NCBI RefSeq assembly: GCF_002843425.1
Contig: NZ_NKXO01000019.1
Location: 1-64,000, forward strand
DNA length: 64,000 nucleotides
Reading direction: 5' to 3'
Source of the DNA: Raineya orbicola
GTDB lineage: Bacteria; Bacteroidota; Bacteroidia; Cytophagales; Thermonemataceae
Part shown: piece by piece, positions 1 through 64,000 of the stretch
Numbering within the stretch: the first letter of the stretch is position 1
Layout of the letters: every line of letters begins with the position of its first letter
Made by a program: the position numbers and the translations under genes
Notes under the pieces: model-generated
Databases searched by the model: none
Seen by the model: the letters and a program-made list of their open reading frames with translations, nothing else
Told to the model about the DNA's origin: nothing

Positions 1-366
<366 letters not shown>

Positions 367-523
367 GGAGTTACTGCGGTGGAGTTATTGTAGATTGAGC
401 AACTTGTTAAGAAAAGAAAAATATTGTAATTGAGCAAGTTATTGAGGAGAAGGAAAAGAAGAGAGAGGAGAGAAGGAAGTGAAGAGAAAAAAGAAAGAAA
501 GGAAGAACTTGCTGGAAGGTCTT
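367..523 (+). other. 23S-5S spacer with purine-only tract closed by a short inverted repeat
   Basis: The spacer holds no tRNA. From about 441 to 505 it is almost pure purine (GAGGAGAAGG-type sequence). An 8-bp inverted repeat closes this tract: AGCAAGTT at 433-440 and AACTTGCT at 506-513. A near copy of the left arm (ATTGAGCAACTTGTT) lies just upstream around 396-410. I infer an RNA-processing helix presenting a single-stranded purine loop; the function is not shown by sequence. Confidence 0.6.
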
Positions 524-632
524 GCGGGTGGCTATGGCTAGGGTGATCACCTCTTCCCATTCCGAACAGAGCAGTTAAGCCCCGAAGCGTTGATGGTACT
601 GGCGTAACAGCTGGGAGAGTAAATGCCGCCCC
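524..632 (+). rRNA. rrf: 5S ribosomal RNA
   Basis: The core CACCTCTTCCCATTCCGAAC (about 549-568), then CAGAGCAGTTAAGCCC and the TGATGGTACTG motif, are diagnostic of bacterial 5S rRNA. The terminal helix I can be paired as GGGTGGC (526-532) with GCCGCCC (625-631), which fixes the ends to within a few bases. It is the last gene of the rRNA operon and is followed 15 nt later by an intrinsic terminator. Confidence 0.95.
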
Positions 633-647
633 TTTATCATTTTTATC

Positions 648-687
648 AAAAATCCTGCACTAACATCAGTGCAGGATTTTTGTGTTT
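648..687 (+). terminator. rRNA operon intrinsic terminator
   Basis: A perfect 14-bp stem, with arms at 648-661 and 668-681 (core ATCCTGCACT / AGTGCAGGAT), has a 6-nt loop AACATC and a T-rich 3' flank. It sits 16 nt after the 5S rRNA and ends the ribosomal operon. Confidence 0.9.
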
Positions 688-810
688 ATGGAAAGTATAT
701 TCTTTTACGTTCATTCTTTTCTTACAACCTGTCAGCAATTACGAAAAACTTCACTTACTCCCTGCCTGTTTTGTCAAAAGATTAAGTAATAATTCAAGAG
801 GAAGCGACAT

Positions 811-843
811 TTTGTCATAAAATTCTTTTTGGCTTATCTTTTG
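811..843 (+). promoter_or_regulatory. candidate clpB promoter (Bacteroidota -33/-7 type)
   Basis: TTTG at 811-814 is followed 20 nt later by TATCTTTTG (835-843). This is the -7 box TAnnTTTG with one extra base between TA and TTTG. The position gives a 5' leader of roughly 20 nt before the clpB ATG at 871. The extra base makes this a weaker match than the exact promoters elsewhere in the window. No HrcA-type CIRCE repeat was seen. Confidence 0.45.
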
Positions 844-870
844 AAGAATGCTTATTAAAATTTTACCACT

Positions 871-3486
871 ATGAATTTCAATCGTTATACTATCAAGAGT
901 CAGGAATTGTTGCAACAGGCAAGCCAAATGGCTTTGGGCAATCAGCAACCCATCATAGAAACAGGACATTTGGCAAAAGCTCTTTTGGAAAGTGATGAAA
1001 ACACCATAAACTTTCTGTTTCAGAAGTGCGGAGCAAGCAAAAACTTTGTTAGAAATAAAGTAGAGGAACTTATTTCCACTTATCCCAAGTCATCAGGTGA
1101 AAGTCCTTATCTTTCGAACGAAGCGGCGGCGGCTCTGCAACGTGCCGAACGCTATTTGAGTGAATTCAAAGATGAATTCGTAGCCATAGAGCATATTCTT
1201 TTGGGCTTGCTTGCAGGTAAAGATAAAACTGCCCAAATTCTCAAAGATGCAGGTTTTACTGAAAAAGCTCTCATTCAGGCTATCAAGGAATTGCGGGGCA
1301 ATAGCCGTGTAACCGACCAAAACGCCGAAGCTAAATATCGTTCTTTAGAACGCTATTCTAAAAACTTAAACGAATTGGCTCGTCAGGGGAAAATAGACCC
1401 AGTGATTGGGCGTGATGAGGAAATTCGTAGAGTTTTGCAAATTCTTTCCCGCCGAACCAAAAACAACCCTATTCTTTTGGGTGAGCCTGGGGTAGGTAAA
1501 ACAGCTATCGTAGAGGGCTTGGCTCAAAGAATTGTGAATGGTGATGTTCCTGAAAACCTAAAAACCAAAACCATTGTCGCTTTGGATATGGGGCTTTTGG
1601 TTGCGGGAGCAAAATACAAAGGAGAGTTTGAAGAGCGTTTGAAATCGGTTATTAAAGAAGTAACCGATTCGGAAGGTGAAATAATTCTTTTCATTGATGA
1701 AATTCACACGCTCATAGGAGCAGGTGCAGGAGGCGATAGTGCAATGGATGCCGCCAACCTTTTGAAACCTGCCCTTGCCCGTGGCGAATTGCACGCCATT
1801 GGTGCTACAACACTCAATGAATATCAAAAATACATTGAAAAAGACAAAGCCCTTGAACGCCGTTTCCAAGCGGTAATGGTTGATGAACCTAGTCCGCAAG
1901 ATGCTATTTCTATTTTGCGGGGTATTAAGGAAAAATATGAATTGCATCACGGCGTTCGTATTAAAGATGATGCCATAATTGCAGCGGTGGAACTTTCGCA
2001 TCGGTACATTTCTGATAGATTTTTGCCTGATAAAGCCATTGACTTAATGGACGAAGCCGCCGCAAAGCTCCGTATGGAAATTGACTCTATGCCCGAAGAG
2101 TTAGATGAACTCAACCGCAAAATAATGCAATTAGAAATTGAGCGTGAGGCGATTCGCAGAGAAAAAGATGTAGAAAAAGAAAAAATTCTTTCCAAAGAAA
2201 TAGCCGAGCTTTCCGAAAAACGCGATAGCCTAATGGCAAAATGGAAAGCTGAAAAAGAAATTGTTGATAAAATTCGGGCTGAAAAAGAAAATATTGAGCG
2301 TTACAAAATTGAAGCCGAACAAGCCGAAAGAGCAGGCGACTACGGCAAAGTAGCCGAATTACGATATGGAAAAATTTTAGAAGCAGAAAAACGCTTAAAG
2401 GATTATCAAACACAACTTAAAGAGCTACAAGGGGAAAACTCAATGCTTCGCGAGGAGGTTACCTCTGAAAATATTGCGGAAGTTGTTGCCAAATGGACAG
2501 GTATTCCTGTGCAAAAGATGTTGCAATCGGAAAAAGAAAAACTTTTACATCTTGAAGAAGAACTTTCTAAACGTGTAGCAGGACAAGCACAAGCTATTCA
2601 GGTGGTAGCTGATGCGGTAAGGCGTAGTCGTGCAGGGCTGAATGACCCTAAACGTCCTATTGGTTCGTTCCTCTTTTTAGGAACAACAGGGGTGGGTAAA
2701 ACAGAGCTTGCCAAAACCCTCGCCGAATATCTATTCAACGACGAAAACAATATGGTAAGAATAGATATGAGCGAGTATCAAGAACGCCACGCTGTAAGTC
2801 GTCTGATTGGAGCTCCTCCCGGTTATGTGGGTTATGATGAGGGTGGGCAACTTACAGAGGCAGTTCGTCGTAAGCCTTATAGTGTGATTTTGCTTGATGA
2901 AATTGAAAAAGCTCACCCTGATGTGTTTAATATTCTTTTGCAGGTGCTTGATGATGGTAGATTAACAGATAATAAGGGCAGAACTGCAAATTTCAAAAAC
3001 ACTATCATCATAATGACCTCCAATATGGGTTCAAGCATTATTCAGGAAAATTTTGCAAAAATAAATGAGGAAAACGAATTTGATGTAATTGAGGAAACCA
3101 AAGAAGAAGTGTTAGCTTTGCTGAAAAAACAAATTCGCCCTGAATTTTTGAACCGCATAGATGAAATTGTAATGTTCAGACCGCTCAACAAAAAAGATAT
3201 TTTGCGAATTGTGGATATTCAACTTGCGGGAGTTAAAAAGATGCTTGCTGAAAATCAGGTGGAAATTGAATTTGATGAGAAAGTAAAAAGAGTGCTTGCA
3301 GAAGTTGGTTTTGATGCCCAATTTGGTGCCAGACCGCTCAAAAGAGCTATTCAGAAACGATTGCTCAACGAGCTTAGCAAGGAAATTCTTGCAGGTAATA
3401 TCCAAAAAGATAGTGCAATTTACGTAACTACTGATGAGTACGATAGAATCGTATTTGAAAATATCGTAAAAGCAGAGGAAGTGTAG
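871..3486 (+). CDS. clpB: ATP-dependent chaperone ClpB
   Basis: ClpB is a hexameric AAA+ disaggregase that threads aggregated proteins together with DnaK. The 871 residues match the family length. Order of parts: Clp N-domain repeats (about 1-145); first AAA+ module with Walker A GEPGVGKT (about 203-210) and Walker B ILFIDEIH (about 273); a charged coiled-coil middle domain rich in E/K/R (about 405-530), which separates ClpB from ClpA/ClpC; second AAA+ module with Walker [10 protein letters not shown] (about 603) and [13 protein letters not shown]. The C-terminal D2-small domain ([10 protein letters not shown]) is intact. The ATG follows an upstream promoter-like site. The gene is monocistronic, with a terminator 43 nt after its stop. 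Confidence 0.97.
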
Positions 3487-3528
3487 AATTGGATACAAGA
3501 CAAGAAAGTAGCGAGAAAAGAGAAAAAT

Positions 3529-3565
3529 AAAGGGCTTCGTTTTTAGCGAAGCCCTTTGTTTTTAG
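3529..3565. terminator. bidirectional terminator between clpB and the secreted repeat protein
   Basis: An 11-bp perfect stem, AAAGGGCTTCG (3529-3539) with CGAAGCCCTTT (3547-3557), is flanked by A-rich sequence on the left and TTTTTAG on the right. It lies between two convergent genes and can serve both directions. Confidence 0.85.
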
Positions 3566-3576
3566 CCCAAAAATCC

Positions 3577-5619
3577 TTATTCATTTTTCACAATACGAAT
3601 AGTTTTTTGCTCGCCATTGGAAGCAGTAACTTTCAAGAGGTAAATGCCTTTGGCTAAATATTCAAAATTTTGCTCAAATTCGTTTTTACCTTCTTGTAAA
3701 GAGAGTTGTTTTTCAAAAAGTTTTACACCTTTCATATTGAAAACCTGCATTGTAGCTTCTAAGTTTTCAGGAGCAAAACATTCTAAAGTGCCTTTTTCTT
3801 TGAAAGGAGTAGGATAGAAACTTACTTCCAAATCGTTGTAAGGCTTAATATAAACACTTTCTACGGGGCTAAAACTTTGCTTGCCATCTTTTTCTACAAT
3901 ACGCAAACGATAGTAGTAATGCCCAAATTCTACAGCTTTATGTTCGTAAGTATAAAAAGAGGCTTTGTTTTGGGCGGAAATTCTATCCAAACTCACAAAA
4001 GTTGAGCCGTCTTTGCTCCATTGAATTTCAAAATAAGATAAGTTGATTTCTTGGGCTGTTTGCCACATTAGGCGGTTGTAAGGTTTTTCTCTTTTGGCAC
4101 GGAAAGAAATAAACTCTACGGGAAGCACCACACCTGAATTTTCAGGTACGCTCATACGATAGCCACATTCATCACCAGCAAAGCCGTCAAACATTATGTA
4201 GTAAGTTTTGCCGGGGGTAAGTCCTGTAACCGTAATAGAACCACTTGAACCCACAGGTCCCGTAGGGTCGGGGCAAGAGGAAATAGGCTTCCAAATGCCT
4301 GTTTCGCAATCTGTGCCAATTACTTCGTAAATTTGAATTTGTATGCCTTGGTCGCAAGGAGGACCGCCATTAGGAGCATTGGAAGTAATAGCCCATTCAA
4401 AAGTAGCTTGAATATCATTGGCTACGAATTTCAAGAAGGAGTTATTTTCAATAGAAGCAGATGTACTGCAAAAAGTTTGGCTCAAGTTATTTAAGTTATT
4501 GTAAAAGTTAGGGTTGTAAGATACGCTGGTAACACCACAATAGCCATTTAGGTTACTAATGGTAGGAGCGGCACTGCACGTATTGGCAGGGGCAGGATTT
4601 GCACCGCAAGGCGGCACAGTAGTTACTCTTACTCTAAAAGAACCTTCGCTTGTAAAACTATCATACTCACCATCTACGGCGATTAGATAATTTGCTCCTA
4701 TGGTGAGCCCTGTGAGATTAAGAACTTCCCTACCTCCATACCCTACATTATCTCGGCAATTCAGGAATGTAATACCACATACCCCACTGGAATTGTGATA
4801 CACATTAAATTCTACATCTAACCCTTGCTGATTTCCTGTACCACTAGGATTTCCCGCATCGGGTTCTACTTCTACGGTTACATTGGAGGCGGTAGCAATA
4901 AAATTGAACCAAACAGTATTGTCGGGACCGCTATCTGCTCCACAGAAAGTGAGGGCATCGGCATTCATTCCTTGCACAGCTCCAAGTACCCAACCTTTAT
5001 TGATTTCAACAAGATTTCTATTAGTACAAACATCATTATTACTCATCACAGCTATGGAAAAAGGGGCTTGGTCGCTAGCGGTATAGCCTGTAACCATAAT
5101 ATGGTAAGTAGCTCCTACACTTAAACCTGAAAGAATAGCCATTTCGCCTTTGGCATTAGAATATGAGTCAGTGCAGTTTATTTGCGTGAGTGAGCCACAA
5201 GAGCCTGAATATACAGCCAAAGCTAAATCGGTATTTGTGGTGCTGGTAGTAAGCGGATGTACAATAACCAAATGGTTGGTTTTAGTAGCAATGAACTTGT
5301 ACCATACAGAGCGATTAGGGTTTCCGCAAGTAATAGAGCCATCACTGGTTGCAAAAACATTTGTCCCAAAGATACCCGGCTTATCTACATCAATATTGCG
5401 AGCATTGGCACAAGCATCATTGGCAGGAGGTGCCGCAACACGAATACAAAAATCTGCTCTATCGGTAGAAGTTGCCCCCGAAACCGCTATGTAATAAACG
5501 CTACCTACGCTTAGTCCTGTAACCCATCTACTTTCCGTTGCCGAACCGCTTGAAAAGTTGTTAGTGCAATTGATTTCTGCTAATGCACTTGTATAAAATG
5601 TAAAACCTAAATTCCCCAT
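3577..5619 (-). CDS. Secreted repeat protein with T9SS type A sorting domain, C-terminal part (downstream of a frameshift)
   Basis: This 680-codon frame continues the gene at 5625-6665 after an apparent one-base frameshift. Its first methionine sits inside a repeat domain, so it is not a natural N-terminus. It contains the rest of repeat 3 (1-60), repeats 4-6 (about 65-500; each starts with an N-x-C-xN/A pattern, and the VWYKF/VWFNF signature is clear in repeats 4 and 5 and degenerate in repeat 6), then a fibronectin-like stretch (about 505-590) with the typical WQTAQEINLSYFEIQWSKDG. It ends in a type A type-IX-secretion sorting domain (FYPTPF..., MQVFNMKG, LAKGIYLLKV) to the last residue. 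The sorting domain means export by the Por secretion system and attachment or release at the cell surface. The ligand of the repeats is unknown; they resemble adhesion or prepeptidase-C-like beta-sandwich modules. Confidence 0.85.
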   Translation of the reverse strand: MGNLGFTFYTSALAEINCTNNFSSGSATESRWVTGLSVGSVYYIAVSGATSTDRADFCIRVAAPPANDACANARNIDVDKPGIFGTNVFATSDGSITCGNPNRSVWYKFIATKTNHLVIVHPLTTSTTNTDLALAVYSGSCGSLTQINCTDSYSNAKGEMAILSGLSVGATYHIMVTGYTASDQAPFSIAVMSNNDVCTNRNLVEINKGWVLGAVQGMNADALTFCGADSGPDNTVWFNFIATASNVTVEVEPDAGNPSGTGNQQGLDVEFNVYHNSSGVCGITFLNCRDNVGYGGREVLNLTGLTIGANYLIAVDGEYDSFTSEGSFRVRVTTVPPCGANPAPANTCSAAPTISNLNGYCGVTSVSYNPNFYNNLNNLSQTFCSTSASIENNSFLKFVANDIQATFEWAITSNAPNGGPPCDQGIQIQIYEVIGTDCETGIWKPISSCPDPTGPVGSSGSITVTGLTPGKTYYIMFDGFAGDECGYRMSVPENSGVVLPVEFISFRAKREKPYNRLMWQTAQEINLSYFEIQWSKDGSTFVSLDRISAQNKASFYTYEHKAVEFGHYYYRLRIVEKDGKQSFSPVESVYIKPYNDLEVSFYPTPFKEKGTLECFAPENLEATMQVFNMKGVKLFEKQLSLQEGKNEFEQNFEYLAKGIYLLKVTASNGEQKTIRIVKNE

Positions 5620-5624
5620 ATAGG

Positions 5625-6665
5625 CTATTGAATGTCCGCAGGGGTAAGCTCTATAAAATGATTGGTATGAGTAGCAGTAAATCTATACCAAACGGTTCTA
5701 CTTGTACTCAGACAAGAAGAGGTACCATCAGAAGTTGCTAAATGGTTGTTGCCCGGTGTGCAATCGGCGTTGATAGTTAAGATTGTGGCATTGGCAAAAG
5801 CATCATTAGCAGGGGGAGCAATCACTTTGATATAAAACCAACCCTCGTGGGTAGTAGAAGGGGCACTGGAAACCATAATTCGGTAGGTTTGCCCCACGGT
5901 AAGCGATGTATAAGTGTAAGCCTCATCTATGCCCGCTCCATTAGCCTCTTCGGTACAAGTACCCAAAACCGGCGTAAGACTGCCACAAGAACCTTGAAAC
6001 AAACGAAATCCTAAATTTGCGGTTGTAGTGAGAATATCTAATTCTATGCGGTGTGTGGTATGAGTAGCAGTAAATTGGTACCAAACACTTCTTGCTGTAT
6101 TTAGGCAAGTAGTAGAGCCATCGTTGGTAGCTAAAATATTAGTACCTAAAACTGGACTACCATTGGGAGTAAGAGTAATAGCATTGCTACAAGCATCATT
6201 AGAAGGAGCACCTCGTACCGAAACGCAGAAGTTTCCATTTGTACTGCCATAGGCACTTACACGTAATCTGTAAGTTTGACCTATAGTAAAACTTGTATAA
6301 GTAACTTGCTCGTCTATATCAGTCATTCCTGCATCGGTGCATCCAAGATTTGTCAGTGAGCCACAAGTACCACTATACAACGTGAAAGTTACATCTAAAC
6401 CCGCTGATATTACATCTACATAAATATGATGTGAGGTTTGAGTAGCTGTAAAAGTATACCAAACTGTACGGCTATTGGCACTGGTACAACCACCTGCATC
6501 TAATGCCTCCGAAGTGGCTGTATTAGTTTGTCCGTTGGTGCATATTGCGTTAATGGTCAGAGGGATAGCATTTGCACAATTGTCGTTAGAAGGTTGTGCG
6601 AAAGAAACTTGTAATACAATAAAAGCTACGATTGCCGTCAAAAGTAAATGTTTTAGCATAGGCAT
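5625..6665 (-). CDS. Secreted repeat protein, N-terminal part (frameshifted from 3577-5619)
   Basis: The N-terminus (MPMLKHLLLTAIVAFIVLQ...SFAQ) is a Sec signal peptide ending in a typical SFAQ cut site. The in-frame TTG at 6680 is a less likely start than the ATGs at 6665 or 6659. Three repeat modules follow, beginning NDNCANAIPL, NDACSNAITL and NDAFANATIL, each with a VWYxFTATxTxH segment. The frame stops (TAG) in the middle of repeat 3 just after IELTPADIQ. The same repeat continues in the -1 frame as MGNLGFTFYT..., aligning with NLGFRLFQG of repeat 2. A single added base, for instance in the 4-base C run on the coding strand at 5641-5644, would restore one ORF of about 1030 codons. It is either a real pseudogene or a base-call error. 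Confidence 0.8.
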   Translation of the reverse strand: MPMLKHLLLTAIVAFIVLQVSFAQPSNDNCANAIPLTINAICTNGQTNTATSEALDAGGCTSANSRTVWYTFTATQTSHHIYVDVISAGLDVTFTLYSGTCGSLTNLGCTDAGMTDIDEQVTYTSFTIGQTYRLRVSAYGSTNGNFCVSVRGAPSNDACSNAITLTPNGSPVLGTNILATNDGSTTCLNTARSVWYQFTATHTTHRIELDILTTTANLGFRLFQGSCGSLTPVLGTCTEEANGAGIDEAYTYTSLTVGQTYRIMVSSAPSTTHEGWFYIKVIAPPANDAFANATILTINADCTPGNNHLATSDGTSSCLSTSRTVWYRFTATHTNHFIELTPADIQ

Positions 6666-6887
6666 TTCAATTTTTTGCAAAAATAATAGAAAAAAAATTA
6701 CACTTCAAAAAAATATACTAAAAGTTTTTGTTTTTGTTTTAGTGTATTGAAAATCAAATTTTTGTATTTGTATTTATTTGTTTTTTTGTGTATATTATTG
6801 TGTTTTAATTAAAAATATTGCAAGTAGTTGAGATGTGAGATAAACTTTGGCAATTTATACTTATACATTAGAAAAGGTAAATGAAAA

Positions 6888-6918
6888 TTTGTGTAAATTT
6901 GAAAGTTTCTTACTTTTG
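6888..6918 (+). promoter_or_regulatory. Exact Bacteroidota promoter in front of the DUF72 gene
   Basis: TTTG (6888-6891), a 19-nt spacer, then TACTTTTG (6911-6918) fit the -33/-7 consensus TTTG-N19-TAnnTTTG with no mismatch. The expected transcription start, about 4-8 nt after the -7 box, falls on or next to the ATG at 6923. The mRNA would therefore be leaderless or almost so. Confidence 0.75.
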
Positions 6919-6922
6919 GCAT

Positions 6923-7825
6923 ATGGATTTTGGTAAGCTCCAAGATATTAGCCGAGTAGATTTTCGCTTGCCTGCAAGCAAGCAGGCGAATGAAGCGGTT
7001 TTATCCAAGTTCCCCTCACAAACTTTGCAGGTATGGGTAGGGCTTCCTGTTTGGTCGCAGAAGGAGTGGGTAGGAAAAATTTATCCACCCAAAGCTCAAA
7101 GTAAAGATTTTTTGAAATATTACGCCGAGCAATTCAATAGTATTGAACTGAATACTACACACTATCGTATTCCTGATAAAGCTACCATTGAACTATGGAA
7201 AAAACAAGTGAATAAAGATTTTCACTTTTGTCCCAAGTTTCCACAGCCTATTTCACACGAGAAAATGCTTCAGAATTGTCAGAATCTTGTAACGGAATTT
7301 TGCGAAGCCATCAGTGGACTTGAAGAAAACTTGGGACTTTCTTTTTTGCAACTACCGCCTTATTTCGAGCTAAAACATCTGCCAATTTTAGAAAACTTTT
7401 TAGCTGAATTTCCTGTTGATATTCCATTAGCAGTAGAATTTCGGCACGCTTCGTGGTTTAAGGAGGAAAATTTTGAAAAAGCCGCTCAAGTTTTGGAAAG
7501 ATACAATAAAAGTACCGTCATCACTGATGTAGCGGGCAGAAGAGATGTACTGCACCAACGCATTACCAATTCTGCTCTTATGGTGCGATTTGTAGGCAAT
7601 GGCTTGCACCCCACCGATTATAGCCGTCTTGATGAATGGATTTGGCAAATTGGCGAGTGGCAAAAACAGGGTTTGCAGAGAATTTATTTCTTTTTACACG
7701 AACCCGATAATATTTTAGCCCCTGAAATTGCCTTGTATTTCATAGAAAAGTTAAATTTGACTTGCAAGACTAATCTGCTTTTGCCCAAATTTTTTGATAA
7801 AAATATTCAAATGAAACTCTTTTGA
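6923..7825 (+). CDS. DUF72 (YecE-like) TIM-barrel family protein
   Basis: DUF72 proteins are conserved TIM-barrel proteins of unknown reaction. Family hallmarks here are VGLPVWSQKEWVGKIYPP near the N-terminus, the FNSIELNTTHYRIP segment, FCPKFPQPISH, and the AVEFRHASWF strand in the second half. The length of 300 residues is usual. The ATG at 6923 (MDFGKLQDIS) is chosen over the in-frame ATG at 6881 because an exact promoter lies between them and because family members start at this point. The stop is followed closely by the TPR gene. A small perfect palindrome at 6968-6989 lies in the coding sequence (residues about 16-23) and adds a PASKQANE stretch that is probably not a structural element. 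Confidence 0.85.
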   Translation: MDFGKLQDISRVDFRLPASKQANEAVLSKFPSQTLQVWVGLPVWSQKEWVGKIYPPKAQSKDFLKYYAEQFNSIELNTTHYRIPDKATIELWKKQVNKDFHFCPKFPQPISHEKMLQNCQNLVTEFCEAISGLEENLGLSFLQLPPYFELKHLPILENFLAEFPVDIPLAVEFRHASWFKEENFEKAAQVLERYNKSTVITDVAGRRDVLHQRITNSALMVRFVGNGLHPTDYSRLDEWIWQIGEWQKQGLQRIYFFLHEPDNILAPEIALYFIEKLNLTCKTNLLLPKFFDKNIQMKLF

Positions 7826-7846
7826 TTGATTCTAAACCTTACCATT

Positions 7847-9292
7847 ATGCGAATTTTTCTTATTGTTGTAGTATGCCTTTTTCAAGTGAGCTTTGCTTGG
7901 GGGCAGTTTAGTCAAAAGCAAAAGGAGGAAGTGAGAAAACTCTTGTCTTATCCCAGTGTTAATTATTCTCTTAACATCAATTTTAGCACAACGGATTATG
8001 TTACGCCCTTGTATCCTTCTTTGGATATCTATGAACTTTCGTTGGAACAATTGGAGCAAAAACTGCAAAACAACTATAAAGACGCTCCTATTTATGGTAG
8101 AATATCTACGCTTTACTATCAAAAAAAAGACCTAAATCAGGCTTCAAAATATTTTGATAAAGCCATTCCTTTATTTAGAGAATGGCAACAAAAAGAGCCT
8201 CAAAATCCGCTTGCTTATCTGTATGTAACTGACTACTTGTGGAGCGTAGGAAACTTCTCACTTTTGCAAGAAATCTTACAGGAGGCATCGCAAAAGTTCC
8301 CCAATGATAAAGCAATAATTGCAAAAAACTTTGAGTTTTCTCTGTTTGCCAAAAATGATGTAAAAACGGCACAAAATTACTTGGAAAACTTTGAAAAACA
8401 AGTTGAAACCAACAACCTGACTTTACTTGCTTACAAACAGAATTTGGCTTGGTGGAAATTTCTTTTGGGAGCAAGAGAAAATCCTGCAAACATCACTCAA
8501 TCTGATTTTTCTTTTTCAGAAAAAGCCTTCAAAGCAAATCCCAATTCAATAGCTTATGGGCATTTTTATTACTATTGTGTTACTGCTTCAAGCTATGAAA
8601 ATATGGCGAAATGGGTTTTACAGAATTCTAAAAAAATCAACAAAAATGATAACTATCTGGAAATCATTAGAGAAAAGGATAAAAATAGGATAAAACTGCT
8701 AAAAGAAGCAGAGCAATTTTTTTTGAAAAATCTTGATAAAGCTCCCAAAAGTCAAAAAACTTATATGTTGAATAACTTGGGAGTGGTTTATGCTTTCTTG
8801 GCTAATTCCCAAAAATCAACTGAATACTTTGAAAAGGCTTGGCAAATGGAGAAAACTAAAAACTTTATAGAAGCTACTATTTTGATGTCGGGCATAGATA
8901 AACAATGGATTACTGCTGAAAAATACTTGCAACAGGCTTTGAGCGAAAATCCACAAGAATTACAACATTTGGCGATGCTCATATTGATTTATGACGAAAA
9001 AAAGCCTAATCCCGAACTATTAAAAAAGTACGTTACACAAATTGAACAGATTGGTTCATCTGATGAGCTTCGCAGTAAAGTTTTAGCTGTTTGGAATCTC
9101 AAACAAAATAATTTGGAGCGGGCTGAATTTTATTTAGAATTGCTTCCCGAAAATAGTGGGTTGTTTTACAAAATGATATTTTCGGCTCTAAAAGATGATA
9201 CCACGAGTGCCAAAAAATATTTTGAAAAGTTATGGGCAGAGGATAAAGAGGATAAAGATTTACTCAAAGCCAAGCAGATTTTGAATTTTTAG
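7847..9292 (+). CDS. TPR-repeat protein with signal peptide
   Basis: The ATG at 7847 starts a clear signal peptide (MRIFLIVVVCLFQVSFAWGQ); the in-frame TTG at 7826 would add seven residues with no role. The mature part of about 460 residues is helical with several degenerate tetratricopeptide units, best seen at GRISTLYYQKKDLNQASKYF, NNLGVVYAFLANSQKSTEYF and AEFYLELLPENSG. Such exported TPR proteins are usually scaffolds for periplasmic or outer-membrane complexes; the partner is unknown. It follows the DUF72 gene by 21 nt and precedes the decarboxylase by 30 nt, so the three could be co-transcribed. No enzymatic motif was found. Confidence 0.75.
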   Translation: MRIFLIVVVCLFQVSFAWGQFSQKQKEEVRKLLSYPSVNYSLNINFSTTDYVTPLYPSLDIYELSLEQLEQKLQNNYKDAPIYGRISTLYYQKKDLNQASKYFDKAIPLFREWQQKEPQNPLAYLYVTDYLWSVGNFSLLQEILQEASQKFPNDKAIIAKNFEFSLFAKNDVKTAQNYLENFEKQVETNNLTLLAYKQNLAWWKFLLGARENPANITQSDFSFSEKAFKANPNSIAYGHFYYYCVTASSYENMAKWVLQNSKKINKNDNYLEIIREKDKNRIKLLKEAEQFFLKNLDKAPKSQKTYMLNNLGVVYAFLANSQKSTEYFEKAWQMEKTKNFIEATILMSGIDKQWITAEKYLQQALSENPQELQHLAMLILIYDEKKPNPELLKKYVTQIEQIGSSDELRSKVLAVWNLKQNNLERAEFYLELLPENSGLFYKMIFSALKDDTTSAKKYFEKLWAEDKEDKDLLKAKQILNF

Positions 9293-9322
9293 TTGGATTT
9301 AATTTCTTTTTACGGATATAAA

Positions 9323-10765
9323 ATGCTCAATAACACCGAATTTAGAAAAATAGCTCATCAAGTTGCAGATTGGATAGCTGATTATTGGGAAAACGTAGAA
9401 CATTACCCCGTAAAATCGCAGGTAAAACCACGTGAGATTTATGAGGCTTTGCCTGAAGAGATGCCTGCAAATAGCGAAGATTTTTCAGCAATTTGGCAAG
9501 ATTTTCAGCAAATCATTCTGAAAGGCATTACGCATTGGCAAAGTCCGAATTTTTTTGCCTATTTTCCTGCAAATTCCAGTTATGAATCGCTTTTGGCGGA
9601 AATGCTTACAGCGGCTATGGGGGCTCAGTGTATGATTTGGGAAACCAGCCCTGCTGCTGCCGAATTAGAGGAAAAAATGATGAATTGGCTCAAAAAAGCC
9701 TGTGGCTTGCCCGAAACGTGGAGCGGGGTTATTCAGGATACGGCTTCTTCGGCTACGCTTTGTGCTTTGCTTTCGGCAAGAGAAAAGTTTTCTGACTTTC
9801 AAATCAACGAAAAAGGCTTTGAATCTTTTACGAATTTCCGTGTATATGCCTCCGTGCAAACACACTCTTCCATAGAAAAAGCTGTAAAAATTGCAGGTAT
9901 TGGCAAAGAAAATTTTGTGCAAGTGCCTTGTGATGAGCATTTTGCTATTCGTACCGATTTACTTGAAAAACTCATAGAAGCCGATTGGCAAGACGACAAA
10001 AAACCCCTTTGTATAGTCGCAACACTCGGTACAACAAGCTCAACAGCTTTTGACGATTTAGAAAAATTATCTGAAATTGCTCAAAAACATCATTTGTGGC
10101 TTCACGTAGATGCCGCTTATGCGGGTACGGCTTTTCTTTTGCCTGAATTTAGGCACTACTTAAAAGGCATTGAAAAAGCCGATAGTTATGTATTTAACCC
10201 GCATAAATGGATGTTTGTAAATTTTGATTGTTCGGCATATTTTGTGAAAGAAAAAGAATGGCTTATCCGTACTTTTGAAATTTTACCCGAATACCTCAAA
10301 ACACAAAATGATAGTCTTGTGAATAATTATCGCGATTGGGGCATACCTTTGGGCAGGCGTTTCAGAGCCTTGAAACTTTGGTTTGTGATGAGAAGTTGGG
10401 GCTTGCGAGGTTTGCAAAAACGCTTGCGTGAGCATATTCAACTTGCCCAAGACCTTACTCGCAAAATAGCCACACACCCCGATTTTGAAATTTTAGCACC
10501 TACTACGCTCAATCTGATTTGCTTCCGTTACAAACCTACGCATATTACAGACGAAAACTTGCTTAATACGCTTAATGAAAAACTTTTGCAAACACTTAAT
10601 GCCACAGGCAAAGTGTATATGAGCCACACCAAGCTCAACGGCAAATACACTTTGCGAATGGTAGTAGCTCAAACTTATGTTTTGCAAAAACACATACTGA
10701 ACGCTTGGCAACTTATTCAAGAAAGGGCTGAAAAATTACAGACGGACTATTTAGAAAATTTCTAA
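9323..10765 (+). CDS. PLP-dependent group II amino-acid decarboxylase (aromatic-L-amino-acid decarboxylase-like)
   Basis: This is a fold-type I, group II decarboxylase. Visible landmarks are the substrate-region SPNFFAYFPANSSYESLLAE near residue 75, the PLP-stacking histidine in VQTHSSIEKA, the HVDAAYAG segment that holds the PLP nitrogen-contacting Asp, and the Schiff-base lysine in NPHKWMFVNFDCSA (about residue 296). The RDWGIPLGRRFRALKLWFVMR segment is typical of aromatic-L-amino-acid decarboxylase and tyrosine/tryptophan decarboxylases. The 480-residue length fits. The true substrate (DOPA, tryptophan, tyrosine or phenylalanine) cannot be read from sequence. The ATG at 9323 is preferred to the TTG at 9293. 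Confidence 0.88.
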   Translation: MLNNTEFRKIAHQVADWIADYWENVEHYPVKSQVKPREIYEALPEEMPANSEDFSAIWQDFQQIILKGITHWQSPNFFAYFPANSSYESLLAEMLTAAMGAQCMIWETSPAAAELEEKMMNWLKKACGLPETWSGVIQDTASSATLCALLSAREKFSDFQINEKGFESFTNFRVYASVQTHSSIEKAVKIAGIGKENFVQVPCDEHFAIRTDLLEKLIEADWQDDKKPLCIVATLGTTSSTAFDDLEKLSEIAQKHHLWLHVDAAYAGTAFLLPEFRHYLKGIEKADSYVFNPHKWMFVNFDCSAYFVKEKEWLIRTFEILPEYLKTQNDSLVNNYRDWGIPLGRRFRALKLWFVMRSWGLRGLQKRLREHIQLAQDLTRKIATHPDFEILAPTTLNLICFRYKPTHITDENLLNTLNEKLLQTLNATGKVYMSHTKLNGKYTLRMVVAQTYVLQKHILNAWQLIQERAEKLQTDYLENF

Positions 10766-10813
10766 ATTACGCTATTCTGATAAAAATCATTTATTTTTCT
10801 CGTTTCTACCTGC

Positions 10814-10821
10814 TATTTTTG
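10814..10821 (+). promoter_or_regulatory. candidate -7 box upstream of hemA
   Basis: TATTTTTG fits TAnnTTTG exactly, about 50 nt before the hemA ATG. No TTTG is found at the right distance upstream, so only half of the promoter is supported. Confidence 0.4.
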
Positions 10822-10870
10822 TGCAAACATTTGATTTTTACAATCGGTTTGCCAGAAAAATAATTGAGCT

Positions 10871-12133
10871 ATGTACGATTCTTTCAAAGCAATTTGCCTG
10901 ACTCATCATAATGCTTCGGTAGAAGTGCGAGAAAAATTTGCTTTGTCTGAAAAAGAAACCCAAGACTTTTTGCTGTATTTGAAAGATATTTTTGAGCTGA
11001 ACGAGGCGTTAGTGGTTTCTACTTGCAATCGTACAGAAATTTATTACCATTCTGAAAGAGAACTGAACGAGGCAATTTTGCAGGCTTTGGTAGCTTTCAA
11101 AGGTGATAGCTCACTGGCAAAATACATCAAGAGTTTTCAAATTTTTGAAGGCATACCTGCCATAGAGCATCTTTTTGAGGTTTCACTTGGTTTGAACTCT
11201 CAAATTCTGGGAGATATTCAGATAATCAACCAAGTAAAAAAGGCTTATCAGTATTCGGCAGACCTGCAATTGGCAGGGGCGTTCTTACATCGTTTATTGC
11301 ACAGCATATTTTTCACCAACAAACGCATAGCTCAAGAAACCTCTTTTCGTGATGGAGCCGCTTCCATAGCTTATGCGGCAGTGGAGTTGTTGCAATCCAT
11401 TCAGATGCTTTGGGAAAATCCGCAAATTTTGGTGCTTGGTTTGGGGGAAATAGGTACAGATGTTTGCAAAAACTTGCAGGGTAAATTTAATAATGTAAAA
11501 ATTTGCAACCGAACCACCGAAAAAGCCGAAATTTTGGCACAGGAAACAGGTTTTGCAGTAGCCCCTTTTGCAGACATTTGGCAAGAAATTCAAAATGCTG
11601 ATGTGGTAATTAGTTCGGTGGCGGTGCCTAATTTTATTCATAAAGCCTGTTTTACGAGCAAGGAAATTTTGAAACAAAAATATTTCATTGACCTTTCCGT
11701 ACCCCGTAGTGTGTCTTTGGATTTAGAGGAAATTGCAGGCTTTTTGGTGTATGATATTGACCACTTGGAGCAAAAAACGCAAGAAACCTTACAACGCCGT
11801 CAGGCTGAAATTCCTGCCGTGAGAGCTATTATGCAAGAAGCTATCAATGAATTTCTGGATTGGAGCAAGGAAATGGAAATTTCGCCTGTTATTCAGAAAA
11901 TCAAAAATGCTTTGGAGCAAATTCGTAAAGAGGAACTTTCTAAATACAGCAAAAAAATCAGCGAACAAGAAGCAGAACTTTTAGATAAAATCACAGGCAA
12001 TTTGATGCAGAAAATATTGAAGTTCCCTGTTTTGCAACTCAAAGCCGCTTGTAAGCGTGGCGAAGCCGATACACTCATAGATGTTTTGAGCGAACTTTTT
12101 GACCTTGAAAAAGCAAAGTTAGTTCAAAAATAA
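10871..12133 (+). CDS. hemA: Glutamyl-tRNA reductase
   Basis: HemA reduces glutamyl-tRNA(Glu) to glutamate-1-semialdehyde with NADPH, the first committed step of C5-pathway tetrapyrrole synthesis. The catalytic cysteine sits in the signature VSTCNRTEIYYHS (around residue 53). An EHLFEVSLGLNSQILGDIQI segment follows, then the NADPH Rossmann fold begins with ILVLGLGEIGTDV (about residue 187). The C-terminal helical dimerisation domain (residues about 320-420) is present, giving the usual 420 residues. No other hem gene is adjacent. The C-terminus faces the convergent rluE-like gene with only about 10 nt between the two stops. Confidence 0.95.
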   Translation: MYDSFKAICLTHHNASVEVREKFALSEKETQDFLLYLKDIFELNEALVVSTCNRTEIYYHSERELNEAILQALVAFKGDSSLAKYIKSFQIFEGIPAIEHLFEVSLGLNSQILGDIQIINQVKKAYQYSADLQLAGAFLHRLLHSIFFTNKRIAQETSFRDGAASIAYAAVELLQSIQMLWENPQILVLGLGEIGTDVCKNLQGKFNNVKICNRTTEKAEILAQETGFAVAPFADIWQEIQNADVVISSVAVPNFIHKACFTSKEILKQKYFIDLSVPRSVSLDLEEIAGFLVYDIDHLEQKTQETLQRRQAEIPAVRAIMQEAINEFLDWSKEMEISPVIQKIKNALEQIRKEELSKYSKKISEQEAELLDKITGNLMQKILKFPVLQLKAACKRGEADTLIDVLSELFDLEKAKLVQK

Positions 12134-12143
12134 AACTTGCTTT

Positions 12144-12734
12144 TTACCCTTTACCAAATAGTTTTTGATATACTTCTTTTTGCGAAAGTTTTCGTACTTC
12201 ACCTACTTGCATATTTTCCAAAGTCAGATGTTGAATTTGATAGCGAATAAGCCGGAGGGTTGGGAAACCTACGGCGGCGGTCATTTTCCGAACCTGATGT
12301 TTTTTACCTTCCACAATACTCAAACTTATCCAAGACGTAGGGATATTTTTACGAAAACGTATGGGCGGGTTTCGTTCAGGCACTTGTGGCGGGGTTTCAA
12401 AGATAAAAGCCTTTGCAGGTAAAGTATGATACATTTTACCCTCAATACGAATATCTAAACCACTTTCTAATTTTTGGATAGCTTCTTGTGTGATTTGTCC
12501 TTCTACTTGCACCCAGTAAGTTTTGGTGTGCTTAAATTTCGGATTGAGCAAGCGATGATTTACGCTTTTGTCATTGGTAAGGAGCAGTAGTCCTTCGCTA
12601 TCAATATCCAAACGCCCCACAGGATACACATCTTTGGGGAAATCATAAAGTGAGGCAAGGGTCGGTCTGCCCAAATCATCTGTGAATTGATTAAGCACGC
12701 CATAAGGTTTGTAAATAACGAAGTAATGAAGCAT
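12144..12734 (-). CDS. rluE: rRNA large-subunit pseudouridine synthase, RluE-like
   Basis: This is a short (196-residue) RsuA/RluB/RluE-family pseudouridine synthase without an N-terminal S4 domain. The start MLHYFVIYKPYGVLNQFTDD and the catalytic motif GRLDIDSEGLLLLTND (Asp43 is the nucleophile) resemble E. coli RluE, which modifies U2457 of 23S rRNA. The KHQVRKMTAAVGFPTLRLIR segment is the family's conserved C-terminal motif. It ends tail-to-tail with hemA. A different target in the RluE/RluF group is possible. Confidence 0.88.
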   Translation of the reverse strand: MLHYFVIYKPYGVLNQFTDDLGRPTLASLYDFPKDVYPVGRLDIDSEGLLLLTNDKSVNHRLLNPKFKHTKTYWVQVEGQITQEAIQKLESGLDIRIEGKMYHTLPAKAFIFETPPQVPERNPPIRFRKNIPTSWISLSIVEGKKHQVRKMTAAVGFPTLRLIRYQIQHLTLENMQVGEVRKLSQKEVYQKLFGKG

Positions 12735-12754
12735 TTTTCAACCGCCCAAAATGT

Positions 12755-13594
12755 TTATTCCGACAAAATATCTAAAATTTCTTGCAATTCTTGCATTTTT
12801 TCGGTTTCGCCGAGTTGTTCGTAAGAAACAATCAGGTTTCGGCAAACTCTTTTGATAATTTCCAAATGAGAAGTAGGGGTGTAAAAACTTTCTTGGGGCA
12901 TTAGTCCGAGTTGGGCGATGTAGTTATCTATATCCGATTTTGTAAAAATCAGCCCCCGATTGAAGGCGTTGATGTAAAAAGGACGCTCCGAACCTTGATA
13001 AATCAGAATAAAAAGATTAGGCATATTGACGCCATAAATAGGCAAATTCAACTTTTGAGCTACCAGCAAATACAGAATACATAAAGAAATAGGATTGCCC
13101 TTGCGAGTTTCAAGCACCCGATTGAGCATACTATTGGCGGGAGAGTGGAAATTTTGCGTATTAGCACTGAATTTCATTTCATCAAAAAGCACATAATTGA
13201 TAATTCTGACCTGGTCGTAAGGGTGAAGGTTCTCGCGGAAATGCCCCCAAACATTGTAGTAAATTTGCTCAATTTGCTCTTTAAGACTTTCATAAGAAAC
13301 TTCGGGGTATTGGTACGTAGCAATAAGCCAAGCCCCTTTGAGCAAATCTTCGCTTTCTTTGTTTTTCCATTCCTTAAAACGATTTTTGAGCGACTCAAAA
13401 CGCAAAGAATGAATAATTTGCTCTAATCTTTCGTGCAAGAGGGGTTGCAAACTTCTGCTTTGCCATTCATTTTCTAAAAAAGGCAAAATGGCTGTTCCTG
13501 CGGCAAGAATTTGAGCTTCTACGTGTTTTACAATTTCACTATCTTCGTCGTCAAGTAATGTAATAAGAGCCTTTATTTCGCTTTCTGAAAGCAT
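12755..13594 (-). CDS. SirB1/transglutaminase-like family protein
   Basis: The protein has about 279 residues from the ATG at 13594 (MLSESEIKALITLLDDEDSEI). The N-terminal part is HEAT/helical. The middle holds the family's hallmark NSMLNRVLETRKGNPISLCILYLLVAQKL, where RKGNPISLCILY corresponds to the RxGxPxxLxxLY motif of the transglutaminase-like/SirB1 fold. It also has GVNMPNLFILIYQG followed by PFYINAFNRG. These proteins have no proven activity; some are fused to TPRs. The longer frame to 13645 is rejected because it runs into the divergent tRNA promoter region. It is probably co-transcribed with the rluE-like gene, 20 nt downstream. Confidence 0.8.
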   Translation of the reverse strand: MLSESEIKALITLLDDEDSEIVKHVEAQILAAGTAILPFLENEWQSRSLQPLLHERLEQIIHSLRFESLKNRFKEWKNKESEDLLKGAWLIATYQYPEVSYESLKEQIEQIYYNVWGHFRENLHPYDQVRIINYVLFDEMKFSANTQNFHSPANSMLNRVLETRKGNPISLCILYLLVAQKLNLPIYGVNMPNLFILIYQGSERPFYINAFNRGLIFTKSDIDNYIAQLGLMPQESFYTPTSHLEIIKRVCRNLIVSYEQLGETEKMQELQEILDILSE

Positions 13595-13607
13595 TTTTTG
13601 ATAGTTT

Positions 13608-13640
13608 TTTGGCAAATTAGCATAAAAAAATTTAATTTTG
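13608..13640 (+). promoter_or_regulatory. Exact Bacteroidota promoter for tRNA-Arg
   Basis: TTTG (13608-13611), a 21-nt spacer and TAATTTTG (13633-13640) give an exact -33/-7 match ending 17 nt before the mature tRNA. The -33 box lies just beyond the divergent start codon at 13594. Confidence 0.7.
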
Positions 13641-13657
13641 CACAAAAATAAAAAATT

Positions 13658-13729
13658 GCCCGCATAGTTTAATGGATAGAATGTCAGATTCCGGTTCTGA
13701 AGGTGGGAGTTCGATTCTCTCTGCGGGTA
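13658..13729 (+). tRNA. tRNA-Arg (anticodon CCG)
   Basis: The cloverleaf can be drawn completely. Acceptor arms GCCCGCA (13658-13664) and TGCGGGT (13722-13728) pair over 7 bp with a G-U end. The anticodon stem TCAGA/TCTGA encloses loop TTCCGGT, giving anticodon CCG (Arg, codon CGG). The T-arm is GGGAG-TTCGATT-CTCTC. The D-loop contains the GGATAGA block with A20, an arginine identity base. CCA is not encoded (ACGC follows). It stands alone between two protein genes. Confidence 0.95.
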
Positions 13730-13784
13730 CGCTCTTTATTGTCCCATCTTTATTTCTTGAACAAAAATCTCTTTTTTTGTGTTT

Positions 13785-13792
13785 TAGCTTTG
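13785..13792 (+). promoter_or_regulatory. candidate -7 box upstream of sufC
   Basis: TAGCTTTG fits TAnnTTTG exactly, 28 nt before the sufC ATG. The only TTG upstream is about 25 nt away, longer than the normal 19-21 nt, so the -33 part is weak. Confidence 0.45.
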
Positions 13793-13819
13793 TAAAATTT
13801 TTCACCTAATTTTTTGTTT

Positions 13820-14578
13820 ATGTTGAAAATAGAAAACCTTCACGCTAAAATAGACGATAAACCTATCCTCAAAGGTTTGAATTTGGAGATTAAAGCAGGG
13901 GAAATTCACGCCATAATGGGACCGAATGGTTCGGGAAAAAGTACGCTTGCTTCTGTTTTGGCAGGCAAAGAGGCTTACGAAGTTACCGAAGGCAGTATTA
14001 CTTTTTTGGATAAAAATCTTTTAGAACTTGCCCCCGAAGAACGTGCAGGCGAAGGTATTTTTTTAGCTTTTCAACACCCTATAGAAATTCCGGGCGTTAC
14101 TACTACTAATTTTCTAAAAACGGCTCTCAATGAAATTCGCAAATATCGTGGATTAGAGCCTCTGGATGCTGTGCAGTTTCTAAAACTACTCAAAGAAAAA
14201 GCGAAAATTTTACATATAGATGAAAGTTTGATGAAACGTTCTTTGAATGAAGGTTTTTCGGGGGGCGAGAAAAAGCGAAATGAAATTTTTCAGATGGCAA
14301 TGCTTGAACCACGTTTAGCAATATTAGACGAAACCGACTCGGGATTAGATATAGATGCCTTGCGAATTGTGGCAGAAGGAGTAAATAAACTTCGCAATCC
14401 GCAAAATGCTTTTCTGATAATTACGCATTTTCAACGTATTTTAGACTACATTCAGCCTGATTTTGTACACGTACTTTACGACGGCAAAATTATTAAGTCA
14501 GGGGGTAAAGAACTCGCCCAAGAACTGGAAGCCAAAGGCTACGATTGGGTAAAAACGGAAGCAGTAGCAGGTGTGTAA
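13820..14578 (+). CDS. sufC: Fe-S cluster assembly ATPase SufC
   Basis: SufC is the cytoplasmic ABC-type ATPase of the SUF iron-sulfur cluster machinery and forms a complex with SufB and SufD. Walker A is GPNGSGKST (residues 34-42). The signature is FSGGEKKRNEIFQMAMLEP, where SufC has SGGEKKR rather than the transporter LSGGQ. Walker B with LAILDETDSGLDIDAL is typical of SufC. The length of 252 residues is normal. The start is ATG at 13820 (MLKIENLHA). In most Bacteroidota the order is sufB-sufC-sufD-sufS; here sufB is not upstream and a toxin-antitoxin remnant lies between sufC and sufD. Confidence 0.95.
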   Translation: MLKIENLHAKIDDKPILKGLNLEIKAGEIHAIMGPNGSGKSTLASVLAGKEAYEVTEGSITFLDKNLLELAPEERAGEGIFLAFQHPIEIPGVTTTNFLKTALNEIRKYRGLEPLDAVQFLKLLKEKAKILHIDESLMKRSLNEGFSGGEKKRNEIFQMAMLEPRLAILDETDSGLDIDALRIVAEGVNKLRNPQNAFLIITHFQRILDYIQPDFVHVLYDGKIIKSGGKELAQELEAKGYDWVKTEAVAGV

Positions 14579-14587
14579 AATTTCTAA

Positions 14588-14821
14588 ATGATTATGAAAA
14601 CGCTTAATGTTTCTATCTCGGAGGTAGAGTTTAATAAGTTCGGTATTGGCAAAGAAAATATAACCTTTACTGAACTTGTTGAACTTATTAGCAGAGAAAT
14701 TATGAGGCAAAATCTACATAAATGTGTGGAGTTAGCAGAAAAGTACGGGCTGTCTTCAATGACTATGGACGAGATAAGCGAAGAAGTAAAAGCAGTAAGA
14801 AATGCAAAGAATAGTCATTGA
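14588..14821 (+). CDS. Small antitoxin-like protein of a PIN toxin-antitoxin pair
   Basis: This 77-residue acidic protein lies directly upstream of, and overlaps by 20 nt, a PIN-domain reading frame, the normal antitoxin-toxin order of type II modules. The N-terminus (MKTLNVSISEVEFNKFGI) has beta-strand character. The C-terminal part (YGLSSMTMDEISEEVKAVRNAK) ends in an amphipathic helix of the kind that caps PIN active sites. No clear AbrB, RHH or HTH motif is visible, so the DNA-binding class is unknown. The start may be ATG 14588 or 14594. It begins 9 nt after the sufC stop and may be read on the suf transcript. Confidence 0.65.
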   Translation: MIMKTLNVSISEVEFNKFGIGKENITFTELVELISREIMRQNLHKCVELAEKYGLSSMTMDEISEEVKAVRNAKNSH

Positions 14822-15078
14822 TACAAACGTTATAGTTTCTTCGCTAATTCAACGCAGTTATCCGTATAAAATCTTATACGAATTGTTTATTGAGGAGAAG
14901 TTTATTCTTTGTGTATCAGAACCTTTAATGGCAGAATACTACGAGGTATTATCAAGACCTAAATTTGCGAAGTATCCTGATTTTTTTGGAAAAGCTGAAA
15001 GTTTGCTCTCCGAATATAGAAGCAAAATCTAAAAAATTTGTTCCTACTAAGAAGTTAGAACTGATTTCAAACTCTTAA
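14802..15078 (+). pseudogene. PIN-domain toxin, frameshifted and C-terminally truncated
   Basis: The frame from ATG 14802 reads MQRIVIDTNVIVSSLIQRSYP, the first PIN motif with the metal-binding Asp (VIDTNV), then VSEPLMAEYYEVLSRPKFAKYPDFF, the COG1569-type PIN core with its conserved Glu. It stops at 15032 after SEYRSKI. The +1 frame right after this point reads NIEAKSKKFVPTKKLELISNS (from 15013) and stops at 15076-15078. That matches the expected continuation of COG1569 toxins, so one base appears inserted near 15005-15013. Even after correction the last third (the DxxD metal-binding part) is missing. I conclude that the nuclease is dead. Confidence 0.75.
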
Positions 15079-15092
15079 ATCAACAAAACTCA

Positions 15093-16322
15093 ATGGTTGC
15101 GACTGAAAAAAAACTTCACGATATATTTAATGATGTTGTGCTACAAGGTGAGGCTCGTCAAAAGGCTTTGCAAGCACTTGAAAACTTACAAATCCCTACT
15201 ACCAAACACGAGGAGTGGAAATATACGAATTTGAAAGGCTTACTGAATGAAACGTGGCAATTAGCCTCAAAGAATGCTATTTCTGAAATAGAAAAGCATT
15301 TTGTTTTACAAGATACTTACCGAATGGTGTTTATCAATGGTTTTTTGCAAGAAAGTCATTCTATTTTGCCCAAGCAAGTAGAAATGCTTTCAATAGTAGA
15401 AGCAGAAAAAAAGGGTAAATTACAGGGCTATTTTGCTAAAACTTTGGATATTGAAAAAGACTATTTCAACGCTCTCAATACTGCTTTTGCTCAGAATGGT
15501 TATTTTTTGCATATTCCTGCAAAAGTAGTTTTAGATAAACCTTTGGTAATCTATCATTTAAGTAGTGGTGAAAGTACAGCTTTTTTACAGAGAAATGTAA
15601 TTATAGCTGAACCAAGCAGTGAAGTTCAAGTTATCAATATGTATTTGGCGGAAGGCGAACACGTAAGTTTTGCAAGTGAAGTTACAGAAATATTTGTATC
15701 AGAAAACGCACATTTTTCTTTTTACAAATTGCAAAATGAGCAAAATAAAATATATCGTGTGGATACTACGCAGGTAGAACAGCAAAATTATAGTCATTTT
15801 GCAAGTTATACGTTTTCGTTGGCGGGGCATTTGGTGCGTAATAATTTGAATATGCTTATTGAAGGTGAGCATTGTGAAACTTTAATGTACGGACTTTCTT
15901 ATCTCAAAGGAAAATCTCACATTGACCATCATACCCTTGCCGACCATCGCAAACCCAACTCATATAGCAATGAGTTGTATAAAGGGCTTTTTGATGAGAG
16001 TGCCACGGGGGTATTTAATGGAAAAATTTATGTACGTCCCGAAGCACAGAAAACTAATGCTTACCAGCAGAACAGAAACGTGCTTTTGAGTGAGCAGGCA
16101 AGTATTTACACCAAACCGCAGTTAGAAATTTGGGCAGATGATGTAAAATGCTCTCACGGAGCTACTACGGGCAAACTTGATGAAACGGCTTTGTTTTATA
16201 TGCGTTCGCGTGGTATTAGTGAAGCAGTTGCCAGAAAAATTCTTTTGCAAGCCTTTGCCGAAGAGGTAATAGAAAAAATCCCTTTTGAGCCTTTACAGGA
16301 ATACATTAAAAATTTGCTGTAA
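15093..16322 (+). CDS. sufD: Fe-S cluster assembly protein SufD
   Basis: SufD is the SufB-related scaffold subunit of the SufBC2D complex. The 409-residue protein has the N-terminal helical region with the conserved TTKHEEWKYTNL segment (about 33-46). The right-handed beta-helix core follows, with YGLSYLKGKSHIDHHTLADH and SYSNELYKGLFDESATGVFNGKI. The C-terminal conserved block reads ADDVKCSHGATTGKLDETALFYMRSRGIS, including the His at the SufB-SufD interface. The start is ATG 15093, 15 nt after the last stop of the toxin remnant, so it was probably once joined directly to sufC. No sufS or sufE follows. Confidence 0.95.
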   Translation: MVATEKKLHDIFNDVVLQGEARQKALQALENLQIPTTKHEEWKYTNLKGLLNETWQLASKNAISEIEKHFVLQDTYRMVFINGFLQESHSILPKQVEMLSIVEAEKKGKLQGYFAKTLDIEKDYFNALNTAFAQNGYFLHIPAKVVLDKPLVIYHLSSGESTAFLQRNVIIAEPSSEVQVINMYLAEGEHVSFASEVTEIFVSENAHFSFYKLQNEQNKIYRVDTTQVEQQNYSHFASYTFSLAGHLVRNNLNMLIEGEHCETLMYGLSYLKGKSHIDHHTLADHRKPNSYSNELYKGLFDESATGVFNGKIYVRPEAQKTNAYQQNRNVLLSEQASIYTKPQLEIWADDVKCSHGATTGKLDETALFYMRSRGISEAVARKILLQAFAEEVIEKIPFEPLQEYIKNLL

Positions 16323-16375
16323 AACCCACCTCACTATAATTTGTTCATCTGATATTTCCTGATTGTTTGATTTAG

Positions 16376-16416
16376 CTATTCTGTATGGTGAGTAAAAGCC
16401 GAACCATACAGAATAG
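16376..16416. repeat. 14-bp perfect inverted repeat downstream of sufD
   Basis: CTATTCTGTATGGT (16376-16389) and ACCATACAGAATAG (16403-16416) pair perfectly around a 13-nt loop. There is no T tract after the hairpin, so it is not a classic intrinsic terminator; it may stabilise the sufD 3' end, act in termination without a T tract, or be a repeat remnant. The rest of the 398-nt gap (16323-16720) is AT-rich leader for the SusC operon. Confidence 0.7.
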
Positions 16417-16632
16417 TTGATATCGTACATTCTATTCATTGAACTTAACAAAATTATCCCAAAAATATTGAAGTAAGTTAAAAAATATTTTTTTATTTTT
16501 TTGGAATATTAAGCCAATTTTAATAAATTGCACACGCTTAAAAACAATCTAAATAAAAAATGAAGTTTTATAGTATTGTTTTTCAGCAAAATGTAATTGT
16601 GAAAATGCTTACTAAAACAAAAAAAATGTAAG

Positions 16633-16640
16633 TAAATTTG
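16633..16640 (+). promoter_or_regulatory. candidate -7 box for the SusC/SusD operon
   Basis: TAAATTTG matches TAnnTTTG exactly, 80 nt before the SusC ATG. No TTTG is correctly spaced upstream. This would give a 5' leader of about 75 nt. Confidence 0.4.
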
Positions 16641-16720
16641 CAATTACGCCAACAAATTTATTTCTTGGCAACCAAATTTTTTATTAATGTTAAACTAAAC
16701 CTAAAACCCAACTTAACTCT

Positions 16721-19700
16721 ATGAGGAAGTATCTACTGCTGGGTTTTGCTCTTATGTTTATGATAGTCTTTCAGACTTTCGCTCAAGAGCAAACCGTTTC
16801 CGGTAAAGTTACTGACAGAAAGGGGAACGCTATTCCCGGGGCATCTGTCTTTGTAAAAGGTAATCCCAGTATTGGTGTTGCTACTGATGCTGATGGAAAT
16901 TACACCTTGAAAGTTCCTACGGGGGCTGTTATAGTTATCAAAGCCCTTGATTACGTAGAACAGGAAATTACCGTGGGTAATCGTTCTTACATTGCTACTA
17001 CTTTGGAAGATGAAAAAATTGAAGACATCGTGGTAGTAGGGTATCGTACAGAAAGCCGTAGAGAAATTACGGGGGCTATTAGTCAAGTAAAGGGCGATGT
17101 TATTCAGAACTTGCCTATGCAAAGTTTCGACCGTGCCATTCAAGGACGTATGGCGGGTGTGCTTGTACAAGGTGCTTCAGGTACTCCTGGTAGTGCGGTA
17201 CGTGTAAGAATTAGAGGTATCGGTTCAGTACTTGCAGGTAATGAGCCACTTTACATTGTAGATGGTGTGCAGATGAATAACCGAGACGACTCTTTCAATA
17301 CATCTACAAACCCTCTTGCATTCTTGAACCCTAACGATATTGAATCTGTGGAGGTATTGCAAGATGCCGCCGCTGCTTCTATCTATGGTTCACAAGCCGC
17401 AAATGGTGTAGTACTCATTACTACCAAAAGAGGTAAAGTTGGTAAAGCAAAACTCAACTTCAACTATTATAGAGGTTTTGTAGAACCTATAGCCCAGCTT
17501 CCTAATCTCAATTCTCAACAATACAGAACTATCAGAATGGAGGCTTTGGGTAATCAAGCCGCAGCAGCAGGAGCAAATACTCTGAATGTTTTGGGAACCT
17601 ATCTCAGTGAAATTCGCTCTACTGCTACTATAGACCAATTGGACTTGCAACCCAGCTACAACTGGCAAAATGAAAACTTCCAATACGGTAATATTGCTAA
17701 CTACGAAGCAAATGTTTCCGGTGGAGCCGAAAGAGTTAAGTATTACGTTTCTGCTTCTTACAACCAGCAAGATGGTAATACAAGAAATGTTGATTTTAGA
17801 AGAGGTAATGTAAAAGCGAATTTAGATTTTCAAGTTTCTAACAAATTAAGTCTTGAAACTAACCTTACACTCGCTACCATCCAGCAAAATGCTCCTTTTA
17901 CCCGTACTGTGGGTAACTTCTTGGGTGATGGTAACTTTGCTACCTTATTAATATTGCCAATGAATCCTATCTACCTAAGTGATGGCTCTTTCAATGGCGT
18001 GCCTCCTACAAATCTAATAGGTATTTTGAACCAAAACGTAATTGCTAACTATGTCTATAATAAATCTAATAATCTTACCAACCAAGCAGTAGCCAATGTT
18101 ACAGGTAATTACGAAATTGCCAAAGGGTTCACTTTTCGCTCACTTTTTGGTATAGATTACAAAAGTACTAACGGACGCCAGTACCGCGACCCTCGTACTC
18201 CTGATGCTTTCAATAGGGCGGGGCTTCTTACAGAAACTTCTGAGCGAAATGTTAACTGGATTACCACACAAACGCTGAATTATACCAAAACTTTTGCTGA
18301 AAAACATTCCGTAAATGCTTTGGCAGGGGTTGAGTTTAGAGAAGAGATATACCAAGGAGTTAGCTTTTCTGCGGATCAGTTCCCTACTCCTGATTTCCAA
18401 TATGCAAACTCTGCCGCTAATCCTTTGAGTGTAGGAGGTTTTTGGACAAGTTTTAGAAGATTAGGTACTTTTGCAAATGTAAAATATGATTTTGCAAAAA
18501 AATATATTCTTTCGGGTACTGTACGTTATGATGGTTCTTCCCGTTTTGGTATCAATAATAGATGGGGTTGGTTCCCTGCTGTTTCTGCCGCTTGGGTAAT
18601 TTCAGAAGAGAACTTCTTGAAAAACAGCAATCTTATCAGCGACTTAAAACTACGTGCTAGCTGGGGGCAAACGGGTAATGACCAAATTGGAAATTTTGCT
18701 GCACGTGGCTTATACGGTTCAGGAGGGCAGTATAACGGACAAGGCATAATTGCTCCTTCTAACCTCTCTAACCCGGACCTTCGTTGGGAGAAGAACGAAA
18801 CTGCAAACATAGCTTTGGATTTTGGTTTCTTGCGTAATCGCATACAAGGTTCTGTAGATTACTTTATTAGAACCTCCAAAGACTTACTACTTGAAAGACC
18901 ATTGCCTATTACTAATGGCTTCAGTGCTATTACCCAAAATGTGGGCGAACTCCAAAACAGAGGTATAGGATTTAATCTCAATACTATCAATGTAGATAGC
19001 AAAGGAGGTTTCAAATGGACAACTAACTTCAATGTTACTTTCATTCGCAACGAGGTTACCAAACTCTTTGATGACTTGAAGGTACTGCCCGGTAATACAG
19101 GTATTCGCGTAGGTCATCCTCTTGGCACTATCTTTACAACTGAGTATATTGGCGTAAATCCTGCTACAGGAAGACCAATGTTTAAGGATAGAAACGGAAA
19201 CATTATTTACCAGCCAGTATTTGCTAATGATGCTCGCGTGATAGGTGATGGCTTTGCTGAGTGGTATGGCGGATTTACCAATGTACTTTCTTACAAAGGT
19301 TTTGAGCTTTCAGCCTTTTTCCAATATGAGTTTGGCAGAATGGCATTTAATTCACTTGGCTCGTTCTTTAGCGAAAATGGAGGAAGACAATTTAATGGAG
19401 ACACGCGTATTTTTGAAGATAGATGGATGGTACCCGGACAAATGACTTACGTACCTCGTCCCTTCAATGGAAATACTGAACCCGGTGGAGCTTCTCATTT
19501 GGCGGGTAGTCGCACAGTAGCCGATGCTTCTTATATTCGCTTGAAGCAACTTACATTAGCTTATACTTTCCAACCTGACGCTTTGGAGAGAATGAAACTA
19601 AGCAATGTTAGAATCTATTTACAAGCTATCAACCTACTCACTTTCACCAAGTGGCCCGGCTTCGACCCTGAATTTACAGATATTACCAACTTGAATAACC

Positions 19701-19771
19701 TCACCGGTGGTAATAATAACGCTGTACCTCAATCTCGTCAATATACTATTGGCTTACAATTTGGTTTCTAA
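16721..19771 (+). CDS. SusC/RagA-type TonB-linked outer-membrane transporter
   Basis: This 1016-residue SusC-family receptor imports ligands across the outer membrane with TonB energy; its SusD partner follows. A signal peptide (1-21, ending TFAQ) is followed by a carboxypeptidase-regulatory-like domain (VSGKVTDRKGNAIPGASVFVKG, about 25-105). Next comes the SusC linker IEDIVVVGYRTESRREITGAIS, then the plug with RIRGIGSVLAGNEPLYIVDGVQM and DAAAASIYGSQAANGVVLITTKRG (about 115-230). The C-terminal beta-barrel ends in the aromatic residue pattern YTIGLQFGF expected of BAM substrates. No anti-sigma/sigma pair is adjacent, so the substrate and control are unknown; the fasciclin neighbours argue against a simple polysaccharide locus. 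Confidence 0.95.
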   Translation: MRKYLLLGFALMFMIVFQTFAQEQTVSGKVTDRKGNAIPGASVFVKGNPSIGVATDADGNYTLKVPTGAVIVIKALDYVEQEITVGNRSYIATTLEDEKIEDIVVVGYRTESRREITGAISQVKGDVIQNLPMQSFDRAIQGRMAGVLVQGASGTPGSAVRVRIRGIGSVLAGNEPLYIVDGVQMNNRDDSFNTSTNPLAFLNPNDIESVEVLQDAAAASIYGSQAANGVVLITTKRGKVGKAKLNFNYYRGFVEPIAQLPNLNSQQYRTIRMEALGNQAAAAGANTLNVLGTYLSEIRSTATIDQLDLQPSYNWQNENFQYGNIANYEANVSGGAERVKYYVSASYNQQDGNTRNVDFRRGNVKANLDFQVSNKLSLETNLTLATIQQNAPFTRTVGNFLGDGNFATLLILPMNPIYLSDGSFNGVPPTNLIGILNQNVIANYVYNKSNNLTNQAVANVTGNYEIAKGFTFRSLFGIDYKSTNGRQYRDPRTPDAFNRAGLLTETSERNVNWITTQTLNYTKTFAEKHSVNALAGVEFREEIYQGVSFSADQFPTPDFQYANSAANPLSVGGFWTSFRRLGTFANVKYDFAKKYILSGTVRYDGSSRFGINNRWGWFPAVSAAWVISEENFLKNSNLISDLKLRASWGQTGNDQIGNFAARGLYGSGGQYNGQGIIAPSNLSNPDLRWEKNETANIALDFGFLRNRIQGSVDYFIRTSKDLLLERPLPITNGFSAITQNVGELQNRGIGFNLNTINVDSKGGFKWTTNFNVTFIRNEVTKLFDDLKVLPGNTGIRVGHPLGTIFTTEYIGVNPATGRPMFKDRNGNIIYQPVFANDARVIGDGFAEWYGGFTNVLSYKGFELSAFFQYEFGRMAFNSLGSFFSENGGRQFNGDTRIFEDRWMVPGQMTYVPRPFNGNTEPGGASHLAGSRTVADASYIRLKQLTLAYTFQPDALERMKLSNVRIYLQAINLLTFTKWPGFDPEFTDITNLNNLTGGNNNAVPQSRQYTIGLQFGF

Positions 19772-19791
19772 ACTGAAAACGCATAAAAAAG

Positions 19792-21339
19792 ATGAAAAAA
19801 ATATATTTGTTTGCTAGTATTCTTACAATGTTCTTGCTTGTTGCTTGCAAGAATGTGTTAGATGTGCAGCCAAGGCAGTCCATTGACTCTCAAAATGCTC
19901 TTACAAATGAAACAGCAATACTTGCGGCTTTAAGAGGTTGCTATGATAGATTGCAAAACTTGGATTTGTATGGAAGTAGAATGATTGTTTGGGCAGAGGC
20001 GCTGTCAGATAATGGTAGAGGACGTTCGGGAACTAATGGTAGTTCTACTAATTCTGGACGCTTACAAGGTCATTTGCAAAATGTACCCGGTAATCATGTA
20101 AACTGCTGGACTCAGCACTACACACTTATCAATCAAGTAAATTTGATTATAGAGGCAGTGCCTAAAGTAGCAGAAATAACCGAGCCTAATCGTAATGCTA
20201 TATTAGGACAGGCTTATTTCCTCAGAGCTTTGGCATACCACGATTTAGTAAAAAGCTATGCTTACGATCCTGGTGCAGAAGTACCCGCTTTAGATAGAGG
20301 CGGAGTCCCTATTATTTTAGAGGGGGTTTTAGATGCTTCTCAAATCAAATTCCCACGTAGAAATTTAGTGTCAGAAGTATATGACCAAATCTACAAAGAC
20401 TTAGATGAGGCCGTAGCACGTCTTTCTAATGCAGGTACAATTAGCACCCCCGCTTTTGCTGGACTAGCTGCTGCAAATGCTCTATATGCAAGAGTTGCTT
20501 TGTATAGAAGAGATTATGCTACTGCTATACAGCGAGCTAACATAGCTCTTACTTCGGGTGCTCCTGCTATGGTATCGGCGGGAAGTTATTTCCAAGCTTG
20601 GAGAAGCCCTGTTCATCCTGAGGCAATTTTAGAACTTCCTTTTCAAACTCCTGAAAATATAGGGGTGAATGAGTCTTTACAGGCTTCTTTTACTTCTACC
20701 GTTCTTAATCAATCTACTTCGGTTACTGGAGGTTGGGGAGATTTGGTAATGAATGATGCTTATGGTGTAAATTTGGTAGCTGATGGTGCTACGATGCCAG
20801 CAGGTACTACAGCGTCACCTTCTGCTCCTGCTGCTGATGTTCGTTTCCCTGCTGCTGTTTCTGGTGCTACTGATGGTATCGTAAGAAGAGGTTCTCCTGG
20901 TAGAGGTAACCAAGCATTGAGCGAGTTAACTAAGTTTTATGGCAAAAATGGACAGGTGAATTTGGACAATGTACCACTTATTCGCACTCCTGAACTTTAT
21001 CTAACCTTAGCAGAGGCTCATTATCATTTAGGAAATACAGCACAAGCACAAGCTAATCTTGCATTTGTAATTAGAAACAGATACCTCGGCGGTGGTGGAG
21101 CGGCTCTTATTTCTGTATCGGTTACTCTAACAGGGGAGGCTCTGCTTAACGAAATTTTACGCCAAAGACGCTTAGAATTTGCTTTTGAAGGACATCGTTT
21201 CTTTGATTTGAAGCGTAATGGACTGAATATTGCAAGACCTTTGGGTACTTTGCCCTTTACAGATTTTAGAATATTAGCTCCTATTCCGCAGTCTGAAATA
21301 GATGCTAATCCTAACTTGGTTCAAAATGCTGGTTACTAA
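19792..21339 (+). CDS. SusD/RagB-type surface lipoprotein
   Basis: The lipoprotein signal MKKIYLFASILTMFLLVACKN has its lipobox cysteine at about residue 19. The 515-residue mature protein shows the SusD N-terminal TPR-like region (AALRGCYDRLQNLDLYG; AILGQAYFLRALAYHDLVKSY) and the C-terminal signature RTPELYLTLAEAHYHLGN...RQRRLEFAFEGHRFFDLKRNG. It forms the lid of the SusC channel and captures ligand. It begins 20 nt after the susC stop, in one operon. Confidence 0.95.
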   Translation: MKKIYLFASILTMFLLVACKNVLDVQPRQSIDSQNALTNETAILAALRGCYDRLQNLDLYGSRMIVWAEALSDNGRGRSGTNGSSTNSGRLQGHLQNVPGNHVNCWTQHYTLINQVNLIIEAVPKVAEITEPNRNAILGQAYFLRALAYHDLVKSYAYDPGAEVPALDRGGVPIILEGVLDASQIKFPRRNLVSEVYDQIYKDLDEAVARLSNAGTISTPAFAGLAAANALYARVALYRRDYATAIQRANIALTSGAPAMVSAGSYFQAWRSPVHPEAILELPFQTPENIGVNESLQASFTSTVLNQSTSVTGGWGDLVMNDAYGVNLVADGATMPAGTTASPSAPAADVRFPAAVSGATDGIVRRGSPGRGNQALSELTKFYGKNGQVNLDNVPLIRTPELYLTLAEAHYHLGNTAQAQANLAFVIRNRYLGGGGAALISVSVTLTGEALLNEILRQRRLEFAFEGHRFFDLKRNGLNIARPLGTLPFTDFRILAPIPQSEIDANPNLVQNAGY

Positions 21340-21357
21340 AATAAACAAGAAAAAGCA

Positions 21358-21840
21358 ATGAAAAAGACATTATATTTTGTACTTTCTGTAATTCTTCTGA
21401 CACACACTGCGTGTTTCAAAGACCCTGAAGTGTTATACAGCGGACCGGCTGTTGTAGAGTTCAATGCCGCTATTGTAGCAGGGGCTCCTGTATCTTTCCC
21501 TACTATCAACGTTAATAATGGTGCAGGAGATATTTTTGCACGCGTAAATTTAGTGGGCGAACAGAGACCTAATGATGTAACTATCTTGTATCGTGTAGAT
21601 CCTACACGTACTACTGCGGTAGAAGGTACTCATTACCAATTACTAAATAAAGTAGGTAGCAATGGCTCTTTTGTAATACCAGCTAATAGAAGTACCGCAG
21701 AGTGTGGCGTTAGAATTTTGCAGTCGGCTCCCTCGCCGGGTAATGCTGTGCTGTTGGTACTTGAGCTACTTGGCACAGAAGACGGTAGTATCAAGGCAAG
21801 CGAAAACTACAAGCGTTTGACTTACAGAATTATGTTGTAA
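21358..21840 (+). CDS. Small surface lipoprotein of the SusCD operon (DUF4843-like)
   Basis: This 160-residue lipoprotein has its signal ending at HTAC (Cys20). The body is predicted beta-rich, with VVEFNAAI, FARVNLVGEQRPNDVTILYRVD and FVIPANRSTAECGVRIL. The pattern recalls DUF4843/Calx-beta-like modules that follow SusD genes in other Bacteroidota. The RTTAVEGTHYQL stretch fits that fold. Family assignment is from general pattern only. It lies 18 nt after SusD and 18 nt before the first fasciclin gene. Confidence 0.65.
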   Translation: MKKTLYFVLSVILLTHTACFKDPEVLYSGPAVVEFNAAIVAGAPVSFPTINVNNGAGDIFARVNLVGEQRPNDVTILYRVDPTRTTAVEGTHYQLLNKVGSNGSFVIPANRSTAECGVRILQSAPSPGNAVLLVLELLGTEDGSIKASENYKRLTYRIML

Positions 21841-21858
21841 CCTCAAAACTTCAAGAAA

Positions 21859-22971
21859 ATGAAAAAAATATATTTGAGTTTATCGCTAATAACCATATTA
21901 GGATTTGCTTCCTGTAATTTCAAAGAAAGAAGCGATGATAATCAGTTGCAGCCGCTTCCCAAAGAATTGCAAAGTGCTACTCAAAATGCTATGGAAGTGA
22001 TAGATAGCGACCCTGAATTAAGCACTTTTGCTTCGGCTATTCGTAAAGCAAAATTAGAGGGAGAATATAGCCGTTTCCCTGCAAAGTTTACTATTTTTGC
22101 TCCCACGAATGCAGCTTTTACAGCGGCAAATATCAATGTGGGTGCATTGCCCGAAGATGTAGTGAGAAACGTAATTCGCTATCACGTACTTGCCACAGAA
22201 AATTTCCGTTTTGCACGCCAGATAACTTCAGGGGTAAACGAAACAGGAGCTCAACTTCCTAATAACCAAATATGGATTAATGTACCTCGTTTAGGTGAAA
22301 TTTTTGTAAATGGTTTCAAGGTTACTACTCCTGATGTACCTGCCAAAAATGCTGTGATTCACAAAATAGAGGGAGTGCTTGTGCCTCCTACTCAAACAAT
22401 GTATCAGGTGATTGCCTCTGACCCTAATTTGAGCTTGTTTAGAATGATGGCAAATACCCGCCCTGATTTAACGGCTCCTAATCAAACTTTTATACCTGGT
22501 GCAGCAACATTGCGTCAAACCTTAAAAAGTACTCGTTTTGTAGGTATGCTTCCCGCTACTGGTGCAAGTACGGTATTTGCAGGACAAAATTTGACTATTT
22601 TTGTGCCTACTAATGCGGCTCTTAATGCAGTAGGTATAATTGATTCACTTTCTGCGGCGGCTTTTATCAACAGTGTTGCAGGGCAAAGAATCATAAATCA
22701 CCATATGCATAATGCATCAGGTAGAATATTTACAGGAGGCTTGCTTTCAGGACCTTTTCTTTCATTCGTAGGAGGTCGTCCTATCAATGTAGAAGTAGGA
22801 ACATCAGGAGTTACTCTGAATCGCCAGACTTATATTGGTACGACTATCAAACCCGGCGATCCCGTAGGTTTAACTGCCGGATACAATAATGCTAATGTAA
22901 CTCAAGCAAATAGAAATGCTACAAATGGTGTAATTCACGTTATCAATAGAGTATTACAACCTGAACCTTAA
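21859..22971 (+). CDS. Fasciclin (FAS1) domain lipoprotein 1
   Basis: The lipobox is GFASC (Cys19). Two FAS1 domains are visible. The first has the H1 motif FTIFAPTNAAF and the YH motif NVIRYHVLATE, with VNGFKVTTPDVPAKNAVIHKIEGVLVPP. The second (about 185-370) has TIFVPTNAAL, IINHHMHN and NATNGVIHVINRVLQPE. FAS1 domains mediate adhesion or small-ligand binding. It is co-transcribed with the SusCD pair; the function within this locus is unknown. Confidence 0.88.
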   Translation: MKKIYLSLSLITILGFASCNFKERSDDNQLQPLPKELQSATQNAMEVIDSDPELSTFASAIRKAKLEGEYSRFPAKFTIFAPTNAAFTAANINVGALPEDVVRNVIRYHVLATENFRFARQITSGVNETGAQLPNNQIWINVPRLGEIFVNGFKVTTPDVPAKNAVIHKIEGVLVPPTQTMYQVIASDPNLSLFRMMANTRPDLTAPNQTFIPGAATLRQTLKSTRFVGMLPATGASTVFAGQNLTIFVPTNAALNAVGIIDSLSAAAFINSVAGQRIINHHMHNASGRIFTGGLLSGPFLSFVGGRPINVEVGTSGVTLNRQTYIGTTIKPGDPVGLTAGYNNANVTQANRNATNGVIHVINRVLQPEP

Positions 22972-23012
22972 TAGGTAACATTTTCAATGTTTCACTCAAA
23001 AATCTTTGAAAA

Positions 23013-24197
23013 ATGAAAAACAAATTTTTCTCATATACTGCAATTTTGAACTTGTTAGCCGCATTAGTGCTGACAAGTTGCTACGAGCGTAATAAGTTTC
23101 CTGAGCCTAAAGTAGAGCAAAGAACGCTTGCGGCACTTGTGGCTGATTTGCGTACTGCTCCTACTACCCGTACCTTTGACCCTCTGTTTGCCCATTATAG
23201 CACTTTCAAGAAGGCTTTGGAGAAAACAGGACTTATCAATCTCTTGCGAGATAATAGCAGAAGGTTTATTGTGTTCGCTCCTGATGATTTAGCGTTTGAA
23301 CAATTGCCTCAGCAATTCAAAGATGCTCCCTCTATTGAAACTTTTATATCAGGAACAGTAGACGTAAATGGTAATCCTGTACAACCTCAGTACAATGATA
23401 GTATTCTTTTGAGAACCATTGTACTTAACCATATCGTGGAAATTCCTAACAATGCTGATTTTGATGTAAATACACAATCTACTTTTGGAACACTTGCCGC
23501 TCAAACAACAGCTTTCTTGCCTGCTAATAATCCCTTGAACACTCCTTGGGTAAATAATACGATTACTATTACCCCTCCAAAAGGAGTAGAAGGTAAATTG
23601 GATTTTGTTCCGCCTGCAGTAAATGGTGCTCCTATGTTTAGCTGGGGTACAAAAGCTTCCAATGGAATACTCAATACTGTATCTGCGGTACTTTTCCCTG
23701 CTACTGCTTATGAGTTTATCAAGAAAGATGGCAGACACAATGCTTTTGCTACAATGGTAGATTATTACACAGACTTAGTGGCTTACTTATCCAATCCTAA
23801 CAATAACATTACACTATTTGCTTCAAGAACTACAACTTTGTTATCTAACATTCCTTCAACACAAACGCGTTTGCAACATCACGTTCTTGCGGCATCATTA
23901 GGTAGAGTAAGCAACTTAAATGCTTCGGGAGCAGTACGCTTTGTACCTAATCTAAATGCAGGCAGATTGACAGGAATACTTTTAGCTTCTGCTAGTACTT
24001 GTATTGGAACAACCACGGTAGTCGCTGTGCAAAACGATCCTACTTCTGCCTTCCCTGCTGCTACGGTTGTTGGTTTTCCCGGTATAGCCGCCTATGGAGC
24101 AGGAGCCTCAAATTGTGTTCCTCCAAGTGGATTGATGGGCTTTATTGCTACTGCAAATGCTATTGTGTATAGTACATCAGGATTGTTAAACGAATAA
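23013..24197 (+). CDS. Fasciclin-like lipoprotein 2 (divergent)
   Basis: The lipoprotein signal ends at LTSC (Cys23). The 394-residue protein keeps the first FAS1 block (FIVFAPDDLAFEQLPQQFKD, LRTIVLNHIVEIPNNADF, ASNGILNTVSAVLFPATAYEFI). The second half is much more divergent: it has TTLLSNIPSTQTRLQHHVLAASLGRV and lacks the clear C-terminal NGVIH block. It is probably a degenerate second FAS1 unit specialised within this operon. Confidence 0.75.
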   Translation: MKNKFFSYTAILNLLAALVLTSCYERNKFPEPKVEQRTLAALVADLRTAPTTRTFDPLFAHYSTFKKALEKTGLINLLRDNSRRFIVFAPDDLAFEQLPQQFKDAPSIETFISGTVDVNGNPVQPQYNDSILLRTIVLNHIVEIPNNADFDVNTQSTFGTLAAQTTAFLPANNPLNTPWVNNTITITPPKGVEGKLDFVPPAVNGAPMFSWGTKASNGILNTVSAVLFPATAYEFIKKDGRHNAFATMVDYYTDLVAYLSNPNNNITLFASRTTTLLSNIPSTQTRLQHHVLAASLGRVSNLNASGAVRFVPNLNAGRLTGILLASASTCIGTTTVVAVQNDPTSAFPAATVVGFPGIAAYGAGASNCVPPSGLMGFIATANAIVYSTSGLLNE

Positions 24198-24210
24198 AAT
24201 CTTTAAGAAA

Positions 24211-25425
24211 ATGAAAAGAACAAACTTTTTATATTTAGCACTGTCAATTGCATTTTTGATAGGTTTGGGGGCTTGTACGTTAAAAACTAAACGAGATGAC
24301 CTAAAGCCCGCAGCCTCCAAAAATATTATGGAAGTATTGGAGAGTATGCCTGAGTACTCTACTCTGGTAGAAGCTCTGAAAATTACAGAAATGGATAAGC
24401 AACTTCGTAATTCTACGGGTCCTTACACTATTTTTGCTCCTACCAATGCCGCTTTTCAAGCCGCAGGTATTACCAATCTCAACAATGTGCCTTTTACTAC
24501 ATTGATGAGGATTGTGAAATACCACATCTATATGATGAGAATAACTACGACTACTTTTACCCCTTTCCCTGCAACAGCTAACTTGACCACCAATAATAAC
24601 TTCACCAACACAGATAACATTTATGTAACGTGGGTGCCAAGTATTGCTGATGAGGCTCCAACTAATGAAGATTTTTGGGATAAATACAACTACGCTTATA
24701 TGGGGTGCTTGAATGGGCTTTCTATCAATGGTATCAAAGTTACTAAACCTGATATGGCAGCTACTAATGGTGTAGTGCAAGGGGTGGATAGAGTAGTATT
24801 GCCTCCTACACAAAACTTGTGGCAATACATTCAAGCTAATCCTCAGCTACAAAGATTAGAAGAAGCGGTGATAAGATTGGGCTTACAAGCAACTTTATCT
24901 AATTCTAATACTTCTGGTACAGGTTCAGGTAATGGTGCTTTTACTGCTTTTTTACCTACTAATCAAGCGTTTGCTGATGCTGGTTTCCCTGATGCTACTT
25001 CTATCAATGCGGCTCCTTGGGCTACATTAAGTAGAATAGTACAATATCATGTAATTAGTCCTGCTAACTATTCTGGTACTACCGGTGGTGGGGCTATTAA
25101 TTACCGTCAGCGTTTGGTGTTTCCTTCAAGTGTTATTACCAATGGGCAGAGGTTTTTGACTTTGTTTGACCCCGTAGGATATTATGTTACTCCTACATTA
25201 GGTCCTAATAGTCCCGAACTTCTTAGCAGAAGATTAACCGCCACCGTAGATGCCAATGGTAATATTTCGCTAAACACTGCAAGACCTCGCACTACTAATT
25301 TGTTTGAAATAGCGGCTCAGAATGGTACAGCTAACAATGCTCGTGTGGTGCAGTCTGATGTAATGTTGCTCAATGGCATTGGTCACGTAATTGATAAAGT
25401 GCTGGATTTTTCACCACAACCTTAG
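24211..25425 (+). CDS. Fasciclin (FAS1) domain lipoprotein 3
   Basis: The lipobox is GLGAC (Cys22). There are two FAS1 domains: YTIFAPTNAAFQAAGITNLNN and IVKYHIYMMRI, with NGIKVTKPDMAATNGVVQGVDRVVLPP; then FTAFLPTNQAFADAGFPD, IVQYHVISPANYSG and LLNGIGHVIDKVLDFSPQP. The NVPFTTLMRI turn is typical of bacterial FAS1. It is the last gene of the SusCD operon and is followed by a strong terminator. Similarity to lipoprotein 1 suggests duplication. Confidence 0.88.
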   Translation: MKRTNFLYLALSIAFLIGLGACTLKTKRDDLKPAASKNIMEVLESMPEYSTLVEALKITEMDKQLRNSTGPYTIFAPTNAAFQAAGITNLNNVPFTTLMRIVKYHIYMMRITTTTFTPFPATANLTTNNNFTNTDNIYVTWVPSIADEAPTNEDFWDKYNYAYMGCLNGLSINGIKVTKPDMAATNGVVQGVDRVVLPPTQNLWQYIQANPQLQRLEEAVIRLGLQATLSNSNTSGTGSGNGAFTAFLPTNQAFADAGFPDATSINAAPWATLSRIVQYHVISPANYSGTTGGGAINYRQRLVFPSSVITNGQRFLTLFDPVGYYVTPTLGPNSPELLSRRLTATVDANGNISLNTARPRTTNLFEIAAQNGTANNARVVQSDVMLLNGIGHVIDKVLDFSPQP

Positions 25426-25447
25426 TAGGCTTACTATACCTAACCTA

Positions 25448-25478
25448 AAAAAAACCCTCAATCAAGAGGGTTTTTTTA
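25448..25478 (+). terminator. terminator of the SusCD-fasciclin operon
   Basis: A perfect 12-bp stem, AAAAAAACCCTC (25448-25459) with GAGGGTTTTTTT (25466-25477), has loop AATCAA. The GC core is 5 bp and the T run serves as the release tract. Confidence 0.9.
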
Positions 25479-25491
25479 TTATTCAAGAAAT

Positions 25492-26670
25492 ATGCTGAGG
25501 ATATTTTTTCTATTTTACTTCCTATTCCCAACTATTGGTTTAGCTCAAAATATTTGGCAAAACAGACTACAAAAATATTTGCTCAAAGGTGAGCAAATTC
25601 GTAAAAATGTGTTGCTTCAAGATAGTGTGGGTTTGTACATCAAGACTTTGAAAAAAACTTATCGTTTTTCTTGGGATAGCTTGCAGAAATTAAATGCTTA
25701 CTATCAAATCAAGGAACAAGAGCAACAGCAAAAATGGCTTTTATTACGATTAAGCAATCAATTTTTTGGCTTACCCAAATTCAGAGGGTTGCGTATTGCC
25801 ATAGACCCCGGACATTTTGCAGGCGATTTCTCAACGGCTCAAATAGAAGGTAAATACATCAAAACTACTTTGCCCGATAGTACAGCAGTAGAATTTTATG
25901 AGTCTTCTTTGGCTTGGGCTACTGCTAAAATCCTTGCCGATAGCCTCCAAAAATACGGTGCCGAAGTCTTACTTACTCGTTCAGAACATAACTTCACTGC
26001 TTTTAATAAAACTTTTCAGGAGATTTATTCTGAATACGCAAATAACTTTATGAAACAAAGCAAGAGCAGAATAAGAAAGCAGAGACCTTTACCGCCTAAT
26101 CTTTTCTTTCGCAACTATTTCAAAAAGGTAGAACTATTGGAGCGTGTGCGAAAAATCAACGCTTTTCAGCCTGATCTAACTATCATTATTCACTACAATG
26201 TAGATGAAAACAATGCCCCTTGGAAGCAAACCTCTTCTCAAAATTTTGCTATGGCTTTCGTAGCGGGGGCTTTTGAAGCAGAAGATTTGCAAAAAAATGA
26301 GGAAATAGAAAGTTTCATTCGTCTGCTTTGTAGCAAAGAAATTGAAAAATCTGCCGAACTTGCCGAAAAAATCTTACAATCCCACGAAAAAGTTGCAGAT
26401 GTTCCTATTGTACCATTACAGAATAATCAGAATTTTCTGCAAAAATATTGCTTATGGACAGGAAGGAGAGGCGTATATGCTCGGAATTTGCTTCTTTGTC
26501 GTGAAATAAAGGGAATATTATGTTACGGCGAAAGCCTTTTGCAAGATAGCAAGCAAGAAATCAGAAAGCTCAATGAAAAAACGCTCAAAATAGCCAATTT
26601 GTACACCTCGCCTCGTGTAATAGAGGTAGGAAATGCTTATTGGCACGGGATTTGCAGTTTTCTTTGGTAA
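25492..26670 (+). CDS. N-acetylmuramoyl-L-alanine amidase (Amidase_3 family), exported
   Basis: The signal peptide is MLRIFFLFYFLFPTIGLAQ. The zinc-amidase core begins at LRIAIDPGHFAG (first zinc His, about residue 108). The second zinc ligand is probably in AVEFYESSLAWATAKILADSL. The IIHYNVDENN segment gives the third ligand His. The C-terminal IEVGNAYWHG resembles the PAVLVELG/E catalytic-glutamate block. It cleaves the amide between MurNAc and the stem peptide in the periplasm, a role in cell separation or wall turnover. At 392 residues it is longer than the minimal domain, with an insert of charged helices (about 180-215). The start is 14 nt after the upstream terminator. Confidence 0.8.
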   Translation: MLRIFFLFYFLFPTIGLAQNIWQNRLQKYLLKGEQIRKNVLLQDSVGLYIKTLKKTYRFSWDSLQKLNAYYQIKEQEQQQKWLLLRLSNQFFGLPKFRGLRIAIDPGHFAGDFSTAQIEGKYIKTTLPDSTAVEFYESSLAWATAKILADSLQKYGAEVLLTRSEHNFTAFNKTFQEIYSEYANNFMKQSKSRIRKQRPLPPNLFFRNYFKKVELLERVRKINAFQPDLTIIIHYNVDENNAPWKQTSSQNFAMAFVAGAFEAEDLQKNEEIESFIRLLCSKEIEKSAELAEKILQSHEKVADVPIVPLQNNQNFLQKYCLWTGRRGVYARNLLLCREIKGILCYGESLLQDSKQEIRKLNEKTLKIANLYTSPRVIEVGNAYWHGICSFLW

Positions 26671-26686
26671 AATACATCTTAAAACT

Positions 26687-26800
26687 ATGAAAACGAAAAT
26701 TGCCTTTGTTTTGCTTTGCTTGATAATATTTGCTTCTTGCTCGCCCCGACCTTATTGCCAAAGGGGAAAAATTTATTATGTAACGCCTACTATGCGTTAG
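26687..26800 (+). CDS. 37-residue lipoprotein
   Basis: The short ORF reads MKTKIAFVLLCLIIFASCSP then RPYCQRGKIYYVTPTMR and stops at 26798-26800. Positively charged N-region, hydrophobic core and an FASC lipobox (Cys18) make a canonical lipoprotein signal, leaving a mature peptide of only 20 residues. It starts 16 nt after the amidase stop and overlaps the end of the convergent PAS-like gene by 4 nt. Tiny lipoproteins of this kind are usually missed by gene callers. Function unknown; the signal quality argues that it is real. Confidence 0.65.
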   Translation: MKTKIAFVLLCLIIFASCSPRPYCQRGKIYYVTPTMR

Positions 26801-27444
26801 ATTTTGACAATGATTTTAGCAGATTTTAGATTTTTATCAATATCTAGTTCAATGGTAGTATTGTTTTTGTAAGCGCTCATTGCCATAGTAATATTTTGGG
26901 CGATGAGAATGTAAATCATAGATTTATGAGCGGGTTTGCCAACCAGCGTAGCCGAGCATATTATCTTTTCTTGTTCAGTAGCATTTTTGGGTAAAAATTC
27001 CACAATGGTTTGTACTTTTTCACCTTTTTTGAGTTTTTCCCAAAAGCTTTCCCATTCAGCAGTTTTTTCTTTTATAAAAAATTCTCGTAAAGACCTGACA
27101 CTCAATTCGGTAGGTTCTATTTGCAATGTTTCACAAAAAGTTTCATTTGCTTTCAAAATTTGCAGATTAGCACTATCCAGTTCTGCAACCATAAAACAAT
27201 GTTCCAAAATATCGTTGCTGTGCGAAAAAAACTCTACTTTGGAATTGGAATGAGTTTTAGCAATTTCATTTTCTTCTTCAAATTTACCTAAATTTTCTAA
27301 AACGGCTGAAATATCATAATTAGGTTCAGAAAGCGTAAGATTTTGTTCTTTTAGTTCTTCTAATTCTTGTTGCAACTGATTATACACAATGCGATTGCGA
27401 ACAGGTATCATTCGCTCACGTTTGATATTTTCGCCTAATGCCAT
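26797..27444 (-). CDS. PAS-like protein coupled to an orphan ParA
   Basis: The 215-residue protein has an N-terminal charged helix (MALGENIKRERMIPVRNRIVYNQLQQELEEL), a linker, then a PAS-like domain (about 75-190). The PAS candidates are FMVAELDSANLQILKANETFCETLQIEPTELSVRSLREFF and MIYILIAQNITMAM. No kinase, cyclase or HTH domain follows. It starts 2 nt after the parA stop, so the two are translationally linked. No ParB homology is seen. I infer an adaptor that links ParA to a signal or a cargo. Confidence 0.65.
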   Translation of the reverse strand: MALGENIKRERMIPVRNRIVYNQLQQELEELKEQNLTLSEPNYDISAVLENLGKFEEENEIAKTHSNSKVEFFSHSNDILEHCFMVAELDSANLQILKANETFCETLQIEPTELSVRSLREFFIKEKTAEWESFWEKLKKGEKVQTIVEFLPKNATEQEKIICSATLVGKPAHKSMIYILIAQNITMAMSAYKNNTTIELDIDKNLKSAKIIVKI

Positions 27445-27446
27445 TG

Positions 27447-28220
27447 TTATTCAGCCTTTTGTTGTACTTTTTCTAATATTTCTTGGGCAAGAGCCAAATA
27501 GTCTTCTGCTCCGTTGGATTGGGGAGCATATTCAAATACACTTTTACCAAAAGAAGGGGCTTCTACGAGCTTTACGTCCATACGGATAAAAGTTTGAAAA
27601 ATGGGTACAAAATTATAAGTTTTTTTGATATGGTTATACACTTCTTGTGTAATTCTGCGGCGGGAGTTGTACATTAGTACCAAAATTCCCATAATTTCTA
27701 GATTGGGATTTACGGTCTTTTTAACTTGCTCAATGGTTTCCAGCATTAGTTCTAATCCGTGCATACTCAATACCTCCATTTGCAATGGTATCACAACACT
27801 ATGAGCCGCTACCAAGGCATTTACCGTAAGGATAGAAAGCGAAGGAGAACAATCCAAAAGTACAAAATCGTAATCTTGGGCATTTTGTTCAATCATTCGC
27901 TTGACGATATGCTCACGCCCCTGATAATTAACGAGCGAAAGTTCCAAGTCCGCAAGTGTTACATCAGCAGGAATAATATGCAGACCCTCTCGCTGAATAA
28001 GTGCATTATGAAAAGAAATATCTTCCAAAATTACATCTGCAATGCTCCAAACGTTGCTATTGGCTCCTAAATAATACGACAAACTTCCTTGTGGGTCTAA
28101 ATCTATCAATAATACTTTTTTATTCATTTGGGCAATAGCTTTTCCTAAATTTACCGTGGTTGTGGTTTTTCCAGTGCCTCCTTTCTGATTTACTATGGCA
28201 ATAACGTGAGGTTTGGGCAT
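27447..28220 (-). CDS. ParA/Soj-family ATPase (orphan)
   Basis: This 257-residue deviant Walker ATPase has the P-loop KGGTGKTTT (13-21) with the signature lysine, LLIDLDPQGSLSYYLG (switch/Walker A') and YDFVLLDCSPSLSILTVNAL (Walker B). It also has VVIPLQMEVLSMHGLELMLETI and the C-terminal Arg/Lys-rich DNA-binding helices of Soj-type ParA. The partner downstream is a PAS-like protein, not ParB, and no parS-like palindrome was seen. It could position a cellular complex (chemoreceptor, secretion or gliding machinery) rather than the chromosome origin. The start is ATG 28220. Confidence 0.9.
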   Translation of the reverse strand: MPKPHVIAIVNQKGGTGKTTTTVNLGKAIAQMNKKVLLIDLDPQGSLSYYLGANSNVWSIADVILEDISFHNALIQREGLHIIPADVTLADLELSLVNYQGREHIVKRMIEQNAQDYDFVLLDCSPSLSILTVNALVAAHSVVIPLQMEVLSMHGLELMLETIEQVKKTVNPNLEIMGILVLMYNSRRRITQEVYNHIKKTYNFVPIFQTFIRMDVKLVEAPSFGKSVFEYAPQSNGAEDYLALAQEILEKVQQKAE

Positions 28221-28307
28221 AAGCGTTTCTTTTGAACGGAAATTTATACATTATTGCAATTTTAGCAAAAAATAACCGAGAAAAAAATTAAATTAGGCGG
28301 GATTTTT

Positions 28308-28315
28308 TATTTTTG
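28308..28315 (+). promoter_or_regulatory. candidate -7 box upstream of murF-alr
   Basis: TATTTTTG fits TAnnTTTG exactly, 18 nt before the ATG at 28334, giving a leader of about 12-14 nt. The -33 box is not recognisable at the right distance. Confidence 0.45.
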
Positions 28316-28333
28316 CTTAAAAAATAATTGGAA

Positions 28334-30799
28334 ATGCTTTTCACCGAACTGCAATCTATTTTACAAAGTCCTATATGGCAAACTGCTCCACTTTTGCCTA
28401 TTGAACATATAGCCGTAGATAGTCGCAAATTATTCGTGCCTGAAAATACACTTTTTGTGGCTATTAAGGGTAAAAACCACGATGGGCATCACTTTCTTGC
28501 CGAAGCCTACGAAAAAGGAGTGAGAAATTTTGTCATAGAAAATGAGAAAGTCGCTTTACCATTCCGAGAAAGAGGTATCAACTATGTAGTGGTAAAAAAT
28601 AGTATTAGGGCTTTTCAGAAAATTGTAGCTTGGCACAGAAGCAAATTTACCTATCCTGTAATGGCTATTACAGGTAGTAACGGCAAAACTATCGTGAAGG
28701 AGTGGCTAACGCAACTTTTAGCAGAGGAGTTTAACATTGTCAGAAGCCCTAAAAGTTTTAATTCTCAAATTGGTGTGCCGCTTTCGGTCTGGCAGATGCG
28801 TGCCGAACATACTTTGGGCATTTTTGAAGCAGGTATTTCGCAAGTAGGTGAAATGGAATATCTACAAAGAGTTATTCAACCTACCATAGGAGTAATGACT
28901 AATTTGGGTTCGGCTCACGATGAAGGCTTCAAGAACAGAGAAGAAAAATTAGAAGAAAAATTAAAACTTTTTGAAAATTGTTCGGTGGTCTTTTTGCCTG
29001 CGAATTTGGTAGAAAATTATCCCAAAGTAGTAGAAAAATTTCCCAAGAAAAATCCACAAGCACAAGTATTTTTTTGGAATTATGAGCTTTCGGTGAGTAA
29101 AAATGCCGTGAGTTTTGTGAAAAAAGGATTTCAACTTACTTGCAAACTCAATAGTACTCTACTGCCTTTTCAAGATGAAGCCTACTTGCAAAATATGGCT
29201 TTATGTGCTATTCTAATGCACTTTCAGTTCAAAATTCCTACGCAAGAAATAAACAAAAGACTTGCTTTGCTCAAACCCGTTTCTATGCGTTTGGAGCTTA
29301 AACAGGGCATACAACAAACTTATTTGATTGATGATTCCTATAACAATGACCTTGCAGGTTTGCAAATAGCTTTAGACTTTTTAGCAAACCAAGACCAAAA
29401 ACCTGCCAAGGTAGTTATTCTTTCCGATATTTTGGAAAGTGATTTGAGTGGTAAAAAACTTTATCAGCAAGTTGCCCGATTGATTTCTGCCAAAAAAATA
29501 GGCTTTTTCATTGGGATAGGTGAGAAAATATTTGAGCATCAGGAGGCTTTCCGAGATATACCACTTACGGCTTTTTACAAAGATACAGAAGATTTTTTGA
29601 GCAAAGGTTTTTTCCAACAGCTTCGCAATTGCGTTATTCTTATCAAGGGGGCGAGAAAATATGCTTTTGAAAAAATTGTTCAGAAATTAGAGTACAAAGC
29701 TCATCGCACAGTTTTGGAAATCAATCTTGATGCCTTGGTGAATAATTTGAATTTCTACCGCAGTCGTTTGAAGCCTGAAACTAAAATTATGGTAATGGTA
29801 AAGGCTTTTGCTTACGGCAATGGTAGTGTAGAAATTGCCAATCTTTTACAATTTCATAGAGTAAATTATTTAGCGGTAGCTTATGCTGATGAAGGTGTAG
29901 AACTACGAAAAAATGGGATTCATTTACCTATTATGGTAATGAACCCTTCGGAAGAGAGCTTTTCTCTGCTTGCCGAATACCATTTAGAACCTGCGGTGTA
30001 TAGCTTTGAAATTTTGCAAAAACTTGCAGATTTTTGTGAAAGCGAACATTTGAGTTTGAAAATTCATTTGGAATTTGATACAGGTATGAGGCGTTTGGGC
30101 TTTGAGCCACAAGATGTAGGCGTTTTGCTTGGTATTTTACAAAAAGTGCCTTTTTTGAAAGTTGCTTCACTGATGAGCCATCTTGCCGCCGCTGATGAAG
30201 AACAACACGACGATTTTTCGCTCAAACAAATTCAGACTTTTCAGAAAATCACGCAAAATCTTGAAAAAAAATTACCCTATAAGTTCTTGAAACATATTCT
30301 CAATTCACCGGGTATAGTACGTTTTCCCGAATATCAAATGGATATGGTACGTTTGGGAATAGGTTTGTACGGAGTGGAAGCAGGTGGAAAATTTCAGGGA
30401 AATTTGCAACCCATTAGCCGCCTGAAAACCGTGATTTCGCAAATTAAAACTATTTCCAAAAACGATACCGTAGGATATGGCAGAAAAGGAAAAGTAAATC
30501 AGAAAAGTAGAATAGGCATCATAGCGATTGGCTATGCCGATGGCTTGAGCAGGGCTTTTAGCAATGGAGTAGGGAAGGTGAGAGTAAGAGGGAAATTAGT
30601 ACCTATACTTGGCAATGTATGTATGGATATGGCAATGATAGACCTTTCACAAGTACCTGATGCCCAAGTGGGTGATGAAGTTATTATTTTTGATGAAACA
30701 CATACCATTCAAGATTTAGCCAAGGCTATTAGAACAATTCCTTACGAAATTCTAACCAGTGTCAGTGAGAGGGTGAAAAGGGTATTTTATAGCGAGTAA
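28334..30799 (+). CDS. murF-alr: Bifunctional MurF (UDP-MurNAc-tripeptide:D-Ala-D-Ala ligase) / alanine racemase
   Basis: The fusion joins two steps of peptidoglycan precursor synthesis and is common in Bacteroidota. The N-terminal half is a Mur ligase: IEHIAVDSRKL, AITGSNGKTIVKEWL (ATP loop, about 113-127), LGIFEAGISQVGEME and MTNLGSAHDEGF. The second half from about residue 455 is a fold-type III PLP alanine racemase: RTVLEINLDALVNNLNFYRS, MVKAFAYGNG (Schiff-base Lys), GMRRLGF, GIGLYGVEA and the catalytic Tyr in KNDTVGYGRKGKV. In the Mur half the usual GKTTTK is GKTIVK; the P-loop lysine is intact. ATG at 28334 is chosen over TTG at 28328. Confidence 0.95.
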   Translation: MLFTELQSILQSPIWQTAPLLPIEHIAVDSRKLFVPENTLFVAIKGKNHDGHHFLAEAYEKGVRNFVIENEKVALPFRERGINYVVVKNSIRAFQKIVAWHRSKFTYPVMAITGSNGKTIVKEWLTQLLAEEFNIVRSPKSFNSQIGVPLSVWQMRAEHTLGIFEAGISQVGEMEYLQRVIQPTIGVMTNLGSAHDEGFKNREEKLEEKLKLFENCSVVFLPANLVENYPKVVEKFPKKNPQAQVFFWNYELSVSKNAVSFVKKGFQLTCKLNSTLLPFQDEAYLQNMALCAILMHFQFKIPTQEINKRLALLKPVSMRLELKQGIQQTYLIDDSYNNDLAGLQIALDFLANQDQKPAKVVILSDILESDLSGKKLYQQVARLISAKKIGFFIGIGEKIFEHQEAFRDIPLTAFYKDTEDFLSKGFFQQLRNCVILIKGARKYAFEKIVQKLEYKAHRTVLEINLDALVNNLNFYRSRLKPETKIMVMVKAFAYGNGSVEIANLLQFHRVNYLAVAYADEGVELRKNGIHLPIMVMNPSEESFSLLAEYHLEPAVYSFEILQKLADFCESEHLSLKIHLEFDTGMRRLGFEPQDVGVLLGILQKVPFLKVASLMSHLAAADEEQHDDFSLKQIQTFQKITQNLEKKLPYKFLKHILNSPGIVRFPEYQMDMVRLGIGLYGVEAGGKFQGNLQPISRLKTVISQIKTISKNDTVGYGRKGKVNQKSRIGIIAIGYADGLSRAFSNGVGKVRVRGKLVPILGNVCMDMAMIDLSQVPDAQVGDEVIIFDETHTIQDLAKAIRTIPYEILTSVSERVKRVFYSE

Positions 30800-30809
30800 T
30801 GAATGACAA

Positions 30810-31592
30810 CTACCTACTCAACCACTCTTTCAGCAAATTTACCTTTTCTCGGCTTACGTCTAATAGCGTATTTTTGGGCGAAAAAAGGCTAATTTCTGCT
30901 CCTTTGTAGGTATTTCTGATGCTATTGATATTTTGGATATGAACAATATACTGCCTGTTTGCCCTGAAAAATAACTTGGGGTCTAACAGAGCCTCTATTT
31001 CGTCAAGGGTTTGATGCTCCGAAATAAAATTTTGCCCCTCAAAGGTTTGTACAAAAATTAGTTCTTGTTTGTAAAAACAAGCAATTTGCTTGACTTCAAT
31101 AGGCACGAGTGTATTTTTGTAATGTACCAAAAAACGCTCTTTGTAAGGACTTTTTTCGCTCTTGAAAGCCATTTGAGCCAATAAATTTTGTAGATTATCC
31201 GTAAGCAAATTTACTTTTTCGGGCTGATTACGCCAATTTTTCCATTTTTCAATGGCAAATCTTAAATCTTCTTGGTTGATAGGTTTGAGCAAGTAATCAA
31301 TACTATGTAGTTTGAAGGCTTGGAGGGCGTATTCGTTGTAGGCTGTGGTGAAAATTACATCTGTTTGGAGATTTACTTTTTCAAAAATCTCAAAACTTAC
31401 CCCGTCAGAAAGTTGAATATCCAGAAAAAGCAAATCGGGAGCAGGGTTTTGCAAGAACCACTCTACCGCCTGCGAAAGGCTATGCAAAAAAGCCACTACT
31501 TCAAAATCAGGCTCTAAATCCTGAATTTTTCGGGCAAGTGCTTTGGCAACTAATTTTTCGTCTTCTACAATGACAACAGAAACTTTTTTCAT
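30810..31592 (-). CDS. LytTR-family response regulator
   Basis: The receiver domain (1-120) has the acidic pocket EDE at 10-12, phospho-acceptor Asp58 in LLFLDIQLSDG, the conserved TT in IFTTAYNEYAL and Lys in LLKPINQ. The C-terminal LytTR DNA-binding domain (about 160-260) shows RFLVHYKNTLVPIEVKQIACFYKQE and the LDPKLFFRANRQYIVHIQNINSI segment. It overlaps the kinase gene stop (shared base at 31592), so they are translationally coupled. Its position downstream of the efflux operon hints that the pair regulates it; this is inference. Confidence 0.93.
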   Translation of the reverse strand: MKKVSVVIVEDEKLVAKALARKIQDLEPDFEVVAFLHSLSQAVEWFLQNPAPDLLFLDIQLSDGVSFEIFEKVNLQTDVIFTTAYNEYALQAFKLHSIDYLLKPINQEDLRFAIEKWKNWRNQPEKVNLLTDNLQNLLAQMAFKSEKSPYKERFLVHYKNTLVPIEVKQIACFYKQELIFVQTFEGQNFISEHQTLDEIEALLDPKLFFRANRQYIVHIQNINSIRNTYKGAEISLFSPKNTLLDVSREKVNLLKEWLSR

Positions 31593-32614
31593 CAGAGTAA
31601 AGGAATTTTTACTGAAAATGCGTTTTCGTTTTCTTCAATACATAGTGGCAAAGGGCTAAGAAAAGTATAAAGATTTTTCAGATGGCTTAATCCTAATTTG
31701 TTTGAATGTTCTACTACACTTTTCTTTTGCAAATTATTTTCAACCAGCAAATAATCTTCTGTATTGAAAATATGTATTTGCAAGGGTTTCGCTTCGGTCA
31801 TTATATTATGTTTAACGGCATTTTCAAGCAAAATTTGAAGCGTTACAGGCACAATTTGCTTACTTAGTGCTTCATTATCTACACGAAAAGAGATTTGCAG
31901 GGCTTTGTCAAAACGAGTTTGAAGCAAAAAAAGGTAGTTTCCAATAAAATCCAATTCTGTTTGCAGACTTACCAAATTTTGTTCTTTGTTTTGAAGCACA
32001 TAGCGATATACCTTTGCCAAATGCTCCAAGAATTTGGCTGCCAAATCCTGATTTTCGTAAATAAGGCTACTCAAAGAGGCAATGCTATTAAACAAAAAAT
32101 GCGGATTGAGTTGATTTTGGAGGTTGGCAAATTGGGTTTGCGTATAGGCTTTTTGCATCATTGCATTTTCTTTTGCCAAACGCTCCGCCTCTATGATTTT
32201 TTGTTTCCAAGCCCTGAAAAAATATTCTCCGAAAAAACCCATATTGATACCGAAAGTAAGTAATACGACTTGCAAATAGCTCATTGGTGTATTGTATTGA
32301 TGCGTGGGCAGACTTTTGATAAGATGAGGCATCAAAAAATTGATACCTATGTAGGTGAGTAGTAAAGTGCCTAACAAAGAAAATATTACCTGTACAAAAA
32401 GCCGAAGGGTGATTTTTTCTTCAAAAGGTAATTTTTTATTGAGGAAACGATGTACTACATAAATCCACTCAAAAATAAGTGCCATCACTAACATTCCTAC
32501 CGACCATATCAGGAAATGCTCCCAAGCCGTAATGGGCAATTTGATGAGAAACTCTATCACGAATACTCGGATAGTGGCAATCAGTAGAATAATCAAATAG
32601 ACAATTTTTCGCAT
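31592..32614 (-). CDS. LytS-type sensor histidine kinase
   Basis: Four transmembrane helices (about 5-25, 33-55, 70-95, 112-133) are followed by a short coiled coil and the His_kinase domain. The phospho-accepting His172 is in LQNQLNPHFLFNSIASLSSL. The N box is PVTLQILLENAVKHNIM. The canonical GxGxG glycines are reduced to LGLSHLKNLYTF, as usual for this family. No extracellular sensor domain is present, so the signal is probably membrane-borne. The ATG is at 32614. Confidence 0.92.
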   Translation of the reverse strand: MRKIVYLIILLIATIRVFVIEFLIKLPITAWEHFLIWSVGMLVMALIFEWIYVVHRFLNKKLPFEEKITLRLFVQVIFSLLGTLLLTYIGINFLMPHLIKSLPTHQYNTPMSYLQVVLLTFGINMGFFGEYFFRAWKQKIIEAERLAKENAMMQKAYTQTQFANLQNQLNPHFLFNSIASLSSLIYENQDLAAKFLEHLAKVYRYVLQNKEQNLVSLQTELDFIGNYLFLLQTRFDKALQISFRVDNEALSKQIVPVTLQILLENAVKHNIMTEAKPLQIHIFNTEDYLLVENNLQKKSVVEHSNKLGLSHLKNLYTFLSPLPLCIEENENAFSVKIPLL

Positions 32615-32711
32615 AAAGGTTTATTGCAAAACAATGAAATTGTATTTTTATACACAAACAAAATTAGTTTGCGAAAATAAATTAAGCTAACCAATTGAAA
32701 ATTAAATCGTT

Positions 32712-32744
32712 AAACCCGACGGGTTTCCCAAACCTGTCGGGTTT
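32712..32744. repeat. Near-perfect 15-bp inverted repeat, 3-nt loop
   Basis: AAACCCGACGGGTTT (32712-32726) and AAACCTGTCGGGTTT (32730-32744) pair along 15 positions with one G-T wobble around CCC. Each arm is itself nearly palindromic. It lies in the 228-nt gap between the TolC-like gene and the kinase, both on the minus strand. It could be a terminator for the efflux operon (TTTAAC follows on that strand) or a dispersed palindromic element; the sequence type suggests the latter. Confidence 0.7.
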
Positions 32745-32842
32745 GAGTATAATAGAAATTAGCGTTTTGTAGTTTTTTACTAAACCAATATCACAAATTT
32801 TTTTGAAATGGAGCCTTCTTGTGTTTGAAATCTTTGAGAAAA

Positions 32843-34213
32843 TTACTTCCCTAATTTTCCGATAGCCTTATCTAAATCTACTTTGGCGATAAGGGCATCG
32901 TAAAGGGCAGTGAAATAGTTTGTTTCAGCTTCTTTGTAGGCGGTTTCTGCATTGATTATCTCTACACTTGAACCTACTCCTTGCTTATATTTGACCTGAG
33001 AAACTCTTAAAACTTCTTTGGCAAGCTCCATATTACGTTTTTGGGCATCTAACGTAGTAAGAGCATTTTTGAGAGTAATTTGAGCCTGTCGGGTTTGGAA
33101 ATCAATGGTTTTTTGTAGATTTTGCTTATCTTGCTCCAATTTCAAAAGTTCAAGACGAGATTGCTGGATTTGGTATTTGCGTTGCATACCACTAAAAAGC
33201 GGTACATTCAACTGCAAGCCTACGGTACCATAGCCCAGCCAACGATTGGAAAAGTCGCCAACATTGGAAAAATACCTTGCCCCTGTGGCATATCCCATTT
33301 GCCCAATTGCCACCAAACTCGGGTACGCTCCCATTTGCTTGTTTTTTAGATTGAGTTTATTCAAAGTTATAGCGGTTTCAAGAATTTGATACTCAATTCT
33401 GTTCCGATATTCATTTGGTACTTCACCATCAGGGATTTGCTCCAACTGATAGTCGCGTATTGAACCAGCCACCTCAAATTCCTCTTGTACAGGCATACCC
33501 ATCTGAAATTTAAGCAGTTCTTTGCTCAATTCAATGAGGCGTTCAACTTTCATTTTTTCGGCTCGTAAGTTATTGGCGGTAACTTCCAAACGGCTAACTT
33601 CAATTTTTTCGGCTAAGCCTTGCTTATTGAGAGCTTTTACATCTTTAATCAGGCTATCCAAACGGGCAATGTTAGCATCAATCAGTTTAGCCCGCTCATT
33701 GGCAACAAGTAGCGAATAATAGGCTTTGCTCACATTTTCAGCCGTTGTAACTTTATTAGCTTGCGAGTTTTGTTTGGTAAGTTCTTTGTTCTTTTTTGCC
33801 GCCTGCAAACCAACAAAATATGAGCCATTGAAAATAAGTTGGCTGATGGTGATACCGACATCGCCTTGATAACGTGGGGCAAAAATGCCTCTTACGGCTA
33901 CAAATTCGGCATCGGGGTCAGGTGGCGTGCCACTGCTTTGTGCCAGAAAAAAAGCGGGCAAAAAGGCGGGTCGCAACTCAAAATTATAGAGCATTTGTGC
34001 CGAGCCATTGATTTGGGGCAAGCCTATCCCCAAATATTCTTGATTTTGGGCTTGTGCAATTTGCTCATCAAGCATAGATTTTTGCATTAGGGCAGTATTC
34101 TGATAAGCATACGCGATGCACTGCTCCAAAGTCATTGTTCGTTTTTCTTGAGCAAAAGCATTTTGCCACAAGAGCAATCCTAAAAAACCAAAATTCAGAA
34201 TAAATTTTTTCAT
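32843..34213 (-). CDS. TolC-family outer-membrane efflux protein
   Basis: The signal peptide MKKFILNFGFLGLLLWQNAFAQ starts at ATG 34213; the TTG at 34219 is less likely. The mature protein of about 435 residues has two outer-membrane efflux (OEP) repeats: TLEQCIAYAYQNTALMQKSML, the long helix YSLLVANERAKLIDANIARLDSLIKDVKALNKQGLAEKIEV, and in the second repeat YQILETAITLNKLNLKNKQMGAYPSLVAIGQ with AKEVLRVSQVKYKQGVGSSVEIINAETAYKEAE. It forms the exit duct of the efflux operon. It lies 15 nt after the ATPase gene. Confidence 0.93.
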   Translation of the reverse strand: MKKFILNFGFLGLLLWQNAFAQEKRTMTLEQCIAYAYQNTALMQKSMLDEQIAQAQNQEYLGIGLPQINGSAQMLYNFELRPAFLPAFFLAQSSGTPPDPDAEFVAVRGIFAPRYQGDVGITISQLIFNGSYFVGLQAAKKNKELTKQNSQANKVTTAENVSKAYYSLLVANERAKLIDANIARLDSLIKDVKALNKQGLAEKIEVSRLEVTANNLRAEKMKVERLIELSKELLKFQMGMPVQEEFEVAGSIRDYQLEQIPDGEVPNEYRNRIEYQILETAITLNKLNLKNKQMGAYPSLVAIGQMGYATGARYFSNVGDFSNRWLGYGTVGLQLNVPLFSGMQRKYQIQQSRLELLKLEQDKQNLQKTIDFQTRQAQITLKNALTTLDAQKRNMELAKEVLRVSQVKYKQGVGSSVEIINAETAYKEAETNYFTALYDALIAKVDLDKAIGKLGK

Positions 34214-34234
34214 AATCAATCATTGATAAATTAG

Positions 34235-34906
34235 TTAAATAATCAATCCGTCTTTCAATTCAATAATTCTATCGGAGTTTCGGGCAAATTCGTCGTCGTG
34301 TGTTACGGCGATAATAGTTTGGTGATATTTTGAAGTTAATTCTCTGAAAATATCAAAAACGATTTGGGTATTTGCCGAGTCCAAATTACCGGTAGGTTCA
34401 TCGCCCATAATTACGGCAGGCTCGTTAATGAGGGCACGAGCAATGGCGACACGCTGCTGTTGCCCGCCCGAAAGTCGCGAGGCTTTTTTGGGAGCGTGTT
34501 CGGCTATGCCCAGAAGTTTGAGCTTTTCGTAAGCTCTATCTTCAATTTCACTTCGCTGATAACGCCCCAATTTGAGAGCAGGAAGCATTACATTGTGCAA
34601 AACGCTAAATTCGGGCAATAAATAATGAAACTGAAATACAAAACCAATGTGTTCGTTGCGGAAACGAGCTAATTCGTTTTGTTTTTTACCTGTCAAAGTT
34701 TCACCATTGATTTCTAAATTGCCTTCATAGTCGGTATCCATTGTGGAAAGCACATACAAAAGTGTAGATTTCCCACTTCCCGATTTGCCAATCAAAGAGA
34801 CAAATTCGCCTTTTTTTACTTCCAAACTCAAACCTTTTAGAGCCTGAAACTCTACGGGTTCGTAGAAATATTTGATGATATTTTCGGCTTTTAGTGCAAA
34901 TTCCAT
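34235..34906 (-). CDS. ABC transporter ATP-binding protein (MacB/LolD type)
   Basis: The nucleotide-binding domain has 223 residues. Walker A is GKSGSGKST, the Q-loop region is [23 protein letters not shown], the signature is [15 protein letters not shown], Walker B is [15 protein letters not shown], and the H-loop is [11 protein letters not shown]. The FHYLLPEFS segment is characteristic of the LolD/MacB group. It partners with the FtsX-like permease encoded just upstream (16 nt). Confidence 0.95.
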
Positions 34907-34921
34907 AAGTGTAGTATTTTT

Positions 34922-36172
34922 TTAACCTCTCAAAATCTCGACAGGGTCTATTTTTCCTGCTTTGCGAGCAGGGAAATAACCTGCAAAAATAGTAGTAAGT
35001 ACACCGAATACGATGCCTATGGCATAATGGAAGGGATTAAAATTAACAGGAAAGGTTTCCGTTGCCAAAAAACCGCCACTATCAAAAGGAATGGTAGAAA
35101 CCCACCAAGAAAGCAGAAATCCGATAAGCAAGCCAGAAACGCCGCCCAAAACACCGATTGTAAGGGCTTGTATCATAAAAATCCCTAATACATCTTTTTC
35201 GGCAAAACCTTGTGCTTTCAGAATGGCAATATCACGCATTTTTTCATAAATGGTCATATTCAAGATGTTGTAAATCCCGAAGCCCGCCACTACAAGCAAA
35301 GTAATAGAAGTTACGTATGTGATGATATTGCGAAGCGTAAAACTGACTAAGATCGTAGCATTGGCAGTTTCCCAATCTTCAATTTTATAGTTGTAGCGTT
35401 TTTGGTATGCTTGGGCGATGGTTTTGGCTTGGTAATAATCTTTTAGTTTCAGATTGATGTCGGTAATGTAACGCGTATCTTCTTTGAGCATTTTTTGAAC
35501 GGTAGAGATATTGGCATAACTTCTCGTGTCGTCTATCGCTCCGATGCCGTATTTGAAAATACCTCTTACTTGCAGCACTTTGAGTGTGCCGTCAGGGGTA
35601 GAAACGGTAACTTTATCACCTATATTCATATTGAGTTTGCGAGCCAGACCCACACCCATCAAAATTCCGTCATTTGAGGTAAGTAAATCTTCTATGCGTC
35701 CTGCTTGCATTTTGCTGACAAGGTCAAAGAGTTTATTTTCCTCAAAAATATTTACCCCAACCACACTGCCACCAATCTGAATTGCCCCATAATTGTAAAA
35801 CACCTGCGTACTGACTTGTGGCGACACCCCCAAAACTTGCTCATCTTTTCTGATGTCCTCCACTATTGCAAAGCCATTTTTAAGGTTTTTCTTTTCTTTC
35901 TTGGGCTTGATATGATGCACCACATTCACAAATTGTTTGCCTTGCTTCCACTCGTGTAATACAGAGCTTTTTTGCACGCCAATATCGTTGTAGATGCGTA
36001 TATGAGGCGTAGCCGAAAGCATCGTTTCTTCCAGAAGTGTATTTACGCCTGTCATAAAGCTAATCATCAGGATAAACATACCTATTCCGAAGGTTACGCC
36101 CAAAGTGGCAATAATGCTCTGTTTGAGGCGAGAAAGCATTTGCGTTTTGGCAATTTCAAAAAGTAGCAACAT
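34922..36172 (-). CDS. ABC transporter permease (FtsX/LolC/MacB type)
   Basis: This 416-residue permease has the MacB topology: one N-terminal helix (about 18-42), a periplasmic domain of about 230 residues (MacB_PCD: ILMGVGLARKLNMNIGDKVTV), and three C-terminal helices from about 278. The conserved FtsX segment is ILNMTIYEKMRDIAILKAQGF (coupling helix), and the end is FPARKAGKIDPVEILRG. The substrate may be a lipoprotein, peptide or drug. The start codon is 4 nt from the adaptor gene stop, typical of an operon. Confidence 0.93.
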   Translation of the reverse strand: MLLLFEIAKTQMLSRLKQSIIATLGVTFGIGMFILMISFMTGVNTLLEETMLSATPHIRIYNDIGVQKSSVLHEWKQGKQFVNVVHHIKPKKEKKNLKNGFAIVEDIRKDEQVLGVSPQVSTQVFYNYGAIQIGGSVVGVNIFEENKLFDLVSKMQAGRIEDLLTSNDGILMGVGLARKLNMNIGDKVTVSTPDGTLKVLQVRGIFKYGIGAIDDTRSYANISTVQKMLKEDTRYITDINLKLKDYYQAKTIAQAYQKRYNYKIEDWETANATILVSFTLRNIITYVTSITLLVVAGFGIYNILNMTIYEKMRDIAILKAQGFAEKDVLGIFMIQALTIGVLGGVSGLLIGFLLSWWVSTIPFDSGGFLATETFPVNFNPFHYAIGIVFGVLTTIFAGYFPARKAGKIDPVEILRG

Positions 36173-36176
36173 AGCT

Positions 36177-37310
36177 TTAAGGTTTTAAGACTTTTGTATT
36201 ATTTTCCAAACCTTTGGTAATTTCTACCCACTCGAAGTTTTCAATGCCTTTTGTTACGCCGATTTTTTTCTTTTCGCCGTCTTTTTCAATCCAGAGGCTA
36301 TCTTTTTCAAGTAAAAATGCTTTCGGAATTACCAAAGCCTTTGCTTTGTTTTGGATAATGATGTTGGCTTCTGCTGTAAGCCCCGAAAAACCTTCTAAAA
36401 CTTGGTCTTTATCCAACTCGGCATCTACCCTGAAAGACTGATTTTGCCTATTGAGGCGAGGATAAATTTTGCTTACTTTCGCCTTAAAAATTTTACCTTT
36501 GTGAATATCTACTTTGACAAGCACTTCCTGCCCGATTTTTATTTTATCAATATCGGTTTCGTCTATGCTCATTTGCAAATAAAACTGCTGATGCGAACCT
36601 AAAAGGGCTATTACTTCACCTCTGCGGACTGCCTCGCCTTCTTCTTTGTAAATTTCGTACACCTTACCTGCAAAAAGGCTTCGGACTACATAATCGCGAT
36701 TGATTTCGGAATTGAGTTGTACTTGGCTTTGGGTATTTTGTAAATTGAGCAACAAGTCGTTTTTGGCTTTTTCGTAACGGGCTTTTTGCAAGAGAAAATT
36801 ATTTTTTGAGTTTTCGTAAATGAGCGTGTATTTGTCGTATTCAATTTTGGAGGTTGCATTTTCTTGCCAAAGGTTTTTGAAGCGAATGTAATTGACCGAA
36901 TCGTTCTGCATTTGCGTTTGTGCAACCCGAATGGCTGTTTCCAACTCCTTCAATACAGGTGAATGGGCATAATCGTAATTCTTTTGGGCAATCTGATAGG
37001 CTTCTTGGGCATTATTGAGCCTAATTTGCTGTTGTTGGTTGTTGATATGAAATAAAACCTGCCCGCTTTGTACGCTATCGCCCTCACGAACCATTTTTTG
37101 GCTCAAAATGCCATCAGCCATTGCAAAAACCTTGTATTCTTCTTTGGGCAGAATAGTTCCTGAGGCATACACTGCTTCGGTCATTTCTTTTTGCTCTACA
37201 ATAAAGAAATTTTCCTTTTTGTTTTTTGTTTTGAGCGAAACCACCACTACCAAGCCAACAGGCAGTAGTAGCCAAAGCCATTTCCATTGGTTTTTTTTCT
37301 GCTTTTTCAT
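36177..37310 (-). CDS. HlyD/MacA-like membrane-fusion (periplasmic adaptor) protein
   Basis: The 377-residue adaptor has an N-terminal anchor (WKWLWLLLPVGLVVVVSL). It carries a lipoyl half-motif (FAMADGILSQKMVREGDSVQSGQVLFHI), a coiled-coil hairpin (about 95-205) and the second lipoyl half (VRSLFAGKVYEIYKEEGEAVRRGEVIALLG). The beta-barrel and membrane-proximal domains end at ENFEWVEITKGLENNTKVLKP. It is the first gene of the minus-strand operon adaptor-permease-ATPase-TolC, a complete tripartite efflux pump. Upstream, CAAAAATA at 37394-37401 is a possible -7 box on this strand. Confidence 0.93.
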   Translation of the reverse strand: MKKQKKNQWKWLWLLLPVGLVVVVSLKTKNKKENFFIVEQKEMTEAVYASGTILPKEEYKVFAMADGILSQKMVREGDSVQSGQVLFHINNQQQQIRLNNAQEAYQIAQKNYDYAHSPVLKELETAIRVAQTQMQNDSVNYIRFKNLWQENATSKIEYDKYTLIYENSKNNFLLQKARYEKAKNDLLLNLQNTQSQVQLNSEINRDYVVRSLFAGKVYEIYKEEGEAVRRGEVIALLGSHQQFYLQMSIDETDIDKIKIGQEVLVKVDIHKGKIFKAKVSKIYPRLNRQNQSFRVDAELDKDQVLEGFSGLTAEANIIIQNKAKALVIPKAFLLEKDSLWIEKDGEKKKIGVTKGIENFEWVEITKGLENNTKVLKP

Positions 37311-37528
37311 ATTTTTAAATTTTTAGAAGGGAACAAAAGCTAATTTTTCGTGTAAAATCTTGTAGTAAAGTAAATTTTAATTCTTTACTAAGGCAAAAAT
37401 AGATGAGCGAAACCTCAAAAGAAAGGTTTAAAATGTAGGGTATAGCCGATGAAATGTTTTTAGTCTCCTAATAAGATATGGATACTCTTATACCTGTTGA
37501 TATTGGTTTTCGTTCAAGAAAGAACTTT
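37311..37528. other. Intergenic leader region, no gene seen
   Basis: The 218-nt AT-rich gap lies between the adaptor gene start and the DUF5698-type gene stop. The plus-strand copy of a minus-strand -7 box (CAAAAATA, 37394-37401) is the only signal found; no TTTG partner stands at the right distance. No ORF with coding character or hairpin terminator was seen. Confidence 0.4.
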
Positions 37529-38149
37529 TTACACTTTCTTAAAAAAATCTTTCCCAAAACCCCACAAAAACCATTTTTTAGCGGGGACATCAGTTTCTTC
37601 GTTAGGTGGTTCGGAGGCGTATTTGGTGGCTTCTACGCTATAAAAGGCTTTGGGGTGATAGCTACGAACTATTTCTACAAGTTCTTTAAGGTCTTTGCGT
37701 TCAATAACAGAAAAAATTAAATTGACATTCCCTTTGTGTCCTTCGGCTTGCAGACTTGTAAATCCAAAACGAGTAGTGCGTAAATAATCCAATAAAGCTG
37801 TGGCATCTTGACGGGTTATAAACCGAACGATTACTTTGCCAACAGCTAATTTATTTTCCAAAGTCATTCCGATAAATGTACCTGTGGCATACCCGCCTGC
37901 GTAAGCGATATAAGCAAAAGGCGTTTTTACATACTTAAAAATGCTGGCAATCACGGTAAGCCAAATCAGCGACTCGCAGAAACCTAAAAAAGTAGCTATG
38001 TACTTTCTGCCATTCATCATTAGCAGTATCCGAATTGTGCCAATAGAAACATCGGTAATGCGAGCCAAAAACACAATCAGTGGCAAAATAAGCCACTGAA
38101 AAAGATTTTCGGAAACACCAAGATTTTCAAAAAATGCTTGCATAGTCAT
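37529..38149 (-). CDS. DUF5698/DUF2179 (UPF0316-like) membrane protein
   Basis: The start ATG at 38149 (MTMQAFFENLG) is preferred; the longer frame to 38272 encodes a low-complexity KPFKP stretch that overlaps the neighbouring gene. There are three transmembrane helices: about 15-37, 50-68 and 75-92. The signature RITDVSIGTIRILLMMNGRK is that of UPF0316 proteins. The C-terminal DUF2179-like domain reads KVIVRFITRQDATALLDYLR...GHKGNVNLIFSVIERKDLKELV. The biochemical role is unknown; DUF2179 is related to small-molecule-binding PII-like folds. Confidence 0.85.
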   Translation of the reverse strand: MTMQAFFENLGVSENLFQWLILPLIVFLARITDVSIGTIRILLMMNGRKYIATFLGFCESLIWLTVIASIFKYVKTPFAYIAYAGGYATGTFIGMTLENKLAVGKVIVRFITRQDATALLDYLRTTRFGFTSLQAEGHKGNVNLIFSVIERKDLKELVEIVRSYHPKAFYSVEATKYASEPPNEETDVPAKKWFLWGFGKDFFKKV

Positions 38150-38207
38150 TCTAAATTTCAAAGGTTTGAAGGGTTTGTTTGAGTTTTTAGGCTTAAAGGG
38201 CTTGTTA

Positions 38208-38960
38208 TTAGCGACCTTTATTTTTATCCAATTCCCCGAAAACTCTTTGCAAAAGGGCAGTAGTGCGAGCAATAGGATTTTGGCGGATTTTACTTTCTTC
38301 TTGGGCTATACGCCAAAAAAGTCCGTCAAGAGCTTTTTGAGTGGTATAAGCTCCTAAATCGGCATTGATGGGCTCACGTACTCCCAAAAGAGCACCTGCA
38401 TTGCTACCAGCAAGTTTATTGTACGGATTGATAAGTGCCGCCCAAGCCTGTGTAGCCCCTACCTTGCTCAAAGCATTGTTGATTTTAGGGCTGTACGCTT
38501 GCAGAAGTTTTTGAAAAGTTTTTTCTCGCAGATAGTTTGTAGCGGCGGTTTCGTTACCGAAAAGTATATTTTTAGCATCAACGATAGTCATAGAGGTAAT
38601 GGCATCTACAAAGATAGGTTTGGCTTCGTTGGCGGCGTCTTCGGCGGCTCGGTTCATTTTCAAGATAGCTTCATCAATGAGTTTTTGCCCCTGTGGAATG
38701 TGCTTTACAATTAAATCTTGCACTTTTTGGGCTTCGGGGGGCAAAAGTATCTTAATCGCCTGATTGCCAAAATAACCATCGGTTTTGATTAGCTCATTTA
38801 CACCATTGCTGATGCCTTGGGTAAGAGCTTCTTTTAAGCCATTAGCAATTTCACCTTCGGTAAGAGGCTGGTTCGTAGGTAAGCTACTTACTACACCTTG
38901 CAAAGTGCTACACGCATTTAGAATAAGGCTGATAAACGAAATAAACAAAAATTTTTTCAT
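38208..38960 (-). CDS. DUF4197 lipoprotein
   Basis: The start ATG at 38960 gives MKKFLFISFISLILNACST with a lipobox Cys18. The DUF4197 pattern is clear: LTEGEIANGLKEALTQGISNGVNEL, FGNQAIKILLPPEAQKVQ, TSMTIVDAKNILFGNETAATNYLREKT and the C-terminal YTTQKALDGLFWRIAQEESKIRQNP (family hallmark TxKALDGLF). The family has no assigned function. The gene lies between the TrpF-like and DUF5698 genes, same strand. Confidence 0.88.
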   Translation of the reverse strand: MKKFLFISFISLILNACSTLQGVVSSLPTNQPLTEGEIANGLKEALTQGISNGVNELIKTDGYFGNQAIKILLPPEAQKVQDLIVKHIPQGQKLIDEAILKMNRAAEDAANEAKPIFVDAITSMTIVDAKNILFGNETAATNYLREKTFQKLLQAYSPKINNALSKVGATQAWAALINPYNKLAGSNAGALLGVREPINADLGAYTTQKALDGLFWRIAQEESKIRQNPIARTTALLQRVFGELDKNKGR

Positions 38961-38989
38961 TTTTACAAAATTTAAGGTTTTCAAAACAA

Positions 38990-39595
38990 TTACTCAGTTT
39001 CTAAAATTTCTAAAACTTCTGCCAAATGGTCAAAGTCTTTTAGCCCGGGGGCTATTTCTGCCGAACCTTTGAGCGAAAAACCTTTGATAGAAGTTTCTGC
39101 TAAAATTTTTTCTACTTCAACAGCAGAAAAATCACCTTCCAACAAAATAGGATATTTTTCTGCCAATTCTTGACAAAAATTTATATCTGTTTTTGAAAAA
39201 ACAAAAAAACTTATCCATTTTCGCCAATTTTCGGCTTTTTGTGTAAAAATTTGTTTGTTTTTTACTTTCCAAAGCAACTTTATAGGCAAATTTTCACTGG
39301 TTTCGGCGTTTTTAATGAGCATTTCTAATAAATTTTCATCTGCGATTTCCAGAGCATTACAGGGGTATTTTTCTAAAATGTTTTGTAAATCTTGCCAAGA
39401 AGTTTGCGAAATTTCCAAAATAAAATCTGTCCCTGAAATCCAAGACGTGATTTCCTGATAAGTTTCAGCAGGCATATAATTTTCGTCATTTTCTTGTACA
39501 CGGAAACCTAACATCTCTACACCCATTCCTGCTGCATAACGGGCATCGGAAAGATTTGTAACACTACCTACTTTTACAACGCAACGCAAAGCCAT
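38990..39595 (-). CDS. TrpF-like (phosphoribosylanthranilate isomerase-related) protein lacking the catalytic Cys
   Basis: The 201-residue TIM-barrel-like protein starts at ATG 39595 (MALRCVVKVGSVTNLSDARYAAGMGVEMLGF). The N-terminal pattern mirrors the TrpF motif KICGIT...DA...GADxxGF, but the catalytic Cys position reads KVGS, so the general base is missing. The second half (LLEGDFSAVEVEKILAETSIKGFSLKG) keeps the phosphate-binding-like GFSLKGSAE loop. No trp gene is nearby. I infer a diverged paralogue with another role or no activity. Confidence 0.65.
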   Translation of the reverse strand: MALRCVVKVGSVTNLSDARYAAGMGVEMLGFRVQENDENYMPAETYQEITSWISGTDFILEISQTSWQDLQNILEKYPCNALEIADENLLEMLIKNAETSENLPIKLLWKVKNKQIFTQKAENWRKWISFFVFSKTDINFCQELAEKYPILLEGDFSAVEVEKILAETSIKGFSLKGSAEIAPGLKDFDHLAEVLEILETE

Positions 39596-39690
39596 AGTTT
39601 CGTTTTCTTGCAAAGTTAAGCCAAAACTTCAAAATGAATAGTTTTTTTGAAGGTTTTTTTACAAATTTGCAAGCCTAAAAACTACCTGTT

Positions 39691-40356
39691 TTGTTAGCTC
39701 AATTTTTACAACTTATTCGCAAGGAATTTCTTTTGGAGTGGCGACAAAAATACGCCCTGAATAGCTTGCTTTTGTACGTGAGCAGTGCCATTCTGATTGT
39801 CTATTTGAGTTTCAACTTGGAAACGCAAAAAATAGAACCCATTACTTGGAATACGCTTTTTTGGTTAATTTTGTTATTTTCATCTTTCAATGCTATTGCC
39901 AAGGGGTTTATGCAAGAAAAAGTTGGTAGAATGTTTTACTATTATGTGGTAGTAAATCCATATTTGCTGATTTTGGCTAAAATTGCTTACAATGTGCTTC
40001 TTATGCTACTCATTAGCTTGGTAGGTTTAGGGGGGTACATATTGTTTATGGGTAATCCTGTGCAAGATTTGCCTTTTTTTTTGCTAAATCTTGTTTTAGG
40101 AGCTTTGGGGTTTGCCTCTACACTTACAATGATTTCTGCCATTGCTTCTAAAGCCAACAACAATGCCGTACTGATGGCAATTTTGGGTTTTCCTGTAATT
40201 CTGCCTATGCTTTTGCTTTTGATAAAAGTTTCTAAAAATGCTATGGACGGACTTGCCCGAAGCAATAGTACCGAAGAAATTTTAGTGCTTTTGTGTATCA
40301 ATGCTATTGTGATTAGCGTTTCTTATTTACTTTTTGGTTTTTTGTGGAGGAGTTAG
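39691..40356 (+). CDS. ccmB: Heme exporter protein B (CcmB)
   Basis: The 221-residue membrane protein has six hydrophobic segments and the CcmB N-terminal sequence FLQLIRKEFLLEWRQKYALNSLLLY. CcmB is the permease part of the CcmABC(D) heme/apocytochrome-c handling complex. The frame opens after a stop at 39676-39678 and contains no ATG before the conserved region, so the start is the TTG at 39691 (MLAQFLQ...). No ccmA or ccmC is adjacent, as is common in Bacteroidota. The 3' end contains the promoter of the next gene. Confidence 0.88.
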   Translation: MLAQFLQLIRKEFLLEWRQKYALNSLLLYVSSAILIVYLSFNLETQKIEPITWNTLFWLILLFSSFNAIAKGFMQEKVGRMFYYYVVVNPYLLILAKIAYNVLLMLLISLVGLGGYILFMGNPVQDLPFFLLNLVLGALGFASTLTMISAIASKANNNAVLMAILGFPVILPMLLLLIKVSKNAMDGLARSNSTEEILVLLCINAIVISVSYLLFGFLWRS

Positions 40357-40371
40357 AATTTTGTATTTTTG
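40341..40371 (+). promoter_or_regulatory. Exact promoter of the CcrM-like methyltransferase gene, inside the ccmB 3' end
   Basis: TTTG (40341-40344), 19-nt spacer, TATTTTTG (40364-40371). The match to the consensus is exact and predicts a transcription start about 10 nt before the ATG at 40387, so the gene has its own transcript. Confidence 0.75.
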
Positions 40372-40386
40372 ATAAAATTTAGTGTA

Positions 40387-41511
40387 ATGGAAAAAATTGG
40401 AGATTTTCAAATTAACTCTATTGTTCAAGGAGATTGTGTTGAGTTGCTAAAAAAATTACCCAATAATTCGGTAGATTTAATCTTTGCTGACCCGCCTTAC
40501 AATTTACAGCTCAATGGAGAGTTATTTCGTCCTAACCAAACGAAGGTTGATGCCGTAAATGATGGGTGGGATAAATTTGATTCTTTTGAAAGCTATGATA
40601 AATTCTGTTTGCAATGGCTTTCAGAGTGTAGAAGGGTTCTGAAAAGTACAGGAAGTATTTGGGTAATTGGGTCTTACCATAATATTTTCCGAATAGGTAA
40701 AATTATGCAAGATTTGGGTTTCTGGATTTTGAATGATATTATTTGGATAAAAACTAATCCTATGCCCAACTTCAAAGGGACTCGTTTCAACAATGCTCAC
40801 GAAACGCTTATTTGGGCAAGCAAATCGGAAAAATCATCTTATACTTTCCATTATAAATCTATGAAAACTTTTAACGATGATTTGCAAATGCGAAGTGATT
40901 GGTATATTCCGATTTGTCAGGGGGAGGAGAGAATAAAAGTAAATGGAAAAAAGGCTCATTCAACGCAAAAACCCGAAGAATTACTTTTTCGGATTATTCT
41001 TTCAACTTCCAACATCAATGACCTTATTCTTGACCCTTTTTCAGGAAGTGGCACAACTGCCGCAGTAGCCAAGCGTTTGAAAAGAAAATTTTTAGGTTTT
41101 GAAAGAGAACTTTTCTACGTTCAGGTTGCTAATGAAAGGTTAAACAAAATTATTCCTTTGGCAGAACCTGTTTTAGAGTATAAGATTGAAAGACGAAAAC
41201 CTAAAGTCCCTTTCGGGAGCCTTATTGAAAAAGGCTTTGTAGAAATTGGAGAGGTGCTTTACTCTAAAAATGGATTGCATCAGGCTGTTGTTTTGGCTGA
41301 TGGCTCTTTACAATATGGTGATTTAGTGGCTTCTATTCATAAGGTAAGTGCTTTTATTTTAGGTAAAGAAAATTACAATGGTTGGTCTTTTTGGTATGTA
41401 AAGAGAAATGGTATTTTACAAAGTATTGACGATTTGAGAAACCTTTATAGCGAAAAATATTTCGGAACTCCTTTCAAAATTCACTCTAAGACGATTTCTA
41501 AAACTGCCTAG
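40387..41511 (+). CDS. CcrM/HinfI-like adenine-N6 DNA methyltransferase with C-terminal RAMA-like domain
   Basis: This beta-class amino-methyltransferase has catalytic motif IV DPPYNLQLNGELFRP (35-49) before the SAM-binding motif I DPFSGSGTTAAVAKRL (about 214). Long tracts match Caulobacter CcrM, which methylates GANTC: SIWVIGSYHNIFRIG, NPMPNFKGTRFNNAHETLIWA, MRSDWYIPICQGEERIK and THSTQKPEELL-like AHSTQKPEELLFRIILST. The C-terminal 100 residues (LIEKGFVEIGEVLYSKNG...ADGSLQYGDLVASIHKVSAFI) correspond to the RAMA domain of CcrM. At 374 residues it is slightly longer than CcrM. No restriction endonuclease gene is adjacent, so it looks like an orphan enzyme. GANTC specificity is inferred from conservation. 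Confidence 0.9.
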   Translation: MEKIGDFQINSIVQGDCVELLKKLPNNSVDLIFADPPYNLQLNGELFRPNQTKVDAVNDGWDKFDSFESYDKFCLQWLSECRRVLKSTGSIWVIGSYHNIFRIGKIMQDLGFWILNDIIWIKTNPMPNFKGTRFNNAHETLIWASKSEKSSYTFHYKSMKTFNDDLQMRSDWYIPICQGEERIKVNGKKAHSTQKPEELLFRIILSTSNINDLILDPFSGSGTTAAVAKRLKRKFLGFERELFYVQVANERLNKIIPLAEPVLEYKIERRKPKVPFGSLIEKGFVEIGEVLYSKNGLHQAVVLADGSLQYGDLVASIHKVSAFILGKENYNGWSFWYVKRNGILQSIDDLRNLYSEKYFGTPFKIHSKTISKTA

Positions 41512-41547
41512 CTTCTTTTTTTCTTAATTCAAAAAAGTAAATAGTTT

Positions 41548-42537
41548 ATGAAACTAGCTATTGTAGGTGCTACGGGCTTGGTCGGTAGCGAAATTTTGAA
41601 AGTTTTATCGGAACGGTGTTTTCCGTTTAGTGAATTGTATTTGGTGGCTTCGGAGAAATCCGTTGGCAAGGAAATTGAGTTTCAGGGCAAAAAGTATGTA
41701 GTAATGAGCATACAAGAAGCTATCAGCCGAAAACCTGATTTGGCAATTTTTTCGGCGGGTAGTGCTACATCTTTGCAATATGCCCCTCAATTTGCCGAAG
41801 TAGGTACAACCGTAATAGATAACTCTTCGGCTTGGCGAATGGATAAGGACAAAAAACTCATTGTCCCCGAAGTAAATGCACATCTGCTTACCCGAGAAGA
41901 TAAAATCATTGCCAACCCCAACTGCTCTACTATTCAGATGGTAGTGGCTTTGTATCCTTTGCACTTGCGGTACGAAATTAAACGTATCGTGGTTTCTACT
42001 TACCAGTCGGTTACAGGCACGGGTAAAGCGGCAGTTGATCAACTTTTTAACGAGAGAGCAGGCATAGAGGGCAAAAAAGTATATCCGCACCCCATAGATT
42101 TGAATGTTTTGCCTCATATTGATGTGTTTTTAGAAAATGGTTACACCAAAGAGGAAATGAAAATGGTCAATGAAACCAAGAAAATTTTAGGTACTGATAA
42201 AATCGGAGTAACTGCAACCACCGTGCGTGTGCCTGTAATAGGCGGACATTCAGAAGCCGTGAATGTGAGCTTTCAGAAAGATTTCACGCTTGATGAAGTT
42301 AGAGAAATTTTGAGCAAAGCCCAAGGAGTAATTGTAGAAGATGATGTAAAAAATAATCGCTACCCAATGCCTATTCTGACCAAAGGACGCGATGAAGTTT
42401 TTGTAGGTAGAATACGCCGAGATGAGTCGCAAGAAAATACGCTCAATTTGTGGATTGTAGCGGATAATCTACGCAAAGGTGCCGCCACGAATGCCGTACA
42501 AATTGCCGAATATTTATTGGAAAAAGCATTGCTCTGA
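41548..42537 (+). CDS. asd: Aspartate-semialdehyde dehydrogenase
   Basis: Asd converts aspartyl-phosphate to aspartate-semialdehyde with NADPH, the branch point for lysine/diaminopimelate, methionine and threonine. The N-terminal Rossmann motif is IVGATGLVGSEIL (4-16). The active-site Cys is in IIANPNCSTIQMV (about residue 131). SYQSVTGTGKAA and the His-bearing VIGGHSEAVNV complete the active site. At 329 residues it is typical of the ASADH bacterial type. It is 37 nt downstream of the methyltransferase gene and could be read with it. Confidence 0.95.
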   Translation: MKLAIVGATGLVGSEILKVLSERCFPFSELYLVASEKSVGKEIEFQGKKYVVMSIQEAISRKPDLAIFSAGSATSLQYAPQFAEVGTTVIDNSSAWRMDKDKKLIVPEVNAHLLTREDKIIANPNCSTIQMVVALYPLHLRYEIKRIVVSTYQSVTGTGKAAVDQLFNERAGIEGKKVYPHPIDLNVLPHIDVFLENGYTKEEMKMVNETKKILGTDKIGVTATTVRVPVIGGHSEAVNVSFQKDFTLDEVREILSKAQGVIVEDDVKNNRYPMPILTKGRDEVFVGRIRRDESQENTLNLWIVADNLRKGAATNAVQIAEYLLEKALL

Positions 42538-42631
42538 AAAATATTTTAGCAAAAATTCTTTTTTTTACCAAAAATTTCGTAATATAGTGCCTTGAAACTC
42601 TTATGATGGTACAACCTTAACCCCATAGATT

Positions 42632-43024
42632 ATGAAGAAAATATTTTTACTCATTACTTTGGTGCTTTTTTTGGGTGTAGCGAAGGCTCAATCGCAAGCT
42701 ACTGCCGAGCAGAGAGCTACTGCTATTACAGAGCGTATGCATAAATATGCCAACTTCACCCCCGAACAAAAAAGTCAAGTGTATGCAATCAATTTAGATG
42801 TGGCTCAAAGAATGATACAGGTACAAAATCAAGTGCAAGCAGGTAGCATTACAAAAGAGCAAGCTCGTCAGCAAAGAAAAAACCTTAACGAAGAGCGTGA
42901 AACTCGTATTGTAGCTATTCTTACCCCTCAGCAAAGAGCTATGTACGAAAGAAAAAAACAAAGACGTATGAATGGAGGAGATAATTTTGAAGCCACAACT
43001 CCTCGTATGATAAGAGGTAGATAA
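42632..43024 (+). CDS. Small periplasmic Spy/CpxP-like helical protein
   Basis: The signal peptide MKKIFLLITLVLFLGVAKAQ precedes a 110-residue charged, all-helical region. It contains two LTxxQ-like segments: FTPEQKSQVYAINLDVA and LTPQQRAMYERKKQRRM. The LTxxQ motif marks CpxP/Spy-type periplasmic chaperones. The Gln/Arg-rich C-terminus is basic. The family is widespread in Bacteroidota as DUF4890-like proteins. A terminator follows 25 nt after the stop. Confidence 0.7.
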   Translation: MKKIFLLITLVLFLGVAKAQSQATAEQRATAITERMHKYANFTPEQKSQVYAINLDVAQRMIQVQNQVQAGSITKEQARQQRKNLNEERETRIVAILTPQQRAMYERKKQRRMNGGDNFEATTPRMIRGR

Positions 43025-43048
43025 TAAACTGATTTTGACAAAACCCAT

Positions 43049-43085
43049 AAACCTTGCAGGTATAAATCTTGCAAGGTTTTTTATT
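43049..43085 (+). terminator. terminator after the Spy-like gene
   Basis: Stem AAACCTTGCA (43049-43058) and TGCAAGGTTT (43070-43079), 10 bp perfect, with an 11-nt loop and a TTTTTTATT tail. Confidence 0.85.
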
Positions 43086-43112
43086 AGTTTAAGCCATCAC
43101 CTGAATATTATT

Positions 43113-43552
43113 CGTGCATTTGTGGCAAATAATTTCAGCCACGAATAACACAAATGAGACACGAATGATTTATTTGTGCATTCGTGGCAAAAATTCTTGC
43201 ATTTGTGGCAAATAATTTCAGCCACGAATAACACGAATGAGACACGAATGATTTATTTGTGCATTCGTGGCAAAAATTCTTGCATTTGTGGCAAATAATT
43301 TCAGCCACGAATAACACGAATGAGACACGAATGATTTATTTGTGCATTCGTGGCAAAAATTCTTGCATTTGTGGCAAATAATTTCAGCCACGAATAACAC
43401 GAATGAGACACGAATGATTTATTTGTGCATTCGTGGCAAAAATTCTTGCATTTGTGGCAAATAATTTCAGCCACGAATAACACGAATGAGACACGAATTT
43501 TATTTATATTCGTGCATTCGTGGCAAACAATTCGTGCATTTGTGGCAAATCA
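43113..43552. repeat. 83-bp tandem repeat array built from CACGAAT heptamers
   Basis: Repeat units start at about 43116, 43199, 43282, 43365 and 43448 (exact 83-nt period); a divergent partial copy begins near 43536. The inner copies appear identical. The first carries CACAAAT instead of CACGAAT, and the last is diverged, the usual edge pattern of a tandem array. Each unit holds three direct CACGAAT heptamers (spaced 9 and 11 nt) and three in reverse as ATTTGTG/ATTCGTG. These give hairpins such as ACGAATG/CATTCGT and GCCACGAAT/ATTCGTGGC. The array fills the gap between the Spy-like terminator and the restriction enzyme gene. Minus-strand ORFs inside it are translations of the repeat, not genes. 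Confidence 0.95.
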
Positions 43553-43567
43553 AAACTTTTTGAACCT

Positions 43568-46500
43568 ATGTTGTTTCAGACGCAAACTAGCTCGCTTTTT
43601 CAGCAAGCCTATGACCGCAAGCAATGGAAACAATTCCTTGCCGATACTTTCCCAAAATTTGATTCATTCTCTGAACCTATTCCAATAAGCATAGATACTC
43701 ATTTTGCCCAACAAGCCTTTCTGTTGGGTAATATCGCCCTCCAAGAAAACGGCATTAAACGTACTTTGGCAGTTTATGAAGTAAAACTCACTACACACAT
43801 ACAAATAGAACGCAACCGCGTAGGACTGCGAAACCTACTTCGCAAATACTGGAAAAATATTGACGGGGCATTCATTGTGTTTTATCAATCTCAAAAGCCC
43901 AAGTGGCGGTTTATGTACGTTTCCGAACTGACAGGCTTCGATGCCGAAGGCAATTTCCAAACTATACAAACCGAACCCAAACGCTATACCTACCTTTTGG
44001 GCGAAAACGAAAATGTAAGAACCGCTACCGAACGCTTCGAACTACTTGCCCAAAAAGGAAGCAAAATCACCCTCAACGACATCAAAGAAGCCTTTTCTGT
44101 TGAAAAAGTTACCAAAGAATTCTACTCCGATATTGCCCAATGGTACGAATGGGCTTTGCCACTCGTGCAGTTCCCCGAAGACGCCGAACAACAAGAAAAC
44201 GGACGAAATATCGCCCTCATACGACTGCTCACACGCCTGTTTTTCATCTGGTTTATGAAAGAAAAAAAACTTATTCCCCCCGACTTGTTTGATGAGAACT
44301 GGCTCAAAAACATACTTATAGAGTTTTACCCCCAAGATGCAAAAAACGGCAATTACTACAAAGCCATTTTGCAAAATCTCTTTTTTGCTACGCTCAACAC
44401 GCCACAAGCACAACGAAAGTTTCGCCGAGAGCATAGCTTTCAGGGAAAAAACAACGACTATATGAACCATAGCTACTACCGATACCTTCATCTATTTAAA
44501 AAACCCGACCAAAGTCTGCTTATTTTTCAGAGCATTCCCTTTCTGAACGGAGGTTTGTTTGAATGCCTTGATTTCCGAAAAGATGACCCCCTCAATCTCA
44601 CAGGCAAAGAAATTCGCATAGACGGCTACTCCGATATACCCGCTAAACAAGCTTTTGTTCCCAATATTTTGTTCTTTGAACCCCAAAAAGGCATTTTATC
44701 TATTTTTCGGAAATACCACTTCACCATAGAAGAAAATACCCCCTTCGACCAACAAGTCTCCCTTGACCCCGAAATGCTCGGCAAAGTTTTTGAAAACCTA
44801 CTTGCCACCTACAACCCCGAAACCCGCGAAACCGCACGCAAAGCCACAGGCAGTTTTTACACCCCTCGCGAGATTGTCTATTTTATGGTCAAGGCTTCGC
44901 TGAAAGAATACTTCAAAACACAACTTGCTGAAAAGATTACGAGTATAGAAACTCGTTTAGAGCAACTTTTTTCCTATGCCGATACCTCTAATCCTTTCAG
45001 CTCCGAAGAAACCCAACTACTTATTAACGCCCTGCACGAAGTCAAAATCCTGGACCCTGCCGTGGGCTCAGGGGCGTTTCCGATGGAAGCCCTTAACCAA
45101 ATGGTGCATCTGCTTAGCAAACTTGACCCTAAAAATGAAAAATGGAAAAATGCCCAAATTCAAGCGGTACAACGCTCTGTATCTGACCCTTCGCTCAAAC
45201 AAAAAACCATAGAACACATAGAAAACATCTTTCAGCACAATGAACTCGGATACGGACGAAAACTCTTTCTCATTCAAAATTGCCTCTATGGCGTGGATAT
45301 TCAACCCATTGCCGTGCATATTGCTAAATTACGTTTTTTTCTTTCGCTCCTCGTAGATGAAAAAATTGATGACGCTTTGCCCAATCAGGGCATTGAACCC
45401 TTGCCCAACCTTGAAACCAAACTCATCGCCGCCAATACACTTATCAGTTTGCCCCGACATCAGCATTTACAAACTCTCCCCCTTGAAGCATTAGAAAAAC
45501 AATTGTTTGAACTCCGAAAGAATTACTTCGAAACCAACGACCAAACACAAAAAGAGCAACTCAAAAAACAAGACCAACTAATACGGCTACAAATACAAAA
45601 CTTATTGAAAAACGGCGGTTTCCCCTCCGAATTTGCCGATGCCATTACCGAAGCCGATATCTACGACACCCAAAAAAGCCATAATTGGTTCGATGCCGAG
45701 TGGATGTTTGGCATCAAAGACGGCTTTGATATGGTAATTGGCAACCCTCCGTATATCTCTACAAAAGGCGTCAGTACGGAGGCTAAAAAAGAGTTAGAAA
45801 AGCAATACGGCTTCGCTGATGATACTTACAATCATTTCTATTTCAAAGGAATTGCATTACTCAAACCAAAAGGCATATTAGCTTACATCTCCTCTAAAAC
45901 CTTTTGGACTATCCAAACCAAAAAGAATTTACGAGAATTATTCTTGCAAAATACCATACTGCAACTTTTTGATACCGCAAATCCCTTCGAATCGGCTATG
46001 GTAGATACCTGCGTGGCAATACTTCAAAAACAAAGCCCTGATGATACGCATACCATTATCTTCCTTGATGGTAAAAAAGATTTGGCTAATCCTGATACTT
46101 ACACCGTTTCGCAGCAGGTTTATGCCACTGCACCCAATCAAGTTTTCTTTTTGCCCTCGCCTTACAATATGAAAATTTATGAACGATTAGGCAAAATAGT
46201 CAATCATTTACTCAACCAATGGTGGGATAAAATCTCTACCAGCAAAAACATAGAAAAACACAAAAAAGAGCTTGAAACATACCGAAAACAACTCCAACCC
46301 GGGGATATAACCCTTTTGGGACTTATCACCGAAGGCGGACAGGGACTTGCAACCGCCAACAACGGCAAATATGTCGGCATATTAGAAGGCACAAAATGGG
46401 CTGAACTTGCCCGCAAACAACGCCCCGAAAAACTCCTATTAGCAACTCAATTTTGCAAACAACAAGGCATTCGCAATAAGCAAGATGCCCAAGCATTCTT

Positions 46501-47221
46501 AGAGAAACTACCCGAACAACAAATCCGAAAACTTTTTGATGACCTCAAAGAACAATACGGACGTGATGTCTTTGGGCAAGGCTGGTTGTACAGAATTGTT
46601 AGCCCCAATGAAATTGCTGATGTAAATAAACTCTCCGATGAGGAAAAACTCAACGGCATACAAGGTACTAAAACCTTTGTGCCTTATGACAAAGGCGATA
46701 AAGACGGCAACCGCTGGTATGCTCCAACTCCTTATTACATTGATTGGTGCAAAGAAAATGTAAAGTTTTTACAAACTGACCCAAAAGCACGATGGCAAGG
46801 TTATCAATTCTACTTCCGTGAAGGGTTTTGTTGGAGCGATATACACACAGTAAATATTAAGTCTCGTATAAAAACAAATGGCGTTCATGATGTTAAAAGT
46901 ATGAGTTTGTTTTCATTGAGTATTGAAAAATGCCCAGAGTTTTATTTGGTATGCTTATTAAATTCAACTTTTATTAGCGAATATGTTTTTTATTACATAA
47001 AAAATACACAAACATTTCAAATCAACGATGCAAGATTAGTTCCTATCATCATACCCACTACCACCCAACTTCAATCATTTGAGCAACTATTTAACCGAGC
47101 GTATGAAATTCAGCGGGGTAAATTTGCGGGTAGCCTAAGCGAGCGTGAAGCAGAAAAGGAATTAGAGGTGCTACAAAAAGAATTGGATAAAAGGGTAGAG
47201 GAGATGTATTTGCACTCATAA
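43568..47221 (+). CDS. Type IIG restriction-modification enzyme (Eco57I-like methylase with endonuclease and specificity regions)
   Basis: This is a single-chain enzyme of about 1217 residues from ATG 43568 (MLFQTQTSSLFQQAYDRKQW). The in-frame ATG at 43520 is inside the repeat array and is less likely. The N-terminal region has LAVYEVKLTTHIQIERNRVGLRNLLR, where E-x-K after a hydrophobic strand fits a PD-(D/E)XK nuclease core (about 65-95). The gamma-class methylase follows: TGSFYTPREIVYFMV, SAM motif ILDPAVGSGAFPMEAL (about 494) and the catalytic IGNPPYIS (about 723). The last 450 residues are a TaqI-like target-recognition domain. No separate R, M or S genes are adjacent. The C-rich codon choice (ccc, cgc, acc) differs from its neighbours and suggests transfer. 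Recognition site unknown. Confidence 0.9.
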   Translation: MLFQTQTSSLFQQAYDRKQWKQFLADTFPKFDSFSEPIPISIDTHFAQQAFLLGNIALQENGIKRTLAVYEVKLTTHIQIERNRVGLRNLLRKYWKNIDGAFIVFYQSQKPKWRFMYVSELTGFDAEGNFQTIQTEPKRYTYLLGENENVRTATERFELLAQKGSKITLNDIKEAFSVEKVTKEFYSDIAQWYEWALPLVQFPEDAEQQENGRNIALIRLLTRLFFIWFMKEKKLIPPDLFDENWLKNILIEFYPQDAKNGNYYKAILQNLFFATLNTPQAQRKFRREHSFQGKNNDYMNHSYYRYLHLFKKPDQSLLIFQSIPFLNGGLFECLDFRKDDPLNLTGKEIRIDGYSDIPAKQAFVPNILFFEPQKGILSIFRKYHFTIEENTPFDQQVSLDPEMLGKVFENLLATYNPETRETARKATGSFYTPREIVYFMVKASLKEYFKTQLAEKITSIETRLEQLFSYADTSNPFSSEETQLLINALHEVKILDPAVGSGAFPMEALNQMVHLLSKLDPKNEKWKNAQIQAVQRSVSDPSLKQKTIEHIENIFQHNELGYGRKLFLIQNCLYGVDIQPIAVHIAKLRFFLSLLVDEKIDDALPNQGIEPLPNLETKLIAANTLISLPRHQHLQTLPLEALEKQLFELRKNYFETNDQTQKEQLKKQDQLIRLQIQNLLKNGGFPSEFADAITEADIYDTQKSHNWFDAEWMFGIKDGFDMVIGNPPYISTKGVSTEAKKELEKQYGFADDTYNHFYFKGIALLKPKGILAYISSKTFWTIQTKKNLRELFLQNTILQLFDTANPFESAMVDTCVAILQKQSPDDTHTIIFLDGKKDLANPDTYTVSQQVYATAPNQVFFLPSPYNMKIYERLGKIVNHLLNQWWDKISTSKNIEKHKKELETYRKQLQPGDITLLGLITEGGQGLATANNGKYVGILEGTKWAELARKQRPEKLLLATQFCKQQGIRNKQDAQAFLEKLPEQQIRKLFDDLKEQYGRDVFGQGWLYRIVSPNEIADVNKLSDEEKLNGIQGTKTFVPYDKGDKDGNRWYAPTPYYIDWCKENVKFLQTDPKARWQGYQFYFREGFCWSDIHTVNIKSRIKTNGVHDVKSMSLFSLSIEKCPEFYLVCLLNSTFISEYVFYYIKNTQTFQINDARLVPIIIPTTTQLQSFEQLFNRAYEIQRGKFAGSLSEREAEKELEVLQKELDKRVEEMYLHS

Positions 47222-47290
47222 GTTGCAACAAACGCATTGGCTTTCAGAAAGTAAATAGTTGGATATTGTATAGTTTCGGTATTTTTTTCA

Positions 47291-47298
47291 TACTTTTG
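47291..47298 (+). promoter_or_regulatory. candidate -7 box upstream of the Cys/Met PLP enzyme gene
   Basis: TACTTTTG matches TAnnTTTG exactly, 17 nt before the ATG. An ATTG at 47265-47268 lies 22 nt upstream, slightly beyond the usual spacing. The gap 47222-47315 shows no riboswitch-like structure. Confidence 0.5.
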
Positions 47299-47315
47299 CA
47301 CAAAACAAGAAACGT

Positions 47316-48455
47316 ATGAAATTTGCTACCAAAGCCATTCACGCGGGTGTAGAACCCGAACCGCACACAGGGGCAGTAATGACACCCATTTTTCAGACTT
47401 CTACTTACGCCCAAGAAGCACCGGGCAAGCATAAAGGCTACGAATATTCTCGCACACACAACCCTACGCGTACTGCTTTGCAAAAAAATCTTGCCGCTCT
47501 TGAAAATGGTAAATTTGCTTTTGTGTTTGGCAGTGGATTGGCAGCCACCGATACACTATTGCGGCTATTTCGTCCGGGCGATGAAGTGCTTGTAACCGAT
47601 GACCTCTATGGCGGTACATATCGGCTTTTTGTGAGAGTAATTCAGCATTTTGGCTTGAAATTTAAGTTTATTCCGATGCAAGATGCTCAAAGTATAGAAA
47701 GCCATATCACGCCCCAAACTAAACTGATTTGGATTGAAACCCCTACCAATCCGCTGATGAATATCATTGATATTGAAGCAATAGCCAAAATTGCTAAAAA
47801 ACATAATATCACACTTGCCGTAGATAATACGTTTGCCTCGCCTTATTTGCAAAACCCTTTGGATTTGGGAGCAGATGTGGTGATGCACTCTGCTACTAAA
47901 TATTTGGGCGGACACTCTGACGTGGTAATGGGGGTGCTTATCACCAACCGAGAAGATTTAGCCCAAGAGTTTGGTTTTTTGCAAAATGCCGTAGGGGCGG
48001 TACCTGCTCCGATGGATTGTTTCCTGATGCTTCGGGGCATCAAAACATTGCACTTGCGTATGCAACGCCATTGCGAAAATGGAGCTAAAATTGCTCATTG
48101 GTTACGCTCACACCCCCGAGTAGAAAAAGTGTTTTGGTGTGGCTTCCCCGACCACCCCAACCACGAAGTAGCCAAACGGCAGATGCGAGATTTTGGCGGT
48201 ATGGTTTCGTTTATCTTGAAAGGAGACGATCTGGAGGAGGCTAAACGCGTAATGAGCAGTTTCAAGGTTTTTACCTTAGCCGAGTCGCTTGGGGGGGTGG
48301 AATCGCTTTGTACGCACCCTGCTACAATGACTCACGCCAGCATTCCCAAAGAACAACGCGAAAAAGCAGGATTGAAAGATACACTTATCCGTTTGAGCGT
48401 AGGAGTAGAAGATGCAGAAGATTTGATTGATGACCTCAAACAAGCTATCGGATAA
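47316..48455 (+). CDS. Cystathionine gamma-synthase / beta-lyase family PLP enzyme
   Basis: This is a Cys/Met metabolism PLP-dependent enzyme of fold-type I, 379 residues. Motifs: YEYSRTHNPTRTALQKNLAALE, VFGSGLAATDTLLRLF, DDLYGGTYRLF (Tyr stacking on PLP), WIETPTNPLMNIIDI, AVDNTFASPYLQNPL and the Schiff-base lysine in HSATKYLGGHSD (about residue 195). The C-terminal VESLCTHPATMTHASIPKEQR block is conserved across the family. It could act as MetB, MetC or cystathionine gamma-lyase; sequence alone does not decide. Confidence 0.93.
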   Translation: MKFATKAIHAGVEPEPHTGAVMTPIFQTSTYAQEAPGKHKGYEYSRTHNPTRTALQKNLAALENGKFAFVFGSGLAATDTLLRLFRPGDEVLVTDDLYGGTYRLFVRVIQHFGLKFKFIPMQDAQSIESHITPQTKLIWIETPTNPLMNIIDIEAIAKIAKKHNITLAVDNTFASPYLQNPLDLGADVVMHSATKYLGGHSDVVMGVLITNREDLAQEFGFLQNAVGAVPAPMDCFLMLRGIKTLHLRMQRHCENGAKIAHWLRSHPRVEKVFWCGFPDHPNHEVAKRQMRDFGGMVSFILKGDDLEEAKRVMSSFKVFTLAESLGGVESLCTHPATMTHASIPKEQREKAGLKDTLIRLSVGVEDAEDLIDDLKQAIG

Positions 48456-48459
48456 AATA

Positions 48460-48495
48460 AACTGCCCACATTTAGAGTGTGGGCAGTTGTTTTTT
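48460..48495. terminator. bidirectional terminator
   Basis: The 11-bp perfect stem AACTGCCCACA (48460-48470) and TGTGGGCAGTT (48478-48488) has a 7-nt loop and a GTTTTTTT tail. It is placed between convergent stops of the PLP enzyme gene and the glutamine synthetase gene. Confidence 0.9.
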
Positions 48496-50684
48496 TAGCG
48501 TATCATTAAAATTTCACGATACTTGGCAAGAGGCCACATTTCATCGCTTATGGTAAGCTCTAATTTATCTACTGCATAGCGAATAGGCTCAAAAAATCCT
48601 TTTACTTCCTTGCTGTAAATTTCGGCACGCTTATGAACATCAGCGGTGTTATTGGCGACTTTGCGAGTATCAATCATAGCTTTTACGTTCTTTTGCAAAT
48701 CATTCACGTAGCCTGCAATTTTTTTAATCACAACCATTGTATTTTCTACCAAAGTGTCCTCAATACCCAAAGCCTTTAAGCTACGCACATATTCTACAAG
48801 TCGGTTTTGGTATGAAATAGCCGTAGGAATGATATGATTGATAACCAATTCGCCCATCATACGCGATTCTATCTGTATTTTCTTGATGTAATTTTCTAAT
48901 AGAATCTCATAACGAGCCTCTAATTCTCTATGCGAAAGAACTTGATGTTTTTCAAAAATTTCAATAGTTTTTTTGCTGACGAAAGCCTCCAATGCTTCTA
49001 CACAAGAGGTAATATTAGTTAGCCCACGTTTTTTGGCTTCTTTTTTCCACTCCTCTGAATAGCCATCACCTTCAAAAATTACTTTTTTGCTTTCTTTGAT
49101 ATAATTTTTCAGTACGTTGATGATAGCGGCTTCTTTCTTTTCGCCTTTGGCAATGCGTTTATCTACTTCTTCTTTGAAAATTTGTAGCTGATGGGCAACG
49201 ATAGTATTAAGTACAATCATATTAGAAGCACAATTGGCCGAAGCTCCTACGGCTCTGAATTCAAATTTATTGCCCGTGAAAGCAAAAGGCGAGGTACGAT
49301 TGCGGTCGGTGTTATCCAAAAGTACAGGCGGAATTTTGTTGATACCTGTTTTCATATAAATATTTTCACCTTTGGCGACTTTCACGGTGGCAGTTTTTTC
49401 TAATTCCTCTAAAATTTCATTCATTTGTTTGCCAATAAATACAGAGATAATGGCAGGAGGGGCTTCGTTAGCACCCAAGCGGTGTTCGTTTCCTGCCGAC
49501 ATAATGCTGGCTCTTAATAAGTCGGCATTATCGTGTACAGCTTTGATAACATTCACAAAGAACGTCAGGAAACGCAAATTTTCTTTGGCTTTGGTGCTGG
49601 GAGCAAGTAAATTGATACCTGTATTGGTTTGTAAAGACCAATTATTATGCTTACCACTGCCATTGATGCCTGCAAAAGGTTTTTCGTGGAAAAGTACCTT
49701 CAAATCGTGGCGGTCGGCAACTTTTTCCATTACGTCCATTAGCAAAAGGTTGTGGTCTATGGCTAAATTGGCTTCCTCAAAGGTGCAGGCACATTCAAAC
49801 TGGGCAGGGGCTACTTCATTATGGCGAGTGCGAATAGGAATGCCGAGCTTGAGACACTCAATTTCAAAATCAACCATAAAAGCACGTACTCGTGAGGGAA
49901 TAGAGCCGAAGTAGTGGTCTTCAAGTTGTTGCCCTTTGGGAGGGGTATGTCCGAAAAGGGTTCTACCTGTGGAAACTAAATCAGGGCGAGTGTAATACAT
50001 TGCCTTATCTACCAAAAAATACTCTTGCTCGGGTCCCAGCGTAGCGATAACACTGGTAACATCACTTTCAAAGTATTGAGCCACAGCCGTAGCCGCTTTA
50101 TCTACGGCGTGTAGAGCTTTCAGCAGAGGCATTTTGTAATCCAGAGCTTCGCCTGTATATGAAACAAACACCGTAGGAATACACAGGGTTTTAGTGCCAT
50201 TGTCTTCCATAATAAAAGCAGGCGAGGTGGCGTCCCAAGCTGTATAGCCGCGGGCTTCAAAGGTAGAGCGAATGCCACCACTGGGAAAGGAAGAAGCATC
50301 GGGTTCTTGTTGGGCAAGTGCCGAACCTTTGAATTTTTCAATTACTTTTCCATCTTTTTCCACGTCAAAAAAGGCATCGTGTTTTTCGGCGGTACTGCCT
50401 GTAAGTGGCTGAAACCAGTGTGTATAATGTGTAACGCCTTTGCTAATAGCCCAGTTTTTCATACCTGTTGCCACATCATCGGCAAGTTCTAAACTGATAG
50501 GTTCGCCTTTGGCAATAGCAGTTTTGAGTTTTTTATAGGTATCGGCACTCAAATACTGCTTCATTGCTTCATCATTGAATACATTGCAACCGAAATAATC
50601 TGAAATTTTTTCAGAAGGAGGTGTAACTTTTACAAATGGGCGGTCTTGGGCTTGTTTTATAGCCTCAAATCTTAAAATTGACAT
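48495..50684 (-). CDS. glnN: Glutamine synthetase type III
   Basis: The enzyme makes glutamine from glutamate, ammonia and ATP. The 729-residue length and N-terminus (MSILRFEAIKQAQDRPFVKV) are those of GSIII, not the 450-residue GSI. Active-site blocks: ATLGPEQEYFLVDK (metal-binding Glu), RTRHNEVAPAQFECACTFEEANLAIDHN, LFHEKPFAGINGSGKHNNWSLQTNTG (ATP/metal His and Asn), and NRTSPFAFTGNKFEFRAVGASANCASN. The start is ATG 50684; the frame upstream to 50747 reads low-complexity FKNN sequence in the leader. Bacteroidota commonly carry GSIII as their main glutamine synthetase. Confidence 0.95.
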   Translation of the reverse strand: MSILRFEAIKQAQDRPFVKVTPPSEKISDYFGCNVFNDEAMKQYLSADTYKKLKTAIAKGEPISLELADDVATGMKNWAISKGVTHYTHWFQPLTGSTAEKHDAFFDVEKDGKVIEKFKGSALAQQEPDASSFPSGGIRSTFEARGYTAWDATSPAFIMEDNGTKTLCIPTVFVSYTGEALDYKMPLLKALHAVDKAATAVAQYFESDVTSVIATLGPEQEYFLVDKAMYYTRPDLVSTGRTLFGHTPPKGQQLEDHYFGSIPSRVRAFMVDFEIECLKLGIPIRTRHNEVAPAQFECACTFEEANLAIDHNLLLMDVMEKVADRHDLKVLFHEKPFAGINGSGKHNNWSLQTNTGINLLAPSTKAKENLRFLTFFVNVIKAVHDNADLLRASIMSAGNEHRLGANEAPPAIISVFIGKQMNEILEELEKTATVKVAKGENIYMKTGINKIPPVLLDNTDRNRTSPFAFTGNKFEFRAVGASANCASNMIVLNTIVAHQLQIFKEEVDKRIAKGEKKEAAIINVLKNYIKESKKVIFEGDGYSEEWKKEAKKRGLTNITSCVEALEAFVSKKTIEIFEKHQVLSHRELEARYEILLENYIKKIQIESRMMGELVINHIIPTAISYQNRLVEYVRSLKALGIEDTLVENTMVVIKKIAGYVNDLQKNVKAMIDTRKVANNTADVHKRAEIYSKEVKGFFEPIRYAVDKLELTISDEMWPLAKYREILMIR

Positions 50685-50789
50685 ATTATTTTTGAATTTA
50701 AGGTTTAATTTTTGGGCAAAAATCATAAAAAAATATATTTTTTGCAAAAAATAGATTAAATTTTTAACTTATTTTTATAAAAATCAATT

Positions 50790-50821
50790 TTTGTAAATTA
50801 CAGATTGCCTTACTAAATTTG
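50790..50821 (+). promoter_or_regulatory. Exact promoter of trmD
   Basis: TTTG (50790-50793), 20-nt spacer, TAAATTTG (50814-50821). It predicts a transcription start about 20 nt before the trmD ATG at 50845. Confidence 0.7.
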
Positions 50822-50844
50822 AATTTTACAAAAAATTTGCCTTT

Positions 50845-51528
50845 ATGCGTATAGATATTATCAGTGTAGTGCCTTCGCTTTTGGAAAGTCCTTTTTCGCA
50901 TAGCATACTCAAAAGAGCAATTCAAAAAGGTTTGGTAGAGGTAGTTTTACATAATTTGCACGACTATGGCTTTGGGGGATATAAACAGGTTGATGATTAT
51001 CCTTTTGGGGGTGGTGCAGGAATGGTGATGATGATAGAACCCATTGACAGATGCCTTTCGGCTCTGAAAGCAGAAAGAAATTATGATGAAATTATTTATC
51101 TTACCCCTGATGGAGAACGCTTTACACAAAAAATAGCTAATGAGCTTTCCTTGAAAAATAACCTAATTTTGCTTTGTGGGCATTACAAAGGAGTTGATGA
51201 ACGAGTAAGAGAACACCTCATAACACGAGAGATGAGCATCGGCGACTACGTGCTTTCAGGTGGAGAGCTTGCGGCGGCGGTGGTTGCAGATGCCGTTATT
51301 CGTCTTATTCCGGGCGTACTTTCTGATGAAACTTCTGCCCTTACAGATTCTTTTCAGGATAACCTGCTTGCTCCGCCTGTTTATACACGTCCCGAAGAAT
51401 ACAAAGGTTGGAAAGTACCAGAAATTTTGCTTTCTGGAAATCACAAAGCCATAGAAGAGTGGCGTTGGGAACAATCTTTGGAGCGTACCCGCCAAAAACG
51501 CCCTGATTTGCTCAAAAATTTTTGGTAA
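50845..51528 (+). CDS. trmD: tRNA (guanine-37-N1)-methyltransferase TrmD
   Basis: TrmD methylates G37 next to the anticodon to prevent frameshifting. The SPOUT trefoil-knot signatures are present: [56 protein letters not shown] and the SAM-knot block [21 protein letters not shown] with [10 protein letters not shown]. The tail [29 protein letters not shown] is conserved. It is not in the usual rpsP-rimM-trmD-rplS operon; here it stands alone with its own promoter. Confidence 0.97.
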
Positions 51529-51558
51529 GATTGAAAAGAACTTTCTCAAATTTTTATT

Positions 51559-51566
51559 TACTTTTG
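51559..51566 (+). promoter_or_regulatory. candidate -7 box upstream of the Rpn-like gene
   Basis: TACTTTTG fits TAnnTTTG exactly, 21 nt before ATG 51587. No TTTG lies at 19-21 nt upstream, so support is partial. Confidence 0.4.
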
Positions 51567-51586
51567 GATAAAATATAAGTTTGGCT

Positions 51587-52627
51587 ATGCAAATTCTCAA
51601 TCCGTTGTATGATGTTGTGTTCAAGTATTTAATGGAGGACAACAAAGTCGCCAAACTTTTGCTTTCGGCTCTTATCGGGCAAGAAATTTTGGAACTTATC
51701 TTTTTGCCACAAGAGTTTCTTGCCGATTTTGACTTTGATACCGCCAAGAAACGTCAAGAAGAAAATCCAACCATACAATTTTCATCAGGGCTTACCGTAT
51801 ATCGCATAGATTTTTCTGCCAAAATTCGCACTGAAACAGGAGAGGAAAAAATCATCATTATTGAGGTACAAAAAAGCAAGCTCACCAGTGATATGATACG
51901 ATTTAGAACGTATTTGGGCAGTCAATATGCCAAAAAAGAGTATTTTTATTGGGTAACTTCCCGCAATACAGGCAGACGCTACAAGGCGGGTTTGCCTATT
52001 TATGCGATTTTCTTTTTGGGCTATGGATTGGAAGAATATGCAGGTGTGCCTGTCATAGAAATTGATAATTGCGTAAAAGATAAACGAAATGGCGAAATTA
52101 TTGGCGAAAAGGGGCATTTTATTCCCGCTTTGTTTCATAAAGGAATTGTTGTAAATATTCCATACTTAAAAGAACGCTATCAGAGTGATTTGGAAAAAAT
52201 TTTGAGTATTTTTGACCAAAACAACCGAAGCGAGGATTTTCATATCTTGAATGTAAAAGAAGAGGATTTTCCTGAAAAATATCGTCCTATTATACGAAGA
52301 CTGCAAGCGGCGGCACAAGAAAAAACCTTACGAAATAAAATGATAGCCGAAGACGATTATCTGACCGAAATGAATGAATATGAAGAAGAAATCAATGAGT
52401 TAGAGAAAAAATTGGTAAGTATTGAGGAGGAAAAGCAAAAATTACAAATAGAAAAAGAAGCTCAAAAAATCCTTGCCGAACAAGAACGCCAAAAAGCTGA
52501 GAAATTGGAACAAGAAAAAGTGCAAACAATTCGCCTGATGATAGAAATGGGTATCCCCTTGCAAACTATTCAAGAAAAACTCAATATCAATGAGGAATTT
52601 TTACGAAAAAATAACCTAATCCACTAA
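51587..52627 (+). CDS. Rpn/PD-(D/E)XK nuclease family protein with C-terminal coiled coil
   Basis: The start MQILNPLYDVVFKYLMEDNKVAKLLLSALIG is the classic N-terminus of the Rpn/YhgA-like PD-(D/E)XK family (annotated as putative transposase or recombination-promoting nuclease). The catalytic core is VYRIDFSAKIRTETGEEKIIIIEVQKSKL, giving D...E-x-Q-K. Residues about 255-315 are a long charged coiled coil (EEEINELEKKLVSIEEEKQ). The C-terminal segment IRLMIEMGIPLQTIQEKLNI resembles the small HTH-like tail of this family. There are no inverted repeats or IS neighbours, so it is a chromosomal singleton. Confidence 0.85.
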   Translation: MQILNPLYDVVFKYLMEDNKVAKLLLSALIGQEILELIFLPQEFLADFDFDTAKKRQEENPTIQFSSGLTVYRIDFSAKIRTETGEEKIIIIEVQKSKLTSDMIRFRTYLGSQYAKKEYFYWVTSRNTGRRYKAGLPIYAIFFLGYGLEEYAGVPVIEIDNCVKDKRNGEIIGEKGHFIPALFHKGIVVNIPYLKERYQSDLEKILSIFDQNNRSEDFHILNVKEEDFPEKYRPIIRRLQAAAQEKTLRNKMIAEDDYLTEMNEYEEEINELEKKLVSIEEEKQKLQIEKEAQKILAEQERQKAEKLEQEKVQTIRLMIEMGIPLQTIQEKLNINEEFLRKNNLIH

Positions 52628-52650
52628 ATTGGAAACGCCTTGCAGAAAGG

Positions 52651-52682
52651 TTTGAATATTACTGAATTTGAAATAATCTTTG
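52651..52682 (+). promoter_or_regulatory. candidate promoter of the double-ATPase gene
   Basis: TTTG (52651-52654), a 19-nt spacer, then TAATCTTTG (52674-52682), a -7 box with one extra base between TA and TTTG, the same variant as at clpB. Confidence 0.4.
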
Positions 52683-52727
52683 AGGTTGATAGAAGTTTTT
52701 TGAAACGGCACAAACTGGTTTGATTTT

Positions 52728-54596
52728 ATGGGAGCAAAAGAAAATACACATTACCAACCTGAACCACTTTTGGAAGTAAAAAATCTTAGCATTATTTTTA
52801 CAACTTCCAAAGGGGTAATACAAGCCGTGAAAGACATCAATTTTACCGTGTATAAAGGTGAAACTTTGGGCATCGTAGGGGAGTCGGGTTCGGGTAAATC
52901 GGTTTCTTCATTGGCGGTGTTGAGGCTTATTCAGGAAGGAATTGGCAAAATTGCAAGCGGAGAAATACTTTTTCACTCGCCTAAATATGGTAAAATAAAT
53001 CTCTTGGAACTTACAGAAGCTCAGATGCGAAAAGATATTCGTGGCAATGAAATTGCTATGATTTTCCAAGAGCCAATGACCTCGCTAAACCCTGTTTTTA
53101 CCTGTGGCGAGCAGGTAGTAGAAACTATTTTATTGCATCAAGAAGTTTCCCAAGAAGAAGCTAAAAAACGAGCCTTGACACTTTTTGAAAAAGTAAAACT
53201 CCCTGAACCTGAACGAATATTTAAGGCATACCCTCACGAAATTTCAGGTGGGCAAAAACAGCGTGTAATGATTGCTATGGCTCTTTCTTGCGAACCTGCC
53301 CTGCTAATTGCCGATGAGCCTACGACTGCTCTTGATGTAACCGTACAGGCAGAAGTTTTGAAACTTATTCAAGAATTGAGCAATGAATCAGAAATGTCTG
53401 TAATATTCATTACTCACGACTTAGGCGTAATTGCAGAAATTGCCGATAGAGTGCTTGTGATGTACAGAGGAAATATTTTAGAAAAAAATGATACTTGGGA
53501 ACTTTTCTATAACCCCAAACACCCCTATACGAAAGGATTGCTTGCCTGCCGACCTCGCTCTAATATGAAAATGAGAGTTTTGCCTGTGGTAGCCGATTTT
53601 ATGGAAGTTTTGCCCACAGGAGAAATTATTGAAAAAAACAGGCTGGGTTCGATAGGAGAGGCTCTCGTGATGAATGTGGAAATTGAGGAAGATATTATTG
53701 AACGCAAAAAAGAGATTTCTCTGCAAAGTAAGCCTATTTTGGAGGTTAGAAATCTGAAAAAGTATTTCCCTATCAAAACCAAAGGCATTTTCAAAAAGGA
53801 GGTAGTAGAATACAAAAAAGCCGTTGATGATGTCAGTTTTAATGTATATCAGGGAGAAACTTTGGGTTTAGTGGGAGAGTCGGGGTGTGGAAAAACTACA
53901 TTGGGACGAATGATTTTGCATCTTACTCCCCCTACGGAGGGCGAAGTAATTTTTGAAGGAAAAAATATATTTGCTCTTAAACCCGAAGAGGTAAGGCAAT
54001 TGCGAAAAGATATGCAAATTATCTTTCAAGACCCCTACTCTTCGCTCAATCCGCGTATGCCTGTGGGTATGGCGATTATGGAGCCTATGCGACTTTTTGG
54101 AATTGGCAAAGATGATAAAGAACGCAAAGAAAAAGTAATAGAACTGCTGGAAACCGTGAGCCTGAAAGCCTCGCATTTCAATCATTATCCTCACGAATTT
54201 TCAGGAGGGCAAAGACAAAGAATTGCTATCGCAAGGGCATTGGCGGTAGAACCTAAATTTATTGTCTGCGATGAGTCGGTTTCTGCTCTTGATGTATCAG
54301 TGCAGGCACAAGTGTTGAATTTGCTTAATGAACTCAAAGAAAAATATCATCTCACTTACATTTTCATCTCCCACGACCTTTCGGTAGTGCGTTTTATGGC
54401 TGATAGAATTTTGGTAATGAACAAGGGTAAAATTGAGGAGATTGGCTATTCAGAAGATATTTACAATAGCCCCCAACAACCTTACACTAAACGTCTTATT
54501 CAGTCTATTCCTGAAAGCGATACAGAAGAAATCCGTAAAATTCAAGCTCGTCGTCGTGAAGCTCGTTTAGCTCGTTTGCAAGCCAAAATACGATAA
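52728..54596 (+). CDS. Fused DppD-DppF type peptide/nickel ABC transporter ATPase
   Basis: The 622 residues hold two complete oligopeptide-type nucleotide-binding domains in tandem. Domain 1 has [46 protein letters not shown] and [23 protein letters not shown]. Domain 2 from about residue 340 has [46 protein letters not shown] and [20 protein letters not shown]. Each half ends with the OppD/F C-terminal extension. It powers uptake of di/oligopeptides or similar solutes, but no permease or binding-protein genes are nearby. Confidence 0.93.
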
Positions 54597-54599
54597 ACT

Positions 54600-55034
54600 A
54601 TGATAGAGGTTAGAAAGATACAAAATGAAGAAGATTTGCAAAAAGCCTTTGCCATACGAAAGGAGGTATTTGTCAAAGAGCAAAATGTGCCTGCTCAAGA
54701 GGAGTACGACAATCACGAAAGCGAAAGCAAGCATTTTTTAGCCTTTTGTAATAATGAGCCTTGTGGAACTGCTCGGTGGCGTTTTACAGAAAAAGGTATC
54801 AAGCTGGAGCGTTTTGCTGTGCTTGCTCCTTATCGTAAGCAGAAAGTTGGCAAAGCCATTGTAGAAAGAGTTTTACAAGATGTAAAAAATGATAGTAATT
54901 CTGCCGAAAAAATGATATATTTGCACGCCCAAGTGCAAGTAGTAGGTTTTTACGAAAAATTTGGTTTTGAAAAGTTTGGAGAAATGTTCCAAGAATGTGA
55001 GATTTGGCATTATGCAATGAAACTCAAAAAATAA
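54600..55034 (+). CDS. GNAT-family N-acetyltransferase
   Basis: This is a 144-residue single GNAT domain: IRKEVFVKEQNVPAQEEYDNHE (motif C/D) and acetyl-CoA binding ERFAVLAPYRKQKVGKAIVERVL, with the V/A-x-x-x-x-R-x-x-x-x-G/A pattern. It ends VQVVGFYEKFGFEKFGEMFQECEIWHYAM. The EEYDNHE stretch resembles the ElaA-like subgroup. The acetyl acceptor is unknown. It begins 3 nt after the ATPase gene stop, in one operon. Confidence 0.88.
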   Translation: MIEVRKIQNEEDLQKAFAIRKEVFVKEQNVPAQEEYDNHESESKHFLAFCNNEPCGTARWRFTEKGIKLERFAVLAPYRKQKVGKAIVERVLQDVKNDSNSAEKMIYLHAQVQVVGFYEKFGFEKFGEMFQECEIWHYAMKLKK

Positions 55035-55040
55035 ATCTTT

Positions 55041-55703
55041 ATGAAAAAGTCAGCGTTTTTATTATTGTTTTTACTTTTTTCTTTTGTGGGCAAAGCACAA
55101 GATTACGGCATCAGAGTAGGACCCAACGCTTCAATGGTATTAGGAGGTGATAAAAAGTTGTTTCACACCTTTGATAAGGACAATAACGAAATTGCTACAC
55201 AGCCTAAAATTGGCTTCAACGTTGGCTTTTATGCTCGTATGCCTTTGAGTGAGCATTTATTTTTCCGCCCTGAAATTGGCTATTCTGCCAAAGGTTTTGC
55301 CAACCAAAAGGCTATCTATCAGTATATTGATGCCAAAGTATATCGTTACGACTTCAACTACTTAGACTTTACGCCTCTTTTACAACTTGGCAATCCTGAA
55401 TATGGTTTGCATATGTTTGTCGGACCGCAAGTAGGGTATTTGTTGCAAAGCAGAAGAAGGCTGGAAAATGAATATGGTAAAATAGAAAATATCATCGGTA
55501 AAAAGCCAAGCAGAATAGCTCTAGGAGCTGTGGTAGGAATAGGTTATGAATTTGCTTCGGGTATCAATTGGGCTTTGAGAGCTGAATACAACGTTACCCC
55601 TATCGCTTCGGGAGTGAGTGCTAATATCTTTGCTCTGCAAGGAATGATAGGTTATAACTTGTCATCTATCAATGTATATCGCCGTACTCATCGTAATAGA
55701 TGA
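55041..55703 (+). CDS. Outer-membrane beta-barrel protein (PorT/OMP_b-brl type)
   Basis: The signal peptide MKKSAFLLLFLLFSFVGKAQ precedes a 200-residue protein. Alternating aromatic/hydrophobic strands are seen in YGIRVGPNASMVLGG, IGFNVGFYARMPL, FFRPEIGYSAKGFAN, YLDFTPLLQLGN, MFVGPQVGYLL, GAVVGIGYEFASGINWALRAEYNV and GMIGYNL. The pattern (FRPEIGYSAKG) is that of Bacteroidota PorT-family small barrels. Its 3' end overlaps the next gene by 4 nt (ATGA). Confidence 0.85.
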   Translation: MKKSAFLLLFLLFSFVGKAQDYGIRVGPNASMVLGGDKKLFHTFDKDNNEIATQPKIGFNVGFYARMPLSEHLFFRPEIGYSAKGFANQKAIYQYIDAKVYRYDFNYLDFTPLLQLGNPEYGLHMFVGPQVGYLLQSRRRLENEYGKIENIIGKKPSRIALGAVVGIGYEFASGINWALRAEYNVTPIASGVSANIFALQGMIGYNLSSINVYRRTHRNR

Positions 55704-56281
55704 TAGTAGGTATTGATTTTGGAGCCAAACTCGCAGGAACTACGGCTATTGCTTTCTTAGAAAATCATCAAGTCAGCGTTTTGCAGACACAAAAAAGGCA
55801 AGACGCTGATATGTTTTTGTTACAATGGATTGCCAAACTTCAGCCCACCATAATTGGCATAGATGCCCCTCTTTCTTTGCCTGCAATTTATTCCAACACC
55901 AGCACCGAAACTGATTTTTTTTATCGCAAAGCTGATAAACTATTAGGAGCGATGTCCCCGCTTTTTCTCGGCGGCCTGACTGCCCGAGCTATGCAACTTA
56001 AATTTCAGATTTTACAGAAGTATCCCACTACCACCATTTTAGAAGTATATCCTGCGGCATTAGCCCAAAGGTGGAAACTCTATGAACTAAACTACAAGAA
56101 AGATTTGCAGGCAGTAAAGCCAGTTTTAGAGCATATACAGAAAGAATTGCTCTTTACTTTGCCTAATTTACCGAATTGGCATCAGGTAGATGCCGTTTTG
56201 GCACTATGTACGGCGTGGCGTTATCAGCAAAATCTTGCAGAGAGTTTCGGCGAGGCTAAAGAGGGAGAGATTTGGGTTTGA
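55700..56281 (+). CDS. DUF429 family protein (predicted RNase H-like nuclease)
   Basis: The 193 residues begin MIVGIDFGAKLAGTTAIAF, the first catalytic Asp of the RNase H-like fold. A second acidic motif is TIIGIDAPLSL, and the C-terminal HQVDAVLALCTAW contains the third Asp. TILEVYPAALA fits the same core. The family is predicted from structure to bind nucleic acid but has no proven activity. The start overlaps the preceding barrel gene by 4 nt, so it is translationally coupled. Confidence 0.85.
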   Translation: MIVGIDFGAKLAGTTAIAFLENHQVSVLQTQKRQDADMFLLQWIAKLQPTIIGIDAPLSLPAIYSNTSTETDFFYRKADKLLGAMSPLFLGGLTARAMQLKFQILQKYPTTTILEVYPAALAQRWKLYELNYKKDLQAVKPVLEHIQKELLFTLPNLPNWHQVDAVLALCTAWRYQQNLAESFGEAKEGEIWV

Positions 56282-56307
56282 TTTTTTCGAAAAAATTATT
56301 ATTTTTG
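56277..56307 (+). promoter_or_regulatory. Exact promoter of the DUF3108 gene
   Basis: TTTG (56277-56280), 19-nt spacer, TATTTTTG (56300-56307). The -33 box overlaps the stop codon region of the DUF429 gene. The leader to ATG 56360 would be about 48 nt. Confidence 0.75.
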
Positions 56308-56359
56308 TCCTATAAACTTTGGTACAGATTTTGAAACACTATCAGCAAAATGTTTTGCT

Positions 56360-57154
56360 ATGAAAAAATTTGTACTTACTTCTTTGCTTGTTTCGGCTCC
56401 TTTGCTTTTTGCAATGAATGAGCCTGAAAATTATCGTATCATTCGTCAGGAATATTTCCAAAGAGGGGAACATTTGGAGTATTTGGTGCATTTAGGTCCT
56501 TTCAATGCGGGTATAGGCACAATTGATATGGATAACAAGCTCTATTTAGTGAATAATCGCCCTTGCTACAAAGTTGATGTGTATGGTAAAAGTATCGGTA
56601 CTTTGGAAGGAGTAACCAAAATCCGTGATTTTTGGCGTTCTTACATTGATACAGCTTCTATTCACCCACACAAATTTTACAGAAATATCAACGAAGGAGA
56701 CTATCATAAAGAGGAAACCGTATGGTTTAATACTTTGCAAAAAACTGCTGAAATAAAAGACGAAAAAGGACAAAGAAAGTTTGGAGTTCCTGAATATGTG
56801 CAAGATTTGGTGAGTGGTTTTTATTATTTACGTACATTGCCTTTCGAAAAATATAAAGTAGGCGATATTTTAAGTATCCCTGGCACATTAGAAACAGATG
56901 TTTATGACTTGAAAGTAGAGTTTTTAGGCAAACAAGAAGCTAAATGCTTGCTCGGTAAAATGGATTGTTATGTACTTTCGCCCATTATGCCTGAAAATCA
57001 ACTTTTCAGGGGCAAAAGACCTATTAAGGTGTTTATTTCAGCCGACAAAAATCGCATACCTATACGCATACAAGCGGATATGCTCGTAGGACAAGTAGAA
57101 GCTGAACTGCAAAAGCATCAGAATATGCGGCACGCACTATTGTTTAAAAAGTAA
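56360..57154 (+). CDS. DUF3108 family exported protein
   Basis: The signal peptide is MKKFVLTSLLVSAPLLFAMN. The mature protein has the DUF3108 pattern: GEHLEYLVHLGPFNAGIGTIDMDN, WRSYIDTASIHPHKFYRNINEGDYHKEE, LVSGFYYLRTLPFEKYKVGD, LLGKMDCYVLSPIMPENQLFRGK and IKVFISADKNRIPIRIQADML. This domain is a beta-barrel-like fold in periplasmic proteins of many Gram-negatives with unknown role. At 264 residues the length is normal. It has its own promoter. Confidence 0.88.
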   Translation: MKKFVLTSLLVSAPLLFAMNEPENYRIIRQEYFQRGEHLEYLVHLGPFNAGIGTIDMDNKLYLVNNRPCYKVDVYGKSIGTLEGVTKIRDFWRSYIDTASIHPHKFYRNINEGDYHKEETVWFNTLQKTAEIKDEKGQRKFGVPEYVQDLVSGFYYLRTLPFEKYKVGDILSIPGTLETDVYDLKVEFLGKQEAKCLLGKMDCYVLSPIMPENQLFRGKRPIKVFISADKNRIPIRIQADMLVGQVEAELQKHQNMRHALLFKK

Positions 57155-57203
57155 GATTTTCCAGAATATTTTCTTGTAATGCAGAAGCTCACAAAATTTT
57201 TGA

Positions 57204-57211
57204 TAATTTTG
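57204..57211 (+). promoter_or_regulatory. candidate -7 box of the polysaccharide cluster
   Basis: TAATTTTG fits TAnnTTTG exactly, about 14 nt before the TTG start of the flippase gene. A TTG at 57174-57176 is 27 nt upstream, too far for a good -33 match. Confidence 0.4.
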
Positions 57212-57224
57212 TGGGCTAATTTTA

Positions 57225-58493
57225 TTGAACTTGCAGAAAGTAAAAAAAATATTACAAAACGAGTTTATTGCTAATACACTCATAGGTATTTTTATCAGAG
57301 GTATTAGCTTTGTTGTGCCTTATTTGCTGATTACCCCTTACCTTATTAGGACTTTGGGAGAAGGTCAGTTTGGGCTTATCTCTTTTTCCATAGGCTTTGT
57401 GAGTTTGTTTTTCCCCTTTGCTGAATATGGTTTTTCCCTGACAGCCCCTCGAGATTTGGCTTTATCCGCCAATAATTTTATAGAAGTTGGAAGAATTACA
57501 AGCAATATTCTTTTGAGCAAAGTGGTATTGGGGTTGATTTGCTATATAGTAGCGATATTGATCATTGTTTTAGAACCTACGCTTGCAGAAAAACAAACAT
57601 TGCATTTTTTTTCTTTGATTTTGTTGTGGGGACAAGTACTTATGCCCACTTGGCTGTATCAAGGTTTGGGCAAATTGAAAGAGTTTGCGATTTATACTTT
57701 ACTTGTCAATCTTTTTTATTTGCTTGTGATTTACTTATTTATCCAATCAGAGAAGGATTATCTGTGGGTAACTTTTGGGCAGGGTGTAGTTTGGATACTT
57801 GTGTATGGAGTGGCTTTGGGGAAAATAATTTTTCCAATGAAAAACTTTCTGGTATTTTCAATAAAAAACATTTGGAGTGAACTAAAAAATGGCTTTTTTA
57901 TCTTTGCCACTAATTTTCTACACTTTTTATTCATTACACAGAATATTGTAATATTAGGTTTTTTTGTTGAGGGAAGTGAGTTAGATAATTACAGCTATGC
58001 AGAAAAAATTTATATGGCTTTTAGAGTAGCGGCAGGTATAATTTATCAGATGGCATATCCGAAGGTTTTTTTGCTTAAGCAACAAAATGAGCAACTTGCA
58101 GATAGATTTTTACAAAAACTTACATTAGGTATATTCATTTTTTTTGGCTGTGCTGCTATTCTACTTTATTGGGAAGCGGATAAAATCATTAGTTTATTTA
58201 CAGGAAAAATGAACTTGCAAGCCACTGAACTTTTGCAGATATTGTCATTTTCTATTTTGGCTTATGCTTTAAGTGTTCCATTAGGTCAAAAAATATTGGT
58301 TTTTTATAGTACCAGAGTTTTTACTTTGATATTGCTCGCAGTTGTTATTTTCAATATGGTGCTAAATTTATATTGTATTCCTTTGTTAGGGGCAAAAGGA
58401 ACAGCAATAACTTTATTGCTTACTGAATTATTTTTCCTATTTTTGTCGGGATTTTACGTTTTTTTTGCTAAAAATTACAACTCAAATGGCTGA
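57225..58493 (+). CDS. Wzx-like oligosaccharide flippase
   Basis: The 422-residue polytopic membrane protein of the MATE/MOP superfamily has about 12 hydrophobic helices. The polysaccharide-export signature is IFIRGISFVVPYLLITPYLIRTLGEGQFGLISFSIGFVSLFFPFAEYGF. Wzx moves lipid-linked oligosaccharide to the periplasmic face. There is no ATG before the conserved region; the start is TTG at 57225 (or 57231). It is the first gene of the surface-polysaccharide cluster. Its last 8 nt overlap the ATG of the following methyltransferase. Confidence 0.88.
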   Translation: MNLQKVKKILQNEFIANTLIGIFIRGISFVVPYLLITPYLIRTLGEGQFGLISFSIGFVSLFFPFAEYGFSLTAPRDLALSANNFIEVGRITSNILLSKVVLGLICYIVAILIIVLEPTLAEKQTLHFFSLILLWGQVLMPTWLYQGLGKLKEFAIYTLLVNLFYLLVIYLFIQSEKDYLWVTFGQGVVWILVYGVALGKIIFPMKNFLVFSIKNIWSELKNGFFIFATNFLHFLFITQNIVILGFFVEGSELDNYSYAEKIYMAFRVAAGIIYQMAYPKVFLLKQQNEQLADRFLQKLTLGIFIFFGCAAILLYWEADKIISLFTGKMNLQATELLQILSFSILAYALSVPLGQKILVFYSTRVFTLILLAVVIFNMVLNLYCIPLLGAKGTAITLLLTELFFLFLSGFYVFFAKNYNSNG

Positions 58494-58565
58494 ATTAGAA
58501 TGTATTTTGTGTAAAATTCCAATGTAAAGAAAATAGACCACTTAGAAACTCGTATTCTTTCAGAT

Positions 58566-59318
58566 TTGTACAAAAAAAGAGCAAAGGTAGAAGTTAGCCA
58601 CTTTTTTAAGCAGGAAAAAATTGATTTGTGCGAATGTGTCGATTGTGGGCTTTTATTTTACAATCTGATAATTCTGAGAGATGGTAAGTTTTATGAGGAT
58701 TTGCAGAGTTACGAGGGTTATTATTTAGAAGAAAAATCAGACTATCTGGAATCCTGTAAATATATTTCCGAAAATGATGATGTTTTGGAGGTAGGCTGTG
58801 GAGCGGGTTTTTTACTAAATTTTATCAAGCCTAAAAGCTACACAGGTTTAGAGTTTAATGATAAAGCCATACAAATTGCTCAAAGCAAGGGTTTGAATGT
58901 AAAAAAAGAGTTTTTACACGAACACGCTCTACAAAATGAAGAGAAGTATGATATAGTTTGCTTTTTCCAAGCACTTGAACACGTTGAAAGTCCAAGAGAA
59001 TTTTTACAAGATGCCTTAAAATGCTTGAAAAAAGGAGGTAAAATGATTTTGGCGGTACCTGCTGAGGATAGTTTTATTGCTCAGCAAGTCAATTTTTACT
59101 TAAATATGCCACCTCATCACGTTTCACGATGGAAGGATAAGACACTCGCAAAAATTAGCGAAATTTTTAATATAAAATTATTTTCTCTGATTCACGAGCC
59201 TTTGCTTAATATACACTATGAGTTTTACTATAAAGTGAAAAATTTTGAAATGTTACGTAAAATTTTCGGTATACCATTCAGGAGTTTGGATAATAGTGTT
59301 ATGTTTCGTAGTCTTTAA
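58566..59318 (+). CDS. SAM-dependent methyltransferase with N-terminal zinc-ribbon-like motif, 5' end frameshifted
   Basis: The main frame reads LYKKRAKVEVSHFFKQEKIDLCECVDCGLLFYN, then SAM motif DVLEVGCGAGFLLNFI (about residue 75) and YDIVCFFQALEHVESPREFLQ; the 3' part is complete. The family normally begins M-x-C-xx-C. That piece is present in another frame: ATG 58486 reads MAELECILCK, and the downstream frame upstream of TTG 58566 continues NSNVKKIDHLETRILSD. Adding one A to the AAAA run at 58513-58516 joins them in one ORF. It is therefore a full-length gene with a one-base deletion, or a read error. Confidence 0.8.
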   Translation: MYKKRAKVEVSHFFKQEKIDLCECVDCGLLFYNLIILRDGKFYEDLQSYEGYYLEEKSDYLESCKYISENDDVLEVGCGAGFLLNFIKPKSYTGLEFNDKAIQIAQSKGLNVKKEFLHEHALQNEEKYDIVCFFQALEHVESPREFLQDALKCLKKGGKMILAVPAEDSFIAQQVNFYLNMPPHHVSRWKDKTLAKISEIFNIKLFSLIHEPLLNIHYEFYYKVKNFEMLRKIFGIPFRSLDNSVMFRSL

Positions 59319-59401
59319 TGCTATAGCTTTTGCTTGGGCGAAGTTGAAATTATTGTTGGAGAAACCTTATGGAAAGTAAGGACAATCAGTAGTAACAATT
59401 T

Positions 59402-60136
59402 ATGAAAAATAACTTTTTTAATTTTCTCGTATCTTGGGGCAAAAAACAAAGTTTTCAGCCCAATTTTATTAGCTTTTTTATCAATCCTTTCTTTTTTATT
59501 CGTCTGAGGCTTTTTCAAAAAGTAAAAAAATTTGCCCCACAGATAGAAGGGAAATTACTTGATTTTGGTTGCGGCAGAAAGCCTTATAAAAATTTATTTA
59601 CAAAAGCAACCGAATACATAGGGGTAGATATAGAACAAAGCGGACACGACCATAGTCTTTCAGAGGTTGATGTTTTCTATGATGGAAAAACAATTCCTTT
59701 TGAAAATGAAACCTTCGATGCTATTTTCTGTACAGAAGTCTTTGAGCATATTTTCAATTTAGACGAAATATTAGACGAACTAAAAAGGGTTTTGAAGAAA
59801 AATGGTAAGCTACTCATTACAATTCCTTTTATGTGGGGGGAGCATGAAAAACCCTATGACTATGCACGTTATACTTCATTTGCCATTAAATATATTTTAG
59901 AAAAAAAAGGATTTCAAGTTATTGCTCTTGAAAAAACGGGCAAGGCTTCTGAAACAATTTTGCAATTATGGATAGCCTATATCAGCGATTTTTTTCCGAA
60001 AAATAGATATATTCGTACCTTACTTACTCCTATTTTTATTTTCCCAATGCATCTATTAGGAGGTTTTTTTACATTATTTTTACCACAGAATAAAGATATT
60101 TATTTTAATAGTGTAGTATTAGCTCAAAAAAAATGA
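59402..60136 (+). CDS. Class I SAM-dependent methyltransferase
   Basis: This is a 244-residue enzyme. SAM motif I is KLLDFGCGRKPYKNLF (about 54-69). Motif II is IGVDIEQSGHDHSL and the acidic post-motif is FDAIFCTEVFEHIFNLDEIL. The later part (WGEHEKPYDYARYTSFAIKYILEKKGFQVI) is conserved in methyltransferases of polysaccharide clusters. Hydrophobic segments near the C-terminus (FFPKNRYIRTLLTPIFIFPMHLLG) suggest membrane association. It overlaps the next gene by 4 nt. Confidence 0.88.
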   Translation: MKNNFFNFLVSWGKKQSFQPNFISFFINPFFFIRLRLFQKVKKFAPQIEGKLLDFGCGRKPYKNLFTKATEYIGVDIEQSGHDHSLSEVDVFYDGKTIPFENETFDAIFCTEVFEHIFNLDEILDELKRVLKKNGKLLITIPFMWGEHEKPYDYARYTSFAIKYILEKKGFQVIALEKTGKASETILQLWIAYISDFFPKNRYIRTLLTPIFIFPMHLLGGFFTLFLPQNKDIYFNSVVLAQKK

Positions 60137-61332
60137 AACTCAAAAGGCACCATATCATTATTTTTACTATTTTCATTTTGTACGGCTTGAACTATACGAT
60201 TTTTGAAAGAATATTTTTTTTCAATGAAGTTCTGGCACTCGTAGGCTTCATCTTGTTTTTGAAAAATACATTTAGCGCAAGATTTACATTGAAAATTCCT
60301 AAGTCGGCAATATGGAAAATACTACTTGTTTTTTGGGGTATTTGCTTGATACATTTGCTAACTTCGGTTTTATACAAAACAAATTGGTATTATTATTTGA
60401 GAAATTCTGTTATTTTTTATGCATCTTTTGTATTTTTTGTAGGTTTTTATTGGAAGGACTACTTTAAAATATTCTTACAAAAAGTCATTGTTTGGTTGAA
60501 AGCAATCATTTTTATACCTCTTTTTTTACGCTTGCATTCGGTATTGGATAGATTTGCTATTTCAATTTTTTTCCCATTTTTTTTTAGAAAACTCTCATAT
60601 TCCACAGCCTTTATATTATTGTCGCTTAATTTTTTATATGCCTTTCTTTTTTCTTCAATGACTGCCGCAATGGTAGGGTGCTTTCTTTTTGTGATTTTGC
60701 TAATAAGGCATTATGCACTGATACGTTTGGTTTTAATTGTACTGATAGTGGTTTTTTGGGGTTTAATAGCTTTTTTTAGTCCTTCTTTACAATTGTATCG
60801 TGAGGATAGCAAAAGCACAAACTTGTTTGGAAATGTAGATAAAGTTTTACAGGATAACGTTCTTTTACGCATAGATGGTAATTCAACGTGGCGGCTGATA
60901 TTATGGTACAGACTTACTGTAGATGAATTTCCTCGTAATATCTGGGGCTTGGGTTTTGGAACACCGCTTATTCCATACAAAAAGGGTGCTGATACAGCAG
61001 ATAGTGATTACAATGACGAACACGACGCTCACGTGATAGGGGCACATAATACTTATGTTACACTTTTAGCACGTTTGGGGATACTATACATTTTTGTATT
61101 ATATGGTATTTACACGATAGTTTTTAAGGAGTTTTATCGTTTTAGAGCTTACTATGTGGCTCATCAAGAGTATAGTTTCTTTATTGCCTTTTTTACTATT
61201 TCTATTATTGGTTTGTTCAACTTGGTTTTAGAAAGCCCTATCTACGCGGGCTTATACTGGTTCTTTTTAGGCACGGTAGCAAAGTCTATTTTTAATCGTC
61301 AATTCGCCAATGAAAGTTCTGCAAATTCATAA
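60133..61332 (+). CDS. O-antigen polymerase/ligase-like membrane protein (Wzy/WaaL type)
   Basis: The 399-residue polytopic protein has about 10-12 hydrophobic helices. A periplasmic loop contains RLILWYRLTVDEFPRNIWGLGFGTP and then AHNTYVTLLARLGIL; this R...H pattern is the Wzy_C/O-antigen ligase signature. It would polymerise or attach the repeat unit exported by the flippase. Sequence identity in this family is always low, so polymerase and ligase cannot be told apart. The 3' end overlaps the glycosyltransferase gene by 23 nt. Confidence 0.82.
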   Translation: MKLKRHHIIIFTIFILYGLNYTIFERIFFFNEVLALVGFILFLKNTFSARFTLKIPKSAIWKILLVFWGICLIHLLTSVLYKTNWYYYLRNSVIFYASFVFFVGFYWKDYFKIFLQKVIVWLKAIIFIPLFLRLHSVLDRFAISIFFPFFFRKLSYSTAFILLSLNFLYAFLFSSMTAAMVGCFLFVILLIRHYALIRLVLIVLIVVFWGLIAFFSPSLQLYREDSKSTNLFGNVDKVLQDNVLLRIDGNSTWRLILWYRLTVDEFPRNIWGLGFGTPLIPYKKGADTADSDYNDEHDAHVIGAHNTYVTLLARLGILYIFVLYGIYTIVFKEFYRFRAYYVAHQEYSFFIAFFTISIIGLFNLVLESPIYAGLYWFFLGTVAKSIFNRQFANESSANS

Positions 61333-62488
61333 CCGATATACCAAAAAAGGAGGTGAAGACGGAGTAGTAGAAGCTGAAAAAAATTTACTTTTATCTTACA
61401 AGCATTCTGTTGAACAACTTTTTTTTGAAAACTCTCAAATTCAAGGGTTTGAAAAAATTAAAATTTTCTATAAAAGCATTTACAACACACAGGCTCAAAG
61501 TATTTTAAGAGAAAAAATTAGAACCTTTCAGCCCGATATTATTCATCTGCACAATCTTTTCTATGTTGCCTCGCCTGCCGTTTTGTTTGAAGCCCAAAGG
61601 CAAAAAATCCCTTTGGTACAAACAATTCACAATTTTCGTTTAATCTGTGCAGGTTCTTTGCTAATGCGTGAGGGAAAAGTTTGTGAAATTTGCACAAATA
61701 AAACTTTTCCAATAGCGGGTATTAAGCATAAATGCTTTCAAAACTCGGCAATCAAATCTGCTCAACTGACAATGGTTACAGGTTTGCACAAATTGCTCGG
61801 CACTTGGAAAAACAAAGTAGATGCTTACATCACGCTCACTGATTTTGTTAAAAAGAAACTTATTTACTCATCATTACACTTGCCCGATGAAAAAATCTTC
61901 ATAAAGCCCAATTTCGTACAAGACAAAGGATTTGCTTCTATTGAGCAAAGACAGGGCTTTTTTTTATTTGTTGGCAGACTTTCGCAAGAAAAAGGTATTC
62001 AAACACTTTTAGATGCTACAAAACTGCATAATTTCAAGTTAGAAATTATTGGTGGGGGTGAGTTGGAAAATCTTGTCAGAGAGTATGCTCTTAGCAATCC
62101 TAATATCGTTTATCACGGCTTTCAGGGGCAAGATTTTATTTTTGCGAAAATGAAAGAATGTAAGGCTTTGCTTTTTCCTTCTGTTTGGTATGAAAATATG
62201 CCTTTGACTATTCTGGAAGCCTTTTCCACTGGTACGCCTGTAATTATTTCAGATATTGATAACCTCAACGAAATAGTTACGAATCATTACAATGGCTTAC
62301 ATTTTCGTACAGGCGAAAGTCAGGATTTAGCCCTAAAAGTGCAATTTTTTGAACAAAACCCTCGTCCCGAACTTTATACCAATGCTCGTAAAACTTATGA
62401 AACTCTTTACAGCCCTGAAAAAAATTACGAAAAATTGATGCAAATCTATGAGATAGCTATACAGCGTAAGAGAAATCTCGCAAAATAA
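61310..62488 (+). CDS. GT4-family glycosyltransferase
   Basis: The 392 residues form a GT-B fold. The N-terminal domain begins MKVLQIHNRYTKKGGEDGVVEAE. The C-terminal nucleotide-sugar domain has FLFVGRLSQEKGIQTLLDA, IIGGGELENLV, HGFQGQDFIFAKMKECKALLFPSVWYENMPLTILEAFSTGTPVI with the E-x7-E GT4 motif, and ISDIDNLNEIV. Four Cys residues (ICAGSLLMREGKVCEICTNK...HKCF) may form a metal site. It is the last gene of the surface-polysaccharide cluster. The sugar donor cannot be read. Confidence 0.9.
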   Translation: MKVLQIHNRYTKKGGEDGVVEAEKNLLLSYKHSVEQLFFENSQIQGFEKIKIFYKSIYNTQAQSILREKIRTFQPDIIHLHNLFYVASPAVLFEAQRQKIPLVQTIHNFRLICAGSLLMREGKVCEICTNKTFPIAGIKHKCFQNSAIKSAQLTMVTGLHKLLGTWKNKVDAYITLTDFVKKKLIYSSLHLPDEKIFIKPNFVQDKGFASIEQRQGFFLFVGRLSQEKGIQTLLDATKLHNFKLEIIGGGELENLVREYALSNPNIVYHGFQGQDFIFAKMKECKALLFPSVWYENMPLTILEAFSTGTPVIISDIDNLNEIVTNHYNGLHFRTGESQDLALKVQFFEQNPRPELYTNARKTYETLYSPEKNYEKLMQIYEIAIQRKRNLAK

Positions 62489-62491
62489 AAA

Positions 62492-62522
62492 TTTGCAATT
62501 CACGGCAAAAATTTTATTTTTG
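62492..62522 (+). promoter_or_regulatory. Exact promoter of the rhomboid gene
   Basis: TTTG (62492-62495), 19-nt spacer, TATTTTTG (62515-62522). It starts 4 nt after the glycosyltransferase stop and predicts a leader of about 11 nt before ATG 62538. Confidence 0.75.
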
Positions 62523-62537
62523 AAGAAATTTTTGCTT

Positions 62538-63098
62538 ATGAAAATTACGTACAATGCTCCATTTACACTTACCTTCACTCTCATAGCAACGATTATTCAC
62601 GCTTTTCCGCAGGGTTTTACTGAAAGTTTTTTTGCTGTGGGTACAAATATGGATTTTGGCGACCCGCTTGATTACTTTCGGCTTTTTTCTCACGCTCTTG
62701 GACACGCCAACTGGAATCATCTTTTTGGTAACTTTTCTTTGATACTTATCCTTGGACCTATTTTAGAGGAAAAATACGGAACAAAAATGCTCGCTCTGAT
62801 GTCTTTTATTACGGCACTTGTTACAGGTATTCTGAATGTATTATTTCTGAATACAGGCTTGTATGGGGCAAGTGGCATTGTTTTTATGATGATTTTGCTC
62901 TCCTCTTTTACCAATATGAAAGCCAAAGTCATACCCGTAACTTTTATTTTGGTAGTAGTGTTATTTTTGGGTAAGGAAGTAATGAATAGTTTTGAGCAAA
63001 ATAATGTTTCGCAGTTTGCACATATTTTAGGAGGAATTTTGGGCGGTGTTTTTGGTTTTTTTACCCATAACTTTGAAAAAGACGAAAAAAAGGTTTGA
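62538..63098 (+). CDS. Rhomboid family intramembrane serine protease
   Basis: The 186-residue, six-helix protein starts at ATG 62538. Helix 2 carries HANWNHLFGNFSLILILGP (HxxxN oxyanion motif; His61, Asn65). Helix 4 carries the nucleophile Ser112 in LYGASGIVFMMIL. Helix 6 carries the catalytic His162 in QFAHILGGILGGVFGFF. All catalytic residues are intact. The single-domain form without a soluble extension is normal for Bacteroidota. It is followed by nuoJ 5 nt later. Confidence 0.92.
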   Translation: MKITYNAPFTLTFTLIATIIHAFPQGFTESFFAVGTNMDFGDPLDYFRLFSHALGHANWNHLFGNFSLILILGPILEEKYGTKMLALMSFITALVTGILNVLFLNTGLYGASGIVFMMILLSSFTNMKAKVIPVTFILVVVLFLGKEVMNSFEQNNVSQFAHILGGILGGVFGFFTHNFEKDEKKV

Positions 63099-63103
63099 GT
63101 TCT

Positions 63104-63589
63104 ATGAATTTTGTTGCAATTGTTTTCATATTAATAGCTTTGGGAATAATAGTTTTCACCAAAAATATGGTGTATGCTGTCTTTTCTTTGTTGGCGGTAA
63201 TGCTTGGCTTGGTGATTTTATATGTTTATTTAGGAGCAGATTTTGTAGCTACGGCTCAACTAATGATTTACGTGGGCGGAATTTTGGTTTTGCTCATTAT
63301 GGGAGTGATGTTGGCACCTCGCAACCAAGAAAAAACGCTTATCCCTGTAAATTATCGTAGAAATTTTAGTGCCGCAATAGTAGCATTAGCACTGGGAGGA
63401 GTTTTAATGAAGGAAGTCCTATTCCTGAAATTTACTGACGTAAAAAATCCTTTGCAAGCAACTACTGAAAAAATTGGAATTTCTTTCCTTACTGAATATT
63501 TGGTAGCTTTTGAAGTGGCAGGCATTTTGCTTTTGGTAGCTTTGGTGGGTGCAAGTAGTATCGCAGGAAAAAAGATTAGCAAATTCTAA
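63104..63589 (+). CDS. nuoJ: NADH-quinone oxidoreductase subunit J (lone copy)
   Basis: The 161-residue membrane protein has five hydrophobic helices. The NuoJ block is YAVFSLLAVMLGLVILYVYLGADFVATAQLMIYVGGILVLLIMGVML (about 25-70), whose pattern is diagnostic of NuoJ. It helps shape the proton path of complex I. ATG 63104 is preferred to TTG 63095. No nuoK, nuoI or other nuo genes are adjacent in the window; the next gene is an FHA protein, so nuoJ is detached from the usual operon. Confidence 0.9.
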   Translation: MNFVAIVFILIALGIIVFTKNMVYAVFSLLAVMLGLVILYVYLGADFVATAQLMIYVGGILVLLIMGVMLAPRNQEKTLIPVNYRRNFSAAIVALALGGVLMKEVLFLKFTDVKNPLQATTEKIGISFLTEYLVAFEVAGILLLVALVGASSIAGKKISKF

Positions 63590-63620
63590 AACAATACCTC
63601 TTACCCAAATTCAAATTCGT

Positions 63621-64000
63621 ATGAAAACTATTACCATAGGCAGAGCTACAAGTAATGATATTGTAATTCAGGATAATGCAGTATCTAAAAATCATTTAAA
63701 AATTACCCAAACTGCACAAGGAGAGTATATTTTAGAAGATTTAGGTTCTACGAATGGTACATTTGTGAATGGCAAACCTGTACGTACTTGCAAATTACAA
63801 TCTAATGATATTGTAAAAATTGGTGAAACAGTGCTTCCTTGGCAAAATTACTTTCAAAAGGGCTATCAGCAGGCAAATATATCAGGTAATCTTTTGCGTA
63901 AAATTAGCATTGGTAGAGCAAATAGTAATGATTTCATTATTAACGATGCCACCGTAAGCAGTCAGCACGCTTTTTTGGAAGTATATGATAATGGCAATCT
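63621..64000 (+). CDS. Tandem FHA-domain protein (3' end outside the window)
   Basis: From ATG 63621 the frame is open to the window edge (126 codons). Two FHA domains are visible. The first is MKTITIGRATSNDIVIQDNA, VSKNHLKI and LEDLGSTNGTFVNGKPV (complete phosphothreonine-binding set: R, S-x-x-H, N-G). The second begins KISIGRANSNDFIINDATVSSQHAFL. FHA domains bind phosphothreonine peptides. The two copies are near-equal in spacing, suggesting duplication. The gene product continues beyond the window, so other domains are unknown. Confidence 0.85.
   Translation, partial: MKTITIGRATSNDIVIQDNAVSKNHLKITQTAQGEYILEDLGSTNGTFVNGKPVRTCKLQSNDIVKIGETVLPWQNYFQKGYQQANISGNLLRKISIGRANSNDFIINDATVSSQHAFLEVYDNGN

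Follow-up and report, generated by a model that had tools for sequence, protein, structure and literature searches.

In the 64,000-nt stretch of Raineya orbicola DNA analysed here (the window; contig NZ_NKXO01000019.1, positions 1 to 64,000), the gene of a type IIG-like restriction-modification enzyme is preceded by an 83-bp tandem array of CACGAAT heptamers in both orientations. The question raised by this locus is whether the array is a control region purpose-built for the enzyme or a repeat that multiplied at the site, and the latter is most likely. We put at about 75% the probability that a dispersed, REPIN-like palindromic repeat of intergenic regions forms an ordered tandem cluster here, on the left border of an insertion that is specific to the lineage and carries the IIG-like gene, and that the array is not a dedicated regulator.

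Anatomy of the array

When TRF was run on the window, the predicted array proved real and was delimited at 43110-43550 (strand not assigned), with a period of 83, 97% matches and 5.3 copies, a copy number that comes from a draft assembly of 104 contigs and may be collapsed or altered. Combined with a unit alignment, this gave the layout R'-(P-R')x5, in which five palindromes P are interleaved with six half-arms R'. The imperfect palindrome P reads GCCACGAAT-AA-CACGAAT-GAGA-CACGAAT...ATTTGTG-C-ATTCGTGGC, the half-arm R' reads ATTCKTGCATTTGTGGC, and the reverse heptamer forms are covered by ATTYGTG. One example of P, bounded by GCC...GGC and without assigned strand, lies at 43304-43354 and represents the element that is also found dispersed as single copies. 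In the R' register, units start at 43110, 43193, 43276, 43359, 43442, and 43530, with spacings of 83, 83, 83, 83, and 88, so that the exact 83-nt period claimed earlier holds for four of the five intervals and fails for the last. On the plus strand, units 2, 3, and 4 (43193-43275, 43276-43358, and 43359-43441; 83 bp each) are identical, the 83-bp unit 1 (43110-43192) differs from them at two positions, and unit 5 (43442-43529) is a divergent 88-mer followed by a terminal half-arm (43530-43550). This terminal half-arm and the one at 43110-43130 are direct repeats, both carrying the 21-nt ATTCGTGCATTTGTGGCAAAT, and the ATTCTTG variant is confined to the inner R' copies, all of which have it. The identity of the inner units and the restriction of this variant to them support the predicted recent expansion through recombination or slippage between direct repeats.

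Exact CACGAAT/ATTCGTG heptamers occur 29 times in the window, compared to 5.7 +/- 2.5 in shuffled sequences, and 22 of the 29 fall within the array; the expected total of about thirty, three in each direction per unit, is correct once ATTTGTG is counted. Hairpin folding, which had also been foreseen, was far beyond that of shuffled sequences (-165.7 vs -103 kcal/mol, z -11.4). It had further been supposed that the array fills the whole space from a terminator to the enzyme start. A terminator-like hairpin is present 3' of the Spy-like gene (43049-43079, plus strand), and congener G003 has an equivalent hairpin in the matching place, but 30 bp separate the hairpin from the array and the likely enzyme ATG at 43568 lies 17 nt past the array.

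Nothing in Rfam came near a family's gathering score with the array, no match was obtained in plasmid and phage records, and a sequence-based search of the open-access literature found no paper with the arm sequences. The 29-nt left arm was not found in viral contigs; a looser arm pattern gave 114 stretches in 2.9 million viral contigs, possibly with chance matches among them.

The enzyme gene and its insertion

The gene downstream of the array (43568-47221, plus strand, 1217 aa) lies between the Spy-like and CGS genes, and its product matched an Eco57I-type methylase (4e-32) and the PADLOC model REase_MTase_IIG (3e-65), from which we classify it as a type IIG-like enzyme with predicted cleavage activity. 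In the congeners G001 and G003, the Spy-like gene directly neighbours the CGS gene, indicating that the enzyme gene and the array form an insertion with the array as its left edge. The array was absent at all six homologous IIG genes inspected (five other genomes and a paralogue on contig C25 of this genome), and no CACGAAT was found in the loci fetched around the homologues in the five other genomes. Family arrays with other periods also exist elsewhere. The functional link to the enzyme considered in the original prediction was therefore not supported.

The C25 paralogue has its own upstream region in place of the array, and its leader is identical to that of the window gene from GGCAAATC onward. 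The junction is marked by the common 24-nt leader GGCAAATCAAAACTTTTTGAACCT (43544-43567, plus strand), which overlaps with the end of the array. Over the first ~450 nt, the two genes are 93-100% identical, then 70-94%, and the C-terminal part is at background. The closely matching 5' ends would be accounted for by a recent exchange between the genes that began at the edge of the array, and the ATTCTTGGC in the paralogue's leader, one mismatch from the arm end, suggests that an arm may formerly have been there too. The paralogue itself belongs to a defence-like cluster (L073, G000:C25:47000-53962), in which it follows a helicase-like gene and an AlbA/Schlafen-like ATP-binding gene, names that were given by sequence inspection alone.

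Copies elsewhere in the genome

BLAST and pattern searches of this genome (104 contigs, 3.07 Mb) revealed about nine further intergenic sites with either the palindrome or a solo arm. C1 and C27 each carry two sites with a palindrome bounded by GCC...GGC, and C13, C24, and C37 carry one; C8 and C21 have solo arms. The C24 palindrome is part of a second tandem cluster, 159 bp x3. Six of the eight single-copy sites examined lie between convergent genes, and the outer flanks of the single copies are T-rich (61% T). In most palindromes, the two heptamers are separated by 1 nt in one arm and by 2 nt in the other, which gives the palindrome a direction.

Among the copies, the heptamers are conserved and the 1-3 nt spacers vary. 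Of 18 copies with a variant second heptamer, none showed the matching change in the other arm, and the sequence thus seems more important than pairing at this position. The spacers paired in 20 of 42 cases, compared to 5.5 in shuffles, a figure inflated by shared ancestry. We looked at the TPI and RecF loci for an empty and filled pair of a single palindrome. The palindrome is missing there in the congeners, but either the spacer around it or the gene downstream is different as well, and no clean boundary was obtained because the intergenic regions of the congeners are too different. Of the features of a MITE, the single copies have inverted ends and, by eye, no consistent target-site duplication; the search for a parent IS covered Y1 elements.

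Distribution in other genomes

The double-heptamer pattern matched 25 times in this genome vs 0 in each of three congeners, and 29 and 15 times in two genomes from other families of the order. With a stricter pattern, 30 of 395 genomes of the phylum matched, most of them belonging to a single genus within the same class, with at most 98 matches per genome, and the backward pattern used as a control gave near 0 matches. In the named collection, Flavobacterium supplied most of the Bacteroidota matches. Since many genomes of this collection are MAGs and the pattern alone is expected to give several hundred chance matches by our estimate, only palindromes with both arms were to be counted. These span about seven phyla and were found in Flavobacterium, a Zetaproteobacterium, Anaerolineales, Bryobacterales, Chloracidobacterium, Nitrospinota, Nitrospiria, and Desulfuromonadales. 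Of the three roles offered at the outset, that of a dispersed repeat family is supported by copies within the genome, a patchy occurrence in relatives and members in several phyla; nothing positive was found for an iteron array or a structured leader RNA. From this distribution, we infer that single palindromes are mobile.

Clusters of the family in other genomes have periods of 35-140 bp. In G027 (L425, L426) and Herpetosiphon (L131, L175, L186, L187), CACGAAT arms are embedded in intergenic stretches where other heptamers are repeated in tandem (TTATTGA, AATTGAG, ATAACTT, CATCCCT, and GGCTATN), which points to a wider class of heptamer phrases. G009 (L422, L423) has near-identical palindromes, AAACCACGAATTACACGAATTACACAAATTAAATTAGTGTAATTCGTGTAATTCGTGGTTTC, of a sister family whose arms have a 9-nt period.

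Relation to known repeats and the transposase question

The closest known elements are REPINs, which share with the repeat studied here the extragenic inverted doublet of ~17-nt arms, the variable linker, the solo arms, and the ordered tandem clusters with one additional flanking arm (PMC3116915); such clusters comprise up to four REPINs plus one REP in P. fluorescens SBW25 (PMC3116915). The short arms form a hairpin, as in REP/REPIN elements. However, REP sequences bear GTAG / CGTC tags (PMC3733652, PMC2817692), and no such tag was found beside the arms, which read GCCACGAATNNCACGAAT and are not self-palindromic. Moreover, REPs are usually species-specific, whereas these heptamers recur in several phyla. 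We also searched this genome (G000, a 99.76% complete draft) with the PF01797 (Y1/RAYT) profile at E<=0.001 and obtained no match, with 5 of 14 controls positive. Y1 genes are present in 33 of the 39 genomes of relatives tested, and the flanks of 50 Y1 loci of relatives (30 + 20) contained isolated heptamers only and no repeat copy. A RAYT/IS200 element as the mobiliser was rejected on these two results. As both the tagged self-palindromic REP and a genomic RAYT are missing, we call the repeat REPIN-like and not a REPIN.

The array also resembles BIME-2 and other RAYT-associated BIMEs (PMC2817692) in having tandem modules of alternately oriented units, and its flanks are identical. It shares the layout of the basic BIME module, two direct units with one inverted between them (PMC2817692), but differs in the lack of a rayt gene, in sequence class and in its heptamer-based arms. 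In the Bacteroidota, a similar case is BrickBuilt, a MITE of Porphyromonas gingivalis (PMC4596501), which is likewise intergenic and carries a tandem array within a dispersed inverted-repeat element; it has an embedded minisatellite and ~20 copies per genome (PMC4596501). BrickBuilt differs from the array in its unit of 23 bp and in its terminal inverted repeats of IS5 type (PMC4596501). No sequence relation between the two was seen.

Cyanobacterial STRRs are dispersed heptanucleotide repeats. Heptamer elements of the sequences GGGACCG and MTYCTGA have been described in Geobacter metallireducens (PMC2700814). Like these, the present family is made of repeated heptamers, but STRRs and Geobacter elements are contiguous 7-nt tandems, whereas the array heptamers are spaced by 1-3 nt and placed in inverted arms.

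Alternative explanations

A cis-regulatory array, whose copy number would tune transcription or translation of the enzyme through cryptic promoters or a structured 5' leader, is unlikely, though several observations fit it. The array fills the space in which the paralogue has a promoter-like TAATTTTG at -66, no TAnnTTTG is present between 43024 and the enzyme ATG, and the folding of the array as RNA is very strong. Each inner junction contains TTTG-N21-TGCATTTG, one mismatch from the Bacteroidota promoter consensus, and promoter activity is known for the dispersed, minisatellite-bearing BrickBuilt of P. gingivalis (PMC4596501). The promoter-like match, however, is one event copied four times, at a level that the background of 0.72 per kb would permit. 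Nor does a device belonging to this enzyme agree with the missing array at every homologous enzyme gene or with the occurrence of these palindromes in intergenic regions unrelated to it, some of them flanked by convergent genes.

The strong hairpins, the 6/8 single copies between convergent genes and their T-rich outer flanks could also mean a series of terminators or insulators, active in both directions, that blocks read-through into the enzyme gene. We regard this as highly improbable: every GGC in the array is followed by AAA or AAAAA and never by T, which makes terminator function there unlikely, and an ordinary terminator is already present at 43049. The sequences that follow GGC in other genomes are rich in A (37 of 108 with >=6 A in 8 vs 3 with >=6 T), and the palindrome sites there are mostly codirectional, according to a crude orientation test with an in-house ORF caller. 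An iteron-like array recognised by a specific protein is likewise highly improbable. Conserved heptamers among variable spacers and the 0/18 matched variants agree with recognition of CACGAAT; the irregular spacing, the pairing of spacers beyond chance and the absence of an adjoining replication or regulator gene do not. We know of no dedicated CACGAAT binder.

Proposed origin of the array

The preferred reading, a repeat that multiplied at this site, would start from a palindrome between two 21-bp direct half-arms R'. One half-arm would have mutated to ATTCTTG, and slippage or unequal crossing-over between R' copies would then have generated 83-bp modules and propagated the mutated one. Amplification of a single mutated module is expected to leave ATTCGTGCATTTGTGGCAAAT in the end half-arms and ATTCTTG in the inner ones. 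The repeat may itself have been the junction at which the enzyme gene recombined, or may have been present there by chance. The array possibly regulates the enzyme, and any such effect, by a structured leader or an altered promoter, would be a by-product.

Palindromic repeats are usually credited to RAYT transposases and regarded as species-specific, but here the same arms cross phyla. The absence from congeners, together with no detectable Y1 transposase in the host, makes the spreading mechanism testable, and the array marks a recombination edge beside a restriction gene whose 5' end was seemingly exchanged with a paralogue. It is a rather doubtful but wider idea that heptamer-armed palindromes of Bacteroidota, Chloroflexota, Acidobacteriota, Nitrospinota, and others spread without RAYT-type transposases and that their tandem clusters act as recombination junctions exchanging defence genes.

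Two other genes of the window deserve mention. At 40369-41511, there is a CcrM-like orphan adenine methyltransferase with a RAMA domain, whose match to NCBIfam CcrM (2e-167) falls below the cut-off of that model. In G001, no such gene lies between asd and the membrane-protein gene, and in G003 the 6 kb that precede asd contain no homologue, which makes it a second lineage-specific methylase nearby. The 348-aa protein encoded at 51581-52627 has no Pfam or NCBIfam match and by inspection resembles Rpn/PD-(D/E)XK transposase-like nucleases, which are its candidate identity.
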